A DNA stretch of 64,000 nt from Gloeobacter kilaueensis JS1. GTDB taxonomy: Bacteria > Cyanobacteriota > Cyanobacteriia > Gloeobacterales > Gloeobacteraceae. This document shows positions 1 through 64,000 of this stretch, in pieces; within the stretch, counting starts at the first letter, position 1; each line of letters starts with the position of its first letter. Below the pieces are notes generated by a model. It worked only from the letters and a program-made list of their open reading frames with translations, was not told the origin of the DNA and searched no databases. A program made the position numbers and the translations under genes. The stretch spans positions 1,612,001 to 1,676,000 of the forward strand of contig NC_022600.1 of the NCBI RefSeq assembly GCF_000484535.1. Reading direction: 5' to 3'.

Positions 1-503
1 GGTACCAGTGTCAGAGCGTCGGTGACGGTCGTAGCGTTCTGGGCGCGGAAATCTTCTTTTTTGACGGTGTAGACGACCGACGGAATGTCGCGGGCGCGGG
101 CCGGACGGCGGGTGGCTGTGACGTTTACTTCATCTAGGACGTCGATGCCTTCGTCGGCGGGCTCAGCCGGTTCGGCGGCTGTCTGGGGTGCGGTTGGGGC
201 AGGTTGGGCCTGGCTCACCCGCTTCGTGGTTGCCGGGTTCGTCCAGTTCCACATCGCCGGAGGCGGCCCTGCCAGATCGGAGGCGCTGCTCGACGACTGG
301 TCTAGAAGATATTTGGCACTGTCGATACTTAAGGTGCCGCTGCTGAACTGGGCAGCTCTGGCGATTGTTCTGGAGGCAGTCTCATGAGCAGGGACTGGTT
401 TGGCAAGGGCGACTGAACCACATAAGACAACGCTTGAAAAAGCAGGTACAAGCGCTGCCGCAATACGCCAAGCACCCACACCGGGTTGGCTGGTAAGCTT
501 CAT
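1..503 (-). CDS. TonB-dependent outer-membrane receptor, N-terminal part (cut by window edge)
   Basis: Reading the minus strand from an ATG at 503 gives 167 codons without a stop, running off the left edge. The protein opens with a signal peptide (charged start, hydrophobic stretch, cleavage near the ALA-KP junction at about residue 35). A low-complexity Ser/Ala/Pro spacer follows, then a TonB-box-like segment (DEVNVTATR) at about residue 125 and the beginning of a plug domain (ARDIPSVVYTVKKEDF, then a TVTDAL stretch). Such receptors import iron chelates or cobalamin through the outer membrane, powered by TonB-ExbB-ExbD. Those three genes start divergently 424 bases away, which supports the call. 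GGAG lies about 10 bases before the ATG. The substrate cannot be told from this fragment. Confidence 0.85.
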   Translation of the reverse strand, partial: MKLTSQPGVGAWRIAAALVPAFSSVVLCGSVALAKPVPAHETASRTIARAAQFSSGTLSIDSAKYLLDQSSSSASDLAGPPPAMWNWTNPATTKRVSQAQPAPTAPQTAAEPAEPADEGIDVLDEVNVTATRRPARARDIPSVVYTVKKEDFRAQNATTVTDALTLV

Positions 504-927
504 TTTTCCGTTCACTCCATACCACAAGTGGACCTGATCTAGCATCCAGCTTTCGTGAGAAAACTGGATGACCCAGTGTAAACCAATTTTGGCCGTTTAG
601 AGCAGTACAGAACGAACAGTTCATAAAGATCGCAGCCCAATTGCAGCGATCGCTGACATCTGGCCCTGTTTGCTGGTCAACGCCAAAAAACTAGACCCAG
701 GTATAGGTCTACAGGTTGAGAATGCTCCAGTGCAGGCTGTAGAACGGTTTTGGGCCTGGAGATGATACGAATGGCCGGGCCAGTTTGTTGCGATTCACCA
801 ACTGTTTACCGTGAACCTCCTACCAGGGTGTAATGTGTTAACAAGGTATTCGCTCCTTGTCTTTCAGCGTGGCAAAAGCGCATGGGAGGCGGGCGGCACC
901 AACTGTCCGTATGGGATCTAAGGGAGA
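504..927. other. Divergent intergenic region between TonB receptor and exbB
   Basis: No convincing gene. It should hold both promoters. Two inverted repeats stand out. TAGACC-N8-GGTCTA lies at 692-711. ACAAGG-N8-CCTTGT lies at 841-860, about 70 bases before exbB. One GCGATCGC octamer (HIP1-type, common in cyanobacteria) lies near 645. I saw no cobalamin-riboswitch core. Confidence 0.6.
692..711. promoter_or_regulatory. Inverted repeat, possible operator
   Basis: A perfect 6-base inverted repeat (TAGACC/GGTCTA, 8-base spacer) lies between the divergent receptor and exbB genes. Placement suggests a dimeric regulator site, perhaps metal-responsive. It does not match a Fur box that I recognise. 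Confidence 0.3.
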
Positions 928-1569
928 ATGGCAGTAATCGAATGGTTTTTTCGCGGCGGCATCGTCATGTACCCGATGCTGCTCTTGTCATTGATTTCGC
1001 TGGCGATCATCATCGAGCGCATCCTCTACTGGACAAGGCTGTTGCCCAGGCAAAAAGCCTTCGTCGAACAAGCCTTCGCTGACGAGCGCTGGCAACCGGA
1101 GCAACTGCGAAAGCTGATAAACGAAAACGCAGACATTCCCCTTGGCCGCATCTTCGGCTCGGCACTGTCGATCAAGACCGACGACGAGACTGCTTTTCGC
1201 CTGGCTCTCGAAGGGGCAGCCAAAGGCGAGATTCCCAAGCTCAAGCGCTTTGTCTCGGTGCTGGACACGATTGTGACGCTCTCGCCTTTGTTGGGTTTGT
1301 TGGGGACGGTGCTGGGTCTGATTAACTCGTTTGCGTCGTTGGGTCTGGGCACCGAGAATTCCAGCAAGGGTCTGGAGGTGGCTGGGGGCATCTCCGAGGC
1401 GTTGATAGCGACGGCGACGGGGATGATCGTGGCGCTGGTGACGCTTATTTTTGCGAGTACGTTTCGGGCGTTGGCTCGTCGTCAGGTGACGCTGATGGAG
1501 ACGGCGGGTACACAGTTGGAGTTGCGCTGGCGGATGGCAGGCGGGAGGGCACTGAGCAATGTCAGTTAA
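928..1569 (+). CDS. exbB: ExbB/TolQ family proton-channel protein
   Basis: 213 residues, typical of the MotA/TolQ/ExbB family. A transmembrane helix near residues 10-30 (YPMLLLSLISLAIIIER) is followed by a cytoplasmic loop. Two further helices come after about residue 115 (LSPLLGLLGTVLGLI and ALIATATGMIVALVTL); the GLLGTV motif is the family hallmark. With ExbD it forms the inner-membrane proton channel that energises TonB. The ATG follows an AAGGGAGA ribosome-binding site. It overlaps exbD by 11 bases, implying translational coupling. The divergent TonB receptor favours ExbB over TolQ. Confidence 0.93.
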   Translation: MAVIEWFFRGGIVMYPMLLLSLISLAIIIERILYWTRLLPRQKAFVEQAFADERWQPEQLRKLINENADIPLGRIFGSALSIKTDDETAFRLALEGAAKGEIPKLKRFVSVLDTIVTLSPLLGLLGTVLGLINSFASLGLGTENSSKGLEVAGGISEALIATATGMIVALVTLIFASTFRALARRQVTLMETAGTQLELRWRMAGGRALSNVS

Positions 1570-1978
1570 GATGGGCGGCGGCGAAGACGATGGCGTCGCC
1601 GGTGAGATCAACGTCGTTCCACTGATCGACGTCTTGTTCTCGATCCTGACGTTCTTCGTGCTCGCTTCGATCTTTCTCACTCGTCAGCATACGCTTCCTC
1701 TCGATCTGCCGAAGGTGACCCCCGGCGATCCGCAGCAGCAGCTCAGCAAACAGTTGACGCTGACGATCACCGACAAGGGCAAGTATCTTCTTGACAAGAC
1801 TCCGATCGAACTGGACAAGATCGGCCCGACAATCAAGGCGGCGCTCGACAGCAATCCCAACGAGATGGTCGTAATCGCCGGCAACAAAGAAGCAGAGTAT
1901 CAGTACATCGTATTTGTTCTCGACGCCCTCAGGAAGGTCAATGCAACCCGGATCGCTATGGCAACAGACACCGAGTAG
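1559..1978 (+). CDS. exbD: ExbD/TolR family protein
   Basis: 139 residues. One N-terminal membrane helix (residues about 18-40) carries the conserved proton-translocating Asp in the INVVPLIDVLFSIL segment. A periplasmic domain follows with the usual closing pattern (VVIAGNKEAEYQYIVFVLD). It partners ExbB and TonB in the energy-transducing complex. It starts inside the end of exbB, and tonB starts inside its own end, so the three are a tight operon. Confidence 0.93.
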   Translation: MSVKMGGGEDDGVAGEINVVPLIDVLFSILTFFVLASIFLTRQHTLPLDLPKVTPGDPQQQLSKQLTLTITDKGKYLLDKTPIELDKIGPTIKAALDSNPNEMVVIAGNKEAEYQYIVFVLDALRKVNATRIAMATDTE

Positions 1979-2693
1979 CGGTGGCAAGATCATCGTTCTG
2001 TGCTTTCTCGGCAGCGCCATCCTGCACGCCGGACTGTTCATGGTCCGCCTGCCCGAACCCAAAGCCCCCGAACTGCACAAAACCCAGAATGTCGTCATGG
2101 TCTCACCGGTCCAACCAAAAAAGCTGCCTCCCAAACCCAAACCCGAACCTCCCAAACCCAAACCCCCTGAACCGAAGCTCACCAAAAAAGTCGTCCGCCA
2201 GAGTGCCCCTCAAAAAGCAAAAGCCTCCCGTCCGATTCTCAGCACCAAGGCGACCACTCCCAGTGAATCGACCGTCTCGGAGAGTCAAATTGCGGGTTCG
2301 CGGGGCACCGGTTACGGCACCGATTCAGGCAACGACAACGGCAGCACCAGCCCGACGGGCGTCGATAACGGCAGTGGAGGCAGTGCGCCTGTGGAGGCAC
2401 CGCCGCCTCCCCCGCCGCCGCCGTTGGTGAATGCGCGGCCCAAAGGAGCGGTGCAGCCGGACTATCCGGAGATAGCCCAGCAGAACAACTGGGAAGGCAA
2501 GGTGATCGTCAAGGCGTACATCAACGCGGACGGGAGTGTGGGGGAGGTGCAGGTGGTGCGTTCGTCTGGTCATGCAGAGTTGGACCAGGCGGCAATCGAG
2601 GCGGTGAAGCGGACGCGCTTTGAGCCAGCGCATCGTGGGGAAGAAGCGGTAGCGGCGTGGGTGCGGGTGCCCATCACCTTCTCCCTCCAGTAA
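1941..2693 (+). CDS. tonB: TonB energy-transducing protein
   Basis: 250 residues from ATG 1941, chosen because AGGAAGG precedes it; a TTG at 1914 in the same frame is less likely. Layout: a short cytoplasmic tail, one membrane helix (IIVLCFLGSAILHAGLFMV), a stiff Pro-Lys periplasmic spacer (repeated PKP/PEP units), a Gly/Ser/Asn-rich linker, a poly-Pro run, then the TonB C-terminal domain (PDYPEIAQQNNWEGKV, ending in a VRVPITF strand). It links the ExbB-ExbD motor to outer-membrane receptors. The start lies 38 bases inside the exbD end. Confidence 0.93.
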   Translation: MQPGSLWQQTPSSGGKIIVLCFLGSAILHAGLFMVRLPEPKAPELHKTQNVVMVSPVQPKKLPPKPKPEPPKPKPPEPKLTKKVVRQSAPQKAKASRPILSTKATTPSESTVSESQIAGSRGTGYGTDSGNDNGSTSPTGVDNGSGGSAPVEAPPPPPPPPLVNARPKGAVQPDYPEIAQQNNWEGKVIVKAYINADGSVGEVQVVRSSGHAELDQAAIEAVKRTRFEPAHRGEEAVAAWVRVPITFSLQ

Positions 2694-2701
2694 GCGACGA
2701 T

Positions 2702-3823
2702 CTACGCTCCGTCGGGGTGGACCTGCCCCTGCTTGATCGTAAGAACAGTAGCCGAGTGCAACCACTGGCTGTCAAAAAGTCCCAGATGGGTCGTCGTCAC
2801 GATCGTCTGGACGCGCTCCCCAATCGCGCCAAGAAGCTGGTCCTGCCGGTGCAGATCCAGTTCTGCCAGCACGTCGTCGAGCAATAAAAGCGGCACCTCG
2901 CCCGTCACCTGCTCCAGTAGGTTCAGTTCCGCCAGTTTGAGCGCCAGCACGAGGGTGCGCTGCTGGCCCTGGGAGCCGAACTGGCGGGCCGGGATGCCAT
3001 CGATCGTCAGCTCCACTTCGTCGCGGTGCGGTCCCACCAGGCTGGTGCCCCGGCGCACCTCCAGCGCCTGCTTTTGCGCAAGGAGTTCTGTGAGCGCCTG
3101 TTGCACGCTCTGGGCATCCTCGCGCTCGAAGGCGATCTGTGGCTGGTAGTGAATCGCAAAATTCTCGCGCCCGCCGCTGATCGCCCTGTGCCAGTGCTGG
3201 GCCAGCGGTGCCAGCCGCAACAGCAGGCGGTGGCGGCGGCGCATCACCGGGGTGGCGTGGCGGGTGAGCAGATCGTCCCAGAGGGGCAGTTGCTCTGCGA
3301 GCGCCTCGGAGCTGAGATCGGTCCGCCTGAGCAGGGCGTTGCGCTGATGGAGCACCTGGAGATACTGGGCAAGCAGACTGGTATAAATCGGCTCAAGCTG
3401 CAGCAGGATGCCGTCGAGCCAGTCGCGGCGGGTCTCCGGTGCGCCGCGCACCAGATCGAGGTCGATGCTCGAAAAGGAGACGCAGTTGAGATAGCCGAGC
3501 GCCTCCGCCTGGGTGCGCTGGGTTTCACCCCCCAGCCGCACCGTGCGCCGCTTACCGGCGCGCAGGATAAGTTCAAGTTCGACTGTACCTCCCAGCCTTT
3601 CGATCCGGGCGGCGACACGGCTTTGCTCTTTGCCCTGGGTCACCAGTTCGCGGTCGCGCAGGGCACGGCTTGAGCGGCCCGTCGCCAGAAGCTGCACCGC
3701 CTCCAGCAGGTTGGATTTGCCCTGGGCGTTGTCACCCACCAGAATCGTCTTGGCACTGCTGAGATCGAGGGCCAGCTCGGCGTAGTTGCGAAAATCGTGC
3801 AGCTGAAGCGATTGCAGGAACAC
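2702..3823 (-). CDS. recF: DNA replication and repair protein RecF
   Basis: 373 residues, normal for RecF. It is an SMC-like ATPase that helps load RecA at single-strand gaps. Visible are the N-terminal LHDFRNY signature, Walker A GDNAQGKS (residues about 30-37), an ABC-type signature region (FGSQGQQRTLVLALKLAE) and Walker B LLLLDDVLAELD from residue 312. It converges on tonB with only 8 bases between them and diverges from radA across 89 bases. Confidence 0.96.
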   Translation of the reverse strand: MFLQSLQLHDFRNYAELALDLSSAKTILVGDNAQGKSNLLEAVQLLATGRSSRALRDRELVTQGKEQSRVAARIERLGGTVELELILRAGKRRTVRLGGETQRTQAEALGYLNCVSFSSIDLDLVRGAPETRRDWLDGILLQLEPIYTSLLAQYLQVLHQRNALLRRTDLSSEALAEQLPLWDDLLTRHATPVMRRRHRLLLRLAPLAQHWHRAISGGRENFAIHYQPQIAFEREDAQSVQQALTELLAQKQALEVRRGTSLVGPHRDEVELTIDGIPARQFGSQGQQRTLVLALKLAELNLLEQVTGEVPLLLLDDVLAELDLHRQDQLLGAIGERVQTIVTTTHLGLFDSQWLHSATVLTIKQGQVHPDGA

Positions 3824-3912
3824 GGGCAGGGCCGGGACGCACTTTCTCAGAGTAGTCTGAACACGGTGGGCCCGCCGAAAGCGATAATAGGCAGGGACAC
3901 CTGTTCACCATT

Positions 3913-5316
3913 ATGGCCAAAACGCGCACCCAGTTTACCTGTACCCAGTGCGGCTACGAGAGCGTCCGCTGGCTGGGCCGCTGTCCCGGCTGCGATGCCT
4001 GGGATAGTTTTATCGAGGAGACGATCGCCCCCGCCGCTGCTGCCAGTCGCGTTCCCGCTGCGGCCCAGGCCGCACCCCGGCCCCGCGCCGCCATCGCCCT
4101 TACTGCTCTAGATCAGCATTCCCAAAGCCGCATCTCCTCGGGGTTCGCCGAGTTCGACCGGGTGCTGGGAGGCGGCATCGTCACAGGCTCACTGGTGCTC
4201 ATCGGCGGCGATCCGGGCATCGGCAAATCGACGTTGCTATTGCAGGCCGCCTGCCGCCTGGCCCAAGCGCAGCCGGTGCTCTACGTCTCAGCCGAAGAGT
4301 CCGCCCAGCAGGTCAAGTTGCGCGCCGAGCGGCTGGAACTGGCGGCGTCGGGGCTGTACCTGCTGGCTGAGACCGAACTTGAGACGATCCTTGCTGAGCT
4401 GGAGAGCCTGCAGCCGGCGATTGCGGTCATCGATTCGATCCAGGCGGTGTACCTGAGCGCCCTCAGCGCCGCCGCCGGTTCGGTCTCCCAGGTGCGCGAA
4501 TGTACTGCGGCTCTGATGCGTCTGGCCAAGCGCACCCAGACGAGCCTGTTCATCGTCGGCCACGTCACCAAAGAAGGAGCGCTCGCGGGCCCCAAAGTGC
4601 TCGAACATCTGGTCGATACGGTGCTGTACTTCGAGGGGGACCGCTTTCAGAGCCATCGCCTGCTGCGCTCGGTCAAAAATCGCTTTGGGGCCACCCACGA
4701 GATCGGGGTCTTCGAGATGATGGGCCAGGGGCTCGCCGAGGTCGAAAATCCTTCTGAGCTTTTTTTATCGGGCCAGGACGAACCGGCTCCCGGCACAGCG
4801 ACGATCGTCGCCTGCGAGGGCACCCGGCCCCTGGTGGTCGAATTGCAGTCGCTGGTGAGCCCCACCAGCTACGGCTCCCCGCGCCGCACCACCACCGGCA
4901 TCGAGTACAACCGGTTTTTGCAGATTCTGGCGGTGCTCGAAAAGCGGGTCGGCATCCCACTTTCGCGGCTCGACGCCTACGTTGCCTCGGTAGGAGGGCT
5001 CGATGTCTCAGAACCCGCCGCCGATCTGGGGGTGGCCGTCGCCGTCGCCGCCAGCTTTCGCGATCGGATCGTCGATCCACAGCTGATTATTTTGGGGGAG
5101 GTCGGACTGGGGGGGCAGGTCCGCCCCATCTCACAGCTGGAACTGCGCCTCAAAGAAGCTGCCAAGCTCGGTTTTAAGCGGGCCATCGTTCCGCGTGGCT
5201 CGGCGCACTGTGCGATCGATATGGAAATTATTCCGGTCGCCCGCGTGCTCGACGCGCTGGTGGCCGCCCTGGGCGGACCGGTGCAAAGTCCCCCCGATCA
5301 GCCCGGCGATGAGTAG
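3913..5316 (+). CDS. radA: DNA repair protein RadA (Sms)
   Basis: 467 residues. An N-terminal C4 zinc finger (Cys10, 13, 24, 27) precedes a RecA-like ATPase with Walker A GGDPGIGKST near residue 100 and the RadA-specific KNRFG motif near residue 255. A Lon-protease-like C-terminal domain (ASVGGLDVSEPAADLGVAVA) follows. RadA drives branch migration of recombination intermediates. It diverges from recF, so two recombination genes share one short control region. Confidence 0.96.
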   Translation: MAKTRTQFTCTQCGYESVRWLGRCPGCDAWDSFIEETIAPAAAASRVPAAAQAAPRPRAAIALTALDQHSQSRISSGFAEFDRVLGGGIVTGSLVLIGGDPGIGKSTLLLQAACRLAQAQPVLYVSAEESAQQVKLRAERLELAASGLYLLAETELETILAELESLQPAIAVIDSIQAVYLSALSAAAGSVSQVRECTAALMRLAKRTQTSLFIVGHVTKEGALAGPKVLEHLVDTVLYFEGDRFQSHRLLRSVKNRFGATHEIGVFEMMGQGLAEVENPSELFLSGQDEPAPGTATIVACEGTRPLVVELQSLVSPTSYGSPRRTTTGIEYNRFLQILAVLEKRVGIPLSRLDAYVASVGGLDVSEPAADLGVAVAVAASFRDRIVDPQLIILGEVGLGGQVRPISQLELRLKEAAKLGFKRAIVPRGSAHCAIDMEIIPVARVLDALVAALGGPVQSPPDQPGDE

Positions 5317-5408
5317 ATTCTTGCAGCTGGTTTTCAGAAAACTTAAGTATTGTCACCGACCGGACTCCGTTAAAATGAGAATAGATAGGGTGAAGGAAGG
5401 CAGGCTCT

Positions 5409-5843
5409 GTGATAGCTGTGGCTCGTCAACCCGCAAGGCAGGAGCGTCGAACCGTAACGTTCGCCTCGACTTTGTTTTTGCGGCCCATCCTCGATCTGCT
5501 GCTGGCTGAAATCAGTCCTCTGTGGCGAGCGGAAGTGCGCCTTGGTTTACAAGAAGCCCTGGTCAATGCCGCCTGCCACGGCAATTGCCTCGATCCTGAC
5601 AAGCGGGTGACGGTCCACTTCAGCGTCGCTCCCAACTACTACGTGTGGATCATTGCCGACGAGGGATCGGGCTTCGATAAACAGCAACCCTGCGCCGACG
5701 CGGTTCCCTGCAGCGATTGGGAGTGTGGCCGGGGCTTATTTATCCTGCGCCAGATCTTCGACGAGGTGCAGTGGCTGCCCCCCGGCAACCAGTTGAGGCT
5801 GTGCAAATATATCCCCCGCGAAGCGCGTCCTCAACTCAGTTGA
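5409..5843 (+). CDS. RsbW-like anti-sigma/serine kinase ATPase
   Basis: 144 residues, a single GHKL (HATPase_c) domain. The N-box is LGLQEALVNAACHGN and the G1 box is IIADEGSGFD; a GRGLFILRQ segment matches the ATP-lid region. This is the fold of RsbW/SpoIIAB anti-sigma kinases. In cyanobacteria such stand-alone proteins are thought to act in partner-switching signalling. No anti-anti-sigma partner is adjacent. GTG start with AAGGAAGG upstream. Confidence 0.8.
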   Translation: MIAVARQPARQERRTVTFASTLFLRPILDLLLAEISPLWRAEVRLGLQEALVNAACHGNCLDPDKRVTVHFSVAPNYYVWIIADEGSGFDKQQPCADAVPCSDWECGRGLFILRQIFDEVQWLPPGNQLRLCKYIPREARPQLS

Positions 5844-5856
5844 GTTGCGCTAAACT
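5832..5856 (+). promoter_or_regulatory. Palindrome plus -10-like box before the uracil-DNA glycosylase gene
   Basis: CAACTCA-GT-TGAGTTG at 5832-5847 is a perfect 7-base inverted repeat. It overlaps the stop codon of the upstream ORF and sits directly before a TAAACT box (5851-5856) that is followed by GGGCGG. The ATG is 21 bases further on. The layout fits a repressor site over a promoter. Confidence 0.35.
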
Positions 5857-5877
5857 GGGCGGACTCTGGGGATCGTT

Positions 5878-6582
5878 ATGCCGGAAGAGCAAGCCAGCCT
5901 GTTTCATTTCGGGCAAAATGCACCATCGCCCGAACCCGACACCTTCGATCGCATTCCACAGGATGTCCGGGTGCCGATTGCACCAGGAACCTACAGCACC
6001 TTCGATCAAATTACAGCCCACTGCAATCGCTGCCACCGCTGCGAACTGGGGGCGACCCGCACCCACGCGGTCGTCGGTCGGGGCAACCCGGAGGCAATCT
6101 TGATGGTGGTGGGTGAGGGGCCAGGCGAAAACGAAGATCTCACAGGCATTCCCTTCGTCGGCAAGGCCGGGCAACTGCTCGATAAGATCCTCAGCTCCGT
6201 CGGGCTCGATCCCCAAAAAGATGTCTACGTCTCGAACATCGTCAAGTGCAGGCCGCCCGGCAACCGCAAGCCCAGCCCCGAGGAGATGAAAGCCTGCGTC
6301 GGATACCTCAAAGAACAAATTCGCCTGGTCGATCCAAAGATTTTGCTGTTGGCTGGGGGCACAGCCGTCGAGGGGCTCACCGGCGACAAGCGCGGCATCA
6401 CCAAGATTCGCGGCCAGTGGCTGGAGTGGGAGGGGCGCTGGGCGATGCCTTTTTTTCACCCGGCCTTTTTGCTGCGCAACCCGAGCCGCGAGGCCGGTAG
6501 CCCCAAGTGGCTCGCCTGGCAGGACATTCAGCAGGTGCGGGCCAAATACGACGAGCTTATCGCTCCTCTTAGCGCCGGGTAA
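5878..6582 (+). CDS. Uracil-DNA glycosylase, family 4 (Fe-S)
   Basis: 234 residues. It shows the family-4/5 pattern: N-terminal Cys residues (CNRCHRCELG), the active-site motif GEGPGENEDLTGIPFVG, a second Cys group (KCRPPGNRKPSPEEMKAC) completing a 4Fe-4S site, and a C-terminal FFHPAFLLRNPS motif. It removes uracil from DNA in base-excision repair. The 3' end overlaps the convergent map gene by 14 bases. Confidence 0.92.
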   Translation: MPEEQASLFHFGQNAPSPEPDTFDRIPQDVRVPIAPGTYSTFDQITAHCNRCHRCELGATRTHAVVGRGNPEAILMVVGEGPGENEDLTGIPFVGKAGQLLDKILSSVGLDPQKDVYVSNIVKCRPPGNRKPSPEEMKACVGYLKEQIRLVDPKILLLAGGTAVEGLTGDKRGITKIRGQWLEWEGRWAMPFFHPAFLLRNPSREAGSPKWLAWQDIQQVRAKYDELIAPLSAG

Positions 6583-7339
6583 GAATCTCGACCCCTGTCT
6601 CGGTGACAGCGACAGTATGCTCGAACTGAGCGGAGAGGGAACCGTCGGCGGTGATAGCGGTCCACTTGTCGGCGAGGACTTTGGTTTCCCAGGAACCGGC
6701 GTTGATCATCGGTTCGATCGTAAAGACCATGCCGGGGCGCAGGCGCGTCCCCTTGCCGCGCGTGCCGTAGTGGGGCACCCAGGGTTCGGTGTGAAAGATC
6801 TTGCCGATGCCGTGGCCGACAAAGTCGCGGACGACGCTGAAGCCCGCCGCTTCGGCGTGGGCCTGGATTGCCGCGCCGATGTCGCCCACTCGCGCCCCCG
6901 GCTTGACCTCGGCGATGCCCAGCATCAAACACTCGTAGGTCGTCTCGACCAGGCGGCGGGCCAGTTCGCTGACTTTGCCGACGCAGAACGTCTTGCTGCT
7001 GTCGCCGTGCCAGCCGTCGAGAATCGGGGTGACGTCGATGTTGATGATGTCACCTTCTTTGAGGAGCTGTTTTTTGTTGGGAATGCCGTGGCAGACGACG
7101 TGATTGACGCTGGTGCAGATGTGCTTGGGATAGCCGTGGTAGCCCAGGGGGGCACTTGTCGCACCGTGGGCTCTGGTCCACTCGGCGCACAGGCGGTCGA
7201 GTTCTTCGGTGCTCACCCCCGGCTTGACAAAGGGCTCGATGTAATCGAGCAGCTCAGCAGCCAGCCGACCGGCGGCGCGCAGCTTTTCGATCTCTTTGGC
7301 CGATTTGATTTCGACCGGTTTGGGAATTTTGAGTTCCAT
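6569..7339 (-). CDS. map: Methionine aminopeptidase, type I
   Basis: 256 residues from ATG 7339; upstream in-frame codons would add an unrelated tail. The metal ligands are recognisable: Asp in INIDVTPILDGWHGD (two Asp), His in GHGIGKIFHTEP, and Glu in FTIEPMIN plus the final Glu before FEHTVAVTETG. His in HVVCHGIPN is the catalytic histidine. It removes the initiator methionine from nascent proteins. Convergent with the uracil-DNA glycosylase gene. Confidence 0.94.
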   Translation of the reverse strand: MELKIPKPVEIKSAKEIEKLRAAGRLAAELLDYIEPFVKPGVSTEELDRLCAEWTRAHGATSAPLGYHGYPKHICTSVNHVVCHGIPNKKQLLKEGDIINIDVTPILDGWHGDSSKTFCVGKVSELARRLVETTYECLMLGIAEVKPGARVGDIGAAIQAHAEAAGFSVVRDFVGHGIGKIFHTEPWVPHYGTRGKGTRLRPGMVFTIEPMINAGSWETKVLADKWTAITADGSLSAQFEHTVAVTETGVEILTRR

Positions 7340-7397
7340 CGGATTTTGGGTGAGGATTGCGACTTTTTTTATTGTGGCAGAAGCGCTCCCGCCAAAG

Positions 7398-8975
7398 CTA
7401 GAGCGCAAAAGCGTCGAAGGCGACAACCGGCCCATCCGGATGCCCAGTATCGAAGGCGTAGCTGGTGATCGTGCCGTTCGCTGTCTCCAAGATGCTGAAG
7501 GCGGTGATCGTGTTGCTCGCCAGATAAGGCAGCGGCTGGCCGTGGGCGTCTGTGAGCGGGGCGAGCGTGGGCACCACCGGCTCAAGCCCGCCCGGATCGC
7601 CCGCCCGGCAGTAGTCCGCTTCGTCGGGCACATTCTCGCGCTCCGCTCCGCCTGTGTAGGCCCCGAAGGTGTTGCCGACGTTGGCCGTCTCAAGGTAGTG
7701 CGTCGCGCCGGAGTCGAAGCGATTCCACAGGTGGCTGTGGCCAAAGAGCACCAGCTGTACGCCGTGGGCCTCCAGCAGCGGCTTCAGATCGTTTAGCAGC
7801 TGGTCTTGGGCCTTTGGATAGCGGTAGCGCACGGCCTTGATCCGGCCCTGGTCGTCGCGGGTAATGTCAGCTACCGGATCACAAAAAGGCGGCACGATGT
7901 TGCCTCCCAGACCGTGCAGCGGATGGTGGAGCATCACGATCCGGTAGCGGGCGCGCCGAAATTCCGGCTTGAGCAGTTCTGTTTTGAGCCACTCGTACTG
8001 GAGGCTACCGGCGCAGACCGGTTCAAAGATAAATTCGCCGTGCCCCCAGTGCTGGGGCGAATCGAGCTGGGCTGGATCTTCGCTGTATTTGCCCTTTCGA
8101 TCCCGAAGGGGCGAGCGCCAGACCCGCGTCCCATAGAGGGCGATGAGCCGCACGTCGCCGAAGCTCAGCGCATAGTAGGGCGGTGCGCCGAAGAGCGTCT
8201 GGTAGCTCCAGCTGTTGTAGGTGTGGGCGATGAGCTGCGCCTCGGCAATGCCCAGAGCGCGAGCGGCCTCGACGGGCCGGGCACTGGCCAGGCTAAAAGC
8301 GGCCTGATCTGCCACTGCGCCCATCACCTCGTGGTTGCCGATGCAGGGAAAGATCGGGGCGTACTGCAGGAGCGCTCCGCCGCGATAGACCCTGCCTGCG
8401 AGGGCGTAGTGGGCGCGGCCCTGCAGGCAGGCAAAAAAGGCATTGCCCCGGTTGTCGTCGAACCACTCGCTGACCCGGTCGGGCACATTCACCAGATCCC
8501 CTGCAAAAAAGACGGCGTCCACCCGGCCCACGGTCTGCTCGACCTTCTGGAGATTGGCCGCCACCATCGGCAGGAGCTGATGATCGGAGGTGAGCAGGAT
8601 CTTGAGAGCACTCCCTGCCGCCGGGGCGGCCTTGAGGGCAAAGATGTCGCTGCTGGTGCGGCGGCCCTCGAAGTGGCTCACCACCCGGTAGGGCAGCACC
8701 TCCCCGGCATCGAGACCACGAACGATCGCCTCGTGCCGGTAGATAGGCCGGTAGCAAATCCGCTCATAAAGCTCGCCCTGGCCGTGCTGGCTACCGACGT
8801 GGGAGCGGCCATCCTCGCCCAGGGTTGACAACCGGCGGCTGGTGGCCGGAACCACCCGCTCCAGCCTGTGGCCCACGCGCACGCTATGGTCGCTGCCTGC
8901 CCCCTCGCTGAACCAGACGACTCGCACCGTCTTTGGCGTCGGCCACAGCAGCAGAGGATCGCTTAAATGGGCCAT
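7398..8975 (-). CDS. Metallophosphoesterase, purple-acid-phosphatase-like
   Basis: 525 residues from ATG 8975 (MAHLSDPLLLWPTP). An N-terminal fibronectin-like region (KTVRVVWFSEG) precedes a calcineurin-like domain with FFAGDLVN (GDxx), IGNHEVMG (GNHE), MLHHPLHG and LVLFGHSHLWNR (GHxH) metal motifs. It hydrolyses phosphoesters; the substrate is unknown. A hydrophobic LFCLPLFLAQV segment lies in frame just upstream, so an earlier non-ATG start giving a signal peptide is possible. Confidence 0.82.
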   Translation of the reverse strand: MAHLSDPLLLWPTPKTVRVVWFSEGAGSDHSVRVGHRLERVVPATSRRLSTLGEDGRSHVGSQHGQGELYERICYRPIYRHEAIVRGLDAGEVLPYRVVSHFEGRRTSSDIFALKAAPAAGSALKILLTSDHQLLPMVAANLQKVEQTVGRVDAVFFAGDLVNVPDRVSEWFDDNRGNAFFACLQGRAHYALAGRVYRGGALLQYAPIFPCIGNHEVMGAVADQAAFSLASARPVEAARALGIAEAQLIAHTYNSWSYQTLFGAPPYYALSFGDVRLIALYGTRVWRSPLRDRKGKYSEDPAQLDSPQHWGHGEFIFEPVCAGSLQYEWLKTELLKPEFRRARYRIVMLHHPLHGLGGNIVPPFCDPVADITRDDQGRIKAVRYRYPKAQDQLLNDLKPLLEAHGVQLVLFGHSHLWNRFDSGATHYLETANVGNTFGAYTGGAERENVPDEADYCRAGDPGGLEPVVPTLAPLTDAHGQPLPYLASNTITAFSILETANGTITSYAFDTGHPDGPVVAFDAFAL

Positions 8976-9401
8976 GACCTGGGCAAGAAACAGCGGTAAA
9001 CAGAATAAAGAAGCGGTCGTGGAACTCCAGACCGCCAGGAGCTTCGCTGTAGAGTCGTACAGCGAACCTGAGAAGCTATTGCGCTCTGTTGTTGTTGTAC
9101 CACAAAAGAACTGGATGCTCCGCTTTTGGAGCCCGCTGTCATCGATCGATTGGAAACTGGCTATTGCTGTCACAGCGCTCTGAAAATCTCATTTTTTTCA
9201 TGAATCTTGACGATTCCGGTTTTGGAATTTGACCATAATACAGAGGGAGATATTTGAGCGAGCAGAACGGCCCGGTTCTGTTCTTAATGCTGGCGTTTTT
9301 TGCAGTCGGTGGCGGCCTTTGATCGCAACCGATGCTGTGGTCGTGGGCGTTACGAAACGGGACGGTCCTGCTCGTTGTGATGAACCATTAGGAGAACCGC
9401 C
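8976..9401. other. Intergenic region upstream of phycobilisome linker
   Basis: No supported gene. AT-rich tracts at about 9181-9245 likely hold the linker promoter. TTGACG (9207) and CATAAT (9234) are present but their 21-base spacing is longer than ideal. If this is the promoter, the linker mRNA would have a leader of roughly 150 bases. Confidence 0.4.
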
Positions 9402-10235
9402 ATGAATGTGCTCACCGGCAGCAACCAGAGGGGCAGCAAGCTGTTCAAGGTCACGATCAACCCCACTCCGGCTGTCACCCACCACGAGTGGCCCAGCCTC
9501 GACACCTACGAGCCGAGCCAGAACAGCTACAGCCTCCTGGTCCCCCTGGACCGGCTTCTGTCCGAGATGACCCAGATCAAGAACAAGGGCGGCCGCATCG
9601 TCGAGATCGTCGCAGCGGATGTGGCGGCGACGACCGACCAGAGCACGGTGGTCTTTGAGTCGGCTGCCCGGCCAGTGGTAACGACCCTGTGGTCTAAAGC
9701 TTCCGAGCAGGATGTCCAGGCGGTGATCACCGCCGCCTACAAGCAGGTATTCGGCAATACCTACGTCCTCGAAAGCGAAAGGCTCGTCTCCGCCGAGTCG
9801 CTGCTGCGCAACCGCTCGATCAGCGTCCGCGACTTTGTCCGCTTTCTGGCCAAATCGGACCTCTATAAAGAGCGCTTCTTCTCCTGCACCTCCAACAACC
9901 GCTTCATCGAGTTGAACTTCAAGCACCTGCTAGGCCGCGCTCCCTACAACCAGTCGGAGATCGTCGAGCACCTCGACCGCTATCAGGCCCAGGGCTACGA
10001 AGCTGAGATCGACTCGTACATCGACAGCGACGAGTACAGTGCCGCCTTCGGTGACACGATCGTGCCCTACTATCGCGGTTTTAAATCCCAAAACGGCCAG
10101 ACGATCGCCGGCTTTGAGCGGATGTTCCGCCTCTATCGGGGCGACGCCGGTAGCGACACCAACTTGAACCAGACCGGCCAGGTGCGCCGGGTCGATCCCA
10201 AAAAATTGCTGCGCTCCGGTCGCGGCATCGTCTAA
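9402..10235 (+). CDS. Phycobilisome linker polypeptide with N-terminal CpcD-like domain
   Basis: 277 residues. Residues about 12-70 (KLFKVTIN, then [18 protein letters not shown] and GGRIVEIV) resemble the small CpcD/FNR linker fold. Residues about 100-250 form a PBS-linker domain ([63 protein letters not shown]). Linkers organise phycobiliprotein discs in the antenna rods. In canonical rod linkers the CpcD domain is C-terminal, so the order is reversed here. The ATG follows AGGAGAAC. Single gene, no phycobiliprotein subunit nearby. Confidence 0.88.
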
Positions 10236-10244
10236 AACCTGCCG

Positions 10245-10280
10245 GCACCGGTCTTTCTCCTCCTTGTGAAGGACCGGTGC
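10245..10280 (+). terminator. Stem-loop after linker gene
   Basis: GCACCGGTCTTT (10245-10256) pairs with AAGGACCGGTGC (10269-10280) over 12 positions with one mismatch and a 12-base loop, starting 9 bases after the linker stop. No T-run follows, so it may be a 3'-stabilising hairpin rather than a classical terminator. Confidence 0.55.
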
Positions 10281-10609
10281 GTCAGTACTGTCGGGGGTTG
10301 ACTTGACTAAGAAGCCAATGTAAACTTTGGCTTGATATTCCTTAATAGTTATTAACAGTAGGCAGATGGATAAACTCGGCTTGCTTTCGGCTGGCGCGCC
10401 TGCTTCGGTGGGCTTCCTGGCAGCGTGGGTGGCGATTGCATCGAGGAGCGCCGGTTGCCGGCGCAGATAAAGACGCCAGACGGACCGGTAGCGGGCTTTT
10501 CGACAGGGCAGTTTTTTGGAGCCATTGTCTAACTGTCTATGCCAGGACTGCAGAATGCGTCTGTATTCTGTTTCTATCTTCGACGGAGAAAGTCACAGGA
10601 GCGAAGGCT
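10281..10609. other. Intergenic region with a possible small ORF
   Basis: Between the linker hairpin and the next gene. It begins AT-rich (about 10300-10360) and turns GC-rich. A 34-codon ORF at 10366-10470 is the only coding candidate. A CGCCGG-TTG-CCGGCG hairpin lies at 10449-10463. Confidence 0.4.
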
Positions 10610-11083
10610 GTGGATAGATCCTTGAGATGCCGGATGCTACTCTCCCACAGTTTCGATATTCCCGAAGAAATTGTCGTCAGGCTACGCCCTGAAGCGATTG
10701 CCAGAATTTTTATCGATAGCCTCAGTTTATTTGCGGATATCGATTGCCGATTCCTTGAAAATAGCCCTTACTGGCTACTGGAAATTCTGTTCCCGATCGC
10801 CGAAATTTCACCCGAGCAGATCGGGCAACTCTGCGCCAAAGCGCTCGTTCAAAGGCGAACCGAACAGCAAGCGGGTGGCTGGCTGCGCTCGGATGTCCTT
10901 GTACTCGGGGTTCTACGCACCAATCCGACAAGAAGCAGTTCCCCAGACGCCCTGCAGCCGGGCAACTGGGGAGTGGACATCGTCGAGACAGCTTCGAGCG
11001 AGCAATTTCTCAAGGCGATTGGCTGGGAGGCCAAGATTGCCCAGCAACCGGCTGACGCCTTCTTCAAGCTCGTGGTGAGCTAA
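10610..11083 (+). CDS. Hypothetical protein
   Basis: 157 residues from GTG 10610, chosen because AGGAG sits 8 bases upstream; ATG 10634 is an alternative without a clear ribosome site. The protein is soluble-looking with no signal peptide. It has an acidic, hydrophobic N-terminal half (IPEEIVVRL, IFIDSLSLFADIDC) and a C-terminal part ending in ADAFFKLVVS. I recognise no family. It faces the BlaR1-like gene, with 6 bases between the two ends. Confidence 0.65.
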   Translation: MDRSLRCRMLLSHSFDIPEEIVVRLRPEAIARIFIDSLSLFADIDCRFLENSPYWLLEILFPIAEISPEQIGQLCAKALVQRRTEQQAGGWLRSDVLVLGVLRTNPTRSSSPDALQPGNWGVDIVETASSEQFLKAIGWEAKIAQQPADAFFKLVVS

Positions 11084-11089
11084 AACCAC

Positions 11090-13048
11090 TCAGGGATTTT
11101 TGTCCGGCGGCTCGGGTGGTTCGGGCGGATTGGCGGGTGCGTCGATGGTAACGTCAGGCAGTTGGATGTCGATATCCGGTACAGAGATGCTCGCATCGGC
11201 GGCTTCGAGGGCGCGCAGGGCGTAAAGGCGCAGCTTGGCGTCCGGGTCGTTTCTGGCGATACTTACCAGCTTCTGGAGGGCCAGTTTGCTATCGGATCTG
11301 GCGAGGGCGCGCAGGAGGGTCCGGCGCTGGCTGATGTCACTGGTGCTGTCGTAGAGGTTCACGAGAGTCTGCACACTCGCCTCGGTACGCATCCGAACGA
11401 TCGCCCGCAGTGCCTCCTGGCGCACCGCTGCGTCCGGGTCGCGGCGGACGATGTCAGCAAGCAGAGCCAGCCGCTCAGCGTCGCTGAGGGCCGATTTCGG
11501 CGGGTTGTGGGGGCGGGCTTTTGCCACGTCTACGACCGGCATGACATCTTTAAGGTTGCGCAGCACCCGGTCTTTGATCTCCAGGCCAAGGTCCTTGAAC
11601 TTCATTGCGGCGGCCACGCTATCGCGGATCGTGTCTTGCTGGTCTTTGAGGGTGTCCTTCAATTGCTGAGCGTCAAAGACCATCTGCCTGTGGCCGTCGC
11701 CGTCGGTGATCGTGATTGTCCCCTGGGGGGCGGTGTCCGCCTGGGCGAGGCGCGGTAGGAGCGGATGGCGGACCGGAGTGGGCGGCACCGGTGGCTGGGG
11801 CGGATGGGGGGGACGCGCTGTTTTTGCAACGGGCGCAACCGGGGGCTGGGCAGGCTGGGGAGCGGCGGGGGGAGTACTGGCAGCGGGTACCGTCGCCGGA
11901 GTCACAACCGTCACTGCCTCCGGCTCGACAGGCAGACCCAGCCGCACCGGTACGGCGATTACGGGCGAGTGGCTGCTGATGACGGCCATCAGGGCGAGGG
12001 CAAAAAGCGCAACGGCCAGATTGGCCTTCCGCAGGTGGGGGCTCGCTGGACGGCGGCTGTCGAGCAGCAGAGTCACCCGATAGGCGATCTGCCTGCCGAT
12101 CGAAAGGCTGCCCGCCGCTGCCTGGGGAGCGTGGGCGAGCAATTCTACCAGCCGGGCAAGGCACTCGGCGTAGGGACGGGCTTTGCCGGTAACCGCCACC
12201 ACCCAGTCGTCGCAGGCGATCTCGCGCTCGCTTGCCAGCTGCCCACCGATCAGGCGCACCGCCGGATGATAGAAAAAGACCGCCTCGATGAGCCGCTGAG
12301 CGAGGTTGCTCCAGTCGTCCCAGCGCCGCAGGTGGGCCAGCTCGTGCAGGCCGACTTGATCGAACTGCGCTTCGCTCAACTGGTGGGCCAGTTGCTCAGG
12401 AATGAGAATCACCGGCTCGAACAGTCCCACCGCCACCGGCACCTGGATATCGGCGCAACTGCCCAGGCGGATCCTCCGGCGGCTGTGGCCGTAGTCCAAC
12501 CAGTGGGCGAGCCGTGCCTGGTGGCGCGCCGGCAGCGGCCTCATGGCCCGCTTGAGCCGGCCCAGCTGCCAGTAGGCGATGAGCACCCGGCTCAACATCG
12601 CCACCGCCCCGCCCAGCCACAGACCGAGTAAGACCAGCGGCCAGTCGCCGCCCGGCAGCGGCCAGGCTACCTGATGCTGTGGGAGGTGCGGAGAGTGAAT
12701 TGCGCTTTTGGCAGACGCTGGCCGGGCGGATGGTGTTCTTGAACTGTGGGCGCGGGCCAGCCGGGGCGCACGCACGACCACCCCCGGCAATTCAAAGATG
12801 AGCACTCGCGGACGGGCATGGAAGTCTGCTGTGAGTGGCGGCTGTGAGGCAACCTGCAGGTGGGTCCAGGGCAGCCAGAGCATTAAAAGCAACGTCGCCC
12901 ACCAGATGGCAAAGCGGGTGGTGGCGTTAATCCGGCGCTGCAACATCCGCAAGCTGACCCAGACAAGGCCGGCCAGCAGGCTGCCCTGCCACAGACCATT
13001 AATCAGCCCTTCGACCAGTTGGGCTGCAATCGGCTCAAAGCTGTTCAC
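11090..13048 (-). CDS. BlaR1-like M56 membrane metallopeptidase with HEAT repeats
   Basis: 652 residues from GTG 13048, which has GGAGG 6 bases upstream and overlaps blaI-like by 14 bases; ATG 13066 lacks a ribosome site. N-terminal membrane helices lead to an M56 peptidase domain with the zinc motif HELAH near residue 235 and downstream SEREIACDDWVV. After a membrane helix (about residue 350) comes a long Pro/Ala-rich spacer. The C-terminal region has HEAT-like repeats (DPDAAVRQEALRAIVRM, DPDAKLRLYALRALEAA) and ends in a Pro-Glu tail. Classical BlaR1 carries a penicillin-binding sensor there; this one does not. It probably cleaves or inactivates the adjacent repressor on a signal sensed differently. 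Confidence 0.87.
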   Translation of the reverse strand: MNSFEPIAAQLVEGLINGLWQGSLLAGLVWVSLRMLQRRINATTRFAIWWATLLLMLWLPWTHLQVASQPPLTADFHARPRVLIFELPGVVVRAPRLARAHSSRTPSARPASAKSAIHSPHLPQHQVAWPLPGGDWPLVLLGLWLGGAVAMLSRVLIAYWQLGRLKRAMRPLPARHQARLAHWLDYGHSRRRIRLGSCADIQVPVAVGLFEPVILIPEQLAHQLSEAQFDQVGLHELAHLRRWDDWSNLAQRLIEAVFFYHPAVRLIGGQLASEREIACDDWVVAVTGKARPYAECLARLVELLAHAPQAAAGSLSIGRQIAYRVTLLLDSRRPASPHLRKANLAVALFALALMAVISSHSPVIAVPVRLGLPVEPEAVTVVTPATVPAASTPPAAPQPAQPPVAPVAKTARPPHPPQPPVPPTPVRHPLLPRLAQADTAPQGTITITDGDGHRQMVFDAQQLKDTLKDQQDTIRDSVAAAMKFKDLGLEIKDRVLRNLKDVMPVVDVAKARPHNPPKSALSDAERLALLADIVRRDPDAAVRQEALRAIVRMRTEASVQTLVNLYDSTSDISQRRTLLRALARSDSKLALQKLVSIARNDPDAKLRLYALRALEAADASISVPDIDIQLPDVTIDAPANPPEPPEPPDKNP

Positions 13049-13433
13049 TGCCGTCCTCCTGTGCATTTTTGATCATCGCTTTCAAGCGCTCCAACTCGTC
13101 CGCATCGATCGCTTCGTTTTCGAGAATATTGAGCATCAGCAACTCCGGCGAGTTGTTGAAAAAACGGCTCACCACGTACTGCACCGCGCTGCGCCGCGCC
13201 TGGTTGCGGTCGATGAGCGGATGGTAGACGTAAGCCCTGCCTTCCTCGGTGTGGCGGACGTACCCCTTCTGTTCGAGAATGCGCATGGTCGTGAGCACCG
13301 TGCTGTAGGCGAGGGCGAGGCGCTTGGGCAGTGCCTCGACCACCTCCGCCACCGTGGCCTCCCCCCGCTGCCACAGCACCTCCATCAGCCGCAACTCTGC
13401 CTCGGTCAACGTCGGCGACTTCTTTCTGGCCAC
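13035..13433 (-). CDS. BlaI/MecI-family transcriptional repressor
   Basis: 132 residues, winged helix. TEAELRLMEVLWQRGEATV and AYSTVLTTMRILEQKGYV are the family DNA-binding and wing segments. A C-terminal dimerisation helix bundle (SRFFNNSPELLMLNILE) contains the Asn-rich region cut in BlaI. GTG start with AGGAGGAG upstream. It is followed by the M56 peptidase with overlapping ends, the standard repressor-antirepressor layout. Confidence 0.9.
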   Translation of the reverse strand: MARKKSPTLTEAELRLMEVLWQRGEATVAEVVEALPKRLALAYSTVLTTMRILEQKGYVRHTEEGRAYVYHPLIDRNQARRSAVQYVVSRFFNNSPELLMLNILENEAIDADELERLKAMIKNAQEDGSEQL

Positions 13434-13507
13434 AAGTGCTCCTCCTGCTCACTATTAAAAAATTCGTAGACCCCTGCCGTCAGCCTACCGGAGCGCCGCT
13501 TTTTCTG

Positions 13508-13531
13508 TCAACTAAATAATTAATAGATTGA
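13508..13531. promoter_or_regulatory. AT-rich imperfect palindrome between blaI-like and PilP-like genes
   Basis: TCAA at 13508 and TTGA ending at 13531 flank an AT-rich imperfect dyad (CTAAATAATTAATAG) in an otherwise GC-rich region. It lies in the divergent promoter region of the BlaI-family repressor, where an autoregulatory operator is expected. It does not match the classical TACA/TGTA box. Confidence 0.3.
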
Positions 13532-13567
13532 AGGCTGGATCGATCTTCAAGCCGCAGGTGCGAGCCG

Positions 13568-13587
13568 ATGCGCTATGCTACGGGCGA
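13568..13587 (+). promoter_or_regulatory. -10-like promoter motif
   Basis: GATGCGC-TATGCT-ACGGGCG. The same pattern (GATGCGC-TACGAT-ACGGGCG) precedes the UDP-glucuronate decarboxylase gene at 45690-45708. With the -10 box at 13574-13579, transcription would start near 13586, so the next gene would start at ATG 13608 rather than 13575. Confidence 0.45.
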
Positions 13588-13607
13588 ACCAGGACCACAG
13601 GCTTGTT

Positions 13608-14513
13608 ATGGACGTTCGATCGACTGCGCCCGGTGCCAGCTTGCGAGGTGAGCTGCCGCTGGAAGCCTGTTTGAGTCGGCAGCAACCGCTTGCTGTGCGG
13701 AGCCGATCGCCAATACCCGCCAGGGCAAAGCGGCGCTCCCTGACGTTCTGGGGGCTGCCTCTGGGGGCAGTGGCCCTCACGGCGGCAGGTGGCATGGGCA
13801 CCGGTGCCGGGGTGATGGCGTTGCTGTTGCCGCCTGTACCGCCGCAGCCGACAGTAGCGATCAAAGGACAACCTGCTGCGGCCCCCGCCCTTGCGGAGCG
13901 GACTCCCGTCCTGCTCCCGACGGCTGATCCCCGGCCCATCGTCGCCGAAGTGCTCGCCGCCGGTGGTCGCAGCGATCCGTTTGTTGCCACCGACGCTCCG
14001 CAGGCGGTGGCTCTGCCTGCCCTGGCTCCTGCTGTTCCCCCGGAGGGGAGTGAACTTGCCAGTCTGGTTCGCCCATCGCAGGCAATGGCGCTTTTGCCGG
14101 CGGTGCCGACGGGTGCTGCGCCCCACATCCTGCCGCCGCCGGCGCTGGTCAGCAGGTTGCTGCCCCTTTCGACCACCGCTGAGGCACCGGGTCCGCTCGC
14201 AGCGCTCCCGCCCGCCCCAGCCGCGATTGTTGTCGCCCCGCCCGCCGCCGTGGACAGCGCCGTGAGTCCCAGCCTGGTGGCCATCGCTGCTCCCGAAGCT
14301 GCACAGGCAGGCGACCTCTCAAGCTGGCAGCTGGTCGGCACTGCCCTTTCTGGTTCCAATCGCATTGCCCTGCTGCACACCGGCGGCAGTGAGAGTACCG
14401 TCTCGGTCAGCGAAGGGCAGACGGTGGCGGGCTGGCTGGTAAAAGCGATCGACGAAGAGCGCATCGTGCTCGTCCAGAACGATCAGCAACACATTCTAAA
14501 AATCGGTGGCTGA
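13608..14513 (+). CDS. PilP/GspC-like inner-membrane protein
   Basis: 301 residues from ATG 13608 (13575 is in frame but overlaps the promoter motif). A basic N-terminus leads to one membrane helix (LPLGAVALTAAGGMGTGAGVMALLL). A long Ala/Pro-rich periplasmic region includes a GRSDPFVA motif. The C-terminal roughly 65 residues (WQLVGTALSGSNRIALLH, SVSEGQTVAGWLVKAI, ERIVLVQNDQQHILKI) resemble the HR domain of PilP or GspC, which docks to a secretin or pilus scaffold. Stop and next start overlap (TGATG). No other pilus or secretion genes are adjacent, so the role is inferred from shape only. Confidence 0.7.
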   Translation: MDVRSTAPGASLRGELPLEACLSRQQPLAVRSRSPIPARAKRRSLTFWGLPLGAVALTAAGGMGTGAGVMALLLPPVPPQPTVAIKGQPAAAPALAERTPVLLPTADPRPIVAEVLAAGGRSDPFVATDAPQAVALPALAPAVPPEGSELASLVRPSQAMALLPAVPTGAAPHILPPPALVSRLLPLSTTAEAPGPLAALPPAPAAIVVAPPAAVDSAVSPSLVAIAAPEAAQAGDLSSWQLVGTALSGSNRIALLHTGGSESTVSVSEGQTVAGWLVKAIDEERIVLVQNDQQHILKIGG

Positions 14514-15421
14514 TGGGCAGGCGCACTGGCTTTGCCCTGCTGGTTCTACTGCTCATCGGGGTCGGAGCGCTCAGGGCCGAAGACAGCGTTGATTCTTCGA
14601 CTACCGAGACGGTGCGCGTCTTTCCAGATAACCCCCTGCCGGGCAATACCCTGCAAATCGTGACCCGCAATCAGGTGGCGGTGCGCTTTGAAGAACACGA
14701 CTTTCCCAGTTTCCCGATCGCCACAGGCGAATGGCGCGCTCTGGTGCCGCTCTCGGCGCTGATGCACCCGAGGGAGTATCCCCTGGAGGTTCTTTCTGGC
14801 CCCAATACCTGGACGATCCCGCTTAGAGTAGCGCCGCGCCGCTTTGGGCTGCAGCGCATTTCACTGTCGGCTGGCCGTGCTGCGCTCGAAGCCACCCCGA
14901 CCGAGGAGGAGGCGATCGGCAGCGCCCTGCGCACCTTGAGCCCCGAACAGTTCTGGCAACTGCCCTTTCGGCGACCGAGCGGTGGCCGGATCTCGAGTGG
15001 CTTCGGCCTGAGGCGCACCTACAACGGCGTCCTTGAGCAGAACTACTACCATCGCGGCTACGACTTTGCCGCTCCGCAGGGGGCGGGCGTCATCGCCCCC
15101 GCCGCCGGTCGCGTCGTGCTCGTCGGTACGACCCAGCGCGGCTTTCGCCTTCACGGCAACACCCTCGTCCTCGACCACGGCCAGGGGGTGACGAGCATCT
15201 ACATTCACCTGTCGCGCATCCTGGTGCGCCGGGGAGAAATGGTCAAAGCCGGTCAGCGCATTGCCCTGGTCGGCAGCAGTGGCCGGGCCACCGGAGCGCA
15301 CCTGCACTGGGGCATCTACGCCCACGGCGTCGCCATCGATCCGGCGGACTGGCTGGCGGGGCGCATCTGTTGCCGGGCTTCCGGCAATTCTTCCGCCGCT
15401 GCGGCTGAAAGTGCTTCATAA
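14513..15421 (+). CDS. M23-family (LytM-type) peptidase, exported
   Basis: 302 residues with a signal peptide (residues 1-22). The middle region probably stabilises the fold. The C-terminal domain holds the zinc motifs NYYHRGYDFAAP (HxxxD) and GAHLHWG (HxH), with ISSGFGLRR and GHG-like surroundings. Members cut peptidoglycan cross-links or act as envelope scaffolds. Translationally coupled to the PilP/GspC-like gene upstream, so both may act at the envelope. Confidence 0.88.
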   Translation: MGRRTGFALLVLLLIGVGALRAEDSVDSSTTETVRVFPDNPLPGNTLQIVTRNQVAVRFEEHDFPSFPIATGEWRALVPLSALMHPREYPLEVLSGPNTWTIPLRVAPRRFGLQRISLSAGRAALEATPTEEEAIGSALRTLSPEQFWQLPFRRPSGGRISSGFGLRRTYNGVLEQNYYHRGYDFAAPQGAGVIAPAAGRVVLVGTTQRGFRLHGNTLVLDHGQGVTSIYIHLSRILVRRGEMVKAGQRIALVGSSGRATGAHLHWGIYAHGVAIDPADWLAGRICCRASGNSSAAAAESAS

Positions 15422-15429
15422 TTCTTTGT

Positions 15430-16143
15430 ATGCAGGTTTCCGTTTTTCACACGCCCGAACTGGTTCCCGAGGGCCGGCCCGCCTGTGCTGTCGCCATCGA
15501 CGTGCTGCGCGCCACCTCCACGATCGCCACAGCCCTCGCCAATGGGGCGGCGGCGGTCCACGTCTTCGCCGATCTCAAGACACTCGATGCCGCTGCCAAC
15601 CATTACCCGCAAGACCAGGTGCTGCGCGGCGGTGAACGCGACGGCAAACAGGTCGAAGGTTTTGATTTTGGCAACTCGCCCTTTTTTTGCACCAGGGAGC
15701 GGGTAGCAGACCGGCACATCTTCATGAGCACGACCAACGGCACGCGCACCCTCCAGCGCATCAGCCACGCGCCGGTGGTGCTCACCGCCGCTTTGATCAA
15801 CGTCGCTTACGTGGCCGAATTTATCCGTGCCCAGGCGTTTGAGACCGTCTGGCTGGTGGGCTCCGGCTGGCAGGGCAGCTTTTCGCTGGAGGACACTGCC
15901 TGCGCCGGTGCCCTCGTCGAGCAGTTGGGCGGGGCGGCCAACGACGAGGCAGTGGCGGCGGCAGCCCTCTTCGACAGCTGGCAGGACGACCTGGTCGAAT
16001 TGTTCGAAAAGGCCAGCCACGGCCAGCGTCTGCTCAAACTCGGCCTGCTCGACGACATCGTCTACTGTGCGACGGCCAACTCGGTGCGCTCTCTGCCCTG
16101 CCAGCGGGAGCCGGGGGTTCTGGTGCAGGGGCTCACCGGATGA
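15430..16143 (+). CDS. comB: 2-phosphosulfolactate phosphatase family protein (ComB)
   Basis: 237 residues. The family signatures AIDVLRATSTIATAL and GERDGKQVEGFDFGNSP are clear, with FMSTTNGTRTL and LVGSGWQGSFSLEDTACAG further on. In methanogens ComB dephosphorylates 2-phosphosulfolactate for coenzyme M. Cyanobacterial homologues are common but their substrate is unsettled. It starts 8 bases after the M23 gene and overlaps the next by 4 (ATGA). Confidence 0.92.
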   Translation: MQVSVFHTPELVPEGRPACAVAIDVLRATSTIATALANGAAAVHVFADLKTLDAAANHYPQDQVLRGGERDGKQVEGFDFGNSPFFCTRERVADRHIFMSTTNGTRTLQRISHAPVVLTAALINVAYVAEFIRAQAFETVWLVGSGWQGSFSLEDTACAGALVEQLGGAANDEAVAAAALFDSWQDDLVELFEKASHGQRLLKLGLLDDIVYCATANSVRSLPCQREPGVLVQGLTG

Positions 16144-16931
16144 ATTTTGTGGTGAGCGTGCTGATGTTTCTGTTTGCGCTCACCGGGGTAGCCGGTTTTT
16201 ATGTCGATAGGCTCGTAAGCGACCTGATCCGCTCCCAGTTGCAGGGGGCGGAGCGGCTGGAGGTGCGGGTCGAGGCGATCCCCAACTACAAGCTCGCCTG
16301 GGGAGATATCGACCGCTTGCGCTTCGCCGGGCGGGGTCTCAGCGTCCGCCCAGGGTTGCGCATTGCCTTACTCGACCTGGAGACCGACGCCATCTCCGTC
16401 GATCTCACCTCCCTGGGCAAAGTGCCCAGGTTGCGGCGGCCCCTGCAGGCGGCGGTACACGTCGAACTGAGCGAGGACGACCTCAACCGGGCGCTCAATA
16501 CACCCGAAATCCTCAAGACCCTCGAGACGATCCGCGTCGAATTGCCCGGTGCCGTCGGTGGTTCCGGTCAGCCGGAGGTGGCGACTTTTACCCAGCCACA
16601 CATTACGCTCTTAAATGCCAACGAAGTGCTGCTGCAGGCGGTCGTCAAAGTCCAGGGCCGCACCGAGACACTTCTGGTGACCTTTCGCTCCGGGCTCGCT
16701 GTCGAAGATGGCCTGCGCCTGCGCCTGGTGAAGCCCACGTTTACCCTCAACGATGTGCCGGTTCCGCCGGAGATCGCCGATGTCTTCTTGAGCAGCCTCA
16801 ATCAGATCGTCGATCTAGAGCAACTGGCCTCCCAGGGTATTCAGGCGCGCATTCTCAAATTTGCCGTCACCCCCGGCGAGATGGACCTTGCAGGCTTTGC
16901 CCGGATCGACAAGATCCCAGGCACTCCCTGA
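16140..16931 (+). CDS. DUF2993 protein
   Basis: 263 residues with one N-terminal membrane anchor or signal (VVSVLMFLFALTGVAGFYVDRLV). The remainder matches the DUF2993 pattern: IRSQLQGAERLEVRVEA, a DIDRLRFAGRGL strand pair, VELSEDDLNRAL, then a final LASQGIQARI segment. Related LmeA proteins in mycobacteria are envelope lipid-handling proteins. It is the last gene of the chain from 13608, with a 4-base overlap. Confidence 0.85.
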   Translation: MNFVVSVLMFLFALTGVAGFYVDRLVSDLIRSQLQGAERLEVRVEAIPNYKLAWGDIDRLRFAGRGLSVRPGLRIALLDLETDAISVDLTSLGKVPRLRRPLQAAVHVELSEDDLNRALNTPEILKTLETIRVELPGAVGGSGQPEVATFTQPHITLLNANEVLLQAVVKVQGRTETLLVTFRSGLAVEDGLRLRLVKPTFTLNDVPVPPEIADVFLSSLNQIVDLEQLASQGIQARILKFAVTPGEMDLAGFARIDKIPGTP

Positions 16932-16940
16932 GGAGACGGA

Positions 16941-17108
16941 CTATTTTTGCCGGCGGCCAAACAGTGTGCTCACCACCCCGACCACCAGGAACAAACAGGC
17001 CAACAGCACCAGCGGCAATATCTGATTGAGAGCATTGCCAGTAATGAGCAAGTAGACGGCGATCACCAGCCACAACACCAGCGACAGGGCAAGCCAGACA
17101 CCAAACAT
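16941..17108 (-). CDS. Small two-helix membrane protein, 55 aa
   Basis: From ATG 17108 to TAG 16941. Two hydrophobic helices (VWLALSLVLWLVIAVYLLI and LPLVLLACLFLVVGVVSTLF) are joined by a short TGNALNQ turn and closed by a basic GRRQK tail. The regular spacing and uninterrupted hydrophobic pattern look coding. It is convergent with the DUF2993 gene (9 bases between ends) and divergent from the symporter. Function unknown. Confidence 0.7.
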   Translation of the reverse strand: MFGVWLALSLVLWLVIAVYLLITGNALNQILPLVLLACLFLVVGVVSTLFGRRQK

Positions 17109-17229
17109 TGGCTTTCTCGCTCTTTGCGGTTCTACTCTATCCGCTCATCGCTCAGCGGGAGGTTTTGGCAACAGAGCGCACCGGCAGCGGTTTTGCCCTT
17201 AATATGTCTGCAGTTTTGATCACGACTTT

Positions 17230-19026
17230 ATGCGACTTGAGTGGCTTGATTGGGCGATCATCTTCATTTACTTTCTAGGCTCGCTTGCGATCGGGCTATT
17301 GTTTACCGGGCGGGCGGGCAAGAACCTGAGCGAATTTTTTCTTTCTGGCCGGGATGTGCCCTGGTGGCTGGCGGGTACATCGATGGTCGCCACCACCTTC
17401 GCCGCCGACACACCGCTGGCGGTGGCGGGTCTTGTGATCAAAAACGGAGTAGCTGCCAACTGGCTGTGGTGGAGCTTCGTGATGGGCGGTATGCTCACGG
17501 TCTTCTTCTTTGCCCGGCTCTGGCGGCGATCCGAGGTGCTCACCGACCTCGAATTTATCGAATTGCGCTACGGCGGCAGACCGGCGGCGCTATTGCGCGG
17601 TTTTCGCTCGCTCTACATGGGTATCGCCATCAACTCGATCATCATGGGCTGGGTCACCCTGGCGATGGTCAAGATCCTGGGGCTGACGATGGGCATCGAT
17701 AAGTGGCACGCCGTCTTCTTTTGCTTTGCAGTCACCGGCTTCTACACGATGCTCTCGGGGCTGTGGGGGGTACTGGTCACCGACGCCTTTCAGTTTGTGA
17801 TCAAGATGACCGGCTGCGTCGCCCTCGCCATCTTTGGCCTCAACGCCATCGGCGGCATCGATGGCCTCAAAGCCTCCCTCGACACCCACTACGCCGCCAA
17901 AGGCGGTGCCGATGCGATCCTGGCCCTTACCCCCGCCTTCGATTCGCCCTGGATGCCCATCGGTACGTTTCTGGTGCTGGTGAGTATCGGCTGGTGGGCT
18001 TCCTGGTATCCGGGAGCGGAGCCGGGCGGCGGCGGCTACGTCGCCCAGCGCGTCTTCTCCTCGCGCACCGAAAAAGATTCGCTGCTTGCCACGCTCTGGT
18101 TTACCGTCGCCCACTACTGCCTCAGACCCTGGCCCTGGATTCTGGTCGCCCTGGTCGCTCTGGTATTGCATCCGGAACTCACCGCTCCGGGAGCGGACCC
18201 GGAGACGGGCTATATCCGGGTGATGATCGACGTGTTGCCCTTCGGCTGGCGCGGATTGATGCTTGCGGCTTTCGCTGCCGCCTACATGTCCACGATCGCC
18301 ACCCACCTCAACTGGGGCACGTCCTATCTCATCAACGATTTTTACCGGCGCTTTTTGCGCACGGACGCCTCCGAAAACCACTACGTCTGGGCCTCGCGCC
18401 TCGCTACGATCCTGGTCATGGTGCTGGGGGGGCTCGCGACCCTCAACATGGACTCGATCAGCGGAGCCTGGCAGCTGATGCTCGCCCTCGGGGCCGGTAC
18501 GGGGCCGGTCTATCTGCTGCGCTGGTACTGGTGGCGCGTCAACGCCTGGTCGGAAATCTCTGCCCAGGGGTGCGCGCTTTTAAGCTACGTCGTGCTCAGC
18601 TACTGGCTGCACCTCAACACCGACAACCCCAACGACCTGGCGCTGTCGCTGGTGATCTCGGTGACGGTGACGACCGCCTGCTGGCTGGTGGTCACCTTCC
18701 TCACCCAGCCGGAGACCCCGGCAGTGCTCGAGCGCTTCTACCGCCGGATCCACCCGGAGGGACCGGGCTGGAAACCCGTGCGCAACCGCCTCGGCCTGCC
18801 TGCTACCAGTTTTTCGCTCTCCGCTACGATCAACTGGCTGTGCGGCGTCGTGCTCGTCTACGGTTTTCTTTTTGGTGTGGGCAAGCTCATCTTCAAAGAA
18901 TGGCTTACAGGCAGCCTGTTCGTGGGCGTGGGCCTCGTTGCCGGTCTCCTGCTGGTGCGCAACTTCCAGGGCTTTGCTCCCCCGGCTGACGAAAGGCTGC
19001 CGGAACCTGCTGTCGGCGAGGAATGA
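17230..19026 (+). CDS. Sodium:solute symporter (SSS family)
   Basis: 598 residues with about 13 membrane helices. The N-terminal LSEFFLSGRDVPWWLAGTS motif and the AAYMSTIATHLNWGTSYL segment are typical SSS signatures. The family couples Na+ entry to uptake of sugars, amino acids or other solutes; the substrate is not evident. It stands alone on the plus strand and its stop directly abuts the epimerase stop on the other strand. Confidence 0.9.
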   Translation: MRLEWLDWAIIFIYFLGSLAIGLLFTGRAGKNLSEFFLSGRDVPWWLAGTSMVATTFAADTPLAVAGLVIKNGVAANWLWWSFVMGGMLTVFFFARLWRRSEVLTDLEFIELRYGGRPAALLRGFRSLYMGIAINSIIMGWVTLAMVKILGLTMGIDKWHAVFFCFAVTGFYTMLSGLWGVLVTDAFQFVIKMTGCVALAIFGLNAIGGIDGLKASLDTHYAAKGGADAILALTPAFDSPWMPIGTFLVLVSIGWWASWYPGAEPGGGGYVAQRVFSSRTEKDSLLATLWFTVAHYCLRPWPWILVALVALVLHPELTAPGADPETGYIRVMIDVLPFGWRGLMLAAFAAAYMSTIATHLNWGTSYLINDFYRRFLRTDASENHYVWASRLATILVMVLGGLATLNMDSISGAWQLMLALGAGTGPVYLLRWYWWRVNAWSEISAQGCALLSYVVLSYWLHLNTDNPNDLALSLVISVTVTTACWLVVTFLTQPETPAVLERFYRRIHPEGPGWKPVRNRLGLPATSFSLSATINWLCGVVLVYGFLFGVGKLIFKEWLTGSLFVGVGLVAGLLLVRNFQGFAPPADERLPEPAVGEE

Positions 19027-20100
19027 TCATCCGCCTGTCAAGATGGGTTTTAACTGCGCCTCGTGGCGGGCGATCCACTCGTAGATTTCCTGCAGGGTAC
19101 TCTGGGCATCCCGCTCCGGCTGCCAGCCCGTCTCAGCCATTGCCCGGCGCGCATCGGTGATAAAAACCGGCACATCCCCCGGTCGCTCCTCGGCCACCGA
19201 CAGGATGGAGGCTGTCCGGCCAGTGATCTGCCGGCAGAGCGCCGTCGTTTCCAGAAGCGAAAGTGAGCGCTCCACTCCACCGCCGACGTTGAAGGTCCGG
19301 CCTTGAAGCTGTTCTAGCTGCTGAATTTGCCGGTCGATGAGTTCCAGCAAATCCGCGATGTGCAAAAAGTCGCGCACCTGCTTGCCACTGCCGCCAAAGC
19401 CGATGTAGCGCAGCGGCAGACCAAAGTAGTGCGCCGCCATCCAGAGGGCAAACACCCCCTGGTCAACTTTGCCCATCTGCCAGGGGCCGGTGAGCACGCC
19501 GCAGCGGTTCACCAGCGTCCGCAGGCCGTAGGCGTCGGCGTACTCGCCCACGACAAGTTCTGAGGCGAGCTTGCTCGCTCCGTAGAGCGAACGGACTCCC
19601 TCCAGGCCAAAACCTTCGGCGATGCCGTGCTTCGAAGCTCCCGGCAGGTTTTGCTCACCAGCAAGCTGCAGGCGCGTCGCCGTCTCGGTGTAGCGCAGGT
19701 TTCGCAAACCAGCGATCGGATAGACCCGGCTGGTCGAAAGAAAAACAAAATCCGCTCCGGTCGTGCGGGCCAATTCCAGGCAGTGAACCGTGCCGAGCAG
19801 GTTGGTCTGGAGCAAATACAGCGGCGCTGCGTACCCGGCGAGCACCGACGGCTCAGCCGAGCATTCGAGGATCAAATCCGGAGCCAGCGCGCTCGGATCT
19901 AGATCATCGCGGTTGCGCACGTCGCCGTGCACAAAGCGGATCCCGGCTTTTTGCAGCCGGAAGAGATTCAATTCCGAACCGCGCCTTCTGAGATTGTCAA
20001 AGGCTGTAATCTGCCAGTCCGGATGGCGCTCAGCCAGACCCAACCCCAGCTGGCTCCCGACGAAGCCGGCACCGCCAGTAATTAGAACCCGCCGCGCCAC
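19027..20100 (-). CDS. NAD-dependent nucleotide-sugar epimerase, CDP-paratose/tyvelose 2-epimerase type
   Basis: 357 residues, extended SDR. Rossmann motif TGGAGFVGS (residues 7-15), FDNLRRRGSELNLFRL (typical of the CDP-paratose 2-epimerase branch), STSRVYP and catalytic SLYGASKLASE (YxxxK). GTG start after a G-rich ribosome site. It lies 15 bases downstream of the hydrolase gene in a three-gene operon. It could supply a sugar nucleotide to glycan synthesis; exact product unproven. Confidence 0.82.
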   Translation of the reverse strand: MARRVLITGGAGFVGSQLGLGLAERHPDWQITAFDNLRRRGSELNLFRLQKAGIRFVHGDVRNRDDLDPSALAPDLILECSAEPSVLAGYAAPLYLLQTNLLGTVHCLELARTTGADFVFLSTSRVYPIAGLRNLRYTETATRLQLAGEQNLPGASKHGIAEGFGLEGVRSLYGASKLASELVVGEYADAYGLRTLVNRCGVLTGPWQMGKVDQGVFALWMAAHYFGLPLRYIGFGGSGKQVRDFLHIADLLELIDRQIQQLEQLQGRTFNVGGGVERSLSLLETTALCRQITGRTASILSVAEERPGDVPVFITDARRAMAETGWQPERDAQSTLQEIYEWIARHEAQLKPILTGG

Positions 20101-20115
20101 GTCCCCCCAGGCCAG

Positions 20116-21153
20116 CTAGCCGGCACAAGAAAGTTCATCGCAAAATTCGAGGGTGCGGTTGAGGGCCCAGAATTCATCCTCTCGCTCGTCCGCCGCGCCG
20201 ATGTAGCAGCCATGCCCGCCCTGTTCGGTAAGAACGAGTTGCGTTCTGGGGTTGAGGGCCGCTCGCTGCTCCAGTTCTACCACGATGCGCCCGTCGAACA
20301 TCGGATCGTCCTGGGCATAGAGAATCAGGTGCGGCAGAGTCAGCTCTGGGAGCAGGTAGAGGCCGCTGGTCCTCTGGTAGTACTGCTCGACGGAGGCAAA
20401 TCCGTAGTAAGAAATGACAAGCTGCTCGTCGAAGTCGCGGATGAGGTGTAGCTTTTCGAGAACTCCAGCGGGCGTCAGCTCAGGATAACGAACAAGGCGG
20501 CGGCTCACCTCCTGGCGCAATTCCCGCACCAGAGCGTCCTCGATCAGCTGCCCTTTCCAGCTGCGCCTGAGGTTGGCCAGTGACCAGTTCGATTCGAGAT
20601 TCGGACAAACAGCGACCGCTCCGGCAATATCGGGGCTCTTCAGTTGCTGGGCTGCCTTGAGAGCCCAGAGCACAATCTGCCCTCCCAGCGAGCAGCCCCA
20701 GGCAATCACCGGTCGCCTGCATCCCTCCGCCACAGCCTGAGCGGCGATCTGCACGATATCCGCACCGTCGCGCCAGCCGTCCGAGGGTGGCACCGGCGAG
20801 AGCTCAGCACTTTTGCCGTGGCCGCGCCAGTCGTAGAGCACCACGTCATAACCGCGTGCAAAAGCTTTGCTTGCCAGATAGTGGTTGTACCAGCTCGTCT
20901 CCATCGAGCCGGTGATCCCATAGCAGAGAATCAGCGTTCCGCGCGCCCTGCCGGGCTGGCGGGCCAACTGGCCCGCGAGGGGCACCCCCTCTGCGCCGCC
21001 AAAGATCTGTTCTCGGTAGGGTGGCACCGGCAGCCTTGGAGCCAGGGGCGAGTGGGAGCCGAAGCGCTGCCAGGCATTGCCGTGCAGCAGGCCGACGATG
21101 AGCGTCTGTGCCAGACCGTCTCCCAGATACCAGGGTGCCCGGTACGGCTTCAC
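20116..21153 (-). CDS. Alpha/beta hydrolase (YheT-like)
   Basis: 345 residues. LILCYGITGSMETSWYNHYL (oxyanion region), YDWRGHGKS, nucleophile elbow GCSLGGQ, acid DDPMFDG and terminal GGHGCYIG form the full catalytic set of the YheT/EMB8-like hydrolases. Substrate unknown. GTG start overlaps the DUF3493 stop by 4 bases. Confidence 0.87.
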   Translation of the reverse strand: MKPYRAPWYLGDGLAQTLIVGLLHGNAWQRFGSHSPLAPRLPVPPYREQIFGGAEGVPLAGQLARQPGRARGTLILCYGITGSMETSWYNHYLASKAFARGYDVVLYDWRGHGKSAELSPVPPSDGWRDGADIVQIAAQAVAEGCRRPVIAWGCSLGGQIVLWALKAAQQLKSPDIAGAVAVCPNLESNWSLANLRRSWKGQLIEDALVRELRQEVSRRLVRYPELTPAGVLEKLHLIRDFDEQLVISYYGFASVEQYYQRTSGLYLLPELTLPHLILYAQDDPMFDGRIVVELEQRAALNPRTQLVLTEQGGHGCYIGAADEREDEFWALNRTLEFCDELSCAG

Positions 21154-21443
21154 CGTTGCCGCCGATCGCGCCGCTTGAGGTAGCGCTCGACCATCTCACT
21201 CTCGCGCTGCGCCTCAAAGCGCCACAGGATAACCATCAAAGCGATCACCCCGCTCTGTACAGCAAGGTTGATCAGGCTGGATTGCAGCTCACGACCCGCC
21301 AGCACCCGAAAGAAGGCGACAAAAAAACCGATCACCCCACTTGCGCCGAAGGCGAGGTACAGCCATAAGCGCAACTTGCGAAAGGGGTTTGCCGCCTCCG
21401 TGAGCAGCCTCGCCCGCTGACGAGCGACCTCCTCGCCGTCCAT
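21150..21443 (-). CDS. DUF3493 membrane protein
   Basis: 97 residues. An N-terminal helix ends in EAANPFRKLRLWLYLAFGASGVIGFF, the DUF3493 signature; a second membrane helix follows (LAVQSGVIALMVILWRFE) and a basic tail. In plants and algae this domain occurs in photosystem II assembly proteins of the LPA1/REP27 type, so a thylakoid or membrane-assembly role is plausible. First gene of the operon leading to the hydrolase and epimerase. Confidence 0.8.
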   Translation of the reverse strand: MDGEEVARQRARLLTEAANPFRKLRLWLYLAFGASGVIGFFVAFFRVLAGRELQSSLINLAVQSGVIALMVILWRFEAQRESEMVERYLKRRDRRQR

Positions 21444-21491
21444 CCAGTGTCCTTAATCGAACTTTATCAATTATGCCCACGGCGGGGGCTT

Positions 21492-22052
21492 TTAGCTGGG
21501 AGGTGCTGTCGGGGAGTTGCTCTCCTGTAGAACGTACTGGTTGAGCAATCGGACTACCAGGGCAGCAACGAGGCCGACCAGCAGCAAGATGGCGAGATTG
21601 ACCAGCGAGGAGAGAACGACAAGGGCGTACTGGAGAATAAAAGGCGGAATAAAGCGCAGCAGCGGTCCGAGGCTGAAGAAGGCAAATAGCCCGCCAAAAG
21701 ACGTAACGGCGATCACCGCCACAAACCCACCGGCGAGGGCCGCTCCGGCCCAGTCGAGCGTGACCAGGGCAATCACCAGGCCGAAGGCAATCCCAGCAGC
21801 GAGCCAGCCTACAGGCAGGTTAAAAAGTCTGGCCGCCACCGTTACTACCACCAGAAAGACAGCCCCGAGGCTGGCAACGACGCCGCTACCGACGCCGATG
21901 CCGGCGGCGAGGGGAATATTCGCGGCACGGGTGAGGGGACGGGTCAGCACTCCGGCGTAGGCACCGAGAGCCACGCCGACGAGGGCCGCAATCAAGACGC
22001 CCAGTAGGGCGAGGGCAAAAGAAGCGATCGAGGAGACGCCGAGCAGTTCCAT
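21492..22052 (-). CDS. Polytopic membrane protein, hypothetical
   Basis: 186 residues from ATG 22052 (GGGAG five bases upstream). About five hydrophobic helices rich in Ala, Gly, Leu and Val occupy nearly the whole length, with a short polar Ser/Pro C-terminus. I recognise no motif. Same strand as the DUF3493 operon, 48 bases upstream. Confidence 0.7.
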   Translation of the reverse strand: MELLGVSSIASFALALLGVLIAALVGVALGAYAGVLTRPLTRAANIPLAAGIGVGSGVVASLGAVFLVVVTVAARLFNLPVGWLAAGIAFGLVIALVTLDWAGAALAGGFVAVIAVTSFGGLFAFFSLGPLLRFIPPFILQYALVVLSSLVNLAILLLVGLVAALVVRLLNQYVLQESNSPTAPPS

Positions 22053-22079
22053 GGTCACTCCCGAGCGAGCGTGCTTCTG

Positions 22080-22577
22080 TCATAGTAGACTTTCAACCGC
22101 TCCGGCTGCCGGATTGCAGCGAATCTCCAGCAAAAAACCGTCCGGGTCGTAGAAGTAGATGCCCCGACCGGTTGGACGGCTGACCGGGCCGTGGTCGATC
22201 GGCACCTGCTGGTTTAGCAGCACAGCCACCGCCTCGTCGAAGGCTTCTGGAGCGATGTCGAAGGCGAGGTGATTGGCGCGGGTAAAGGCCCGGCGTGGAT
22301 CGGCGTCGGGCGGACCCAGCTCTGGTTCATAGAACAGATCAATTACCGTACCGTCGGGGGTGACAAAATTGGCCACCTTACCGGCGGCAACCAGGGTTTT
22401 GAGCGTGGCGGGCACCGCCGGGCCGCTCAACTCGACAAGACCCAGGATCGTGCCGTAAAAATGGCGCGAGACCGATAAATCCCGCACGTTAAGAGCGATG
22501 TGATGTACCCGGCGAAGAGCGCTGGGTGCAATCGTCTTTTGAGGCAACTGATGCACTGTCCACTCCAGTAGATTCAC
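22080..22577 (-). CDS. VOC/glyoxalase-fold protein
   Basis: 165 residues. A single vicinal-oxygen-chelate unit: VHHIALNVRDLSVSRHFYGTILG, TRANHLAFDI, and YFYDPDGFLLEIR carry the His/His/Glu metal ligands. Family members include dioxygenases, isomerases and resistance proteins; the substrate is unknown. GTG start, with another GTG 21 bases downstream possible. Confidence 0.82.
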   Translation of the reverse strand: MNLLEWTVHQLPQKTIAPSALRRVHHIALNVRDLSVSRHFYGTILGLVELSGPAVPATLKTLVAAGKVANFVTPDGTVIDLFYEPELGPPDADPRRAFTRANHLAFDIAPEAFDEAVAVLLNQQVPIDHGPVSRPTGRGIYFYDPDGFLLEIRCNPAAGAVESLL

Positions 22578-22592
22578 CTGCGCTCTCGATAT

Positions 22593-23810
22593 TCAAGCCA
22601 GGGTGAGAATATCGATCAGCTCCGGACTTTGTAGCTCCTGGGCAAGCTGCAGTAACTGTAAGTGCCACTTCTCGATCTGTCCAGAGGAGGCACCGTTGCC
22701 ATGAATTTCTGCCCAGAGCACGCTGACCATCATGATATCCGTCTGCTCAAGGCGCTGGCCTATCGTGTAGGCCAGCCGAATTGCTGCTACAAGAGCCTCA
22801 ACAGCGCTGCTCCAGTTGCTGCGCTGGCGCGAGGACTCAAACAGCGAGAGCAAAGCGTGGCGCAGCAAACTGAAGGCTGCGGAGCGCTGGAAACATTCAC
22901 TTGCCTGCTGGTATTGTTGTTCTGCCAATTCCCACTGTTGATCGCGGTAATAAATATTACCCAGCAGCAGATAGCCAATACCTGATTCCCGATCATCACT
23001 GAGCTGTTCAGCCAGTTCGATGCCGACCATGCACAAACTCTTTGCCTTACGCACAGCAGAGACTTCGAGCAAAAGATTCACCTGCCTCAGGACGTGCTTG
23101 AGCAGCTCCTCGTCGCGATCGGTCAATTCCAGCAATTCAATCGCTCTTGCCTGGGCATAGATGGCGGATTGTAAATCTCCGTTTGCTTCGTGCAACTGGG
23201 CCAACAGCTCCCAGCAAACGATCGCATTCTGAGTAGACTCGATCTCCAAAAAAGCACCGATGCCCAGACGCAAGTTCTCCAGGGCTTTTTCTAGATCGCT
23301 TGTTTGAAGCAGCATCGCCAGCAATGTAAAAGCTCGGCCACGCAGATGAGAGCGGGAAAAGCCACTTTCAAGCTCTGTACTGAGAAGCAGAGCACGGCGG
23401 CAGTAGAGCACAGCCTGGTTGCTTCGATTAAGCTGCCGCAACAAGGATGCGCACTCAAGTAGACAGTGGATTTCGCGAGCAGGCAGATTGAACCGCCAGG
23501 CCAATTCTCGTGCCCGCTCCAATTGCTCAAGGTGGACAGAAACGGACGGGGCGGAGGTGTCCGGGTTGCGCCCACCCAGACTGATCGTTAACTCCAAGAG
23601 GTGCTCTACTGCCGGTGTGTACCGCAGGTATAGCGCCTCCCAATCCCAACTAGATTGCCAGAGCGCAAAGCTAAGCTGCTGGAGAATAGTCAGGCCAGGT
23701 TCGGGCAGTTGCGTATGTTCTAGATTTTCTGCCAGTGCTCTCAACCTGGAGGGATCGCCGGGCTCCTGCTGCACCGCATTCCACAGCCTTGTGAGATTAG
23801 ACGCTTCCAT
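22593..23810 (-). CDS. TPR-like helical-repeat protein
   Basis: 405 residues from ATG 23810. All-helical and Leu/Gln/Glu-rich, with degenerate tetratricopeptide pairs (QAVLYCRRALLLSTEL, SAIYAQARAIELLEL, GIGYLLLGNIYYRDQQWELAEQQYQQA). No enzymatic domain and no signal peptide. TPR proteins usually scaffold partners. It diverges from the EPS-initiating transferase across 167 AT-rich bases. Confidence 0.75.
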   Translation of the reverse strand: MEASNLTRLWNAVQQEPGDPSRLRALAENLEHTQLPEPGLTILQQLSFALWQSSWDWEALYLRYTPAVEHLLELTISLGGRNPDTSAPSVSVHLEQLERARELAWRFNLPAREIHCLLECASLLRQLNRSNQAVLYCRRALLLSTELESGFSRSHLRGRAFTLLAMLLQTSDLEKALENLRLGIGAFLEIESTQNAIVCWELLAQLHEANGDLQSAIYAQARAIELLELTDRDEELLKHVLRQVNLLLEVSAVRKAKSLCMVGIELAEQLSDDRESGIGYLLLGNIYYRDQQWELAEQQYQQASECFQRSAAFSLLRHALLSLFESSRQRSNWSSAVEALVAAIRLAYTIGQRLEQTDIMMVSVLWAEIHGNGASSGQIEKWHLQLLQLAQELQSPELIDILTLA

Positions 23811-23977
23811 AGGCAAACTTTAGAGAGGTGTTGGGTTTGTAATGAACCGTGCGCTCGGCGGCAGCACCTGAACGGCAAGATTCAAATTCGTATATTTTAT
23901 TTGAGGATCCCGACTGCTTTGACGTTTACTGAAGATGGCTTGATGTCGTACCATCGGTAAACCATGCGAACCGGAGG

Positions 23978-25405
23978 ATGCAGCCACTGCCACTCCCACG
24001 CCTTCAACGCTTCTGGCTAAAAAATTTTGCGGCAATCCTTGCTCCTGGTCTGATTGGCCTTACGATTTGTTGGGACGCTCTATCGGTGGCACTGGCCTAC
24101 TGGCTTGCTTACCAGGTACGGGCGGCAAGTCCCAATGCTCTTTATAGCCCTGAATTATATTTAGGACTGGCTCAATTTAGCGGCCTGTCAACGCTGCTGG
24201 TATTTGCCGCTTCAGGGCTATACCGGGCACCCGGTTATCAGTCGCGCTTCGACGAAGTGGCAAAAGTTGTGATTGGTATCACAATCGCATTCACGATTGT
24301 CGTCGCCGGTTTGTTCTTCTTCCGCGAAGTTTCCTTCTCGCGTTTTGTTCTGCTCTATGCCTGGTTGGCTGCAATAGCAGCAGTAGCAACGGGTAGACTT
24401 TTGCTGCAGCAGGCAAACCGCAACTTGCGCAGAAGCGGATTTGGAGTACAGAAGGTTCTTATTGTAGGTACGGGTGCAACAGCCCACGCACTGCTGCAGC
24501 TATTGAAGGAGAATCCCCAGTGGGGTTTGCAGCAGGCAGGTCTTGTTTGTGAAGACGGCACATCCGAAGAAGCTGCCGTTGTGACCCGGCTGGCAAATCT
24601 CGGGAGCTATTTAAAGGCAAACGAGGTCGCGGAGGTCTGGTTTGCAAAAGCAGATTACTCACAGCAGCAGTTGCTCGAACTGGTGCAGGTAGCGACCAGT
24701 GCGCGTCAGGTACGCATCCGGATGGTGCCGGGCATTCTCGAATACATTACGGCGCGGATGCAGGTAGATGTACTCGGAGGAACAGCTTTGCTGACGCTTC
24801 GAGATACTCCACTAAGAAGCTGGCACAACCGATTCTGGAAAAGGCTATTCGACGCTGCGCTGGCAGCCCTTGGCTTGTTTTGCTGCCTTCCCCTGTTTGC
24901 AGTGGTGGCCCTCGCTATTGGACTGACGAGCCGGGGGCCAGTTTTATACAAGCAGGAGCGCGTTGGCAGAGACGGAAGTGTGTTCTGGATCTACAAGTTC
25001 CGGACCATGAAAGTGGATGCGGAGAGCCAGGGTCATGGCTGGACAACAAAAGAAGATCCAAGGCGCACTAGGGTAGGTTCATTTTTACGGCGCACAAGCC
25101 TTGATGAGCTACCGCAGCTCTGGAATGTTCTTAAAGGAGAAATGAGCCTGGTTGGTCCCCGGCCCGAAAGACCCTATTACGTGGAGCGCTTCAGCCAGGA
25201 CATCCCAAAGTATATCGACAGACACCTTGTCAAAACAGGAATGACAGGCTGGGCACAAATTCATGGCCTGCGGGGAGACACATCCATAGCCAAACGGGTA
25301 AAGTACGACCTTTACTATATTGAGAACTGGTCGTTGTTACTGGATATTCGTATTATTCTTTCAACAGTCTGGCAAATTTTGCTAAATAGAACAGATGCTT
25401 ACTGA
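23978..25405 (+). CDS. Undecaprenyl-phosphate sugar-1-phosphate transferase (WcaJ/WbaP type)
   Basis: 475 residues. Four N-terminal helices, a nucleotide-binding-like middle ([18 protein letters not shown]), then the bacterial sugar transferase domain from about residue 285: [50 protein letters not shown] and [16 protein letters not shown]. It loads the first sugar phosphate onto the lipid carrier to begin exopolysaccharide repeat synthesis. GGAGG directly abuts the ATG, an unusually short spacing. It faces the minus-strand EPS genes, overlapping the first by 7 bases. Confidence 0.93.
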
Positions 25406-26211
25406 GCGCGCAACAATAAATCGTAACTCTGCTTTTCAGATGCATAGTCACCGTTCAACTTTTTCCACTCAGTAGTCAACCTCTGAGCAACGCGATTCCG
25501 AAATTCTGTGAACTGCATAGCATTGAAATTCAGATTGTGCTTTTGGCCAATGTACTTGCGCTCAGAACTGAGTCTGCGCTGTGACCAGGTAAGAGATTTT
25601 GAACCAGGACACCTCCGAAAAGCAGCAACTTCTACAGGCAGATGGGTGATCTTTTTTCCGGCTAAGGCAATCTGCAGCAGCCAGTCCCAATCCCCATAAA
25701 AGTTCAGCTTTTCATCGAAGGCAATATTATCTAAAGCTGATCGCCGAATAAAAAAAGTTCCTGGGAAAACGAAGTTACCGCGCACAAGTTTATTCAAAAA
25801 AAAGCTTCCCTGATTATAGGGTGTAGCAAGGAAGGACTTGTGCTCATCGACAATAACGTACCTGCCATAGCCCCCATCGAAGGCAGGATTACCTTTTAAT
25901 GAAGCGATCAGAGTAGCAAGTCCATTCTCGAAGTAGAAATCATCGACGTTTTGATACCCGACAAAATCCGAAGTGGCCATAGAGAAACCTTTGTTTATCG
26001 CGTTGTACTGTCCCGTATCTTTCTCGCTAATCCATTTTAAATTGTATAGCTTCGAGTATTGCTGAAGAATATCAACGCTTCCATCGTCGGATTTGCCGTC
26101 AACGACAATATGCTCAATATCGACAGAAGTAATTTTTGAGATGCCAAACAAAAATTCAGGCAAAAATTTCGCAGCTTTGTAGACGGGTGTAACGATCGAA
26201 ACAGATGACAA
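25399..26211 (-). CDS. Family 2 glycosyltransferase
   Basis: 270 residues. GT-A fold: VSIVTPVYKAAKFLPEFL, HIVVDGKSDDGSVDIL, GQYNAINKGFSMA, and a VDDF acidic motif. Catalytic-loop segment FYGDWDWLLQIALAG. TTG start supported by GGAGG five bases upstream. Last gene of the EPS gene series; visibly AT-rich. Sugar specificity unknown. Confidence 0.9.
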   Translation of the reverse strand: MSSVSIVTPVYKAAKFLPEFLFGISKITSVDIEHIVVDGKSDDGSVDILQQYSKLYNLKWISEKDTGQYNAINKGFSMATSDFVGYQNVDDFYFENGLATLIASLKGNPAFDGGYGRYVIVDEHKSFLATPYNQGSFFLNKLVRGNFVFPGTFFIRRSALDNIAFDEKLNFYGDWDWLLQIALAGKKITHLPVEVAAFRRCPGSKSLTWSQRRLSSERKYIGQKHNLNFNAMQFTEFRNRVAQRLTTEWKKLNGDYASEKQSYDLLLRAQ

Positions 26212-26226
26212 AATATCCTCCGCTTA

Positions 26227-27375
26227 TCACTTACTGAGCAGTGTAGATCTATCGCGAACTTGCAAGAGTTCCTGATAGATACCTTCGAGGGCTTGAATAT
26301 TCTTGCTCACATCATAATGTTCTACAAAATGGGAGCGAGCATTAAGACCAAGTTCAGTGCGAGTCTCTGCGCACTGAACAAGCCGGGCAACAGCATCTTT
26401 CATGCTCTCAATATCGTACAGATCAACGAGAAAGCCAGTATGGTTGTTTATTACACAGTCCTTCGTTCCATCGACATTTGTGGCAACAACTGGCTTGCCT
26501 AGCGCCATCGCCTCAAGAATAGAATAGGGAAGACCTTCATAGCGCGATGCGAGAACAAAACACTCAGCGTGAGCCAGCAATTTTAAGGTCTCTTCGTGCT
26601 CTATCCAATCAAGTAAAATGAACAGGTTTTCGAGTTCATGCTGTTTGATGAGATCGAGGATTTTTTCTTTTAATGGGGAATAAAGACCCGCTCCGGCAAG
26701 AACGCAGCGTATCGGTAGCCCGGACTCTCTTAAAGCCAGGACAGTTAGCACAAGCATCTCGACATTTTTTTGAAAAGAAGGACGACCGACTGAAAAAATA
26801 TACGGCTCTGCAAAAGGGCGTTCTCGTTGAATTGAGAGAGTAGGATGCGCGATGCAATTTTTCCAAAGCTTTACTTTTTCCTTTGGAATATTGAGATCAA
26901 GGATAGCTCTCTGGACTTCGGATTCACTGCAAGCCAGCAAAAGAGTAGTCCAAGACCGCGCCAGTTTCTCCAGGGAGAGAAAAAGTGCTCTGCGCAAAGG
27001 GTCATCTGTACAGAGGTAGGAGAATCCTTGTGGAGTATATATCGTTGGTATACCCGCTAAATAGCCTGCCAGCCTTCCAATAAATCCTCCCTTAGCACTG
27101 TGGCAATGCAGCAGATCAGGTTTTACGCGCTTTACTAACTTTATCGTCGCTAAAATATGCTTTAAGTCATTTAGGATGCTAACCTCGCGGCAATAAGGTA
27201 TGTAATATGTTTTGACTTTGCTGCCGCTTTTTCCAGTAACTTCTAAATCCGGGTCTGGGCATAGGATGATGGACTTAAAAATACGATCGTCGATGTTGTT
27301 AACGATTGAACGTATACTCGTTTCAACGCCGCCGAGGGACTGGGTAATGTGCAGTACTGTATACTCTTTGCGCAT
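26227..27375 (-). CDS. Family 4 glycosyltransferase
   Basis: 382 residues, GT-B fold. The N-terminal HITQSLGGVETSI, the LLHCHSAKGGFIGRL segment and the C-terminal EGLPYSILEAMALGKPVVAT (E-x7-E nucleotide-sugar motif) mark the GT4 retaining family. Sits between two GT2 genes with about 15-20 bases between them. Confidence 0.92.
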   Translation of the reverse strand: MRKEYTVLHITQSLGGVETSIRSIVNNIDDRIFKSIILCPDPDLEVTGKSGSKVKTYYIPYCREVSILNDLKHILATIKLVKRVKPDLLHCHSAKGGFIGRLAGYLAGIPTIYTPQGFSYLCTDDPLRRALFLSLEKLARSWTTLLLACSESEVQRAILDLNIPKEKVKLWKNCIAHPTLSIQRERPFAEPYIFSVGRPSFQKNVEMLVLTVLALRESGLPIRCVLAGAGLYSPLKEKILDLIKQHELENLFILLDWIEHEETLKLLAHAECFVLASRYEGLPYSILEAMALGKPVVATNVDGTKDCVINNHTGFLVDLYDIESMKDAVARLVQCAETRTELGLNARSHFVEHYDVSKNIQALEGIYQELLQVRDRSTLLSK

Positions 27376-27393
27376 ATCGATCTGATCCGTTTC

Positions 27394-28353
27394 CTAATAC
27401 TTAAGCAACGCTAAATGACGTGTTCGTAATTTAGAAAGAGATTTTCGCAACTGTAGTAAATGAGGCAAATGCTCGGCAACAGCTCGATAAACAGCAAGTA
27501 AGTGGGGGTATTTAGTAAGAATCAGTAAAAGCAGACCTGACTCTGTAAAGATCAAAACAGGCAAGAAAATTATGAACTCGTAGAAAGAAATGTTTTTGAT
27601 GATAGTAAAATAGCGGTTTTTGAGAGTGTGAAACTGATAAAACTGAGATTTTTTGAAAAAAACTGCGGCCTCACTTCCTCCACGTACATGGTAGGCAACT
27701 GCTTCAGGGATATAAATAGAGTCCCAGCCAGCATTTTGCAGTCGCCAGCCAAGATCGATATCTTCGTAGTAAGAAAAAAAACTGCTGTCGAAAATCTGGT
27801 AACCATTCGAGACCTGTCGAACCGCAGCCGATCGGTAAAAGGCTGCACATCCGCAAACTGAGAATATTGCTCTGCTAGTAATATTGTTTGCATCAAATTG
27901 ACCATGATCTTTAGCACTGTAACCACGGTCCTTTGTCCGTAGGAAGCGGGTCATGAATAAACCAGTTGTATCGATTGTAGAATTATCCTCAGCTCTGAGT
28001 ATTTTGCCAATGGCAGAAGCTACATTTGAGTACCTTGATAGTGCATCGACCATCAGGGAAATATAGTTTTTACTGAGGAAAGCATCGTTATTGAGTGCGA
28101 ACAGGTACTGGCCGCTGGCAATTTCAAAACCCTGATTGTTAGCACGAGCAAAACCTAAATTTTCATGGTTCTGGATAAGTAAAATCTGAGGATACTTTTG
28201 AAGAATATAGAGGGAATCATCTGAAGATGCATTGTCAACGACAATGATCTCTAGATTCCGATAATCCTGATTAAGTATACTATCAATACATCGAGAGAGA
28301 TATCTCTCCCCATTCCAGTTGACGACAATTACTGATACAAAGGCAGAATCCAT
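27394..28353 (-). CDS. Family 2 glycosyltransferase, rhamnosyltransferase-like
   Basis: 319 residues. VSVIVVNWNGERYLSRCIDSI, IIVVDNASSDDSL, NLGFARANNQGFEIA and a LNNDAF acidic motif give the GT-A domain. FFSYYEDIDLGWRLQNAGW is the ExDLxxR-type acceptor region. A hydrophobic C-terminal stretch (FYEFIIFLPVLIFTESGLLLLIL) may anchor it to the membrane. ATG at 28353. Confidence 0.9.
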   Translation of the reverse strand: MDSAFVSVIVVNWNGERYLSRCIDSILNQDYRNLEIIVVDNASSDDSLYILQKYPQILLIQNHENLGFARANNQGFEIASGQYLFALNNDAFLSKNYISLMVDALSRYSNVASAIGKILRAEDNSTIDTTGLFMTRFLRTKDRGYSAKDHGQFDANNITSRAIFSVCGCAAFYRSAAVRQVSNGYQIFDSSFFSYYEDIDLGWRLQNAGWDSIYIPEAVAYHVRGGSEAAVFFKKSQFYQFHTLKNRYFTIIKNISFYEFIIFLPVLIFTESGLLLLILTKYPHLLAVYRAVAEHLPHLLQLRKSLSKLRTRHLALLKY

Positions 28354-28389
28354 TATTGTATCAGCAGGTCAGGCGAAAACGTATGCGTT

Positions 28390-29859
28390 TCAAAAAGACC
28401 AGTTCTGTGGAGATATAAGCTTCCAGGCCGGTAGGGATTTTGTGTAAACAATGACCGGATCCGTAGTTACACTCAGTTGCGATGTGCTCTTAGTCAAGGA
28501 AATTGAATCTAGCTTCCAATTGTTAGCAGCTACAACATCCTTTAAGCCGCCGACCGTCGCTGCAGATGGGCCTGCAGCTGCAGGTACTCCTTCGTCATCA
28601 GGATCATCTGAGTTTTTCCAGATAACAATTGAAAAGTTTGCACCTGCTGGAGAGGCACTAGACGGACGTTTTAGAACATACGCTTCAATATTGCGTGCTG
28701 GCGATGCCATGCCAACAAGTTGGCTTCCTTTCATTGCATCGACAGCAGCAGCATAGGCCAGTAACCGCAGCTTGGGGTTCCAGTTTATATCAAAGAGACC
28801 AACGTAGCGGAGCTTACCGTCTTCAAAGTAGTCTCTTGCAAGATAGTAATAAACACTTTGTAATCCGCGCAGGTAAAAATCTCTGGCGAAGAGCTTAATG
28901 ACTTCAGAAGGTCTGCCATAGGCAGTATCTTCACTGGTAATCAAGGGTTTATTAGCCCCAGCCGAGGCCATTGCAGAATTAAAAAAATCTATCAGACGCT
29001 CGCTCATCTTCCATGTGTAATGCAAAGAATAAGCATCGATGTACTTGTCAATTCCTGCAGCAAAGCTCTTCCGAATGAAGTCGCGCCCTAAACTTTGCAT
29101 CCTCAAGTCCTTGGACGGTTCCCGTGCAGCTGTTGCTGCAAAAGCCATAACCTTAATCGCTGGATCTACCTTTGTCGCTTCTTCCTTGACGATTCGACAA
29201 TCGCGAACGTACAGCTCCGGTGTTGCTCCACGCCACCACGAATTAACAGCATCGACTTCGTTGCCAACCTCTGTAGCTATAACTTTTCCCTGGTAACGGG
29301 TAAAAACCCGGTTGAGATAGATTCTGAAGCTGCTCTCTTTATCAGGCCGAAAGGTGGAAAGAGTAGCTGGCGATACGTTGAATTTGGCAGGGGGGTAACC
29401 AACTATAAATAAATAGCCCATGCCATATTTTGAGCCGTTGTTGACGACGAAATCGAGTTCTGTAAAGTTGTTAGCATTGTCCGAAAGACGGTGCCAGGTG
29501 GAAGCAGCAGTTCGAACCGATTGGATACCCGCTCGGGCCATCAGCTCAAAAGCCTTAGCCACCTTGTCCTGATTTTGTCTATAGTCGAAAAAGGGCAACT
29601 CCATACCCTGAATACCGAACTGCGGAAAACCGTTACGTCCATTGTCTATTGTCAGCAGTGGCCGAGCCGAAATTTTGCTGAGTACTTCTTTCTGAGAACC
29701 GAGTTGCTCGGACGTTGCCTGCATCTGTGACTGATAGTCTTGTGCTTGCGCAACTGGTGCCAGCGTCAGGAGCCCGAACAGACAGGCGGCCAAAGTATGA
29801 ATATACAATGGACTCAGGCCGATCTTTTTTTGGTCAGGCATAATTCTTTTTACTTTCAT
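28390..29859 (-). CDS. Exported clan GH-A-like glycoside hydrolase
   Basis: 489 residues from ATG 29859 (AGGAGAG upstream; ATGA overlap with the next gene upstream in the operon). Signal peptide with cleavage near APVAQA-QD at about residue 40. A TIM-barrel-like body contains VIATEVGNEVDAVNSWW (acid/base Glu after Asn) and PLITSEDTAYG (likely nucleophile Glu), the GH-A arrangement of GH5/GH39 enzymes. A beta-rich C-terminus follows. Within an EPS locus it may trim polymer, as PslG and similar glycosidases do elsewhere. Confidence 0.75.
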   Translation of the reverse strand: MKVKRIMPDQKKIGLSPLYIHTLAACLFGLLTLAPVAQAQDYQSQMQATSEQLGSQKEVLSKISARPLLTIDNGRNGFPQFGIQGMELPFFDYRQNQDKVAKAFELMARAGIQSVRTAASTWHRLSDNANNFTELDFVVNNGSKYGMGYLFIVGYPPAKFNVSPATLSTFRPDKESSFRIYLNRVFTRYQGKVIATEVGNEVDAVNSWWRGATPELYVRDCRIVKEEATKVDPAIKVMAFAATAAREPSKDLRMQSLGRDFIRKSFAAGIDKYIDAYSLHYTWKMSERLIDFFNSAMASAGANKPLITSEDTAYGRPSEVIKLFARDFYLRGLQSVYYYLARDYFEDGKLRYVGLFDINWNPKLRLLAYAAAVDAMKGSQLVGMASPARNIEAYVLKRPSSASPAGANFSIVIWKNSDDPDDEGVPAAAGPSAATVGGLKDVVAANNWKLDSISLTKSTSQLSVTTDPVIVYTKSLPAWKLISPQNWSF

Positions 29860-30755
29860 TTGTACTCTCCTGTCCTGCCAATTATGCCGTGATAACATCC
29901 TTTTGCAGTATATGAAAGCTTCGTCAGTGCATCCTTTTCATAGAAAATTATTTTTAAAATTTGAAACACAAAATTGCTCAGATCCTTAGCAATAAGTACA
30001 GGGTGCGACATTAAGTATTTTTTGTATGTAAGTAGCCGATTGCGAGCATTATAATATCGTCTGCTGGGTGTGTGGTTTGTGATCGTAAATGTCCAATTCA
30101 GTAATTTCCTCTGTTCGGAGTTTCCAAGGCTATGCGCAAGTTTAGCACCGCGAACTTCGATAAGCTTATAACCAAAGTCCAGGCACCTCAGGCAAAGTTC
30201 GTGGTCGATGCAATCGATAAAGAAGTCTTCATCAAATCCTCCAATTTTATCGAGTGCTTCAATTTTAATCATCATTCCAGATGTCATTGTTCGCTCGATC
30301 ACTGCAATCGGGCTACTTCTATCTCTATTATGGTAGCAAACTGCTTGGGTTGCAGGGAAGTAGTAGATCGGTGAAAGAATCGCCAGTCGATCGCGCTTGT
30401 CGTAGCTGCCATAGGCGTCCAACATCGCGGCAATGTACCCTGGTGTAATCGTACTATCTTGATCAAAGGTTAATAGCCAGGTGTATTTTCTTGCGCAAGC
30501 ATACCGGTAGCCAATATTTAACGCTGCTGCAAGACCAATATTCCTGCGGTTATAAATTACTTTCACACCTTCTATCGCTTCTAAATCAGCTATATAGGCC
30601 AAGGCTGGATTATTCGAGGCATTGTCTACAATTAGGATCGAGGAAATCTGTTTCCTCAGTTCTCTAATGTTGGCAATTAATGAGGCTTCTGGATTGTATG
30701 TGACAACCACTGCACATATATCCTGAAATTCTTCTCGTTTCTTTACGCTATGCAT
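29856..30755 (-). CDS. Family 2 glycosyltransferase (rhamnosyltransferase-like)
   Basis: 299 residues. AVVVTYNPEASLIANIREL, ILIVDNASNN, RRNIGLAAALNIGYRYA and LTFDQDST (DxD) match the RfbF/WbbL-like group. FDEDFFIDCIDHELCLRC is the acceptor-side acidic motif. Overlaps the glycosidase by 4 bases. Confidence 0.9.
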   Translation of the reverse strand: MHSVKKREEFQDICAVVVTYNPEASLIANIRELRKQISSILIVDNASNNPALAYIADLEAIEGVKVIYNRRNIGLAAALNIGYRYACARKYTWLLTFDQDSTITPGYIAAMLDAYGSYDKRDRLAILSPIYYFPATQAVCYHNRDRSSPIAVIERTMTSGMMIKIEALDKIGGFDEDFFIDCIDHELCLRCLDFGYKLIEVRGAKLAHSLGNSEQRKLLNWTFTITNHTPSRRYYNARNRLLTYKKYLMSHPVLIAKDLSNFVFQILKIIFYEKDALTKLSYTAKGCYHGIIGRTGEYK

Positions 30756-30767
30756 TTGCGCTCGAGA

Positions 30768-32066
30768 TCAAGATTCTGTGCTTATTTTGCCGTTAACTCT
30801 AGGAGAAAGAGCGTATACCAAGAATATTGAAAAGACGAGGCCCCCAACGGAGCTGATCAACGCCGGATTAAAAAAGCCTGATACCAGCCAGGCAAAGTAG
30901 CTGGTTAACATAGTAATGCTGGTCAAAGAAGTTTGCTTTATCAAATGCCAGCCGATAAGACCAATATGAACTAGAATTACTGCCAGGCCAACTATTCCAA
31001 ACTGCATAGCTAATGCCAGCCACTGGATCTCATAAAAGTAGGGAGTCGCTTCGTCGTTGCTTCTGATTAAGCTTGGAATATAGGATCCTAGCCCCTTGCC
31101 AAATATCAGGTAGCGGTTAAATTCTATAACCAGTGGCCTGACTTGACCTGAGCGGATATCATCTGAAATGACGGAACCTGCACCACTCAGCCTGGTATTG
31201 ATGGCCTGGCCAAAACCCTGCCATCCTGCAGCTGCACCAGCCAAAACCATAATCGCCAGCAGCACACTACCTATCTGAACTGCCCTCGATCGCCTGTTCG
31301 ATGTAAAGAGATTTAAGAGAAGCCCAAGCACCAGGCACAAGATAGCAATAGCCCACTTAAATCTTGAAAAAGATAGAAATATCGAGATTCCAAACAAAAT
31401 TACCAGCAAAACTTTTTGATAGCTCTTAAAGCGTAAACCGAAGCACGTATCGGAAGTAACAAACAGCAACAAGAAGGGTATCAGAGAGTCGTTAGTGAAC
31501 TCAATCCTGCTCAGTCCATCGGCAATGTCGCCATAAATGACTTCATATCCGATCGCTTTAAAAATTTGAACCAGCTGATAGATACTCAGTTTACCTGTCA
31601 GCAGTAAACCTGCCAGAATCACTTTGATGGCTGAGTAAAATGCAGCTCCACCAACTATTGTCAGTAAAAAGTTTCTCACACTAATAGTTTCAGTCTTAAT
31701 CATGAAGTATGTTATATAAACCAATGATACAGTTACAAATATATCTTTAAACGCATTTACCGCAAATCGAGTTTCGGTGGTTACTTGAATGAGACCTATC
31801 ATGAACCATACTAACAGGAACGTCACTGAAACTAAAAAGTATGGTACTAATTTTATCAGCTCCTTGAGTTTCGAGCGACTGCTGAGAACCTGCATGGCCA
31901 ATGCAGTCACAACCAAAATGTATAAAAGGATTTTCACGTTTATTCCCAGCAAATCTCCTGCTGGCAAAACTGAAATTACCCAAACAAAAGTCAGGAAGAT
32001 TAGGCGCGCTACTTTCGTTGCCAAATCTTCTTTGACGCTCTCTGGCATCGCAATAGCAGTATTCAT
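30768..32066 (-). CDS. O-antigen ligase/polymerase-like membrane protein (Wzy type)
   Basis: 432 residues with about 11 membrane helices and a large periplasmic loop near residues 255-350 (ending IFGKGLGSYIPSLIRSND), the shape of Wzy polymerases and WaaL ligases. Position next to Wzc and a flippase argues for the polymerase that joins repeat units. Sequence motifs in this family are weak, so the assignment rests on topology and context. Confidence 0.8.
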   Translation of the reverse strand: MNTAIAMPESVKEDLATKVARLIFLTFVWVISVLPAGDLLGINVKILLYILVVTALAMQVLSSRSKLKELIKLVPYFLVSVTFLLVWFMIGLIQVTTETRFAVNAFKDIFVTVSLVYITYFMIKTETISVRNFLLTIVGGAAFYSAIKVILAGLLLTGKLSIYQLVQIFKAIGYEVIYGDIADGLSRIEFTNDSLIPFLLLFVTSDTCFGLRFKSYQKVLLVILFGISIFLSFSRFKWAIAILCLVLGLLLNLFTSNRRSRAVQIGSVLLAIMVLAGAAAGWQGFGQAINTRLSGAGSVISDDIRSGQVRPLVIEFNRYLIFGKGLGSYIPSLIRSNDEATPYFYEIQWLALAMQFGIVGLAVILVHIGLIGWHLIKQTSLTSITMLTSYFAWLVSGFFNPALISSVGGLVFSIFLVYALSPRVNGKISTES

Positions 32067-32101
32067 CTTGTAAGGCTCTTTGTAAGCGATTTGAATTTTG
32101 C

Positions 32102-34432
32102 TCAGCGTTCTTTGGGCTTTTTCTGCTCCTCGGGGGTCGGCTCTCCATAGTAATGATAATAATATTGGTAATAGTAGTAATACCCTTCTGATTCGACTTT
32201 CAGGGCGTTTGCAATCATACCCATCGGTACCACTCCCGCTGCCTCAAGGCGTTCTCTAGCGCCTTTTAGCCCTCCTCTGCGGGCGGTTTCTAGACCGATC
32301 ACCATCAAAATGCCATCCGCATGTCTGGCCAGTAGGGTTGCATCGGTTAAACCGATCAGTGGTGGTGAATCGATCAGTACCAGATCAAATTCTTCGCGCC
32401 ACTGCTTTGTCAACTCAGCCATTTTCCGGGAGTCAAGCAGCGAGACTGGGTTTGGTGGTATCGGCCCTGAGGTTAATACAAAGAGGTTCTCACCAAGTTT
32501 TTGAACCGCTTCCTGCCACGATAGGTTTCCTGCAAGTACTGAGGATAATCCTCGGCTGTTTGTAAGTTCTAGCCTTTTTGCAACTGTCGGTCTTCTCAGA
32601 TCGGCGTCTATAATGAGCACCTTGCGGTTTAACTCGGCAGCGATACGAGCCAGATTGGTCGATACAGTGCTTTTTCCTTCGCCCGGTGCCGAAGAAGAAA
32701 TCACGAAAGTATTAACCTTCTTGTCAGAGTTCAAAAAACGAATGTTTGTCAGCAATGAGCGAAAGGCTTCCTCATAAGCTGAGCGCGTATAGGGTGGATT
32801 TTGCACCCGGCCATTGCTTTTGGCTTTCTTGCTTATCTTCGCAATTTCCTTTGATTGTTTTTCACTCTTTGCTGTGGTATTTAGTTCATCGTTGTAGGGA
32901 ATAGCACCTAGCAACGGCAGCTGCATTAACTCCTTCGCACGTTCGACCGTCTTCACTCGATCGTCGAATGTTTCGAGTAGTACAGCAACAAGCAGTCCAA
33001 AAACCACGCTCAAGATAGAACCAACTCCAAGCGTCACCAATGGTTTTGGCCACACTGGCTTTTCTTTGTCTGGAAGGACAGCTGGTTCAATCACTCTCCA
33101 GGGCGATAATTCCTGTGCCGCTTTAATCTCGAGTTCCTGCAGCCGTTGCAATAGACGGTTCAAGCTGTCGGAAGCAATAACTGCATTTCTATTGAGTTCT
33201 TGATAGCGCTTTGCTAGTCCGGGTACCAGTTGAAACTTTCCTAGCAGCCGTTCTTTCGCTGCCTCTAGCCCTGTGACGCGTGCAGACTGCACAAGGTAGA
33301 GGTTTTCAGCTTTTACCAAATCCCCTGCCAGCGAAACCCGCAACTCGCCGTAGCGATCCGCTGTGCTTGAACTGGTCCTGTTACTTTCTAAAGTCCCTGC
33401 TAGAGAATCTCGCAGCGATTCAGCCTGTTTACCATCTCCTCCAAGAAGAACCCCAGCCTGTTCATTAAGCCTCTTTTGAAGACTGTCTCGCTTGTCTTTG
33501 AGATTTTGTACTGTTGGGTAATCGTCTCTGAAGCGTGTTTTCTCAAGGGCAAGCTGCGTCTCAGTGTCTTGATACTGCTTGAGTACGTCTTGATAGATTT
33601 TGTCTTCACTTAATGTAGCCGCCGCCAGTGCTTGTTCTGGGGAGCTGCCCAGCCTGGAAGCGAGCGCAAGATATTGCTTTCGCGATGTTTGAAGCTCGAC
33701 CTTTGCTTTCTCGGCTTCCTCCATTAAGTCGCTCATGACGCCACTAAGCGCTTTTGCTTGCTCTTCCGGATCAAGGATATTATTTTTGCTGCGAAAATCC
33801 CGCAGCGCTTCTTCCGATGCCTCGACATTCATCCGGACCCGTGGCAGCTCAGCGTTGATAAAGGTGATCGCTCCACTGACCTGCGATTTTTGAACGTCCT
33901 GACTGTAGTCAATGTATATTTTTGCCAGTTCTTTTAACATGTCCTGGACGAGCTGCCGATCGGTGTCTTTGAAAGCAACTGACACCACCTGGGTTCTTGT
34001 CACCTGCTCAATTTCGAGGCGCTTGATGACATCGTCGATGTCATCATCTTTAAGTTTTGGATACTTCTTGCTCAGCCGCACCACAGCCTTGTTTACCAGT
34101 GGACGACTCAGTAGAACTTGAAGCTGGGTGTTAATCTGAGTAGTAAAGTCAGCTCCCCCGCCTAGCTGAATTTGCTGCGCTGCATCCTCCAGCACTTGTG
34201 TCTGCGACGATTTGTCCTCTAGCAACATCAACATCTCAGACTTGTAAACAGGCTGGCTTAAAAAGGTGTAAGCGACCGCAAGAGTGAAAGTAGCGGCCAT
34301 AGTCATCATGACTGGAACGCGCCACCTCCAAATGGTTCTCGCATAGGCACCGATATCAAGTCCCCTATCGTCTGCACCTTCAGCTCCCTGAAGGCGTGAA
34401 GACAATCGAGGCGATGTGGTCTTGTCAGACAT
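32102..34432 (-). CDS. Wzc-like chain-length regulator and tyrosine autokinase
   Basis: 776 residues. N-terminal Wzz domain with helix 1 (VPVMMTMAATFTLAVAYTFL), a long coiled-coil periplasmic segment, helix 2 near residue 475 and a cytoplasmic BY-kinase. Kinase motifs are SSAPGEGKST (Walker A), LIIDADLRRP (Walker A') and FDLVLIDSPP (Walker B). A tyrosine cluster near the C-terminus (11 Tyr within about 14 residues) is the autophosphorylation tail. It controls polymer length and export with Wza. Its start overlaps the wza-like stop by 1 base. Confidence 0.95.
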   Translation of the reverse strand: MSDKTTSPRLSSRLQGAEGADDRGLDIGAYARTIWRWRVPVMMTMAATFTLAVAYTFLSQPVYKSEMLMLLEDKSSQTQVLEDAAQQIQLGGGADFTTQINTQLQVLLSRPLVNKAVVRLSKKYPKLKDDDIDDVIKRLEIEQVTRTQVVSVAFKDTDRQLVQDMLKELAKIYIDYSQDVQKSQVSGAITFINAELPRVRMNVEASEEALRDFRSKNNILDPEEQAKALSGVMSDLMEEAEKAKVELQTSRKQYLALASRLGSSPEQALAAATLSEDKIYQDVLKQYQDTETQLALEKTRFRDDYPTVQNLKDKRDSLQKRLNEQAGVLLGGDGKQAESLRDSLAGTLESNRTSSSTADRYGELRVSLAGDLVKAENLYLVQSARVTGLEAAKERLLGKFQLVPGLAKRYQELNRNAVIASDSLNRLLQRLQELEIKAAQELSPWRVIEPAVLPDKEKPVWPKPLVTLGVGSILSVVFGLLVAVLLETFDDRVKTVERAKELMQLPLLGAIPYNDELNTTAKSEKQSKEIAKISKKAKSNGRVQNPPYTRSAYEEAFRSLLTNIRFLNSDKKVNTFVISSSAPGEGKSTVSTNLARIAAELNRKVLIIDADLRRPTVAKRLELTNSRGLSSVLAGNLSWQEAVQKLGENLFVLTSGPIPPNPVSLLDSRKMAELTKQWREEFDLVLIDSPPLIGLTDATLLARHADGILMVIGLETARRGGLKGARERLEAAGVVPMGMIANALKVESEGYYYYYQYYYHYYGEPTPEEQKKPKER

Positions 34433-35529
34433 TAGCGGAGAGCCCTAAATAGCAGCAGAACATTACCAATTTGGCCCAGTGGGCCGAGAGCGGTGTTTAG
34501 ACCACTGATGATTTCACCACCAAAAGAACGACGGACAATAATCATGTCATTGTTCCGCAGGGGCGGATTTTTATCCTGATCAATGGGCCGCTCTACTTTA
34601 GCATCGATAATTTTATGGAGTACGGTGCCGTTGCGATTGACACGCAACAACTCAACACGGTTCGGATCGGCCAGATTTGTTAACCCCCCCGCAGCTTGCA
34701 AGGCCACCGTTAATGGAGCGCTACCATTTAGCTGCACCTGGCCAGGTTTGATGACCTCTCCGACCACTTGGACGTTGATCGTATCAGGCGAGAGATTGGA
34801 ATTGGCAATGTAACCGTACTCTTCAGGATTGACGACCGCTGCTTTTTCAACGACCAGAGCGTCACCGTCCTGAAGAACGGGATTTTGCTGTACGTCGCCG
34901 CGCTGAATCAAAGCCCATAAATCCAGTGTCTGACGAACGACCTGGCCGCCAGGGAGCCTACGAATCAAAGTAACGTTGCGAACATCGGCTTGCTCGGTCA
35001 GGCCGCCCGCCTGGGTGATTGCCGAGCTGACGTTTACTCTGTTTGTGATAACTGTTGGAATTGTGCCGATGGAGGTAGAGCCAGTAGCGACTACCGCCTG
35101 CACTGGCTGAGTAGTGTAAGGGCCAGGACGGTTGACCTCGCCACTAACTGTTATGGTGATTGGCCGGGGCCGTTCGACGGTAACGGCGATTCTTGATTTT
35201 GTCAGGTAAGGGCGGTACAACTCACTCAGCCTCTCTGAGAGTTCTTCAGCGGTCATGTCCGTAACCCGGACACTGCCGATCAGAGGTAGCGAGAGCGTGC
35301 CGTCCGGTAGCACCGTTCGTGAGCCTGACATCTCTGGCACGTTAAAATAGATGATCTGCAGCCCATCGCCGGGCCCCAGAGTGTAGCTGGTAGTACTCGC
35401 TTGAACAGAAAAAGTCTTCTGAGCAGCTACCGTCGGCGATAGCACCTGAGCTGGACATTGCTCGGAGAGCACTAAGCCTAAAACAAGCACAGCGAGGGAA
35501 ATTCGTAGTCTGCTGATCACCATTTGCAT
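34432..35529 (-). CDS. Wza-like polysaccharide export protein
   Basis: 365 residues from ATG 35529 (GTG 35538 also possible). Signal peptide (LAVLVLGLVLSEQCPAQ) with a Cys near the cleavage site that could be lipidated. YTLGPGDGLQIIYFNVPEM opens the poly-export domain; SLIB-type repeats follow (VSGEVNRPGPY, VVGEVIKPGQVQL). It forms the outer-membrane export channel. Cyanobacterial members often lack the C-terminal helix of E. coli Wza. Confidence 0.93.
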   Translation of the reverse strand: MQMVISRLRISLAVLVLGLVLSEQCPAQVLSPTVAAQKTFSVQASTTSYTLGPGDGLQIIYFNVPEMSGSRTVLPDGTLSLPLIGSVRVTDMTAEELSERLSELYRPYLTKSRIAVTVERPRPITITVSGEVNRPGPYTTQPVQAVVATGSTSIGTIPTVITNRVNVSSAITQAGGLTEQADVRNVTLIRRLPGGQVVRQTLDLWALIQRGDVQQNPVLQDGDALVVEKAAVVNPEEYGYIANSNLSPDTINVQVVGEVIKPGQVQLNGSAPLTVALQAAGGLTNLADPNRVELLRVNRNGTVLHKIIDAKVERPIDQDKNPPLRNNDMIIVRRSFGGEIISGLNTALGPLGQIGNVLLLFRALR

Positions 35530-35638
35530 ATCGACCACTCTCTTTGTCTTGACACTAAAGGCAGCAGCCTGTAAGCGGGGCGAAAAAGAAGATATTCAAC
35601 AATAGTATTTGAAGCCATACTTTGCAAACCCACTCAAG

Positions 35639-36427
35639 TTACGCACTAATAAAATCTTTCAAGCGGCATCGCTCGAAGACCTCTAGATTGCCTCCTTCTG
35701 TGCAGTTTACAATTTTTCGGCCTGCTTCTTCAAAAACAACCCGTGCAAGAGAATAAGCAGCTTCGCTACTGGACAGATCAGGAAGCTGCCATCTCATTCC
35801 ATCTGAAAAATACTTCGGATCAAAATGGTTCTCATCCTTAGCCGTTGCCAGAACAGTTTTATTGGGCGGCCCTTTTGTCGCAAAATTGTGATCACAGCCA
35901 ATTAAAGCTACCCGCTCAAAACCCATGTGGAAGGCAAGCTGCATAGCGACGAAGGTAACAGTATATCCTTGATAAATACTGATAGAGCAATCCCTTGCGA
36001 ATTTAACCTGGCTTGCAGAATGTAAGAATGTTACATTTTTACGTGCTTGAACATGCCTGGTGCCCACACTGTCAAGGAAAAGGGGGATGTCAGTACTGTT
36101 GAAAAAATGTTGATTTTGCTCAATCACAAACGGGTTTACTGAGACAATACAGGCTGGACGGAAGTCGGATTGTGCAAAAAGCAAGTTGATCTTGTTAAGC
36201 CCGAAAGTAAAGGCAGTGCGGAGTAGAGAAAGGTCTGAGCGGAGCAAGCTGGGGCCATTACAAACAATGACTGCCCGTTGAGCTGAATGCTTATTGAGGC
36301 AAGAGCGAAGTCTGTCACGAGAACGCCACGACTCAGCACTTAAATCCCACTTCAATCGCCTCAGCAGCTCCAGGGTAGCGTAGCGATAGGGATTAATCGT
36401 TGCTCTTTGTGAGTTCAAGACAGCCAT
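35639..36427 (-). CDS. DUF115/MptE-like family protein
   Basis: 262 residues. VIVCNGPSLLRSDLSLL near residue 53 is the DUF115 nucleotide-binding-like signature. FGLNKINLLF, YQGYTVTFVAMQLAFHMGF, LIGCDHNF and GMRWQLPDLSSSE are further conserved blocks. Relatives occur in polysaccharide and flagellin-glycosylation loci. The NGPSL motif also resembles the start of family 42 sialyltransferases, so a CMP-sugar-dependent transferase is conceivable. No proven function. Confidence 0.75.
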   Translation of the reverse strand: MAVLNSQRATINPYRYATLELLRRLKWDLSAESWRSRDRLRSCLNKHSAQRAVIVCNGPSLLRSDLSLLRTAFTFGLNKINLLFAQSDFRPACIVSVNPFVIEQNQHFFNSTDIPLFLDSVGTRHVQARKNVTFLHSASQVKFARDCSISIYQGYTVTFVAMQLAFHMGFERVALIGCDHNFATKGPPNKTVLATAKDENHFDPKYFSDGMRWQLPDLSSSEAAYSLARVVFEEAGRKIVNCTEGGNLEVFERCRLKDFISA

Positions 36428-36453
36428 TGGCCTCGTGGATTTAGATAACTAGA

Positions 36454-37944
36454 TCAAAGAGCACTATAGCTATTTGTAGAAAGATAAATTGCGGTGGCTC
36501 CAACACAATAAGCCAGGATGATAGCCAGCGGAATCAAAGAGGTAGACAATTCAAACTGCCAGAACTTAAGCTGAAATGTTTTATAGGAGTAACGGGCGCA
36601 ATAGCGGGCGTAAAATCCGGCGTATCCTGCAAGCAATGCAGTTGGAAATGCGTAGACTCCAATAAAGGGGAACAGGATAAAACTGAAGGACAGGAAAATA
36701 AGACCGTGAACTACGCTGACGATGTGCCAGACGATATGGTTTGTTGTACTGTAAAGCTGGAGGTGCATTGCGCCATAGCGTTCAATAAAATAGCAAGTGC
36801 CGAGCAATCCCCACATCACTGGATTAACAAACTCGGCATGGCTACCGATAAGTTGTAGCAGAGAAGGTCCAAAAACGCCCAGGCCAATAAAGCAGACAAC
36901 AAAAGACCAGTAGGCCAGCCGCATACCTCTTGTCGCTACGGCAACTTGTTCAACAAGTTTGCCCTGGGAGCGCAGACGGGCCAGTAAGGGTAACTTGCTG
37001 TAGAAGGGTGCCTGGGAAAACTGGCTGACCGATTGAATGAGCCGCAAAGCTACAAGGTAGGATGCGATGCCAGAAGTCGCGCCTAACTGGGCATATACAA
37101 GGTTACTTGCCTGCATCAACCCAGCCGTAAAGACAGCACCCAGGCCACTCCGCCAGGCACTGGGCCAGACGCCCTCAAAAACCTCTGGGTACAACTTTCC
37201 ATATGTAAAAGAACTCAACCGTCTTTCTTCGACCTGTCTGCAAAGCCAGCGGTCCCTCAGCACCCCGACGACGATCCAGAGCTGATTAGATAAGACCAGG
37301 GCCAGTAGCTTACCACCTGTAATCAGAACGAGAAAGCCACTAAAAATAGCACCAAGTGAGGTAATCACCTGCCAGCGCTGCAGCAAAGCGATCTGGTTCA
37401 TTCCCTGCAACAGTGCATTGTATCTGTTGCCCCACAAAGCAACAGTCGATCCTAATAAAACAACTACCCAGGCAGCCCAGGCTTGATAGCTATCAGAGGT
37501 GAGTGAGATAGGTTTGGCAAGAGCGAGCGAGCCTAGAATTGCAAGCACACAAATAGAAATAAGTGTCAAGCGATAATAGATAACCTGCATAGTGGAGCAA
37601 ATTTGCTCCATCAAGCTCCAGTTGGCCTGACCGCTCCCTGTGAGATTTCCAGTGTCGCGAAGGTCTCGAATATTTTTAGCTCCACCCATGGCGAATGCAA
37701 CGACTCTGGCAAAGGTTGGAGCAAATCCAAGATCCACAAATGTTTGCAGGCTAATAATACTGCTCAGCAATGACCAGACAACAATATCTGCTGGAGTAAA
37801 TTGTCTAAGTACAAGCGGAAAGACGGCGATCAGGCTAAGAGTACGGGCAGCCAGACTACTCCAGGTAGTGAACGTCGGGGAATTCCAGAGCCTTAATGGA
37901 AAAGCCAGATATTTATGCAAAGCGCTCAAATTTATCGAAGACAT
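36454..37944 (-). CDS. Polysaccharide flippase (Wzx-like, MOP superfamily)
   Basis: 496 residues with about 12 membrane helices spread evenly and a basic loop in the middle (RDRWLCRQVEERRLSS). The topology and the locus match Wzx, which flips lipid-linked repeat units across the inner membrane. ATG at 37944. A gap of 39 bases separates it from the methyltransferase gene. Confidence 0.85.
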   Translation of the reverse strand: MSSINLSALHKYLAFPLRLWNSPTFTTWSSLAARTLSLIAVFPLVLRQFTPADIVVWSLLSSIISLQTFVDLGFAPTFARVVAFAMGGAKNIRDLRDTGNLTGSGQANWSLMEQICSTMQVIYYRLTLISICVLAILGSLALAKPISLTSDSYQAWAAWVVVLLGSTVALWGNRYNALLQGMNQIALLQRWQVITSLGAIFSGFLVLITGGKLLALVLSNQLWIVVGVLRDRWLCRQVEERRLSSFTYGKLYPEVFEGVWPSAWRSGLGAVFTAGLMQASNLVYAQLGATSGIASYLVALRLIQSVSQFSQAPFYSKLPLLARLRSQGKLVEQVAVATRGMRLAYWSFVVCFIGLGVFGPSLLQLIGSHAEFVNPVMWGLLGTCYFIERYGAMHLQLYSTTNHIVWHIVSVVHGLIFLSFSFILFPFIGVYAFPTALLAGYAGFYARYCARYSYKTFQLKFWQFELSTSLIPLAIILAYCVGATAIYLSTNSYSAL

Positions 37945-37983
37945 GAAGCTCGATTCGCAGCATGAGCTATTCTGCTTTTGCTC

Positions 37984-38925
37984 TTATTTTACAAGGCTGT
38001 TATAGCGTGCTTTGGGCAATTCCATACTGTAGGTATTCATATTGTTGTGTCTTGCATTTTTATGAAGTCTACTGTTTCTCACTTGAGTGTAAAGCCGAAC
38101 AGCTGATGCCAAAAAACGAACCACGTCAGTCCTGGAGAGTAAACCAACAGCTTCGGGAGCATACTCAGCCATTGCTGCAGCATGGACGATATGTTCATTC
38201 TCAAAAAGCTTGCGGTCACGCTCAGTCGGGGGATACATGGGAGGGAGAAGTTGCTCAAGATCCCTGACGATAATGTTCACTCCATTCCACCAACCGTTCC
38301 TGGACTCCTGCTGTTGCACGGCACTGGCATTGACCGGATGGCAGGCGGAATAAGCTTCAAAAGCAAGCTTGAATTCAGGATGCGTCACCAGGAAATCGCG
38401 ATTTGCCTGACGGACATGACGATAATTAGAATCATCTACTACAATCACTGCCTGCTGATGCAAATAGGGAATGACAAGTTCCAGGCACATTAACTGGCTA
38501 CGATAATCGTGGGGACCATCGACCAGATACAGAGCAACTTTACGGTCGCCAATCTCGGTCGAAAGTGTTTCTAGTGCATCCTCGTAATCTTTGTTGATCA
38601 AAACAGCGTTTTGGACGTTGAGCTGTGCCATCCGATCCTTGATGATCGCGAGGTTCTTACCTTCTGGATCGAAGAAAGCAAAATTGTCTATTCCGTAGCT
38701 TGGCAGTGAACGGCAGGCACTGGCTACAGATAAAAGAGTCAGTCCCTGAAAAACGCCCACCTCCAGGTAGCAGACACCGGCCTGCTCCGCAAAAAGACTG
38801 GCTATCCTCTGCAGAGCACCGACAAGTTTTTTGCCCGAGAAACCGGTAAGAATCCCGTCGGCATCGGCACTGAGCAGTCCTTCAGCCTCAGCGGCTTTTA
38901 TTGCGTCTATGACTTTGTTAATCAT
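37984..38925 (-). CDS. Class I SAM-dependent methyltransferase (Methyltransf_24 type)
   Basis: 313 residues. CYLEVGVFQGLTLLSVA is the SAM-binding glycine loop in its 'EVGVFQG' variant. IDNFAFFD and LYLVDGPHDYRSQLM follow, the latter a typical metal-binding Asp/His segment of TylF-like sugar or small-molecule methyltransferases. Likely decorates a glycan sugar. The C-terminal 60 residues are basic. Confidence 0.8.
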   Translation of the reverse strand: MINKVIDAIKAAEAEGLLSADADGILTGFSGKKLVGALQRIASLFAEQAGVCYLEVGVFQGLTLLSVASACRSLPSYGIDNFAFFDPEGKNLAIIKDRMAQLNVQNAVLINKDYEDALETLSTEIGDRKVALYLVDGPHDYRSQLMCLELVIPYLHQQAVIVVDDSNYRHVRQANRDFLVTHPEFKLAFEAYSACHPVNASAVQQQESRNGWWNGVNIIVRDLEQLLPPMYPPTERDRKLFENEHIVHAAAMAEYAPEAVGLLSRTDVVRFLASAVRLYTQVRNSRLHKNARHNNMNTYSMELPKARYNSLVK

Positions 38926-38943
38926 TTATTGTGTGTGACTTGG

Positions 38944-39744
38944 CTAGGGCTTGCTTGTCTTCTGCATTGTTTGCTTGACGATGGTTTTCATCCTGCTGAA
39001 AATTCGATCCTTTGTAGAAGGCTTCTTGATGATTCGTTGAGTGCCCGAAGGGCCATACACGGACTTGATGAGTTCGATCATGATTTTTTCTTGCGGGGTG
39101 CGAGGCAGCTGGCGCACAAACAAATAGTCTGCCTGGGAGGCAAAGGAATTTTGATATCCAGTCCAACCTGCTTCTTCAAATCCTTTGCTTTGCAGGCTGG
39201 CTTTTACCTCATCTTCAAGAATCATACCTTCATAGAGGGGGTAGCGGTAAAGCTCTAATTCAAGAGCAAGGCAGTCCTCCTCTAGATATTTCTGTGCTCC
39301 ATCAAGTACGAACGCCTCTCCACTTTGAGTATCGCTCTTCAAAAATGGAAAGCTGACTTTGTGCCCAAGGGACTGGTACAATTCTGCTAAGATTGTGTCT
39401 AGTTTCTTGACCCTACACGAAAATTGTCGAATGCTGCTTGAACGTTCAAACCACGTGTTATTAAGCGCAATGTTGCCTTCATTTTTAATCTGCTCGAAAT
39501 TTTGACGCACCCAATCAAAGTTTTGCTTTAGCAGAGATGAGCCCGTACCATTTTCTCCCGAGATATAAAAATTAGCCTCTCCATCAAAGTTCCAGACTGC
39601 ACAGTCATAGCGCAACCGTGTGCCCGTGAGAATAGGCAGCTCATTCGGCTCAAAGCTGAGCGTCCTACCCACCTTATCTGGATGATATTTCCAGGGAAGA
39701 TCCAGACCTCCAACCGCGCCAATATCGATAATATTTATCTGCAT
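38944..39744 (-). CDS. FkbM-family methyltransferase
   Basis: 266 residues. IIDIGAVGGLDLPW opens the SAM fold, followed by LSFEPNELPIL, a CRVKKLDTILAEL segment and FPFLKSDTQSGEAFVL (the FkbM 'D-x-(E/Q)G-E' motif). FkbM enzymes O-methylate sugars or other hydroxyls. It lies 18 bases upstream of the Methyltransf_24 gene. Confidence 0.82.
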   Translation of the reverse strand: MQINIIDIGAVGGLDLPWKYHPDKVGRTLSFEPNELPILTGTRLRYDCAVWNFDGEANFYISGENGTGSSLLKQNFDWVRQNFEQIKNEGNIALNNTWFERSSSIRQFSCRVKKLDTILAELYQSLGHKVSFPFLKSDTQSGEAFVLDGAQKYLEEDCLALELELYRYPLYEGMILEDEVKASLQSKGFEEAGWTGYQNSFASQADYLFVRQLPRTPQEKIMIELIKSVYGPSGTQRIIKKPSTKDRIFSRMKTIVKQTMQKTSKP

Positions 39745-39913
39745 AAAAATGCACCTTTATATCGCTGGAGCATTGGCAGCAGGGCGTGGAGCACCGGGGC
39801 AAACAGCTGTGCCGGAAACGATCCTAGGGGTTGGTTCAAAGCTTGATGACTAACCTGAATGGCTGGAGTCTACAACAGAATTTCTTGGGCCAGCAAATGG
39901 AAGGGTTAGTTGT

Positions 39914-40846
39914 TCACTGGCTCAAACCCACAGGAATGTACTGAGGAGACCAGTGACCCCACGGCATACCGTACTTACCGCTAAGTTTATAGAATTTAGC
40001 GAGGTTATCCTTGAGATAAGTACAGTTATGGTAGTTGCTGAGTACCTTGTGCGGCTCTTGTTGGCAGGCGGGAATTGCTCCAAAGAAGCCTACGAGGTCA
40101 TTTTCGCTAAAGCAATAGCCCTGGGACGGTTCGTGCAGCCAGGTAGCAGGTTGTTCTGTGCCTGAGGTTGTCACGGCCCAATATCCCTGGGGTTTGACAA
40201 TCCGATGAATTTCTTGTAGCGCCTGTGAAAGTGAAGTTATGGGGATATGTTCGATAGCCGACAGGGAAACCACTGCATCAAAGGATTTGGCTGGGAACTC
40301 GGGCATATGGCATAGGTTGCCGACGCACCAGTTAAGTTGTGCAGGCTGCCCATTCAGGTTATTCTGGCGTCGCCAGGTGTCATGAACACTTTCGTACCGC
40401 CAAGCTCTAGCCTCGGTGATCATGGACCAGCAACTAATCTGTTGCTTCAGCCGGGCGAGAACTGTTGTAGGAGGCGCAGCTTCGAGCAGTTGTGCATAGT
40501 CAGTAGTGACATGGCTGGGAAAGCGTTCGTACTTTGTGCCATAGCGCCGCTGGTAGGCAAGAGGCGGTTTTTTTAGAACCATGTCTACATTTGTGACTTC
40601 AAAACCTAATTCGCTCAGGAGAAATTGAACTGGACCGCCGCCACCGCCAGCATCCAGTACCCGCAATCCCTTAGGCCAGAACTTTATCTGCCGATAGATC
40701 CAGGTGAGGTCGGTGATATAGTGCCATCCCAATTGCGTCCGCCCCGTGATCTTCAAGAAATTCTCAACAAACTTAAAATCCACTGAGGCCAGTTGCTCCT
40801 GAGGCTCAATGAATTCGTACTTTAATGCTGGGGTTCGCTCCACCAT
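39914..40846 (-). CDS. Class I SAM-dependent methyltransferase
   Basis: 310 residues. VLDAGGGGGPVQFLLSELGFEV is the glycine-rich loop, VTNVDMV the acidic strand, and VVSLSAIEHIPITSLSQAL the Methyltransf_11 motif. N- and C-terminal extensions may bind the acceptor. ATG 40846 chosen, with GTG 40843 or 40849 also possible. Third methyltransferase of the locus. Confidence 0.82.
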   Translation of the reverse strand: MVERTPALKYEFIEPQEQLASVDFKFVENFLKITGRTQLGWHYITDLTWIYRQIKFWPKGLRVLDAGGGGGPVQFLLSELGFEVTNVDMVLKKPPLAYQRRYGTKYERFPSHVTTDYAQLLEAAPPTTVLARLKQQISCWSMITEARAWRYESVHDTWRRQNNLNGQPAQLNWCVGNLCHMPEFPAKSFDAVVSLSAIEHIPITSLSQALQEIHRIVKPQGYWAVTTSGTEQPATWLHEPSQGYCFSENDLVGFFGAIPACQQEPHKVLSNYHNCTYLKDNLAKFYKLSGKYGMPWGHWSPQYIPVGLSQ

Positions 40847-40886
40847 CACCTCGATCTGACGAATAAGTAGAGGACAAGACAGGAAT

Positions 40887-41633
40887 TTATCCTGGATCGT
40901 GCAATCGCACGCTTATGCCGCCATCTAGATTTAGAGAAGCGCCGGTAATGAAATCGGCCTGGGTCGAGGCGAGAAACAAAGCTGCTGAGGCAACTTCTTC
41001 TGGTTGGGCAATCCGCCCCACTGGATGCATCCGGGAGAGTTCTTCAAACTGTGCCTCTTTGCCGACGAAACCTGCCAGTAACATTGCCGTCGCTGTCGCG
41101 GCAGGATTGATCGCATTGACTCGCACTCTACCGCCCAAGTCGATGGCCAGAGCGCGGGTCAGGCCACCTAGGGCCGCTTTGCTCGTCGCATAGGTGACGA
41201 ATGCCGGTTTGGTCGCTATGGCGTGAACGCTGGAAATGTTTACAACGTTTCCGCCCACCCTCTCAAGAGCAGGTAACAGCCCCTGGATGAGCAAGAACGG
41301 AGCAGTCAGATTAATGTCGAGCGTCTGCCGCCATTCATCGAGTGTAATTTTTTCGGTGGAATTGAGAGGCTGGACGGCGGCGTTGTTGACCAGGACGTTG
41401 AGTCCGGACGGCTCCACAGCACTGTGCAGCTTCGCGAGCAATGCAGCGGAGCGCTCTTTATCGAAACACAGTTCTTGTAAGTCGAGTTGCATAAATAAAT
41501 CGCACTGGCAGTTGCCGTGCAGGCGATCGACTGCGATCACTCTATAACCCGCTCGGTGGAACGCACTGCAGAGCGCCTGGCCAATTCCTCCGATCGCCCC
41601 CGTGATCAGGGCTGTTCTTTCTGCGTCAGGCAA
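40887..41633 (-). CDS. SDR-family oxidoreductase
   Basis: 248 residues, classical SDR. TGAIGGIGQAL cofactor motif, NNAAVQ, catalytic SSVHAIATKPAFVTYATSK (S/Y/K) and a final DGGISV strand. The only usable start is a TTG at 41633, overlapping the dehydrogenase end by 8 bases. Within the CMP-sugar module it probably reduces or oxidises a sugar-acid intermediate. Confidence 0.85.
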   Translation of the reverse strand: MPDAERTALITGAIGGIGQALCSAFHRAGYRVIAVDRLHGNCQCDLFMQLDLQELCFDKERSAALLAKLHSAVEPSGLNVLVNNAAVQPLNSTEKITLDEWRQTLDINLTAPFLLIQGLLPALERVGGNVVNISSVHAIATKPAFVTYATSKAALGGLTRALAIDLGGRVRVNAINPAATATAMLLAGFVGKEAQFEELSRMHPVGRIAQPEEVASAALFLASTQADFITGASLNLDGGISVRLHDPG

Positions 41634-42555
41634 TTTTTAACAAACCGAACAGCAGTTGAATCGCTTTTTCACTCGCGCGCTGCACAGCTTCTGCTGTATT
41701 GGAGGCGTTGTGTGAACCAAAGATGCAGCGCTTGTGGCGATGCAGGGGCGAGGTGAGCGGCAGAGGTTCCTCCTCGAAAACATCGAGGGCTGCAGAATGG
41801 ACCTGGCCCGACTCAAGGGCAGCGACCAGAGCCTGTTGATCGATAAGCGGCCCACGGGCAACGTTGACGATGCGCACGCCGGGCCTGGTTCGCGCCAGAA
41901 CTTCAGCGTCGATCATGTGAAAGTTCTGGGCTGTGAGAGCGCAGGTGAGAACAATAAAATCTGCCTCATCGAGGCGCTCTGGCCAGGGTGCTGGCTCTAC
42001 GGCCAACCCGTCAACTGCCTTGAAGAAGGGATCGTAGACGATCACCTGCATATCCGCTGCCAACAGGCGCTTTGCCGCGCTGCGTCCAATGTCACCAAAG
42101 CCAACCAGTGCGAGTGTCTTATGGGTCAAAGAGATGCCGCAGGGTTTTGGCCAGCGGCCAGCGCGCACCTCGCGGTCAATCAAAAATGTCTCTCTCGCTA
42201 GAGCCGTGACGTAAGAAACCGCTACATCAGCTACCTCCGCCCCAAACATACCCGGTGTATTGAGGACTGGAATGCCCAGATCCTCTGCCGCTCCAAAATC
42301 GACATTGTCTACTCCGACGCCCCACTTTACAGCTGCCCGCAACGCTCCCTGTTTACCGGCAACGAAAACCTCCCGCGTGGCCGGGTCATCGCCAATAATC
42401 CAACCGTCAAATTGGGGAACGAGGGTGAGCAATTCATCGACGGTGAGGGTCTGTACGATGGGCGGACAGTAGACTTCTATATTTTTGTCCACAAAATAGT
42501 GACGGAACTCGTCGATCCGTCGCACCATCGGCGGACAGGTGATCAAGATACGCAT
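41626..42555 (-). CDS. D-isomer-specific 2-hydroxyacid dehydrogenase
   Basis: 309 residues. NAD-binding ALVGFGDIGRSAAKRL near residue 150, the Arg/Glu/His catalytic set (VNVARGPLID, ALDVFEEEPLP, FGSHNASN), and the substrate-loop KWGVGVDNVD. Related to phosphoglycerate and formate dehydrogenases. It lies between the cytidylyltransferase and the SDR, so it likely handles a 2-hydroxy or 2-keto acid in the same pathway. Confidence 0.87.
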   Translation of the reverse strand: MRILITCPPMVRRIDEFRHYFVDKNIEVYCPPIVQTLTVDELLTLVPQFDGWIIGDDPATREVFVAGKQGALRAAVKWGVGVDNVDFGAAEDLGIPVLNTPGMFGAEVADVAVSYVTALARETFLIDREVRAGRWPKPCGISLTHKTLALVGFGDIGRSAAKRLLAADMQVIVYDPFFKAVDGLAVEPAPWPERLDEADFIVLTCALTAQNFHMIDAEVLARTRPGVRIVNVARGPLIDQQALVAALESGQVHSAALDVFEEEPLPLTSPLHRHKRCIFGSHNASNTAEAVQRASEKAIQLLFGLLKIA

Positions 42556-42569
42556 CGGCTACACCAAAT

Positions 42570-43277
42570 TCAAGTGGTTGCCAGTTGTTGCTGTTGGGCA
42601 ATCATCTCGGCAATATCCCAGCCTTCTTGATCGTCGATATCCGCTGATTCTAGGCGGGGCGTTTCAAACATCATTGGCCGCTGGCCGATCCGGGCACCGG
42701 TCGCCAGAAAGCTCGCTTTTGTAAAGATGTACAGGTTGGAATTTTCCTCGAACCAGGCTTCGAGATCCTGGGTGCGGATCAGGTTCTGCGGGTCGTGGTT
42801 GACCGGGCTGCCATCGGCGCGATAAAAGCGCGTCTGAAAGCGATTGACTGTAAAGAGCGAATCGGCCTTGCCCGCAAGCTGGGCGTCGATAAAGGCTGCC
42901 AGTGCCGAGCGGATAGTACTTGCTTTAAGCAGAGGGTTGGTGGTGTGGGTCATCAGATAGATGTCAGCGTCTACGTTGGCAACATCGTCCGCAAGCACCA
43001 GATTCATGCTGACAAAGTCGCCGCAAATTTCGGGCCTGCGATCGCGAATCTGGACCCGGTCGCCGCCTACCAAGCCCTGATCAGCGAGAAGCTGACGCGC
43101 ATCGGTGTTGATGACGACGCGCTCGATTTCGACAATCGACAGCAGTGTATCGAGAATCCAGCGAAACAGGGGCTTGCCACAAAACGGGCGAAAATTTTTG
43201 CCTTTTACCCGCGCACTGTGGGCTTTCATCGGTAGCAAAGCAACTACCTGCGGTCGCACCTGAGCAGTTTTACTCAT
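42570..43277 (-). CDS. Acylneuraminate cytidylyltransferase-family protein
   Basis: 235 residues from ATG 43277, which overlaps the GT2 stop by 4 bases. ALLPMKAHSARVKGKNFRPF is the CTP-binding loop in the 'MKxHSxRVxGKN' variant, then GKPLFRWIL, VINTDARQLL, DIYLMTHTTNPLLKASTI (metal site) and DIDDQEGWDIAEM at the end. The family makes CMP-activated sialic, Kdo-like or other acids. No NeuB-type synthase is nearby, so the substrate is open. Confidence 0.87.
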   Translation of the reverse strand: MSKTAQVRPQVVALLPMKAHSARVKGKNFRPFCGKPLFRWILDTLLSIVEIERVVINTDARQLLADQGLVGGDRVQIRDRRPEICGDFVSMNLVLADDVANVDADIYLMTHTTNPLLKASTIRSALAAFIDAQLAGKADSLFTVNRFQTRFYRADGSPVNHDPQNLIRTQDLEAWFEENSNLYIFTKASFLATGARIGQRPMMFETPRLESADIDDQEGWDIAEMIAQQQQLATT

Positions 43278-44230
43278 ATATCCACGCGTGGGGCGGAAGT
43301 TGTCTCCAGCTCGTTCGGTTTTGCCGCTGATTGGGCGGCGGCGGCAGTTTCTAGATATCCAAAATACATTTCTTTTTTGTGGCGGGACAGGGTGCGGTGC
43401 TCCCAATTGCCCCGGTAGCTGCCCCAGAATTGCATCAGACGAAAAAGACAGATCTCTTTTAATTTTGATCCAAGAAGGCCCGATTGGATGGCAGCGCGGC
43501 TGTCTGACCAGATCGCTGCTGTCAGATAGCGCAGAAAATCGAGAAAGTGAATATGTACTTCGGGCATGATGTGCTGCAGAGCGATCGCCTCGCGCTCGTA
43601 GCGGTGCAGCACCTTTGACCACGACTCGTCGTGGTAGTGCCAGACCGCTGCTTCGGCGACGTAGGCGATTTGAAGCCCCTGAGCGATCAGGCGCTTGCCC
43701 AGTTCCATATCCTCCAGGCCGGTCAGGGCTTCGTTAAAAGGGTTGCGCAACCAGATCGGCCGTAGTAAAGCGGCGTTGGCGTTGTTGCAGAAAAAACCTG
43801 TCTGTGGAATGCGGCTGGCTGGTGGATAGAATTTACTGAAAACCTGCTTTTCACTGAAGCGCGTCTGCTCGCCGCCGAGTTGACGACCATAGGTAAGTAC
43901 TGCCCGCTGGGCTTGCAGGGGGTGCAGCAGTTGAGCCAACCACTGCGAACTGGTCGGGACGCAGTGGCCACTGATAAAAACCAGATACTCCCCTCGGGCG
44001 GCCTGGCAACCGAGGTTCAGCGAGCGACCGAAGGAGAAGTCTGCTTTTTGAATATGGACAAGCCGGCAGCCGAAGCGCTGGGCTATCTGAACGGTCCGAT
44101 CGGATGAGCCGGAATCGACGACGATCACCTCGCAGCCCAGATCCGCTAAAGTTTGCTCGGCAACCGCTTCCAACAGTTGGGGAAGATAGCGTTGCTCGTT
44201 GTAGGTGCGGATGACGATGCTGGCCAGCAT
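43274..44230 (-). CDS. Family 2 glycosyltransferase
   Basis: 318 residues. ASIVIRTYNEQRYLPQLLEA, VIVVDSGSSDRTV, FSFGRSLNLGCQAARGEYLVFISGH (acidic motif replaced by SGH) and NEALTGLEDMELGKRL. A C-terminal helical extension follows (YLTAAIWSDSRAAIQ). Coupled to the cytidylyltransferase by an ATGA overlap, which makes it the best candidate for the transferase of the CMP-activated residue. Confidence 0.88.
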   Translation of the reverse strand: MLASIVIRTYNEQRYLPQLLEAVAEQTLADLGCEVIVVDSGSSDRTVQIAQRFGCRLVHIQKADFSFGRSLNLGCQAARGEYLVFISGHCVPTSSQWLAQLLHPLQAQRAVLTYGRQLGGEQTRFSEKQVFSKFYPPASRIPQTGFFCNNANAALLRPIWLRNPFNEALTGLEDMELGKRLIAQGLQIAYVAEAAVWHYHDESWSKVLHRYEREAIALQHIMPEVHIHFLDFLRYLTAAIWSDSRAAIQSGLLGSKLKEICLFRLMQFWGSYRGNWEHRTLSRHKKEMYFGYLETAAAAQSAAKPNELETTSAPRVDI

Positions 44231-44245
44231 ACCGAATAGCGCTGC

Positions 44246-45040
44246 CTACAAGGAGGTGGGTTGCAGCCGCAGCTGAAAAGATGGCTGCAGGAGCTGGTAG
44301 AGCAACTCGATTTCTTCGCGGAAAACAGCATTTGGAGCAAACATATCCCAGTGCATCGGGACGACTGTCCGGGTGCCTATTTCATCGGCGAGCTGAAAAG
44401 CCTCACGCACGGACATGTTACCGAGAATGCCTCGCCTTTCGCGATAAAAGTTGCGCTCGTTGACCGGAAGCAGAGCAGTATCGATGGTGCCGAGCTGTTT
44501 GAGTGCTTCTACCAATTCGTCGGCAGGTGAAGTGTCCCCGGCATGATAGAGCAGCCGGCCCCGATAGTCGAGGACGTAGCCGACACAGAGCAAACAGCCG
44601 GACTCGTCCCTTTCGATGCACGGATGAACGGCAGGAACTGCCCGCACGCGCAGGTGTGGTCCAAGGGGCAACCACTCCTTTTCTGGAGCGAGCACCAGAC
44701 GCTCCGGCGCGATACCCAGATCGCTCAGGCATATCTTGACGGTGTTGGGACACAGAAAACGGCAGGTCTGGGAAGCGCGCGAAATCGGCAGCAATGTCTC
44801 CGGGTCGCAGTGGTCGATATGGATGTGAGAGATAAAAACCCAATCGGCGTCATCGATTGTCTCGGGCAGCACAGGAATGCTGATTTGTCTTCGCATATCC
44901 GGCCCCTCAACCTTCGCAACGTAGTCGCTAAGGTAAGGATCGATGTAGACCACCGTGTGCTCAAAGGTCAGCTTGAACCCCGCCTGTCCGAGGGGACGCA
45001 CAACAATCGCCTGCCTGTCATCGCTCGTCATCGCGCCCAT
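44246..45040 (-). CDS. UlaG-like metallo-beta-lactamase-fold hydrolase
   Basis: 264 residues. ISHIHIDHCDPETL (HxHxDH), AVPAVHPCIE, LYHAGDTSPADEL (metal-bridging Asp) and VVPMHWDMF show a complete metal site. Similar to L-ascorbate-6-phosphate lactonase UlaG and other lactonases. First gene of the long minus-strand EPS run, adjacent to the CMP-sugar module; it may open a lactone or hydrolyse an intermediate. Confidence 0.83.
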   Translation of the reverse strand: MGAMTSDDRQAIVVRPLGQAGFKLTFEHTVVYIDPYLSDYVAKVEGPDMRRQISIPVLPETIDDADWVFISHIHIDHCDPETLLPISRASQTCRFLCPNTVKICLSDLGIAPERLVLAPEKEWLPLGPHLRVRAVPAVHPCIERDESGCLLCVGYVLDYRGRLLYHAGDTSPADELVEALKQLGTIDTALLPVNERNFYRERRGILGNMSVREAFQLADEIGTRTVVPMHWDMFAPNAVFREEIELLYQLLQPSFQLRLQPTSL

Positions 45041-45725
45041 GCTAAATGCACTATGCTCCTTGCGGTCCTGGGAAGTGAGGTGGCTTGCTCTCGAACTTCC
45101 AGGCCAGGAAGAGTCGTTTGGATGAGCATGAGAATCGACAGCGACGAAATGAGAGGCAGATTATGTCACGAAGGCACCCACAGGCAATAGCTTTACCCAG
45201 GCCGTCAAAGGGTGCTGTAGCGATGACTTTCCCTTGCTCCAGGTTCCCAGGAGGTGGCTGAGACAAAGGAAACGAGGCTCAGATAGGCCAGGCTGCGAGG
45301 CAGAACGCTCTCAAGCTAGCAGGGCTCTCGACACTATTTGCAAGCTGGATGCAGGTAGGACGCTTTCGCCAGAAACAAGGTTCATTTCAGAACCAACACT
45401 CTGCAGGTACAGTACAAAGCCCAAACGCTTTGGAGAAAGCTTCCTTGCTGGTACTGCACAGACTGCACGCAAAAGTTATACACCATTGGAGACGACAACG
45501 CAACCGCGTGCTATGGGCGCGAAGAGTTGCGCAAGGAAGGTCGAATGCCCAGAGTGCCTCCTCCCCCTCCTACATTTTTGACTGGGTGACTGGATGTCTT
45601 CTTTCTGCTGTGGTTTTGTAGCCTCACTGACACATATCGCCCCAGCTACAGTTGCTGCATACTCCCACAGTCCTCTAGCCGGGCTCTCGATGCGCTACGA
45701 TACGGGCGTTGTCTGAGAAAACTTC
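45041..45725. other. Gene-free stretch between EPS locus and the UXS operon
   Basis: About 685 bases with no supported gene. Short open frames exist on the plus strand (45234-45621) but have no family resemblance or ribosome sites. This divergent region must carry the promoter of the large EPS run and the UXS promoter near 45690. Confidence 0.5.
45690..45708 (+). promoter_or_regulatory. -10-like promoter motif upstream of UXS
   Basis: GATGCGC-TACGAT-ACGGGCG, -10 box at 45696-45701, 24 bases before the ATG. It matches the motif at 13568-13587 in 17 of 20 positions including the GC-rich discriminator. No clear -35. Confidence 0.45.
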
Positions 45726-46661
45726 ATGCGCGTTCTGGTGACTGGTGGAGCAGGCTTTATCGGCTCCCATTTGTGCGATCGCTTGTTGGCAGCGGGGGAT
45801 GAGGTAATCTGTGTTGACAATTTCTTTACGGGGACGCGCGCAAACGTCGCTCATCTGCGCGATCATCTCAACTTCGAGTTGATCCGCCACGACATTACCG
45901 AACCGATCCGCCTGGAGGTGGACCGCATCTATCATCTGGCCTGCCCGGCTTCGCCCATCCACTACCAGTACAACCCGGTCAAGACGGTCAAGACAAGCGT
46001 TCTGGGCACGCTCAACATGCTGGGTCTTGCCAAGCGCGTGCGGGCCCGGATCTTGCTTGCCTCGACTTCTGAAGTTTACGGCGATCCGCTGGTGCATCCG
46101 CAGAACGAGGATTACTGGGGGCACGTCAATCCGATCGGCATTCGCAGCTGTTACGACGAGTCGAAGCGCCTGGCGGAGACGCTGATGATGGACTACCACC
46201 GCCAGAACCGGGTCGATATTCGGATTATCCGCATCTTTAATACCTACGGGCCCCGGATGAGCGAGGGGGACGGACGGGTGGTGAGCAACTTTCTTTTTCA
46301 GGCCCTGCGCGGCGAGCCGCTTACGGTCTACGGCGAAGGCCAGCAGACGCGCAGCTTCTGTTATGTCTCCGATCTGGTCGAAGGGATGATCCGGCTGATG
46401 AACGGCGAACACATTGGGCCGATCAATATTGGCAACCCCGACGAATTTACGATTCTTGAGTTGGCGGAGCAGGTGCGTGCGCTTGTCAACCCCGAACTGC
46501 CGATCATCTTCAAGCCGCTGCCCTCGGACGATCCCCGGCAACGGCAACCGGACATTGCGCGGGCGCGCACGCTCCTGGGCTGGGAGCCGACGGTACCGCT
46601 CGCCGAGGGGCTCAGGCGCACCGTGGTCGAGTTTCGGCACAGGCTCGGCCTCGATGGCTGA
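45726..46661 (+). CDS. UDP-glucuronate decarboxylase (UXS) family
   Basis: 311 residues, extended [51 protein letters not shown] and catalytic [11 protein letters not shown] are UXS hallmarks, as is [10 protein letters not shown]. It converts UDP-glucuronate to UDP-xylose. It overlaps the following gene by 8 bases, so its product may feed the enzymes encoded there or the neighbouring EPS locus. Confidence 0.92.
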
Positions 46662-47577
46662 GCCTGTCTTTGTCGAGGGATGCCTGACGGAGCGCCTGTG
46701 CGCCACTGTCGATCTGTTTGAGCGCCGGGGCTATTGCCTGAGCATCGAGAATCTGGCGCGGTGGTTGCTCGGTGGCCCCGTGGAGCCGGAGCGATTGGAG
46801 GCGGTGATCAAAAAGAGCGATCGACTGCACCTGAGCGACGGTCTGGTGCATACAGCAAGCTGCAGTGCAACCCTGGTGCGCCGCTCCTGCAGGCGGCAGG
46901 CAGAGCACCTGCAGGCGAGCCGCCGCTGGTGGTCGGCGGTTGAAGCTTACATCGAGCAGCTGGTTCACTATTGCCCTCAGATCCGCTGCGCGGCCCTGGC
47001 CGGTTCGCTGGCCGCCGGTGGTTTTCAAGAAACCGACGATGTGGACTTCAACCTGTTCGTCGAGGACGGCACGCGCTACACCACTTACCTGCAGGCCAAC
47101 TTGATCGCCCTTGGCTTCAGCGCCCGTTACCGCCATCGCCCGACCGATGTTCACACCCGACGGCCCTTTTTGCCAAAACTGATGAGCATCAACGTGATCT
47201 GGACCGACAGCGATGTACGGCCCTTTGTCCGCCAGGATGGACCGATGGCACTGGAGCTGTTGTTGAATCGGCCCCTCTGGGGCATCGAATATTTTCAGAG
47301 CGTGCTCGGCTGCAACCGCTGGCTGGATGACTACTTTCCCCAGTTTGCCGCCCGATCTTTTGCCTGTGCTGTCAAAAGCGGATCGCCGCTCACCCGACTG
47401 GCCCGCTGGCGCGAGCGCGGTGCGTACACGGCAAGCTACCTGGGCTGGCGCTGGCAGATGTGGACGCGGCGCAACAACCCCGAGGCGCTGGCGCGGGTGG
47501 CGCAGGTGCGCAGACACCAGAGTCCCTACGCCCTGTTTGAAGGCTGCCGCTTCGATCTTCAAGAACGCGACAGCTAG
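46654..47577 (+). CDS. Nucleotidyltransferase-fold protein, function unknown
   Basis: 307 residues from ATG 46654 (the open frame extends upstream but through the UXS gene). An N-terminal helical part (residues about 1-100) leads to [24 protein letters not shown], a GSxxxG plus DDVD-type nucleotidyltransferase motif with two Asp. The rest is rich in Arg, Trp and Tyr. Minimal nucleotidyltransferases modify antibiotics, RNA or proteins. Lies between UXS and a radical SAM gene, 38 bases before the latter. Confidence 0.72.
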
Positions 47578-47615
47578 TACACTACAGGCAGGCTCCCTAC
47601 GCACAGGTACGCAAG

Positions 47616-48617
47616 ATGGCACCGCTGGTCTGCAACTATTACGTCACCTACAAGTGCAACGCCCGCTGCCATTTTTGTGACATCTGGGCACTCACGCCGC
47701 CTCCGGAGGCAAGCTTCGAGACGATCCGCACCAACTTGATCGATCTGAGGCGACTGGGGGTCAAGTACGTTGACTTTACCGGCGGCGAGCCGCTTTTGCG
47801 CCCCGATATCGTCGAGATTTACACAGCCGCCAAGCGCCTGGGCCTGCTTACCAGCCTCACCACCAACACGATTCTGTATCCTAAAAAGGCGCAGCAGTTG
47901 CGGGGACTGGTCGATTTTTTAAATTTCTCCCTCGACGGGCCAGACGCCGCTTCCCACAACCAGTCGCGGGGCGTGGATCTATTTGAGCGGTTGATCGAGT
48001 CGGTGCGGTTGGCCCGGTCGCTGGGCGAATACCCGACGCTCAACTTTACGGTCACTGCTCAAAATTACGAACGCATCGCGGAGGTGGCCGAGCTGGCCAA
48101 CCGCCTGGAGGTGCGCGCCTGGCTCAATCCCGCCTTTACTGCCCACGAACATTACAACAACAACAAAAATCCCACCCCGGCCCTGGTTGCAGCGATTCGC
48201 CACGCCGCCGAACGCTATCGGGGCATCCTCGGCTACAACAAAGCCGCCCTTGCACTTATCGAAGCTGGCGGCAACCACACCGCCGATCCGCGCTGCAAGG
48301 CAGTCGAGGCGGTGATCGTCATCTCGCCCGACGACAAGCTGCTTTTGCCCTGCTACCACTTTGCCCAACACTCTGAGCCGATCGCAGGCCGACTTTTTGA
48401 ACTTTATAGTAGCGGCGAGAAAGTGGCCGAGTACCGCGCTTCCCAGGGGCGGCTATCGGTCTGTGAGGGCTGCACGGTCTGGTGCTACCTCATACCGAGC
48501 TTCTTTAAGGGGCTCGATCGCTACACGCTGCTCAACGGACTCAGCTACGCCGACGAATTTTTTGCCCGCCGCCGGGGCCGCCGCTCCCGGAGTGCGGCGA
48601 CGGCAGTGTTACACTGA
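47616..48617 (+). CDS. Radical SAM enzyme
   Basis: 333 residues. YKCNARCHFCDIW near residue 13 carries the CxxxCxxC cluster ligands; FTGGEPLLRPDI is the GGE motif. LNFSLDGPDAASHN and a TLNFTVTAQN segment complete the barrel. C-terminal Cys residues (LLPCYHFAQ, CEGCTVWCY) suggest a second, SPASM- or twitch-like cluster. It probably modifies a small molecule or peptide; substrate unknown. TACACT at 47578, after the previous stop, could be an internal -10 box. Confidence 0.88.
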   Translation: MAPLVCNYYVTYKCNARCHFCDIWALTPPPEASFETIRTNLIDLRRLGVKYVDFTGGEPLLRPDIVEIYTAAKRLGLLTSLTTNTILYPKKAQQLRGLVDFLNFSLDGPDAASHNQSRGVDLFERLIESVRLARSLGEYPTLNFTVTAQNYERIAEVAELANRLEVRAWLNPAFTAHEHYNNNKNPTPALVAAIRHAAERYRGILGYNKAALALIEAGGNHTADPRCKAVEAVIVISPDDKLLLPCYHFAQHSEPIAGRLFELYSSGEKVAEYRASQGRLSVCEGCTVWCYLIPSFFKGLDRYTLLNGLSYADEFFARRRGRRSRSAATAVLH

Positions 48618-48642
48618 GCGAAGCCAAGTATTATTGCCTACC

Positions 48643-49122
48643 ATGCCTCTGCTGAATCTGGTCCCCGACAATGGCACCCGCTTTGTAGCGGCAGTCGAAA
48701 AACAGGGGGCGCTGGCGCTCTGGTTTCCACCGGAGGGCGGCCTTGAGGGCAACTACCAGCGCCGGTTGCGCGGAGCAGGCTACCGGACGCAGCTTTTGAG
48801 CGCTAGAGGGCTCGGAGATCTTTCGCGCTTTTTGCTCGAAAGCCACGGGGTCAGACCGGCCCACCTGGGCAAAAAAGAAAAGCGCGTCTTCGATCTGCCG
48901 CCGGAACTGGCCATTTACATGGACAACCTGCCCCCCAGCGCCAGAGGCTTTGTGCTTTGGCTCATCGAGGGCAAAGTGCTCTCGCTGGCAGAATTAGAGT
49001 ATTTATCTATGTTGCCTGCAGCGGTGGCAAAACTCAAGATCGTCATCGAACTCGGCAGCGATAGGGGCATTCGCTGGCTTCCCCTGGCTGAGGCAGTTTC
49101 AAAGATGGCGGAGGGAAGCTAG
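48643..49122 (+). CDS. ndhN: NAD(P)H-quinone oxidoreductase subunit N
   Basis: 159 residues from ATG 48643, the usual NdhN length. Conserved blocks GALALWFPPEGGLEGNYQRRLR, YRTQLLSARGLGDL and LPPELAIYMDNLPPSA are clear. NdhN is a peripheral subunit of the cyanobacterial NDH-1 complex, which serves respiration and cyclic electron flow. Typical of oxygenic phototrophs. TACACT at 48610 may be its -10 box. Confidence 0.94.
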   Translation: MPLLNLVPDNGTRFVAAVEKQGALALWFPPEGGLEGNYQRRLRGAGYRTQLLSARGLGDLSRFLLESHGVRPAHLGKKEKRVFDLPPELAIYMDNLPPSARGFVLWLIEGKVLSLAELEYLSMLPAAVAKLKIVIELGSDRGIRWLPLAEAVSKMAEGS

Positions 49123-49131
49123 AATACGGAC

Positions 49132-50184
49132 GTGGTGGAATGTTTGCCCCGTCCCTATCGCTCTCTTGACGCCGGTAGCTGGTTCAAGCTCATAGGAGGA
49201 GCCAGCCTCCAGAATCTTCCGAGCCTTGCCAACCTGGCTTTGGCCTATACCCTGGCCGGAGCAGACTGCATAGATGTCTCGGCGGATCCAGCTGTGATCG
49301 TAGAAGTCCGGCGGGCGATCGACGCAGCGGTCCGGCTGATGGCAGCCGCACCGACAGAACGACCTTTCTTGATGGTCAGCCTCAGCGACGGAGCCGACCT
49401 GCACTTTCGTAAAGCCCATTTCTCCGCCGAGGATTGCCCAAGCGACTGTGCCCGGCCCTGTCTGCGCATCTGTCCGGTCGATGCTATCGCCGTAGGTGGC
49501 GTCGATAGGCAGCGCTGCTACGGTTGCGGGCGCTGTGGGCCGGTCTGTCCGTTCGGACTCATCGATTTTCATGCCTGGCAGCCTGACCCAGGCACGATCG
49601 GTGCGCTGCTCGCCGCTTGTCCGGTCGATGCGGTCGAGATTCATACGCACCAGGGCAACCTTGAGGGCTTCCACCAGCTCTGGGCCGGGCTCGCTCCCGT
49701 CCTGCCCCGCCTGCAACTGCTGGCCATCAGTTTTCCGGACGAACCTGGAATGCGCGAACATCTCCATGCCCTCTGGGAGGTGATCCGGACGAGCACTCTT
49801 GCCCCAGCCGCCAGGACTCGCCTTGTCTGGCAGATCGATGGGCTGCCGATGAGCGGCGATCTGGCCCGCAGCACCGCTACGCGCGCGGTGCAGTTTGCCT
49901 TGAAGGTGCAGCAGTGGCATCTACCGGGCTATCTGCAACTGGCGGGAGGGACAAACGACGCGAGTGTGGCCCTGGCGCGCGAGGCGATGCTCAATGTCAG
50001 CGGCGTCGGCTACGGCTCCTACGCCCGGCAGCTCATCCAGCTTGAGAGCGAAACCGATTCTTTTGAGCGCCATCCCAAACTGTTGCGCCGGGCGGTCGAG
50101 CGGGCCCGCGCCCTCGTCTGCCAACTCAAACCCCATCTCCACCAGGAGGGTACTGCCTCATGGCTCACGATGCTATCCCCATGA
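49132..50184 (+). CDS. ldpA: LdpA, iron-sulfur redox sensor protein
   Basis: 350 residues. N-terminal GSWFKLIGGASLQNLP and LALAYTLAGADCIDVSADPAV match LdpA. Two ferredoxin-like clusters follow: CARPCLRICPVDAI and CYGCGRCGPVCPFG (CxxCxxCxxxCP). In Synechococcus elongatus LdpA passes light/redox input to the circadian clock. GTG start 49132 (GTG 49135 also possible). TAGAAT overlapping the ndhN stop lies just 6 bases before it, so a leaderless message is possible. Confidence 0.92.
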   Translation: MVECLPRPYRSLDAGSWFKLIGGASLQNLPSLANLALAYTLAGADCIDVSADPAVIVEVRRAIDAAVRLMAAAPTERPFLMVSLSDGADLHFRKAHFSAEDCPSDCARPCLRICPVDAIAVGGVDRQRCYGCGRCGPVCPFGLIDFHAWQPDPGTIGALLAACPVDAVEIHTHQGNLEGFHQLWAGLAPVLPRLQLLAISFPDEPGMREHLHALWEVIRTSTLAPAARTRLVWQIDGLPMSGDLARSTATRAVQFALKVQQWHLPGYLQLAGGTNDASVALAREAMLNVSGVGYGSYARQLIQLESETDSFERHPKLLRRAVERARALVCQLKPHLHQEGTASWLTMLSP

Positions 50185-51815
50185 CCCACAACGAAATGCG
50201 CGTCACGGACGATCTGGAGAAGCTGCTGGCCATTCTGCCCGCCGGATTGCAGGAGCGCCTGAGACGGCACGAGCGCCTCGATGAGCTGATCGAAGTGGTG
50301 CTCGATCTGGGCCGACGACCGGAGGCGCGCTTTCGCGAAAATAGCGAATACCTCTCAGAAGAACCGATTGTCCAGGCGGAACTGGATCAGTGCGTCGCCA
50401 ACGTCGGCGAATTTTCGGGCGACAACCGCGCCGGCATCGAGCGCACCCTGCACCGCATCAGCGCCATGCGCAACCGCCATGGCCGGATTATCGGTCTTAC
50501 CTGCCGGGTGGGCCGGGCTGTCTTCGGCACGATCATCATGATTCGCGACCTCGTAGAATCGGGTAAATCGATTTTGCTGTTGGGCCGTCCCGGCGTCGGC
50601 AAGACCACCGCCCTGCGCGAGATCGCCCGCGTGCTCGCCGACGATCTGGGCAGGCGCGTGGTGATCATCGACACCAGCAACGAGATCGCCGGCGACGGCG
50701 ACATTCCCCACCCGGCAATCGGTCGAGCGCGGCGGATGCAGGTCGCTCGCCCCGAATTTCAGCACCAGGTGATGATCGAGGCGGTCGAAAACCATATGCC
50801 CGAAGTGATCGTCATCGACGAAATCGGCACCGAACTGGAGGCCCAGGCGGCCCGCACGATCGCGGAGCGCGGCGTGCAACTGGTGGGCACCGCCCACGGC
50901 AACCGCCTCGAAAATCTGATCAAAAACCCGACTTTATCGGATCTGATCGGCGGCATCCAGACGGTGACGCTGGGCGACGAAGAGGCCCGCCGTCGCGGTA
51001 CCCAAAAAAGTGTGCTCGAGCGCAAGGCACCGCCCACCTTCGAGATCGCCGTCGAGATGCAGGAGCGCTACAAGTGGACCGTCCACAAGGATGTCGCCGA
51101 GACGGTCGATTATCTGTTGCGCGAGCGCAAACCGCTGCCGGAGACGCGGGCGATCAGCGCCGCCGGTAAGGTGAGTGTCACCCGCGAACTTTCCGAAGCG
51201 GAGTGGGACGAGCCTGTATCGCTTTCTAGCAGTCGCAACAACGGCACCGCCTGGCACAACCCGGCGGTGGTTCCCTTCAGTGCGATGGACCTCGACACCG
51301 GTTCAGACAACAACCGGGTGCGCATCTACCCCTACGCGGTCTCCCGCAGCCATCTCGAGCGCATCGTTCAGACCCTGGGCTATCCGGTGCTGCTCACCAA
51401 AGAGATCGATGACGCCGATGTAGTGCTCGCCCTGCGCTCCCACGTGCGCGACAAAGCAAAGATTGCCGCCGTCGCCCACAGCCGTCAGATCCCCGTGCAT
51501 ACGGTCAAGGCCAACACGATCCCCCACATTACCCGTGCCCTGCGCCGCATCCTGCAGATCGATGAGCCGGGAGTGGGCGGGGATATCGATGCCGGATTGC
51601 TGGGCACCCTCGACTCGGAGGACGAACTCGAAGCGATGGAGGAGGCGCGCCTCGCCGTCGAGCAAATTGTCCTCCCCAAGGGCCAGCCCGTCGAACTGCT
51701 GCCGCGCGCTCCCCATATCCGCAAGATGCAGCACGAACTGGTCGAGCACTATCGGCTCAAGTCCGAAAGCTTTGGCCAGGAGCCCAATCGGCGATTGCGC
51801 ATCTATCCCGAATAG
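50160..51815 (+). CDS. R3H-domain AAA ATPase (Ycf45/SpoIIIAA-like)
   Basis: 551 residues. Residues about 110-330 form an ATPase with Walker A LLGRPGVGKTTAL, VVIIDTSNEIAGDGDIPH and Walker B EVIVIDEIGTELEA, the SpoIIIAA/Ycf45 group. After a low-complexity linker the C-terminal region has VRIYPYAVSRSHLERI and an R3H-like end (LPRAPHIRKMQHELVEHY). Probably binds single-stranded nucleic acid. The ATG has AGGAGGG upstream and lies 25 bases inside the ldpA end. Confidence 0.87.
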   Translation: MAHDAIPMTHNEMRVTDDLEKLLAILPAGLQERLRRHERLDELIEVVLDLGRRPEARFRENSEYLSEEPIVQAELDQCVANVGEFSGDNRAGIERTLHRISAMRNRHGRIIGLTCRVGRAVFGTIIMIRDLVESGKSILLLGRPGVGKTTALREIARVLADDLGRRVVIIDTSNEIAGDGDIPHPAIGRARRMQVARPEFQHQVMIEAVENHMPEVIVIDEIGTELEAQAARTIAERGVQLVGTAHGNRLENLIKNPTLSDLIGGIQTVTLGDEEARRRGTQKSVLERKAPPTFEIAVEMQERYKWTVHKDVAETVDYLLRERKPLPETRAISAAGKVSVTRELSEAEWDEPVSLSSSRNNGTAWHNPAVVPFSAMDLDTGSDNNRVRIYPYAVSRSHLERIVQTLGYPVLLTKEIDDADVVLALRSHVRDKAKIAAVAHSRQIPVHTVKANTIPHITRALRRILQIDEPGVGGDIDAGLLGTLDSEDELEAMEEARLAVEQIVLPKGQPVELLPRAPHIRKMQHELVEHYRLKSESFGQEPNRRLRIYPE

Positions 51816-51873
51816 ATCCTGACTGGGGCGGTCCGGGTGTGGAAACCCCTACCTGCAGCGGCGGCAGGCAGAC

Positions 51874-51882
51874 TGTTATAGT
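51874..51882 (+). promoter_or_regulatory. Extended -10 promoter before clpR
   Basis: TG-T-TATAGT forms a good extended -10. The ATG lies about 25 bases downstream, with GGGGAG as ribosome site. A CCTGC/GCAGG hairpin lies just upstream (51852-51868). Confidence 0.4.
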
Positions 51883-51906
51883 GACAAAAAGGCTGGGGAG
51901 TCACGA

Positions 51907-52563
51907 ATGAGCGAACTTGCCGACTACGGACCCGGTTCCATCCGGGCTGCTTATTCCGGGGATTATGGATTTCGTACCCCTCCCCCGGATCTACCGTCCC
52001 TGCTGCTGAACGAGCGCATCGTCTACCTCGGCACCCCTATTAACGACGTGGTGGCCGAACTGCTGATCGCCCAGCTGCTTTATCTCGAATCGGAGGACAA
52101 CGCCAAACCGATCGAGATTTACATCAACAGTCCCGGTGTTGCCGGTTTCGAGACCAGCGCCTTCGCGGTCTACGACACGATGCGCCACGTGCGGATGCCC
52201 ATCAAGACCATCTGCCTCGGTCTGGCCGGTGGGTTTTCGGCACTGCTGTTGGCAGCGGGCACCAAGGGACAGCGCATGAGCCTGCCCAATTCCCGTATCA
52301 TTCTCTACCAACCCTACGGCGGTGCCCGTGGCCAGGCCACCGACATCAACATCCGTGCCCAGGAATTGCTCACCACCAAGCGCACGCTCAATCAGCTTCT
52401 GAGCACCCACACCGGTAAGGCCGTCGAGCAAATCGACAAGGACACGGAGCGGCTGTACTATATGTCCCCCGACGAAGCTGTAAGCTACGGCCTGATCGAC
52501 AAAGTGCTCGAACCGAGTGCGACCAAGATCGCCAGCCTCAAAGCCGTCGGTGCGCCTGTCTAA
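51907..52563 (+). CDS. clpR: ClpR, inactive ClpP-family subunit
   Basis: 218 residues, ClpP fold. The catalytic Ser position (LAASMGA in ClpP) reads LAGGFSA here, and the catalytic His (IHQP) reads LYQP, so it cannot be a protease by itself. These are the known ClpR substitutions. ClpR assembles with ClpP3 in a mixed ring. It is followed 20 bases later by clpP, as in other cyanobacteria. Confidence 0.93.
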
Positions 52564-52583
52564 CCTTTACGGAGGAAACTGCC

Positions 52584-53177
52584 ATGCCTATCGGGATTCC
52601 CAAGGTGCCCTACCGCCTGCCGGGTGGACAGAGCCAGTGGATCGACATCTTTAACCGCCTCGCCCTCGATCGGATCATCTTTTTGGGCCGCGAGGTAGAC
52701 GACGAAATCGCCAACGCGATCATCGCCTCGATGCTCTACCTCGACTCCGAAGATCCAGAAAAGGACATCTACCTCTACATCAACAGCCCCGGCGGTTCGG
52801 TTTCAGCCGGGCTTGCCATCTATGACACGATGCAGCACGTGCGGGCCAACGTCGCCACGATGTGCGTCGGCCTTGCCGCCAGCATGGGCGCGTTCTTGCT
52901 CGCTGCCGGTGCCAAGGGCAAGCGCACCAGCCTGCCCCACTCGCGGATCATGATTCACCAGCCCCTCGGCGGTGCCCAGGGCCAGGCCACCGACATCGGC
53001 ATCCAGGCCAAGGAGATCCTCTACACCAAGGACCGCCTCAACCAGATCCTCTCCGATCGGACTGGCCAGCCCCTTGAGCGCATCGAGCGCGACACCGACC
53101 GCGACTTTTTCATGTCCGCCGACGAAGCGGCGCAGTACGGCCTCATCGATCAGGTCGTTCAGCATCGCCCGATCTAG
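52584..53177 (+). CDS. clpP: ATP-dependent Clp protease proteolytic subunit (ClpP3-like)
   Basis: 197 residues. Catalytic Ser100 in [11 protein letters not shown], His in [14 protein letters not shown] and Asp in [15 protein letters not shown] are all present. With ClpR it forms the proteolytic core, fed by a ClpC-type chaperone. A strong GGAGGAAA ribosome site precedes the ATG. The next gene starts 4 bases after its stop. Confidence 0.95.
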
Positions 53178-53181
53178 GCCG

Positions 53182-53913
53182 GTGTGGCAATTTATCGAAG
53201 ATGGACCGTGGAGCCGTTGGGAGTGCGCGTTGCTCTCCCGCTGGCCCCACGGTTTTTTTACCCGCCGTGCCAGTGGTTGCCCGCCGGCACAGCTCGCCGT
53301 CGCTCTGGCTCTGCCCGCACAGACAGCCTTTTATCTCAAACAAACCCACAGCGCCCAGATCCAGCCGGTGCCCGTCGAGCCGGGCTGCACCGGCGACGCG
53401 CTCTGGAGCGATCGGCCCGGTGATTCGATCTGGGTGAGTACCGCCGATTGCACGCCGATCTTGCTGGCAGACCCACGCACCGGGGCGGTGGCTGCCATCC
53501 ACGCCGGTTGGCGCGGAACGGCCCAGTCGATTGTTGGGGCCACCGTCGCCGCACTCTGCAAGCAGGGCAGCGATCCGGCGAACCTGCTGTGCGCAATGGG
53601 ACCAGCAATCAGTGGCAGTGCCTACCAGGTGGCCCATGGAGTTGCGAGCGAAGTGACAGCGACGATCACCGAAGCTTCTTTGGCCCTGCTGCCGGACGCT
53701 GAACCGGGCCGGGTGCGCCTCGATGTGCGCGAGGTCAACCGCCAGCAGGCGATCGCCAGGGGGCTGCTACCGGAACGGATCGCCATCTGTCCGGCCTGTA
53801 CCTACGGCAGCCCCGACTGGCTGTACTCCTATCGCCGGGAAGGGGGCGGCAAGATCCAGTACTCAGGTATCGGTCTGCCGATAGAGCAGGGGCCGGGCGA
53901 CGACAATCGCTGA
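53182..53913 (+). CDS. YfiH/laccase-domain protein (purine nucleoside phosphorylase type)
   Basis: 243 residues from GTG 53182, 4 bases after clpP. HGFFTRRAS, LKQTHSAQI (His), STADCTPILLADP (Cys), AIHAGWRGTA (His) and LLCAMGPAISGSAYQV are the DUF152/YfiH motifs with the Cys and two His zinc ligands. Such proteins phosphorolyse purine nucleosides. The 3' end overlaps the convergent comF gene by 51 bases. Confidence 0.88.
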   Translation: MWQFIEDGPWSRWECALLSRWPHGFFTRRASGCPPAQLAVALALPAQTAFYLKQTHSAQIQPVPVEPGCTGDALWSDRPGDSIWVSTADCTPILLADPRTGAVAAIHAGWRGTAQSIVGATVAALCKQGSDPANLLCAMGPAISGSAYQVAHGVASEVTATITEASLALLPDAEPGRVRLDVREVNRQQAIARGLLPERIAICPACTYGSPDWLYSYRREGGGKIQYSGIGLPIEQGPGDDNR

Positions 53914-54501
53914 GACAGGGCCGCTACCTCTTTGCTGAAGGGCAACTGCGCACTGGCGAAGCGTGCCACCGGTGGTAAAGATATCGTCTACCAGAAGCAC
54001 CGGCTCCGGTGGTAGGGAGCCCACGACACTGAAGGCATCCTCGATCGCTCTGGCGCGCTCGATGGGATCGAGGCGATGGAGGGCAGGAGTGGCACGGGTG
54101 CGCTGCAGGAGGTGGCTACTGTGGACCATGCCCGTTCGCCTACAAAAGGCGCGGGCAAGCCGCTCAGCCTGGTTGTAGCCCCGCTCGCTTAGCCGCTCGG
54201 CGTGCAGTGGTACAGCGATGACCCGATAGTGGCGCGGCCATCGCTCCTCAAGCCACCAGCGCCCCAATCGTTCTCCCAGCCAGTCTCCGATTTCGGGCCG
54301 ATTGCCGTACTTCAGCAGTTCGAGCGCCCGCCTGAGCAAACCTGCATAGACGCCCCAGGGATAGACGGCGAGGCTACCCGTCGATGTACGCCTTTGCTCA
54401 AAGCGACTACTCGTCAGCTCCGCCCCGCACCTTGCACAGAGGTAGTCACTTGTGCGTTGCTCGCAAAGCGGGCAGCGGTGCTGAAACAGCCAGAATTTCA
54501 C
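53863..54501 (-). CDS. ComF-family phosphoribosyltransferase-like protein
   Basis: 212 residues. N-terminal zinc ribbon (CPLCEQ and CARCG), LKYGNRPEIGDWL, PLHAERLSERGYNQAERLARAF and the PRPP-binding LLVDDIFTTGGTL. ComF relatives aid DNA uptake in competent bacteria. GTG start without an obvious ribosome site. Confidence 0.9.
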   Translation of the reverse strand: MKFWLFQHRCPLCEQRTSDYLCARCGAELTSSRFEQRRTSTGSLAVYPWGVYAGLLRRALELLKYGNRPEIGDWLGERLGRWWLEERWPRHYRVIAVPLHAERLSERGYNQAERLARAFCRRTGMVHSSHLLQRTRATPALHRLDPIERARAIEDAFSVVGSLPPEPVLLVDDIFTTGGTLRQCAVALQQRGSGPVSAIVVARPLLYRQTDT

Positions 54502-54595
54502 AGAGTACTACGGGTAGAACAACCCTCAGCCTATTGCCTGCAGCTCGCCACCCGCTCCTACCAGCTGGAACCAGACAGGCGAGAAAATATTTGAG

Positions 54596-54669
54596 GGCGG
54601 ACGATGGGGTTTGAACCCACGAATGGAGGATCCACAATCCTCTGCCTTAACCACTTGGCTACGCCCGCC
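54596..54669 (-). tRNA. tRNA-His (GTG)
   Basis: Folds as a full cloverleaf. The anticodon stem GAGGA/TCCTC encloses TTGTGGA, giving anticodon GTG (His). The acceptor stem GCGGGCG/CGTCCGC is intact with one G-T wobble. The extra 5' G(-1) faces C73, the identity pair of histidine tRNA, and both are encoded. The T-loop reads TTCAAAC. CCA is not encoded. Confidence 0.95.
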
Positions 54670-54807
54670 AGAAGCCGCTTCCTATCCTAGCATTGCGCAC
54701 CAAGTAAGCAGACGGTCAGTACCCAAAGAAAAGTAACCGACTGGTGAACAGCCAATTTTTTAGAGTACAATGGAGATCTCTGCAGAGCAGATACCGGAGT
54801 GCGTCGG

Positions 54808-55332
54808 TCAGCGTACCTGGGGATCGGTGATCTCCAGATTGTCCTTGAGAACCAGAATCTCGTCGCGGTGCGCCTCGATAAGCAACCTTGCTCCCTGGTC
54901 AATTCTGGTAATCTGGGCGATCACCTGCTCAGGCCGCCGGGCGCTCCTCCAGTAAAACACACCGGCAAGGGGACTGGACAGGGGCAACAGCAAAAGAGCG
55001 ACCCGCCAGCCTGCCGCCTCAAACAACGTTGTCAGGACCAAAGCCAGACAGGCCAAACCCAAAAATGCAAGGAGAGTCAAGAAGCCAGCGAGAAAACGGC
55101 TCGGGGCGACAATCCCCGAAAAGATGAGTTGATGCTCTTTCGCTTGGACGAGTCGGTAAGAGCGCTTCTCAAGGTAGGTCTGGAGTGTGTTGGCGAGTTG
55201 CTGGGGCGAGCTGTTGAAATCTATTTCCGCCTGCTCGGTACGATCTTTGACCGAGGCACGCAGAAAGAAAAACAGGCCGACGAGCATCAGCAGCGTCAGT
55301 ACCAGGGTCGAAAGGACAGTGATCTGCTGCAT
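54808..55332 (-). CDS. Cofactor assembly of complex C protein (CCB2/CCB4-like)
   Basis: 174 residues. An N-terminal helix ends in LFFFLRASVKDRTEQAEIDF, which I recognise from cyanobacterial 'cofactor assembly of complex C' proteins. Two further helices (residues about 80-118) and a soluble C-terminus follow. These factors attach the extra haem c' to cytochrome b6. It diverges from the sigma factor gene. Confidence 0.72.
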   Translation of the reverse strand: MQQITVLSTLVLTLLMLVGLFFFLRASVKDRTEQAEIDFNSSPQQLANTLQTYLEKRSYRLVQAKEHQLIFSGIVAPSRFLAGFLTLLAFLGLACLALVLTTLFEAAGWRVALLLLPLSSPLAGVFYWRSARRPEQVIAQITRIDQGARLLIEAHRDEILVLKDNLEITDPQVR

Positions 55333-55378
55333 GACTTCTATTATTGCCTCCCGCCCGCCTGGTTGCCTACTGCATCAG

Positions 55379-55407
55379 TTTTCAAGACTTGATATTGGTC
55401 GTATAAT
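55379..55407 (+). promoter_or_regulatory. Sigma-70-type promoter for sigma factor gene
   Basis: TTTTCA (55379-55384) and a perfect TATAAT (55402-55407) are separated by 17 bases. Transcription would start near 55414, leaving a leader of about 205 bases before ATG 55620. Confidence 0.55.
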
Positions 55408-55504
55408 AATAGTTGAGAGGCAAGAGAAAAACCGTTTCACATATTCACGCTCAATTGAGATTGCTCCTCCGGTCAGGTATCTGGTCTTTAAGGAACATCC
55501 CCAG

Positions 55505-55556
55505 CCCAGGCAGGTGTCTATAGAACAAAGCTCAAGCGTCCTGCGCTTTGCCTGGG
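55505..55556 (+). promoter_or_regulatory. Structured 5' leader element
   Basis: CCCAGGCA (55505-55512) pairs perfectly with TGCCTGGG (55549-55556). Inside it, AAAGC (55527-55531) can pair with GCTTT (55545-55549). It lies in the long leader of the sigma factor gene and could affect translation or mRNA stability. Confidence 0.4.
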
Positions 55557-55619
55557 TGCACCACGGTTCTGATCCGGCTTTCAGACAAGCCATTTACGTT
55601 AAGGAAGGTTGAACTTACC

Positions 55620-56702
55620 ATGCACATCGTCGATATTGATATGCTCACAGCTCCCGATGAACTGGAGGCAGGCGGGCTCGACGAGCCCATCCTCGATCCC
55701 CAGGCGCTGGAAGCTTTTGTGCAGGTAGACTACACCGACGAGCGACCGGCCAAGCCGAGCAACTCGACGGACCTGGTGCGCGTGTATCTGCAGGAGATCG
55801 GTCGGGTGCCGCTTTTGGGCCGCGACGAAGAGGTGGAGCTTGCCCAGCAGGTGCAGCGACTGATGAAGCTGATGGGCATCAAAGAATCGCTGGGCGCTCA
55901 AGCCAGCGACGCTGACTGGGCGGAGGCTGCTCATCTGGGTGTTTCTGAGCTTAAGCGGCAGGTGCAGGCGGGCACCCGCGCCAAGAAAAAGATGATCGAG
56001 GCCAACCTGCGCCTGGTCGTCTCGGTCGCCAAGAAGTACCAGAACCGGGGTCTTGAGTTGCTCGATCTGGTTCAGGAGGGCACCCTCGGCCTGGAGCGGG
56101 CCGTCGAAAAGTTCGACCCGACGAAGGGATATCGCTTTTCGACCTACGCGTACTGGTGGATTCGCCAGGGGATCACCCGCGCCATCGCCACCCAGTCGCG
56201 GACGATTCGTCTACCGGTCCACATCACCGAAAAGCTCAACCGGATCAAGAAGACCCAGCGCAAGCTCTCGCAGAACCTGGGCCGCACCCCAACCATCTCC
56301 GAGATCGCCGACGAACTGGAGATGGAACCGGCCCACGTGCGCGAGTTGATGAGCCGGGTGCCGCGTTCGGTTTCCCTTGAGACCCGCGTCGGCAAAGACA
56401 AGGACACCGAACTGGGCGAGTTGCTCGAAGCAGAAGAAGTCTCCCCCGAAGAGAGTGCCGTGCAGCAGTCCCTCAGGCGCGACGTGCAGGAGCTATTGGG
56501 CGATCTGACCCTGCGCGAACGGGATGTGGTGACGATGCGCTACGGTCTGCTCGACGGCAGGCAGTACTCGCTGTCTGAGATTGGCCGGGCGCTTGAGCTT
56601 TCGCGGGAGCGGGTGCGCCAGATCGAGTCGAAGGCTCTGCAAAAGCTGCGTCAGCCGCGCCGTCGGGCCAAGGTCCGCGACTACCTTGAGCTGATGGAAT
56701 AG
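55620..56702 (+). CDS. Sigma-70 family RNA polymerase sigma factor, group 1/2
   Basis: 360 residues from ATG 55620 (AAGGAAGG upstream). Region 1.2 (LVRVYLQEIGRVPLLGRDEE), region 2 ([45 protein letters not shown]), region 3 and region 4 ([34 protein letters not shown]) are complete. There is no long acidic N-terminal extension, so a group 2 factor is likelier than the primary SigA. It ends at a strong terminator. Confidence 0.9.
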   Translation: MHIVDIDMLTAPDELEAGGLDEPILDPQALEAFVQVDYTDERPAKPSNSTDLVRVYLQEIGRVPLLGRDEEVELAQQVQRLMKLMGIKESLGAQASDADWAEAAHLGVSELKRQVQAGTRAKKKMIEANLRLVVSVAKKYQNRGLELLDLVQEGTLGLERAVEKFDPTKGYRFSTYAYWWIRQGITRAIATQSRTIRLPVHITEKLNRIKKTQRKLSQNLGRTPTISEIADELEMEPAHVRELMSRVPRSVSLETRVGKDKDTELGELLEAEEVSPEESAVQQSLRRDVQELLGDLTLRERDVVTMRYGLLDGRQYSLSEIGRALELSRERVRQIESKALQKLRQPRRRAKVRDYLELME

Positions 56703-56721
56703 CTGGTAGCTGTTACATTGG

Positions 56722-56748
56722 GGCCGTTCCGCCGGAGCGGCCTTTTTT
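56722..56748 (+). terminator. Rho-independent terminator of sigma factor gene
   Basis: GGCCGTTCC (56722-56730) pairs with GGAGCGGCC (56734-56742) around a 3-base loop, followed by six T. The next gene's ATG follows the T-run directly. Confidence 0.8.
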
Positions 56749-57375
56749 ATGTTCGACGCACTCACGATCGCCTCGCAGGAGCCCACTCCCCGAGCCCTCG
56801 CTTTTTTTCTGCACGGTCGCGGGGCGAATGGCCTCGATTTGCTTGCGCTCGTAGAGGCACTGGCGCTGCCGGCGCTGCGATATTATCTGCCGGATGCGCC
56901 CTACGCCCTGGCAGAATTTTCAGAAGGCAGACAGTGGTACGAGTTTGGTCCTGCTCATGCCCAGGGCGTCGAGCACAGCAGTGAGCTGTTGACGGAACTG
57001 ATCCGCGCCGAACGGCGGCGCTTTGGCGATCTGCCGGTGCTGCTGGCCGGTTTTTCGCAGGGGGCGGTGCTTGCCCTCAGCACTGGCTTGCTCCTCGACC
57101 CGCCGCCGGCGGCGATCGTCGCTTTGAGCGGCTACCTGTTTGAGCCGGAACGCCTCTGGGCGCTAAGGCCCGCAGCCCTACCCTGGCCGGCGGTGCTCAT
57201 TGTCCACGGCGAGGCCGACCCGGTCATCCCGGTGCGGGCCAGCCGCCTGGCAAAAGCAGCCCTGACTGAGGCTGGCGTCACCGTCGAGTACCAGGAATAC
57301 GCCATGGGCCACCAGATCAATCAGGCAGCCGTTGCTCGCATCCGTACTTTTATCGAACGCCTTCTGCCAGCCTGA
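56749..57375 (+). CDS. Alpha/beta hydrolase (phospholipase/carboxylesterase family)
   Basis: 208 residues. FFLHGRGANG (oxyanion), LLAGFSQGAVLAL (nucleophile Ser), VHGEADPVIPV (acid) and YAMGHQINQ (His) form the full triad of the YpfH/Abhydrolase_2 group. The start is unusual: the ATG abuts a terminator T-run, and the only Shine-Dalgarno-like GGAG lies inside the hairpin. Read-through or structure opening may be needed for expression. Confidence 0.87.
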   Translation: MFDALTIASQEPTPRALAFFLHGRGANGLDLLALVEALALPALRYYLPDAPYALAEFSEGRQWYEFGPAHAQGVEHSSELLTELIRAERRRFGDLPVLLAGFSQGAVLALSTGLLLDPPPAAIVALSGYLFEPERLWALRPAALPWPAVLIVHGEADPVIPVRASRLAKAALTEAGVTVEYQEYAMGHQINQAAVARIRTFIERLLPA

Positions 57376-57383
57376 CCGGGCCG

Positions 57384-57578
57384 CTACTCCTCCAGTTCGG
57401 GAAGCAGGCGCGAACTGAGATATTTTTTACTTTCGTCGCTGAAAGCAAGCAACTGCTGCTCAGCGCCCGCAGCGAGCCGCAGCCCCACTTCGAGCCAGAG
57501 GGCCAGGCTGCCGGTGGCGAGCTGCAGCAGACCATCGACTTCAGGCAATTTCAAAGGGGTCGGCGGCATCGGTTTCAT
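57384..57578 (-). CDS. Small hypothetical protein, 64 aa
   Basis: ATG 57578 to TAG 57384. The codon usage matches neighbouring genes (strong C/G at third positions) after the first few codons. The protein is Leu/Ala-rich and amphipathic (VDGLLQLATGSLALWLEVG), with a polar end. The start lies 38 bases inside the HEAT gene end, suggesting coupling. No family recognised. Confidence 0.6.
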   Translation of the reverse strand: MKPMPPTPLKLPEVDGLLQLATGSLALWLEVGLRLAAGAEQQLLAFSDESKKYLSSRLLPELEE

Positions 57579-58200
57579 AGTGGTACCCGAGAGTATTTAA
57601 TGCTTCGCGCACGTCCTGCTGGACGCTCAAATCGTCGTCGTCGAGGGCACTGAGCAGGGCCGGCACACCGGCTTCTTTGTCGCCCAGCTTGCCCAGCGCC
57701 CAGGCGCAGTTGCTGCGCACCACAGCAACCGGGTCGGCTTTGAGGGCTGTAGCCAACGGTGCGACGGCGCGCGGATCGCCTAATTGACCAAGGGCACTGG
57801 CCGCCCAGAGCTGCACCGCTGGAATATCGGTCACAAGAGCATCGACCAGCGAATCGAAGGCGCGAGCGTCCTGGCAGTTGCCCAGTGCCCAGACCAGTCC
57901 CTTGCGCACGTATCCGTTCCAGTCCTGCAGCAGTGTGGCGATGAGCGGCTCGACCGCCGCCGGACACGGATTGCGGCCCAGGGCGTAGGCTGCACTCACC
58001 CTGACTAGTGGGCAATCGTCGGCCAACAAATCGATGAGTGCCGGGACCGAGCGCTCGTCTTGAATTTCTGAGAAGGCGCGAGCTGCCAGCATCCGGCGGG
58101 TAACGTCCCCGGATATCAGATCGCTCAGCAACTGCTCGATGTCCGGGGGCGAGTCCACCACCTCCAGCGCGTAGGGCTCCGCCTCGATCAGCTCGTCCAT
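57541..58200 (-). CDS. HEAT-repeat protein (PBS-lyase type repeats)
   Basis: 219 residues from ATG 58200. About five HEAT/PBS-lyase repeats of roughly 31 residues: RSVPALIDLLADDCPLVRVS, AYALGRNPCPAAVEPLIATL, WALGNCQDARAFDSLVDAL, SALGQLGDPRAVAPLATAL and WALGKLGDKEAGVPALLSAL. In cyanobacteria such proteins act in bilin attachment (CpcE/F type) or as scaffolds; it lacks evident CpcE-specific features, so scaffold is safer. Confidence 0.85.
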   Translation of the reverse strand: MDELIEAEPYALEVVDSPPDIEQLLSDLISGDVTRRMLAARAFSEIQDERSVPALIDLLADDCPLVRVSAAYALGRNPCPAAVEPLIATLLQDWNGYVRKGLVWALGNCQDARAFDSLVDALVTDIPAVQLWAASALGQLGDPRAVAPLATALKADPVAVVRSNCAWALGKLGDKEAGVPALLSALDDDDLSVQQDVREALNTLGYHYETDAADPFEIA

Positions 58201-58240
58201 ACCGCCTATTGTGACATTCTCCGCTGGAAAGCCGAAAGCT

Positions 58241-59146
58241 CTAAGCCTCGGTCCAATCGCGCAGGAGCATCTGGCGGCGCGGGTGGCGCAGCTTGCGCAT
58301 CGCCTTGGCTTGAATCTGGCGCACCCGCTCGCGCGAAAGATTGTACATCTCGCCAATGTCGGCCAGGGTGTAATTGTTGCCGTCGGCGAGTCCAAAGCGC
58401 AGCTCGATGATGTCGCGCTCGCGGGGGGTGAGCAGGTGCAACAGCGCTTCGATTTGCTCGACGAGCAGAGCGTAATCGAGCGTCTCGGTGGGCGAGGTCG
58501 TCTCGCTGTCTTCGATGAGTTGCAACAGCTCGGTGTCCTCTTCTTTGCCCACCCGCACGTGCAGCGAAAGGGTGCGGCGACCCGCATCGAGGATCTCATC
58601 GAGCTTGTCGATATCCAGTTCGAGGGCGGCGGCCATCTCGGCTTTGGTCGGCTTGCGCGACAATTCCTGGGTGAGCTGGCGGCGGATGCGCTTGACCTGG
58701 TTGAGCTTTTCGACCATGTGGACCGGCAGGCGCACCGTCCGCGACTGAGAGGCGATGGCGCGGGTGATCCCCTGGCGAATCCACCAGTACGCGTAGGTCG
58801 AGAACTTGTAACCGCGCTCGAAGTCGAACTTTTCGGCGGCGCGCATCAGGCCGATTGCCCCTTCTTGGATGAGATCGAGGAAGGGCACGCCCCGGTTGAG
58901 ATATTTTTTGGCGATCGACACGACCAGGCGCAAGTTGGCCCGCACCAGGCGGCGCTTGGCGGACTCGGCTCCTGTTCCTCCCCTGGCGATGACCTGGGCT
59001 AGCTCGACCTCCTGCTCGGAAGTCAAAAGCGGATATCGGGACATTTCTCGCAAAAACTGGCCCACGGAATCCTCTAGAGAGGATTGGCTGGCGCGGCCAC
59101 GGCGCTGCTGGGGCTCTGAGAGTTGAATTTTGACCAGGGACGTCAT
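58241..59146 (-). CDS. Sigma-70 family RNA polymerase sigma factor, group 2
   Basis: 301 residues from ATG 59146, backed by GGAG six bases upstream; ATG 59167 is possible but has no ribosome site. Region 1.2 ([21 protein letters not shown]), region 2 ([44 protein letters not shown]), region 3 and region 4 ([34 protein letters not shown]) are complete. It lacks an N-terminal region 1.1. Likely stress- or condition-specific. Confidence 0.9.
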
Positions 59147-59207
59147 GTCGTTCTCCGTATCCTGCATCTTTGCATCCGCTTTTATGTCTGGCCTTCTTAC
59201 TCTAATT

Positions 59208-59236
59208 TATTTAACAAAATTTAACTATCGAGTCAA
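59208..59236 (-). promoter_or_regulatory. Sigma-70-type promoter for group 2 sigma gene
   Basis: On the minus strand TTGACT (59236-59231) and TAAATA (59213-59208) are 17 bases apart in an AT-rich tract. The sigma gene starts 62 bases downstream. Confidence 0.45.
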
Positions 59237-59334
59237 CAAAATTAAACCTGTCGCGGTTGAGCTTAAAACATACTGTAAATTTCCCGCAGGGCGGCCACAT
59301 CTGTCGCGGGGATCAGATCGGAGTGTACCGGGGA

Positions 59335-59997
59335 TCAAGGCTGGGGGTACGACTTGTCGAGGGTGCCCGCTGTTATCAGGAGCTGTTGAATCTGGGCGGC
59401 ACAGGCGGCGGTGGTGGTCTCTAAAGCCGCACGGCGGGTACTTTCTGGCGGTGCGAGGGCCGGGCCAAAACAGACGCTCACCCGGTGCAGGCGCGGCAGG
59501 AGGCTGCCTTTAGGAAGGATCAAGCCGCTACCGGCAATTGCCACCGGCACGATCGGCACCTGGGTTTTGGCCGCGAGCATGGCCGCTCCCAGTTGCGCCG
59601 ATGGCACACTGCCGTCGGGGGTGCGGGTGCCGTTTAAGAAGATGCCCACTGCCCACTGGTAATCGAGCGCTTCGAGGGCAGCGCGGATAGCACCTCGATC
59701 GCCGCTGCCGCGCTTGACCGGAAAAGCGCCGTACAGGCGGATCACACGGCTGAGTACGGGGTTTGTGAACAATTCTTCTTTGGCCATAAACGCGACCGGT
59801 CGCCGGGCACAGTTGGCGAGGATCACCGGGTCGAGGTGGCTGGCGTGGCTACTCGCCAGGATCACAGCCCCCGTGGCAGGAACGTGGGCTTCGCCTGCAA
59901 TCTTTACTCGCAGGGCCGTGTGCAGGATCGGGCTGACGATGAGCCACTTAAAGAGGTGATAGGCCACCAGGGTCTGCTCGGGACGCAGGGTCTTCAC
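59335..59997 (-). CDS. plsC: 1-acyl-sn-glycerol-3-phosphate acyltransferase family protein
   Basis: 220 residues from GTG 59997, chosen because GGAGG lies five bases upstream; longer frames run into the insertion element. Acyltransferase motif I SSHASHLDP (HxxxxD), motif II (GAFPVKRGSGDRGAI), motif III GIFLNGTRTPDG and motif IV (VPIVPVAIAG). Motif III is usually FPEGTR; the Glu is Asn here, which may alter glycerol-phosphate binding. It attaches the second acyl chain in phospholipid synthesis, or acylates another acceptor. Confidence 0.85.
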   Translation of the reverse strand: MKTLRPEQTLVAYHLFKWLIVSPILHTALRVKIAGEAHVPATGAVILASSHASHLDPVILANCARRPVAFMAKEELFTNPVLSRVIRLYGAFPVKRGSGDRGAIRAALEALDYQWAVGIFLNGTRTPDGSVPSAQLGAAMLAAKTQVPIVPVAIAGSGLILPKGSLLPRLHRVSVCFGPALAPPESTRRAALETTTAACAAQIQQLLITAGTLDKSYPQP

Positions 59998-60155
59998 CTG
60001 AACCTCCGGGATGCCGCCTGCTTTAGCCCCTTTTGGGGCCAGGTCTGGCGGAGGGATAGGTAGCGGGCCGTTGCACGGGCGGCCCAAGCCTGCCGCAAGG
60101 CAGGCAAATTCGTATTCATGTTCAATCTCCTTCGTGAGTGAGATATGATTGGGGT

Positions 60156-61292
60156 ATGACTCAAGTGCTGACAGTGTCCTGCAAACTCAACCCTACCTCC
60201 GAGCAAGCAGCGAAGATAGATGCCACACTCAAAGCTTTTGCAGATGCTTGCACCTGGGTCAACCTGAGCGCGCCTACGGGGCTGACAAACCCTGCAGCGA
60301 TGCAGAAGGCCGTCTACCACGAAGCACGGGTGCTGTTTGGCTTGTCCGCCAATCTGACTGTCCGGGCCGTTGCTCGTGTCTGCGCCAATCGCAAGACCGC
60401 CAAGGTCAAGGGCCATCTGGTCAAAAGCTTTGCCGCTACAAGCATCGACTACGACGCCCGCATTTTTTCGTTGAATGAAAAGCGTTGGATGGTGAGTGTA
60501 ACGTTGCTGGGTGGACGCGAACACATCCCACTGGCCATCGGCAACTACCAGCGGCACCTGTTGGCTAGACAGCAACCGACCTCTGCCACGCTGGTAAAGC
60601 GCAAGGACGGCAGCTACTACATCCAGATTCAGGTCAAGTCCGAGCCGGGTGAACCATCTGAACCAGAGGGGTGTCTCGGTGTTGACCTGGGCCGGACGGA
60701 CATTGCTCACACCTCTACAGGAGAGTCCTTCGATGGACAGCAGTTGAAAGAAACCCGCGACCGCTTTGCTCGTACCAGAGCACGGCTTCAGCATCGGGCT
60801 GCTAAAGGCACGCGGAGCACTCGCAGAAGAGCGAGAGAGCACCAGAAACGGCTGGGCAGCAGAGAGCGCAGATTCCAGACCAACATCAACCATCGAATCA
60901 GCCATCGACTAGTCCAGCAAGCAAAGTCTTTGAACTGGAGCATCGCTCTTGAAGACCTGACGGGTATTCGTCAACGCACCAACACTGGGCCGCAAAGCAA
61001 GACGGAACGCAGACGCAGCAACAGTTGGGCGTTCTACCAGTTGCGCCAGTTCGTCGCCTACAAAGCTATCCGTGCGGGTGTGAGCGTGGTGCTGGTGAAG
61101 CCGGCCTACACCTCTCAGACCTGCCACTGTTGCCACCGTATCGGGGAGCGGCAGGGGAAGAGCTTCAGGTGTGGCGGTTGTGGTTGGCATGGCGATGCGG
61201 ATTTCAATGGTTCAGTGAATATTTCTCAATTGGGGCGACTTGTAAACTCGCCTCGCGGTCCCTGGATGGCTTGCCGTTTGGAGGGCTTCTGA
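60156..61292 (+). CDS. tnpB: TnpB RNA-guided nuclease (IS605 OrfB)
   Basis: 378 residues from ATG 60156. The RuvC residues are all present: Asp in GVDLGRTDIA (about 176), Glu in ALEDLTGIR (about 265) and Asp in HGDADFNGSVNI (about 349). The zinc finger is CHCCHRIGERQGKSFRCGGC. TnpB uses an RNA from the right end of its element to cut matching DNA and helps the element persist. The frame is uninterrupted, so it may be active. Confidence 0.93.
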   Translation: MTQVLTVSCKLNPTSEQAAKIDATLKAFADACTWVNLSAPTGLTNPAAMQKAVYHEARVLFGLSANLTVRAVARVCANRKTAKVKGHLVKSFAATSIDYDARIFSLNEKRWMVSVTLLGGREHIPLAIGNYQRHLLARQQPTSATLVKRKDGSYYIQIQVKSEPGEPSEPEGCLGVDLGRTDIAHTSTGESFDGQQLKETRDRFARTRARLQHRAAKGTRSTRRRAREHQKRLGSRERRFQTNINHRISHRLVQQAKSLNWSIALEDLTGIRQRTNTGPQSKTERRRSNSWAFYQLRQFVAYKAIRAGVSVVLVKPAYTSQTCHCCHRIGERQGKSFRCGGCGWHGDADFNGSVNISQLGRLVNSPRGPWMACRLEGF

Positions 61293-61335
61293 AAGCCGTT
61301 CGCTCCTGGCCCCTTCGGGGCTTCAGGCGACGGTC
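61284..61335 (+). ncRNA. Possible omega-RNA scaffold (right end of tnpB element)
   Basis: Two consecutive hairpins (61284-61297 and 61309-61321) begin at the tnpB stop codon and end at the element's right side. In characterised TnpB systems the guide scaffold overlaps the 3' part of tnpB and runs into flanking DNA. The 5' limit and the guide (about 61336 on) are inferred, not seen. Confidence 0.35.
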
Positions 61336-61337
61336 GT

Positions 61338-62843
61338 TTACGTGTAACCCCAGGCTTTGGGGTCAACTTTTGCCCGCAGAACGTCCTCCAGGCCGTACTC
61401 GGCCCACCGGCGGCTGACCCGTTCGCTCGTCGTCGGATCCGACTTGAGCGGTTCGCCCCAGGGGTGATCGGTTTCGGGTGGGATCTTGGTGGTGGCGTCG
61501 ATCCCCATGCGCGCTCCGAGGCCGATGCGCTCGCAGGCAAAGTCAAGGGTGTCGAAGGGCGTATCGGGGATCACGAACACGTCGCGGGCCGGATCGACTT
61601 TGGAAGCGATCGCCCAGACCACCTGGGACGGGTCGCGAATATCGATGTCGTCGTCTACGACGACGACGAACTTGGTGTAGGTGAACTGGGCAAGGGCCGT
61701 CCAGAAGGCGAGGGCGGCCCGGCGCGCCTGGCCGGGGTACGCTTTTTTGATCGACAGCACCGCCAGCTTGTAGCTGAGGGCGTCCATCGGCAAAAAAAAG
61801 TCGCGCACCTCCGGCACCTGCTGCCTGAGCAGCGGCGTGTAGATGCGGTTGAGGGCGATGGCGATCATTGCCTCCTCCTTGGGCGGTCGGCCCGAGAAGG
61901 TGGTGCAGTAGAGGGGCCGCTCCCGATGGGTGATGGCAGCGATGCGCACCAGGGGCGAATCTTCGACGCCGCCGTAGTAGCCCATGTGATCGCCGAAGGG
62001 ACCGTCCGCTACCACCTCCCCCGGTGTAATCGTGCCTTCGAGGACGAATTCGGCGTGGGCGGGCACCAGCAGATCGGAGTGGCGGCACTTGGCAAGTTGC
62101 ACCCCCTCACCGGCGTACAGCCCGGCGAAGATCCATTCTGAAAGTTCCACCGGGATCGGGGTGGCCGCCGCCAGGATCAAGAGCGGATCGACGCCCACAG
62201 CGATCGCCACCGGCAGCTTCTCGCCCCGCTCGGCGGCTTTGCGCAGGTGACGGGCACCGCCGCGCACCGACAACCAGTGGACGCTCATCGTGTTCTTGCT
62301 CTGCTGCTGGAGGCGGTAGATGCCGACGTTGGGCGTGCCGTCCTCCGGATCTTGCGTAATCACAAGGCCCAGGGTGAGAATGCGGCCCCCATCGCCGGGG
62401 TAGGGCCGGATGAGCGGCAGGGTATCTAGATCGACGGCCTCGCCCTCGCGCACCACCTGCTGACACTCGGGGTTAAAGAGCACCCGCCCCGGTCGAGATC
62501 GAATCACATCGACCAGGAGCGGCGCAAAGGCGATCGCATCCTGCAGATTGCGGGGCGGGCGGGGCTTCTGGAGCCTGCCCAATTTTTCGCCCAGGGCCTC
62601 AAGTTGTCCTTGCTCCTCCAATCCCATCGACCAGACCACCCGCTCGACGGTGCCCAGCAGGTTCACAGCTACAGGAAAGGGCGAGCCTTTGACGTTCTCG
62701 AACAAAAGCGCCGGTCCGCCGACGGCGAGCAGCCGGTTGGCAATTTCGGCAATTTCGAGATCGGTATCGACTCGGGCCGTAACCCGCCGCAACTGGCCCT
62801 TCTGCTCCAGCAACTGCAAAAACGTGCGCAGATCCCGGCCCAT
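61338..62843 (-). CDS. UbiD-family decarboxylase
   Basis: 501 residues from ATG 62843 (GGAGG nine bases upstream). NVKGSPFPVAVNLLGTVERV, prFMN-binding segments (QQSKNTMSVHWL, DGPFGDHMGYYGG) and the Glu-containing EFVLEGTITPGE motif are typical. The family decarboxylates aromatic or unsaturated acids using prenylated FMN; the cyanobacterial member is often assigned to quinone synthesis. Its stop lies beside the tnpB element's right end. Diverges from trpS. Confidence 0.92.
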   Translation of the reverse strand: MGRDLRTFLQLLEQKGQLRRVTARVDTDLEIAEIANRLLAVGGPALLFENVKGSPFPVAVNLLGTVERVVWSMGLEEQGQLEALGEKLGRLQKPRPPRNLQDAIAFAPLLVDVIRSRPGRVLFNPECQQVVREGEAVDLDTLPLIRPYPGDGGRILTLGLVITQDPEDGTPNVGIYRLQQQSKNTMSVHWLSVRGGARHLRKAAERGEKLPVAIAVGVDPLLILAAATPIPVELSEWIFAGLYAGEGVQLAKCRHSDLLVPAHAEFVLEGTITPGEVVADGPFGDHMGYYGGVEDSPLVRIAAITHRERPLYCTTFSGRPPKEEAMIAIALNRIYTPLLRQQVPEVRDFFLPMDALSYKLAVLSIKKAYPGQARRAALAFWTALAQFTYTKFVVVVDDDIDIRDPSQVVWAIASKVDPARDVFVIPDTPFDTLDFACERIGLGARMGIDATTKIPPETDHPWGEPLKSDPTTSERVSRRWAEYGLEDVLRAKVDPKAWGYT

Positions 62844-62959
62844 CCGCCATTTCCTCCCGTCCTGCCTCGATGGTAGGAGGCAGCGCGGGCGACTGGCAAC
62901 CGCCCGCCACCGAGCGGCAAAGTAGAATCGGAAGGCAAACTCCGCCCGCAGCACCCGCC

Positions 62960-63967
62960 ATGTCCAGCTCATCGCCCACCAAACGCATCCTCTCAGGTGT
63001 CCAACCCACCGGCCAGTTGCATCTGGGCAATTATTTAGGGGCAGTGCGCAACTGGGTCGCCGAGCAGCACCACTACGAGAGCTTTTTTTGTGTCGTCGAT
63101 CTGCACGCCCTCACCGTTCCGCAAGAACCGGCTGAACTGCGGCAGGCGACCCGGCGCACCGCCGCCCTGTATCTGGCCTCGGGCATCGATCCGCAAGTTG
63201 CCGTCGTCTTCGTACAGTCCCACGTCCCGGCCCACACCGAGTTGACCTGGCTGTTTAACTGCCTGGTACCGACCAACTGGCTGGAGCGGATGATCCAGTT
63301 CAAAGAAAAGGCGACCAAGCTGGGCAGCGAGGTGAGCGTCGGCCTTTTTGATTACCCCATTTTGCAGGCGGCGGATATTTTGCTCTACCAGCCCCATCTG
63401 GTACCGGTGGGCGAGGACCAGCGCCAGCACCTCGAACTTACCCGCGACATCGCCCGCCGCTTTAACGACCGCTTCGGTGAAACCCTTCGCGTTCCAGAAG
63501 CCGACATCCGCAAGGAAGGGGCGCGGGTAATGAGCCTGCAGGACGGCACCGCCAAGATGTCCAAGTCCGACCCATCGGATCTTTCGCGCATCAATCTGCT
63601 CGATTCGCCCGATCGGCTGCGCGAGAAGATCAAAAAAGCCAAATCTGACCCGATCATGGGGCTGCGCTTCGATCCGGAGCGGCCAGAGGCGACCAACCTG
63701 CTCACGGTCTATCAATTGCTTTCGGGCCTTGAGCGCGATGCGGTCGAAAAGCGCTTCGCTGAGGTCGGTTTTGGCAAATTCAAGCCGGAGCTGGCGGAGT
63801 TATTGATCGAATATTTGCGTCCGATCCGTGACAGATACGACGCAATCGTGGGCGAGACCGGATATCTTGATGGCATCCTGCGCGATGGGGCTGAGCGCGC
63901 CTCGGCGGTGGCCAGTGCCACCCTGGGGTTGGTCCGCGAAAAATTGGGGCTGCTGCCGCCTTTTTAG
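62960..63967 (+). CDS. trpS: Tryptophanyl-tRNA synthetase
   Basis: 335 residues from ATG 62960. Class I signatures PTGQLHLGNYLGA (HIGH-like) and GTAKMSKSDPSD (KMSKS) are intact, with LFDYPILQAADILLY and GEDQRQHLELTRDIA between them. It charges tRNA-Trp. TAGAAT at 62923-62928 is a likely -10 box. Confidence 0.97.
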   Translation: MSSSSPTKRILSGVQPTGQLHLGNYLGAVRNWVAEQHHYESFFCVVDLHALTVPQEPAELRQATRRTAALYLASGIDPQVAVVFVQSHVPAHTELTWLFNCLVPTNWLERMIQFKEKATKLGSEVSVGLFDYPILQAADILLYQPHLVPVGEDQRQHLELTRDIARRFNDRFGETLRVPEADIRKEGARVMSLQDGTAKMSKSDPSDLSRINLLDSPDRLREKIKKAKSDPIMGLRFDPERPEATNLLTVYQLLSGLERDAVEKRFAEVGFGKFKPELAELLIEYLRPIRDRYDAIVGETGYLDGILRDGAERASAVASATLGLVREKLGLLPPF

Positions 63968-64000
63968 GGGCACTCCCCACACCGTTCCCCATCCATTTTT

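Follow-up and report, generated by a model that had tools for sequence, protein, structure and literature searches.

The 64,000-nucleotide stretch of Gloeobacter kilaueensis JS1 DNA analyzed here (the window) encodes a CMP-acid synthase in a gene set devoid of the condensing enzyme that makes sialic acid or Kdo, and we asked how such a set could obtain its acid. The general view is that a CMP-activated ulosonic acid requires a PEP-dependent synthase. Five adjacent genes, all five on the minus strand, encode, in order, a UlaG-like metallo-beta-lactamase (MBL)-fold hydrolase of 264 aa, a predicted sugar lactonase (44246..45040, PF12706/PF13483); a GT2-fold glycosyltransferase of 318 aa (43274..44230, PF00535); the synthase, a CTP_transf_3 protein of 235 aa (42570..43277, PF02348); a D-2-hydroxyacid dehydrogenase (D2HDH) of the PGDH group, of 309 aa and the predicted maker of a 2-keto acid (41626..42555, PF02826/PF00389); and an SDR oxidoreductase of at most 248 aa with an uncertain TTG start, a predicted aldose 1-dehydrogenase (40887..41633, PF13561). 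Pfam bore out the five families named in the initial annotation, and the two overlapping junctions were as it had claimed: the GT2 and synthase genes share 4 nt (ATGA), and the D2HDH and SDR genes share 8 nt provided that the TTG start is used. Its range for all five genes, 41626-45040, was too narrow, as the SDR gene falls outside it, just beyond the edge. The synthase starts at the ATG overlapping the GT2 stop; the 350-aa open reading frame of the mechanical list begins too early.

The synthase of the cassette is encoded at 570 or more loci (at least), and the cassette is present in at least eight bacterial phyla. Among 91 gene neighborhoods from many phyla, D2HDH was found on the same strand and within 3 kb of the synthase gene in 84 and GT2 in 83, so the association of the cassette genes is far beyond chance; fusions of MBL to GT2 and of GT2 to the synthase are frequent in relatives. 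The co-occurrence for which the initial annotation had proposed a search is thus real. That annotation had overlooked a sixth core gene, which encodes an MptE/DUF115 protein of 262 aa, a predicted CMP-ulosonate glycosyltransferase (35639..36427, minus strand, PF01973), and together with it the five-gene set is a conserved cassette.

Four minus-strand genes lie between the MptE and SDR genes in the window, which counts against the oxidative model that we prefer below. They encode a SAM methyltransferase (39914..40849, Methyltransf_11 by Pfam), with a counterpart in a minority of relatives' clusters; an FkbM-like methyltransferase (38944..39744, model match below the cut-off), a cluster member kept in Gloeobacter and other cyanobacteria; a Methyltransf_24 protein (37984..38925, Pfam), a cluster member kept in two of the three other Gloeobacter genomes; and a Wzx-like flippase of 496 aa (36454..37944; NF041503 gave 164.8 bits, short of the cut-off of 300), found in 23 of the 91 neighborhoods. 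The flippase links the cassette to surface-glycan export, and reading of the surrounding genes revealed Wzc-like and Wza-like proteins near the cluster. The cluster is, in these respects, an ordinary glycan island, as would be expected if the cassette genes had no function in common and were neighbors merely as a by-product of how surface-polysaccharide islands are made up; given the gene order, the overlaps, the two kinds of fusion and the spread over many phyla, we find this hardly credible.

The initial annotation had reported no 2-keto-3-deoxy acid synthase in the window, and our search for a NeuB/KdsA-type synthase there likewise found none. The same held when the organism's own genome (4,724,791 bp) was searched family by family, a check that the initial annotation had suggested: the best NeuB-model score was 23 bits, versus >200 for true NeuB elsewhere, and the KdsA model reached 125 bits versus a cut-off of 314, the level of a DAHP synthase. 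Neither enzyme was encoded in the cassette neighborhoods (96 sequences searched), and of 36 cassette genomes sampled, 20 lacked true NeuB and 16 had it. The synthase itself matched PF02348 at 63 bits (cut-off, 22.6) and is the genome's sole CTP_transf_3 protein over the cut-off. Its variant CTP loop PMKAHSARVKGKN, singled out in the initial annotation, is real and is the norm of the synthase family: across 52 relatives, P16, K27 and N28 never vary, and M17, S21, R23 and V24 hardly do. In alignments, 49 of the 52 relatives have His111 where NeuA structures have the Gln of the Q-x-T-S-P motif. The closest solved chains are NeuA proteins; the PseF model gave 79 bits versus a cut-off of 206, and KdsB models gave 19-21 bits versus cut-offs of 193-255, which sets the enzyme apart from the KdsB type.

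These results bear on whether the cassette simply activates sialic, pseudaminic or legionaminic acid or Kdo, with NeuB or KdsA encoded elsewhere. The kinship to NeuA, the 16 genomes with true NeuB and a Thalassovita plasmid on which the cassette synthase accompanies a separate kdsA with its own kdsB beside it would all suit such a reading, but the searches of the own genome, of the neighborhoods and of the 20 NeuB-free genomes, together with the low PseF score, make it very improbable. For the organism's own genome, ordinary activation of this type is largely refuted, and the use of a distant synthase for Kdo or sialic acid was rejected given the absence of both enzymes. The NeuB-NeuA nonulosonic acid pathways do resemble the cassette in that a CTP_transf_3 enzyme puts CMP on the acid, a transferase like CstII or Maf then uses the CMP-sugar and the genes lie in surface-glycan islands; they differ in that the cassette has an SDR, a hydrolase and a D2HDH in place of the condensing enzyme and a synthase that is only a distant relative, with His for the NeuA Gln. 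The Kdo pathway (KdsA, KdsC, KdsB, WaaA/WaaZ) shares with it a CMP-activated ulosonic acid (predicted in the cassette) and a WaaZ-resembling transferase, but KdsA is missing here, and on the Thalassovita plasmid the Kdo genes are distinct from the cassette synthase.

The hydrolase gene bears on the acid supply. Its position is filled by three unrelated families, the UlaG-like MBL in 37 loci, SMP-30/gluconolactonase in 11 and PF04199 in 8, and this alternation rules out one strictly conserved hydrolase family. No locus had two of them, versus an average of 7.9 doubles in shuffles. Moreover, a strong SMP-30 was encoded elsewhere in the genome in 13 of the 13 cassette genomes that lack a local hydrolase versus 3 of 35 others (2 of 28 with a local MBL and 1 of 7 with a local PF04199), a complementarity with a Fisher P value of 2.9e-9 (5.7e-4 for cyanobacteria alone) in genomes that are not phylogenetically independent and of which several are incomplete MAGs. 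Several of these SMP-30 genes belong to, or lie close to, the glycan cluster that holds the cassette. The three other Gloeobacter genomes have SMP-30 and no MBL; the own genome has MBL and no SMP-30. The genomes without a cassette hydrolase might have concealed an MBL at another place, but this idea was rejected, as a search of the other 13 found none at E 1e-15. The metal ligands of the MBL (H72, H74, D76, H77, H139, D169 and H230) are invariant across 29 relatives, and its predicted structure (pLDDT 94) best matched 3bv6 and UlaG (2wyl/2wym) in the PDB; the curated UlaG model NF008688 gave 49 bits versus a cut-off of 306. The complementary distribution with SMP-30 points indirectly to lactone hydrolysis and to the MBL hydrolase as a predicted lactonase. 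Among PF04199 relatives, amide hydrolases predominate (the best-scoring model, arylformamidase, stays under the cut-off), so the bond common to the three families could also be an amide or ester.

Both dehydrogenases appear catalytically intact. The D2HDH, closest to phosphoglycerate dehydrogenase, keeps its catalytic Arg and His in 75 of 75 sequences and candidate Glu positions in 74-75. The SDR is closest to glucose 1-dehydrogenase-type SDRs (structure match, 3vtz; curated glucose 1-dehydrogenase model NF005559, 181 bits versus a cut-off of 215) and has the catalytic triad and the cofactor motif, with Ser and Tyr in all 60 sequences and Lys in 58 of 60. Three Opitutales loci lack the SDR, the D2HDH and the hydrolase altogether and have an HpcH/HpaI pyruvate-type aldolase beside the synthase; they keep the MptE gene and lack GT2. 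These aldolases belong to the family of HpaI, GarL and 2-keto-3-deoxy-L-rhamnonate aldolase, but none reaches the curated cut-off of any of these named enzymes. Since the hydrolases alternate, SMP-30 complements them and the Opitutales aldolase replaces dehydrogenases and hydrolase together, the evidence fits a single shared role for the SDR, D2HDH and hydrolase (or aldolase), to provide the synthase with a 2-keto sugar acid.

On balance, we regard it as somewhat probable that the product of the cassette is a CMP-activated 2-ulosonic acid, destined for a surface polysaccharide and formed by oxidation of an aldose, with no PEP-dependent condensation. The SDR would oxidize C1 of the aldose to a lactone, the UlaG-like MBL (in relatives, the SMP-30/gluconolactonase or PF04199 hydrolase) would open the lactone to an aldonate, and the D2HDH would oxidize C2 to yield the 2-keto acid (2-ulosonate). 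The synthase would then join the hemiketal hydroxyl of this acid to CMP, and the MptE/DUF115 protein would transfer the acid from the CMP-ulosonate to a glycan that GT2 helps to assemble and the Wzx-like protein exports. Observed are the gene content, conservation, fusions and intact catalytic residues, the exclusive and genome-wide complementary hydrolases, the absence of NeuB and KdsA and, in a structure model, the Maf-like MptE fold; the substrates, the direction and order of the steps and the identity of the sugar and acid we infer from sequence. Oxidative sugar catabolism uses the same three enzyme types (aldose dehydrogenase, lactonase and 2-ketoaldonate enzymes) in the proposed chemical order. 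In the cassette, by contrast, their genes stand with those of a CMP synthase and of glycosyltransferases, and the product would accordingly enter a glycan and not be degraded. Against the oxidative model count the lack, in about one-third of loci, of an SDR gene within 3 kb on the same strand, the co-occurrence of an aldolase and a diverged D2HDH in a distant Acuticoccus locus and the expectation that pyruvate aldolases would yield a 3-deoxy acid, which oxidation of an ordinary aldose would not. In addition, NAD-dependent oxidation of a 2-hydroxy acid is uphill, and CMP activation would have to pull it.

Several of these observations suit a different role for the three enzymes, the remodeling of a ready-made ulosonic acid, precursor or CMP-sugar (for instance, by inverting a hydroxyl through oxidation and reduction or by removing an acyl group or lactone), with the acid drawn from primary metabolism or made by an unlinked aldolase. 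Some relatives probably do obtain their 2-keto acid from an aldolase, in one case in company with the diverged D2HDH; amide cleavage is frequent among PF04199 enzymes; and about one-third of loci do without a nearby SDR. We nevertheless consider remodeling unlikely, though worth keeping in view: the Opitutales loci have the aldolase where all three genes are missing, as a supply route predicts, and the complementary gene is a sugar lactonase. Less likely again, and in our judgment improbable, is a nonsugar or short acid (glycerate- or hydroxypyruvate-like), linked to CMP via another oxygen as by phosphonate cytidylyltransferases. The affinity of the D2HDH to phosphoglycerate dehydrogenase and the His in place of the usual Gln would agree with such a substrate, but SMP-30/gluconolactonase and the glucose-dehydrogenase-like SDR point to sugars, and the transferase fold belongs to users of CMP-ulosonic acids.

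That transferase is more likely the MptE/DUF115 protein than GT2, because the former resembles Maf, WaaZ and CstII and stays near the synthase in the Opitutales loci; GT2 is the less likely candidate, being absent from these three. The MptE protein matched PF01973 at 50.1 bits (cut-off, 34.6) and has the NGPSL motif, in which N57, G58, P59 and L61 are invariant. The WaaZ Kdo transferase model matched 19 of 31 relatives, and the MptE profile reached the CstII sialyltransferase at an E value of about 0.01. Its predicted structure (pLDDT 93.5) has the fold of the Maf central domain: the best Foldseek match was the Maf glycosyltransferase 5mu5 (E value, 2.9e-7; probability, 1.00), with a TM-score of only 0.49 by query length. 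The matched Maf domain resembles CstII (PMC11339370). The cassette protein differs from Maf flagellin glycosyltransferases in being single-domain, without the Maf flanking domains, and in lying in polysaccharide islands. Archaeal members of the PF01973 domain are pterin kinases (8sd5), so the cassette protein is a putative CMP-sugar transferase. GT2 lacks a classical DxD (SGHCVP stands there), and a motif survey found the ED motif GLEDM; fusion of a glycosyltransferase to a CMP synthase does not oblige it to take the CMP-sugar as donor, as in the Campylobacter CgtA-NeuA fusion. The conservation, the fusions and the interchangeable lactonases support the central proposal of the initial annotation, a module for the synthesis and transfer of a CMP-activated acid that does without a NeuB/KdsA synthase. 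The dehydrogenases and hydrolase, which it saw as shaping the acid, more probably assemble the 2-keto acid itself than modify one already made.

Searches of the open-access literature on CMP and hexulosonic acids, on the gene combination and on Gloeobacter polysaccharides returned no description of the cassette. More broadly, and more tentatively than for the cassette itself, we suggest a widespread oxidative route that supplies bacterial surface glycans with CMP-hexulosonic (or similar) acid donors, along with a DUF115 family of corresponding transferases. Genome surveys of nonulosonic acids depend on detecting the gene for the PEP-dependent synthase. If the suggestion is true, such surveys overlook one family of acidic sugars on the cell surfaces of cyanobacteria, Proteobacteria, Verrucomicrobia, Nitrospirota, Planctomycetes and others, and a function would be at hand both for DUF115 genes annotated as pterin kinases and for the lone "acylneuraminate cytidylyltransferases" of genomes without sialic acid.

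The window (G000:C1:1612001-1676000) lies on the single 4,724,791-bp contig of the genome. The cassette is encoded on the minus strand and comprises, in transcription order, the metallo-beta-lactamase (MBL)-fold hydrolase (45040-44246), the GT2 (44230-43274), the cytidylyltransferase, here the synthase (43277-42570), the D-2-hydroxyacid dehydrogenase (D2HDH, 42555-41626) and the SDR (41633-40887), followed on the same strand by three methyltransferase-like genes, a Wzx-like flippase gene and the MptE/DUF115 gene (36427-35639). The two overlapping junctions of the initial annotation were recovered, GT2 and synthase sharing an ATGA, and D2HDH and SDR overlapping by 8 nt provided that the TTG start is right; its range for the five genes, 41626-45040, leaves the SDR outside. 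The mechanical ORF for the synthase (42570-43622, 350 aa) starts within the GT2 gene, and the true start is likely the ATG at 43277. By reading, positions 46661-48617 hold a nucleotidyltransferase-like ORF and a radical-SAM/SPASM-like protein (47616-48617) downstream of a UDP-glucuronate-decarboxylase-like gene; relatives of both adjoin the cassette in the Gloeobacter congener with a 4,659,019-bp contig.

Across the phylum sample, the synthase occurred at 66-100% identity in 6 genomes (its own included) and at 42-45% in 6 more. In the genome collection, relatives numbered 570 or more, and the top 80 (65-76% identity) belonged to cyanobacteria, alpha-, beta- and gammaproteobacteria, Verrucomicrobia, Nitrospirota, Planctomycetes, Chlorobi, Desulfobacterota, Chloroflexi and others. 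We examined co-occurrence of the five families, a check that had been proposed, in 91 neighbourhoods picked by similarity to the query; the set contains a few records twice, with separate handles, and some contigs that stop early. These showed the gene content of the cassette: on the same strand and within 3 kb of the synthase were GT2 in 83/91, D2HDH in 84/91 and SDR in 61/91, with an MptE-like gene at any place in the stretch in 62/91. The cluster is also present in three further Gloeobacter genomes; MBL is fused to the N-terminus of GT2 (~555 aa) in many loci, and GT2 to the synthase in one genome (G175). Moreover, the D2HDH catalytic Arg and His were kept in 75/75 sequences (candidate Glu positions in 74-75), the SDR Ser and Tyr in 60/60 and Lys in 58/60, and the MBL metal ligands are intact in relatives. 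Neighbourhood L095 carries two synthase-family copies on opposite strands, at ~7402 (+) and 13638 (-). One neighbour recurs in 13 loci (L073, L070, L061, L052 and nine more), in several of them immediately upstream of the MptE gene; its copy in L073, the one scanned, matches Methyltransf_24 weakly.

The hydrolase types were mutually exclusive. MBL was present in 37 of the 91 neighbourhoods, SMP-30/gluconolactonase in 11, PF04199 in 8 and none within the stretch in 35, with the family assignments confirmed; no locus had two types, while shuffled labels averaged 7.9 doubles. In L101 and L102, the precise site between MptE and GT2 that holds MBL in other loci is occupied by SMP-30. The types were also complementary across genomes: all 13 cassette genomes without a hydrolase in the stretch (including G078, where this means none within the cassette) had a strong SMP-30 elsewhere (157-296 bits), and at a 150-bit threshold, set after the scores were seen, SMP-30 occurred in 2/28 genomes with MBL and 1/7 with PF04199 (Fisher P value = 2.9e-9; 5.7e-4 among cyanobacteria; 1.1e-6 at 100 bits and 1.6e-8 at 190 bits). 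Within Gloeobacter, the window's genome has MBL and only weak SGL matches (39 bits), and the three congeners lack MBL and score 292-297 bits. Several of the SMP-30 genes located elsewhere share 50-80% identity with cassette SMP-30s, and some of them map within or close to the same glycan cluster, just past the stretch first read. The MBL structure model is closest to UlaG, an ascorbate-6-phosphate lactonase, and to a UlaG-like Vibrio protein. Because three unrelated folds occupy one slot and one of them is a classical sugar lactonase, lactone hydrolysis is the most economical role for this position; since PF04199 members often cleave amides, the bond cleaved may instead be an amide or ester.

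Next, we searched for the PEP-dependent synthases NeuB and KdsA. As initially annotated, the window lacks one, and neither was found in any of the 96 sequences covered, which were the window plus 95 neighbourhoods. The search was extended to the rest of the genome, as had been suggested: the NeuB model scored at best 23 bits, whereas true NeuB proteins of other cassette genomes score 209-326, and the KdsA model, whose cut-off is 314 bits, reached 125, so the three DAHP-synthase-family proteins of this genome are most likely aromatic-pathway enzymes. True NeuB was present in 16 and absent in 20 of 36 cassette-carrying genomes. The synthase, which is divergent but belongs to a known family, is the only CTP_transf_3 protein above the curated cut-off in the window's genome. 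One plasmid cluster (Thalassovita) has kdsA beside its own kdsB, separate from the cassette synthase. On this plasmid, pAge77 of Thalassovita gelatinovora (L152), the cassette lies beside these genes in two blocks, SDR-SMP30-MptE and GT-CMP-PGDH; overall, the synthase occurs on Rhodobacterales plasmids of 77-141 kb (Thalassovita, Gemmobacter, Sulfitobacter).

Three Opitutales neighbourhoods (L111, L117 and L124) have the synthase at 65-66% identity and an MptE-like gene close by (3/3), and no cassette-type GT2, D2HDH, SDR or hydrolase was found in them. An HpcH/HpaI aldolase is encoded upstream of the synthase in each; the two genes are adjacent in L111 and in L124, where they overlap by ATGA, and in L117 one strongly diverged CMP-synthase-like gene stands between them. 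The product of that gene (L117:8321-8998) retains the pattern NHHP...RTH...YMEENS and had no Pfam match; this second CMP-synthase-like protein is perhaps a paralogue that is degenerate or lacks catalytic activity. The nearest named relatives of the aldolases make 2-keto-3-deoxy acids, all matches being below cut-offs. Most simply, a 2-keto acid would be supplied in two alternative ways, by the aldolase or by the SDR-hydrolase-dehydrogenase set; an aldolase with pyruvate would give a 3-deoxy acid, so the two products are maybe not identical. An aldolase occurs together with a diverged D2HDH in a distant Acuticoccus relative (L153, plasmid NZ_CP094833.1), where the 45% synthase has two further neighbours, an NAD(P)-dependent oxidoreductase and a HAD hydrolase; this locus may represent a further variant of the supply route.

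Among PDB entries, the predicted structure of the window's MptE-like protein (pLDDT 93.5) best matched the Maf glycosyltransferase 5mu5 (E value = 2.9e-7); the archaeal pterin kinase 8sd5 ranked second, and human sialyltransferase ST6GALNAC2 followed with a weaker match. By sequence, 19/31 family members matched the WaaZ Kdo transferase model and 10/31 PseD, and the top PDB hits of the family profile were CstII sialyltransferases (E value ~0.01). The Maf central domain, which belongs to the same Pfam family as the window's protein, reportedly resembles CstII, and Maf enzymes are reported to accept CMP-linked acids (PMC11339370). Taken together, these likenesses make the MptE-like protein most likely the CMP-sugar transferase of the cassette. 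The GT2 has no DxD motif and may serve in acceptor synthesis or itself use the donor. In six loci (L103:8232-9371 and five others), a protein of ~380-417 aa that carries an MptE-like GTGPS motif recurs near the cassette; the one scanned, in L103, had no Pfam match.

In the best-supported model, which we hold with about even confidence and for which we infer substrates, order and direction, an aldose would be oxidised to a lactone, the lactone hydrolysed to an aldonate, the aldonate oxidised at C2 to an ulosonate, and the ulosonate activated with CMP and then transferred. We found no description of the cassette in the open-access literature; as this was the literature covered, the result is weak evidence of novelty. 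CMP-ulosonic acids are a kind of donor already known; the oxidative route, if confirmed, would be a new way to them.
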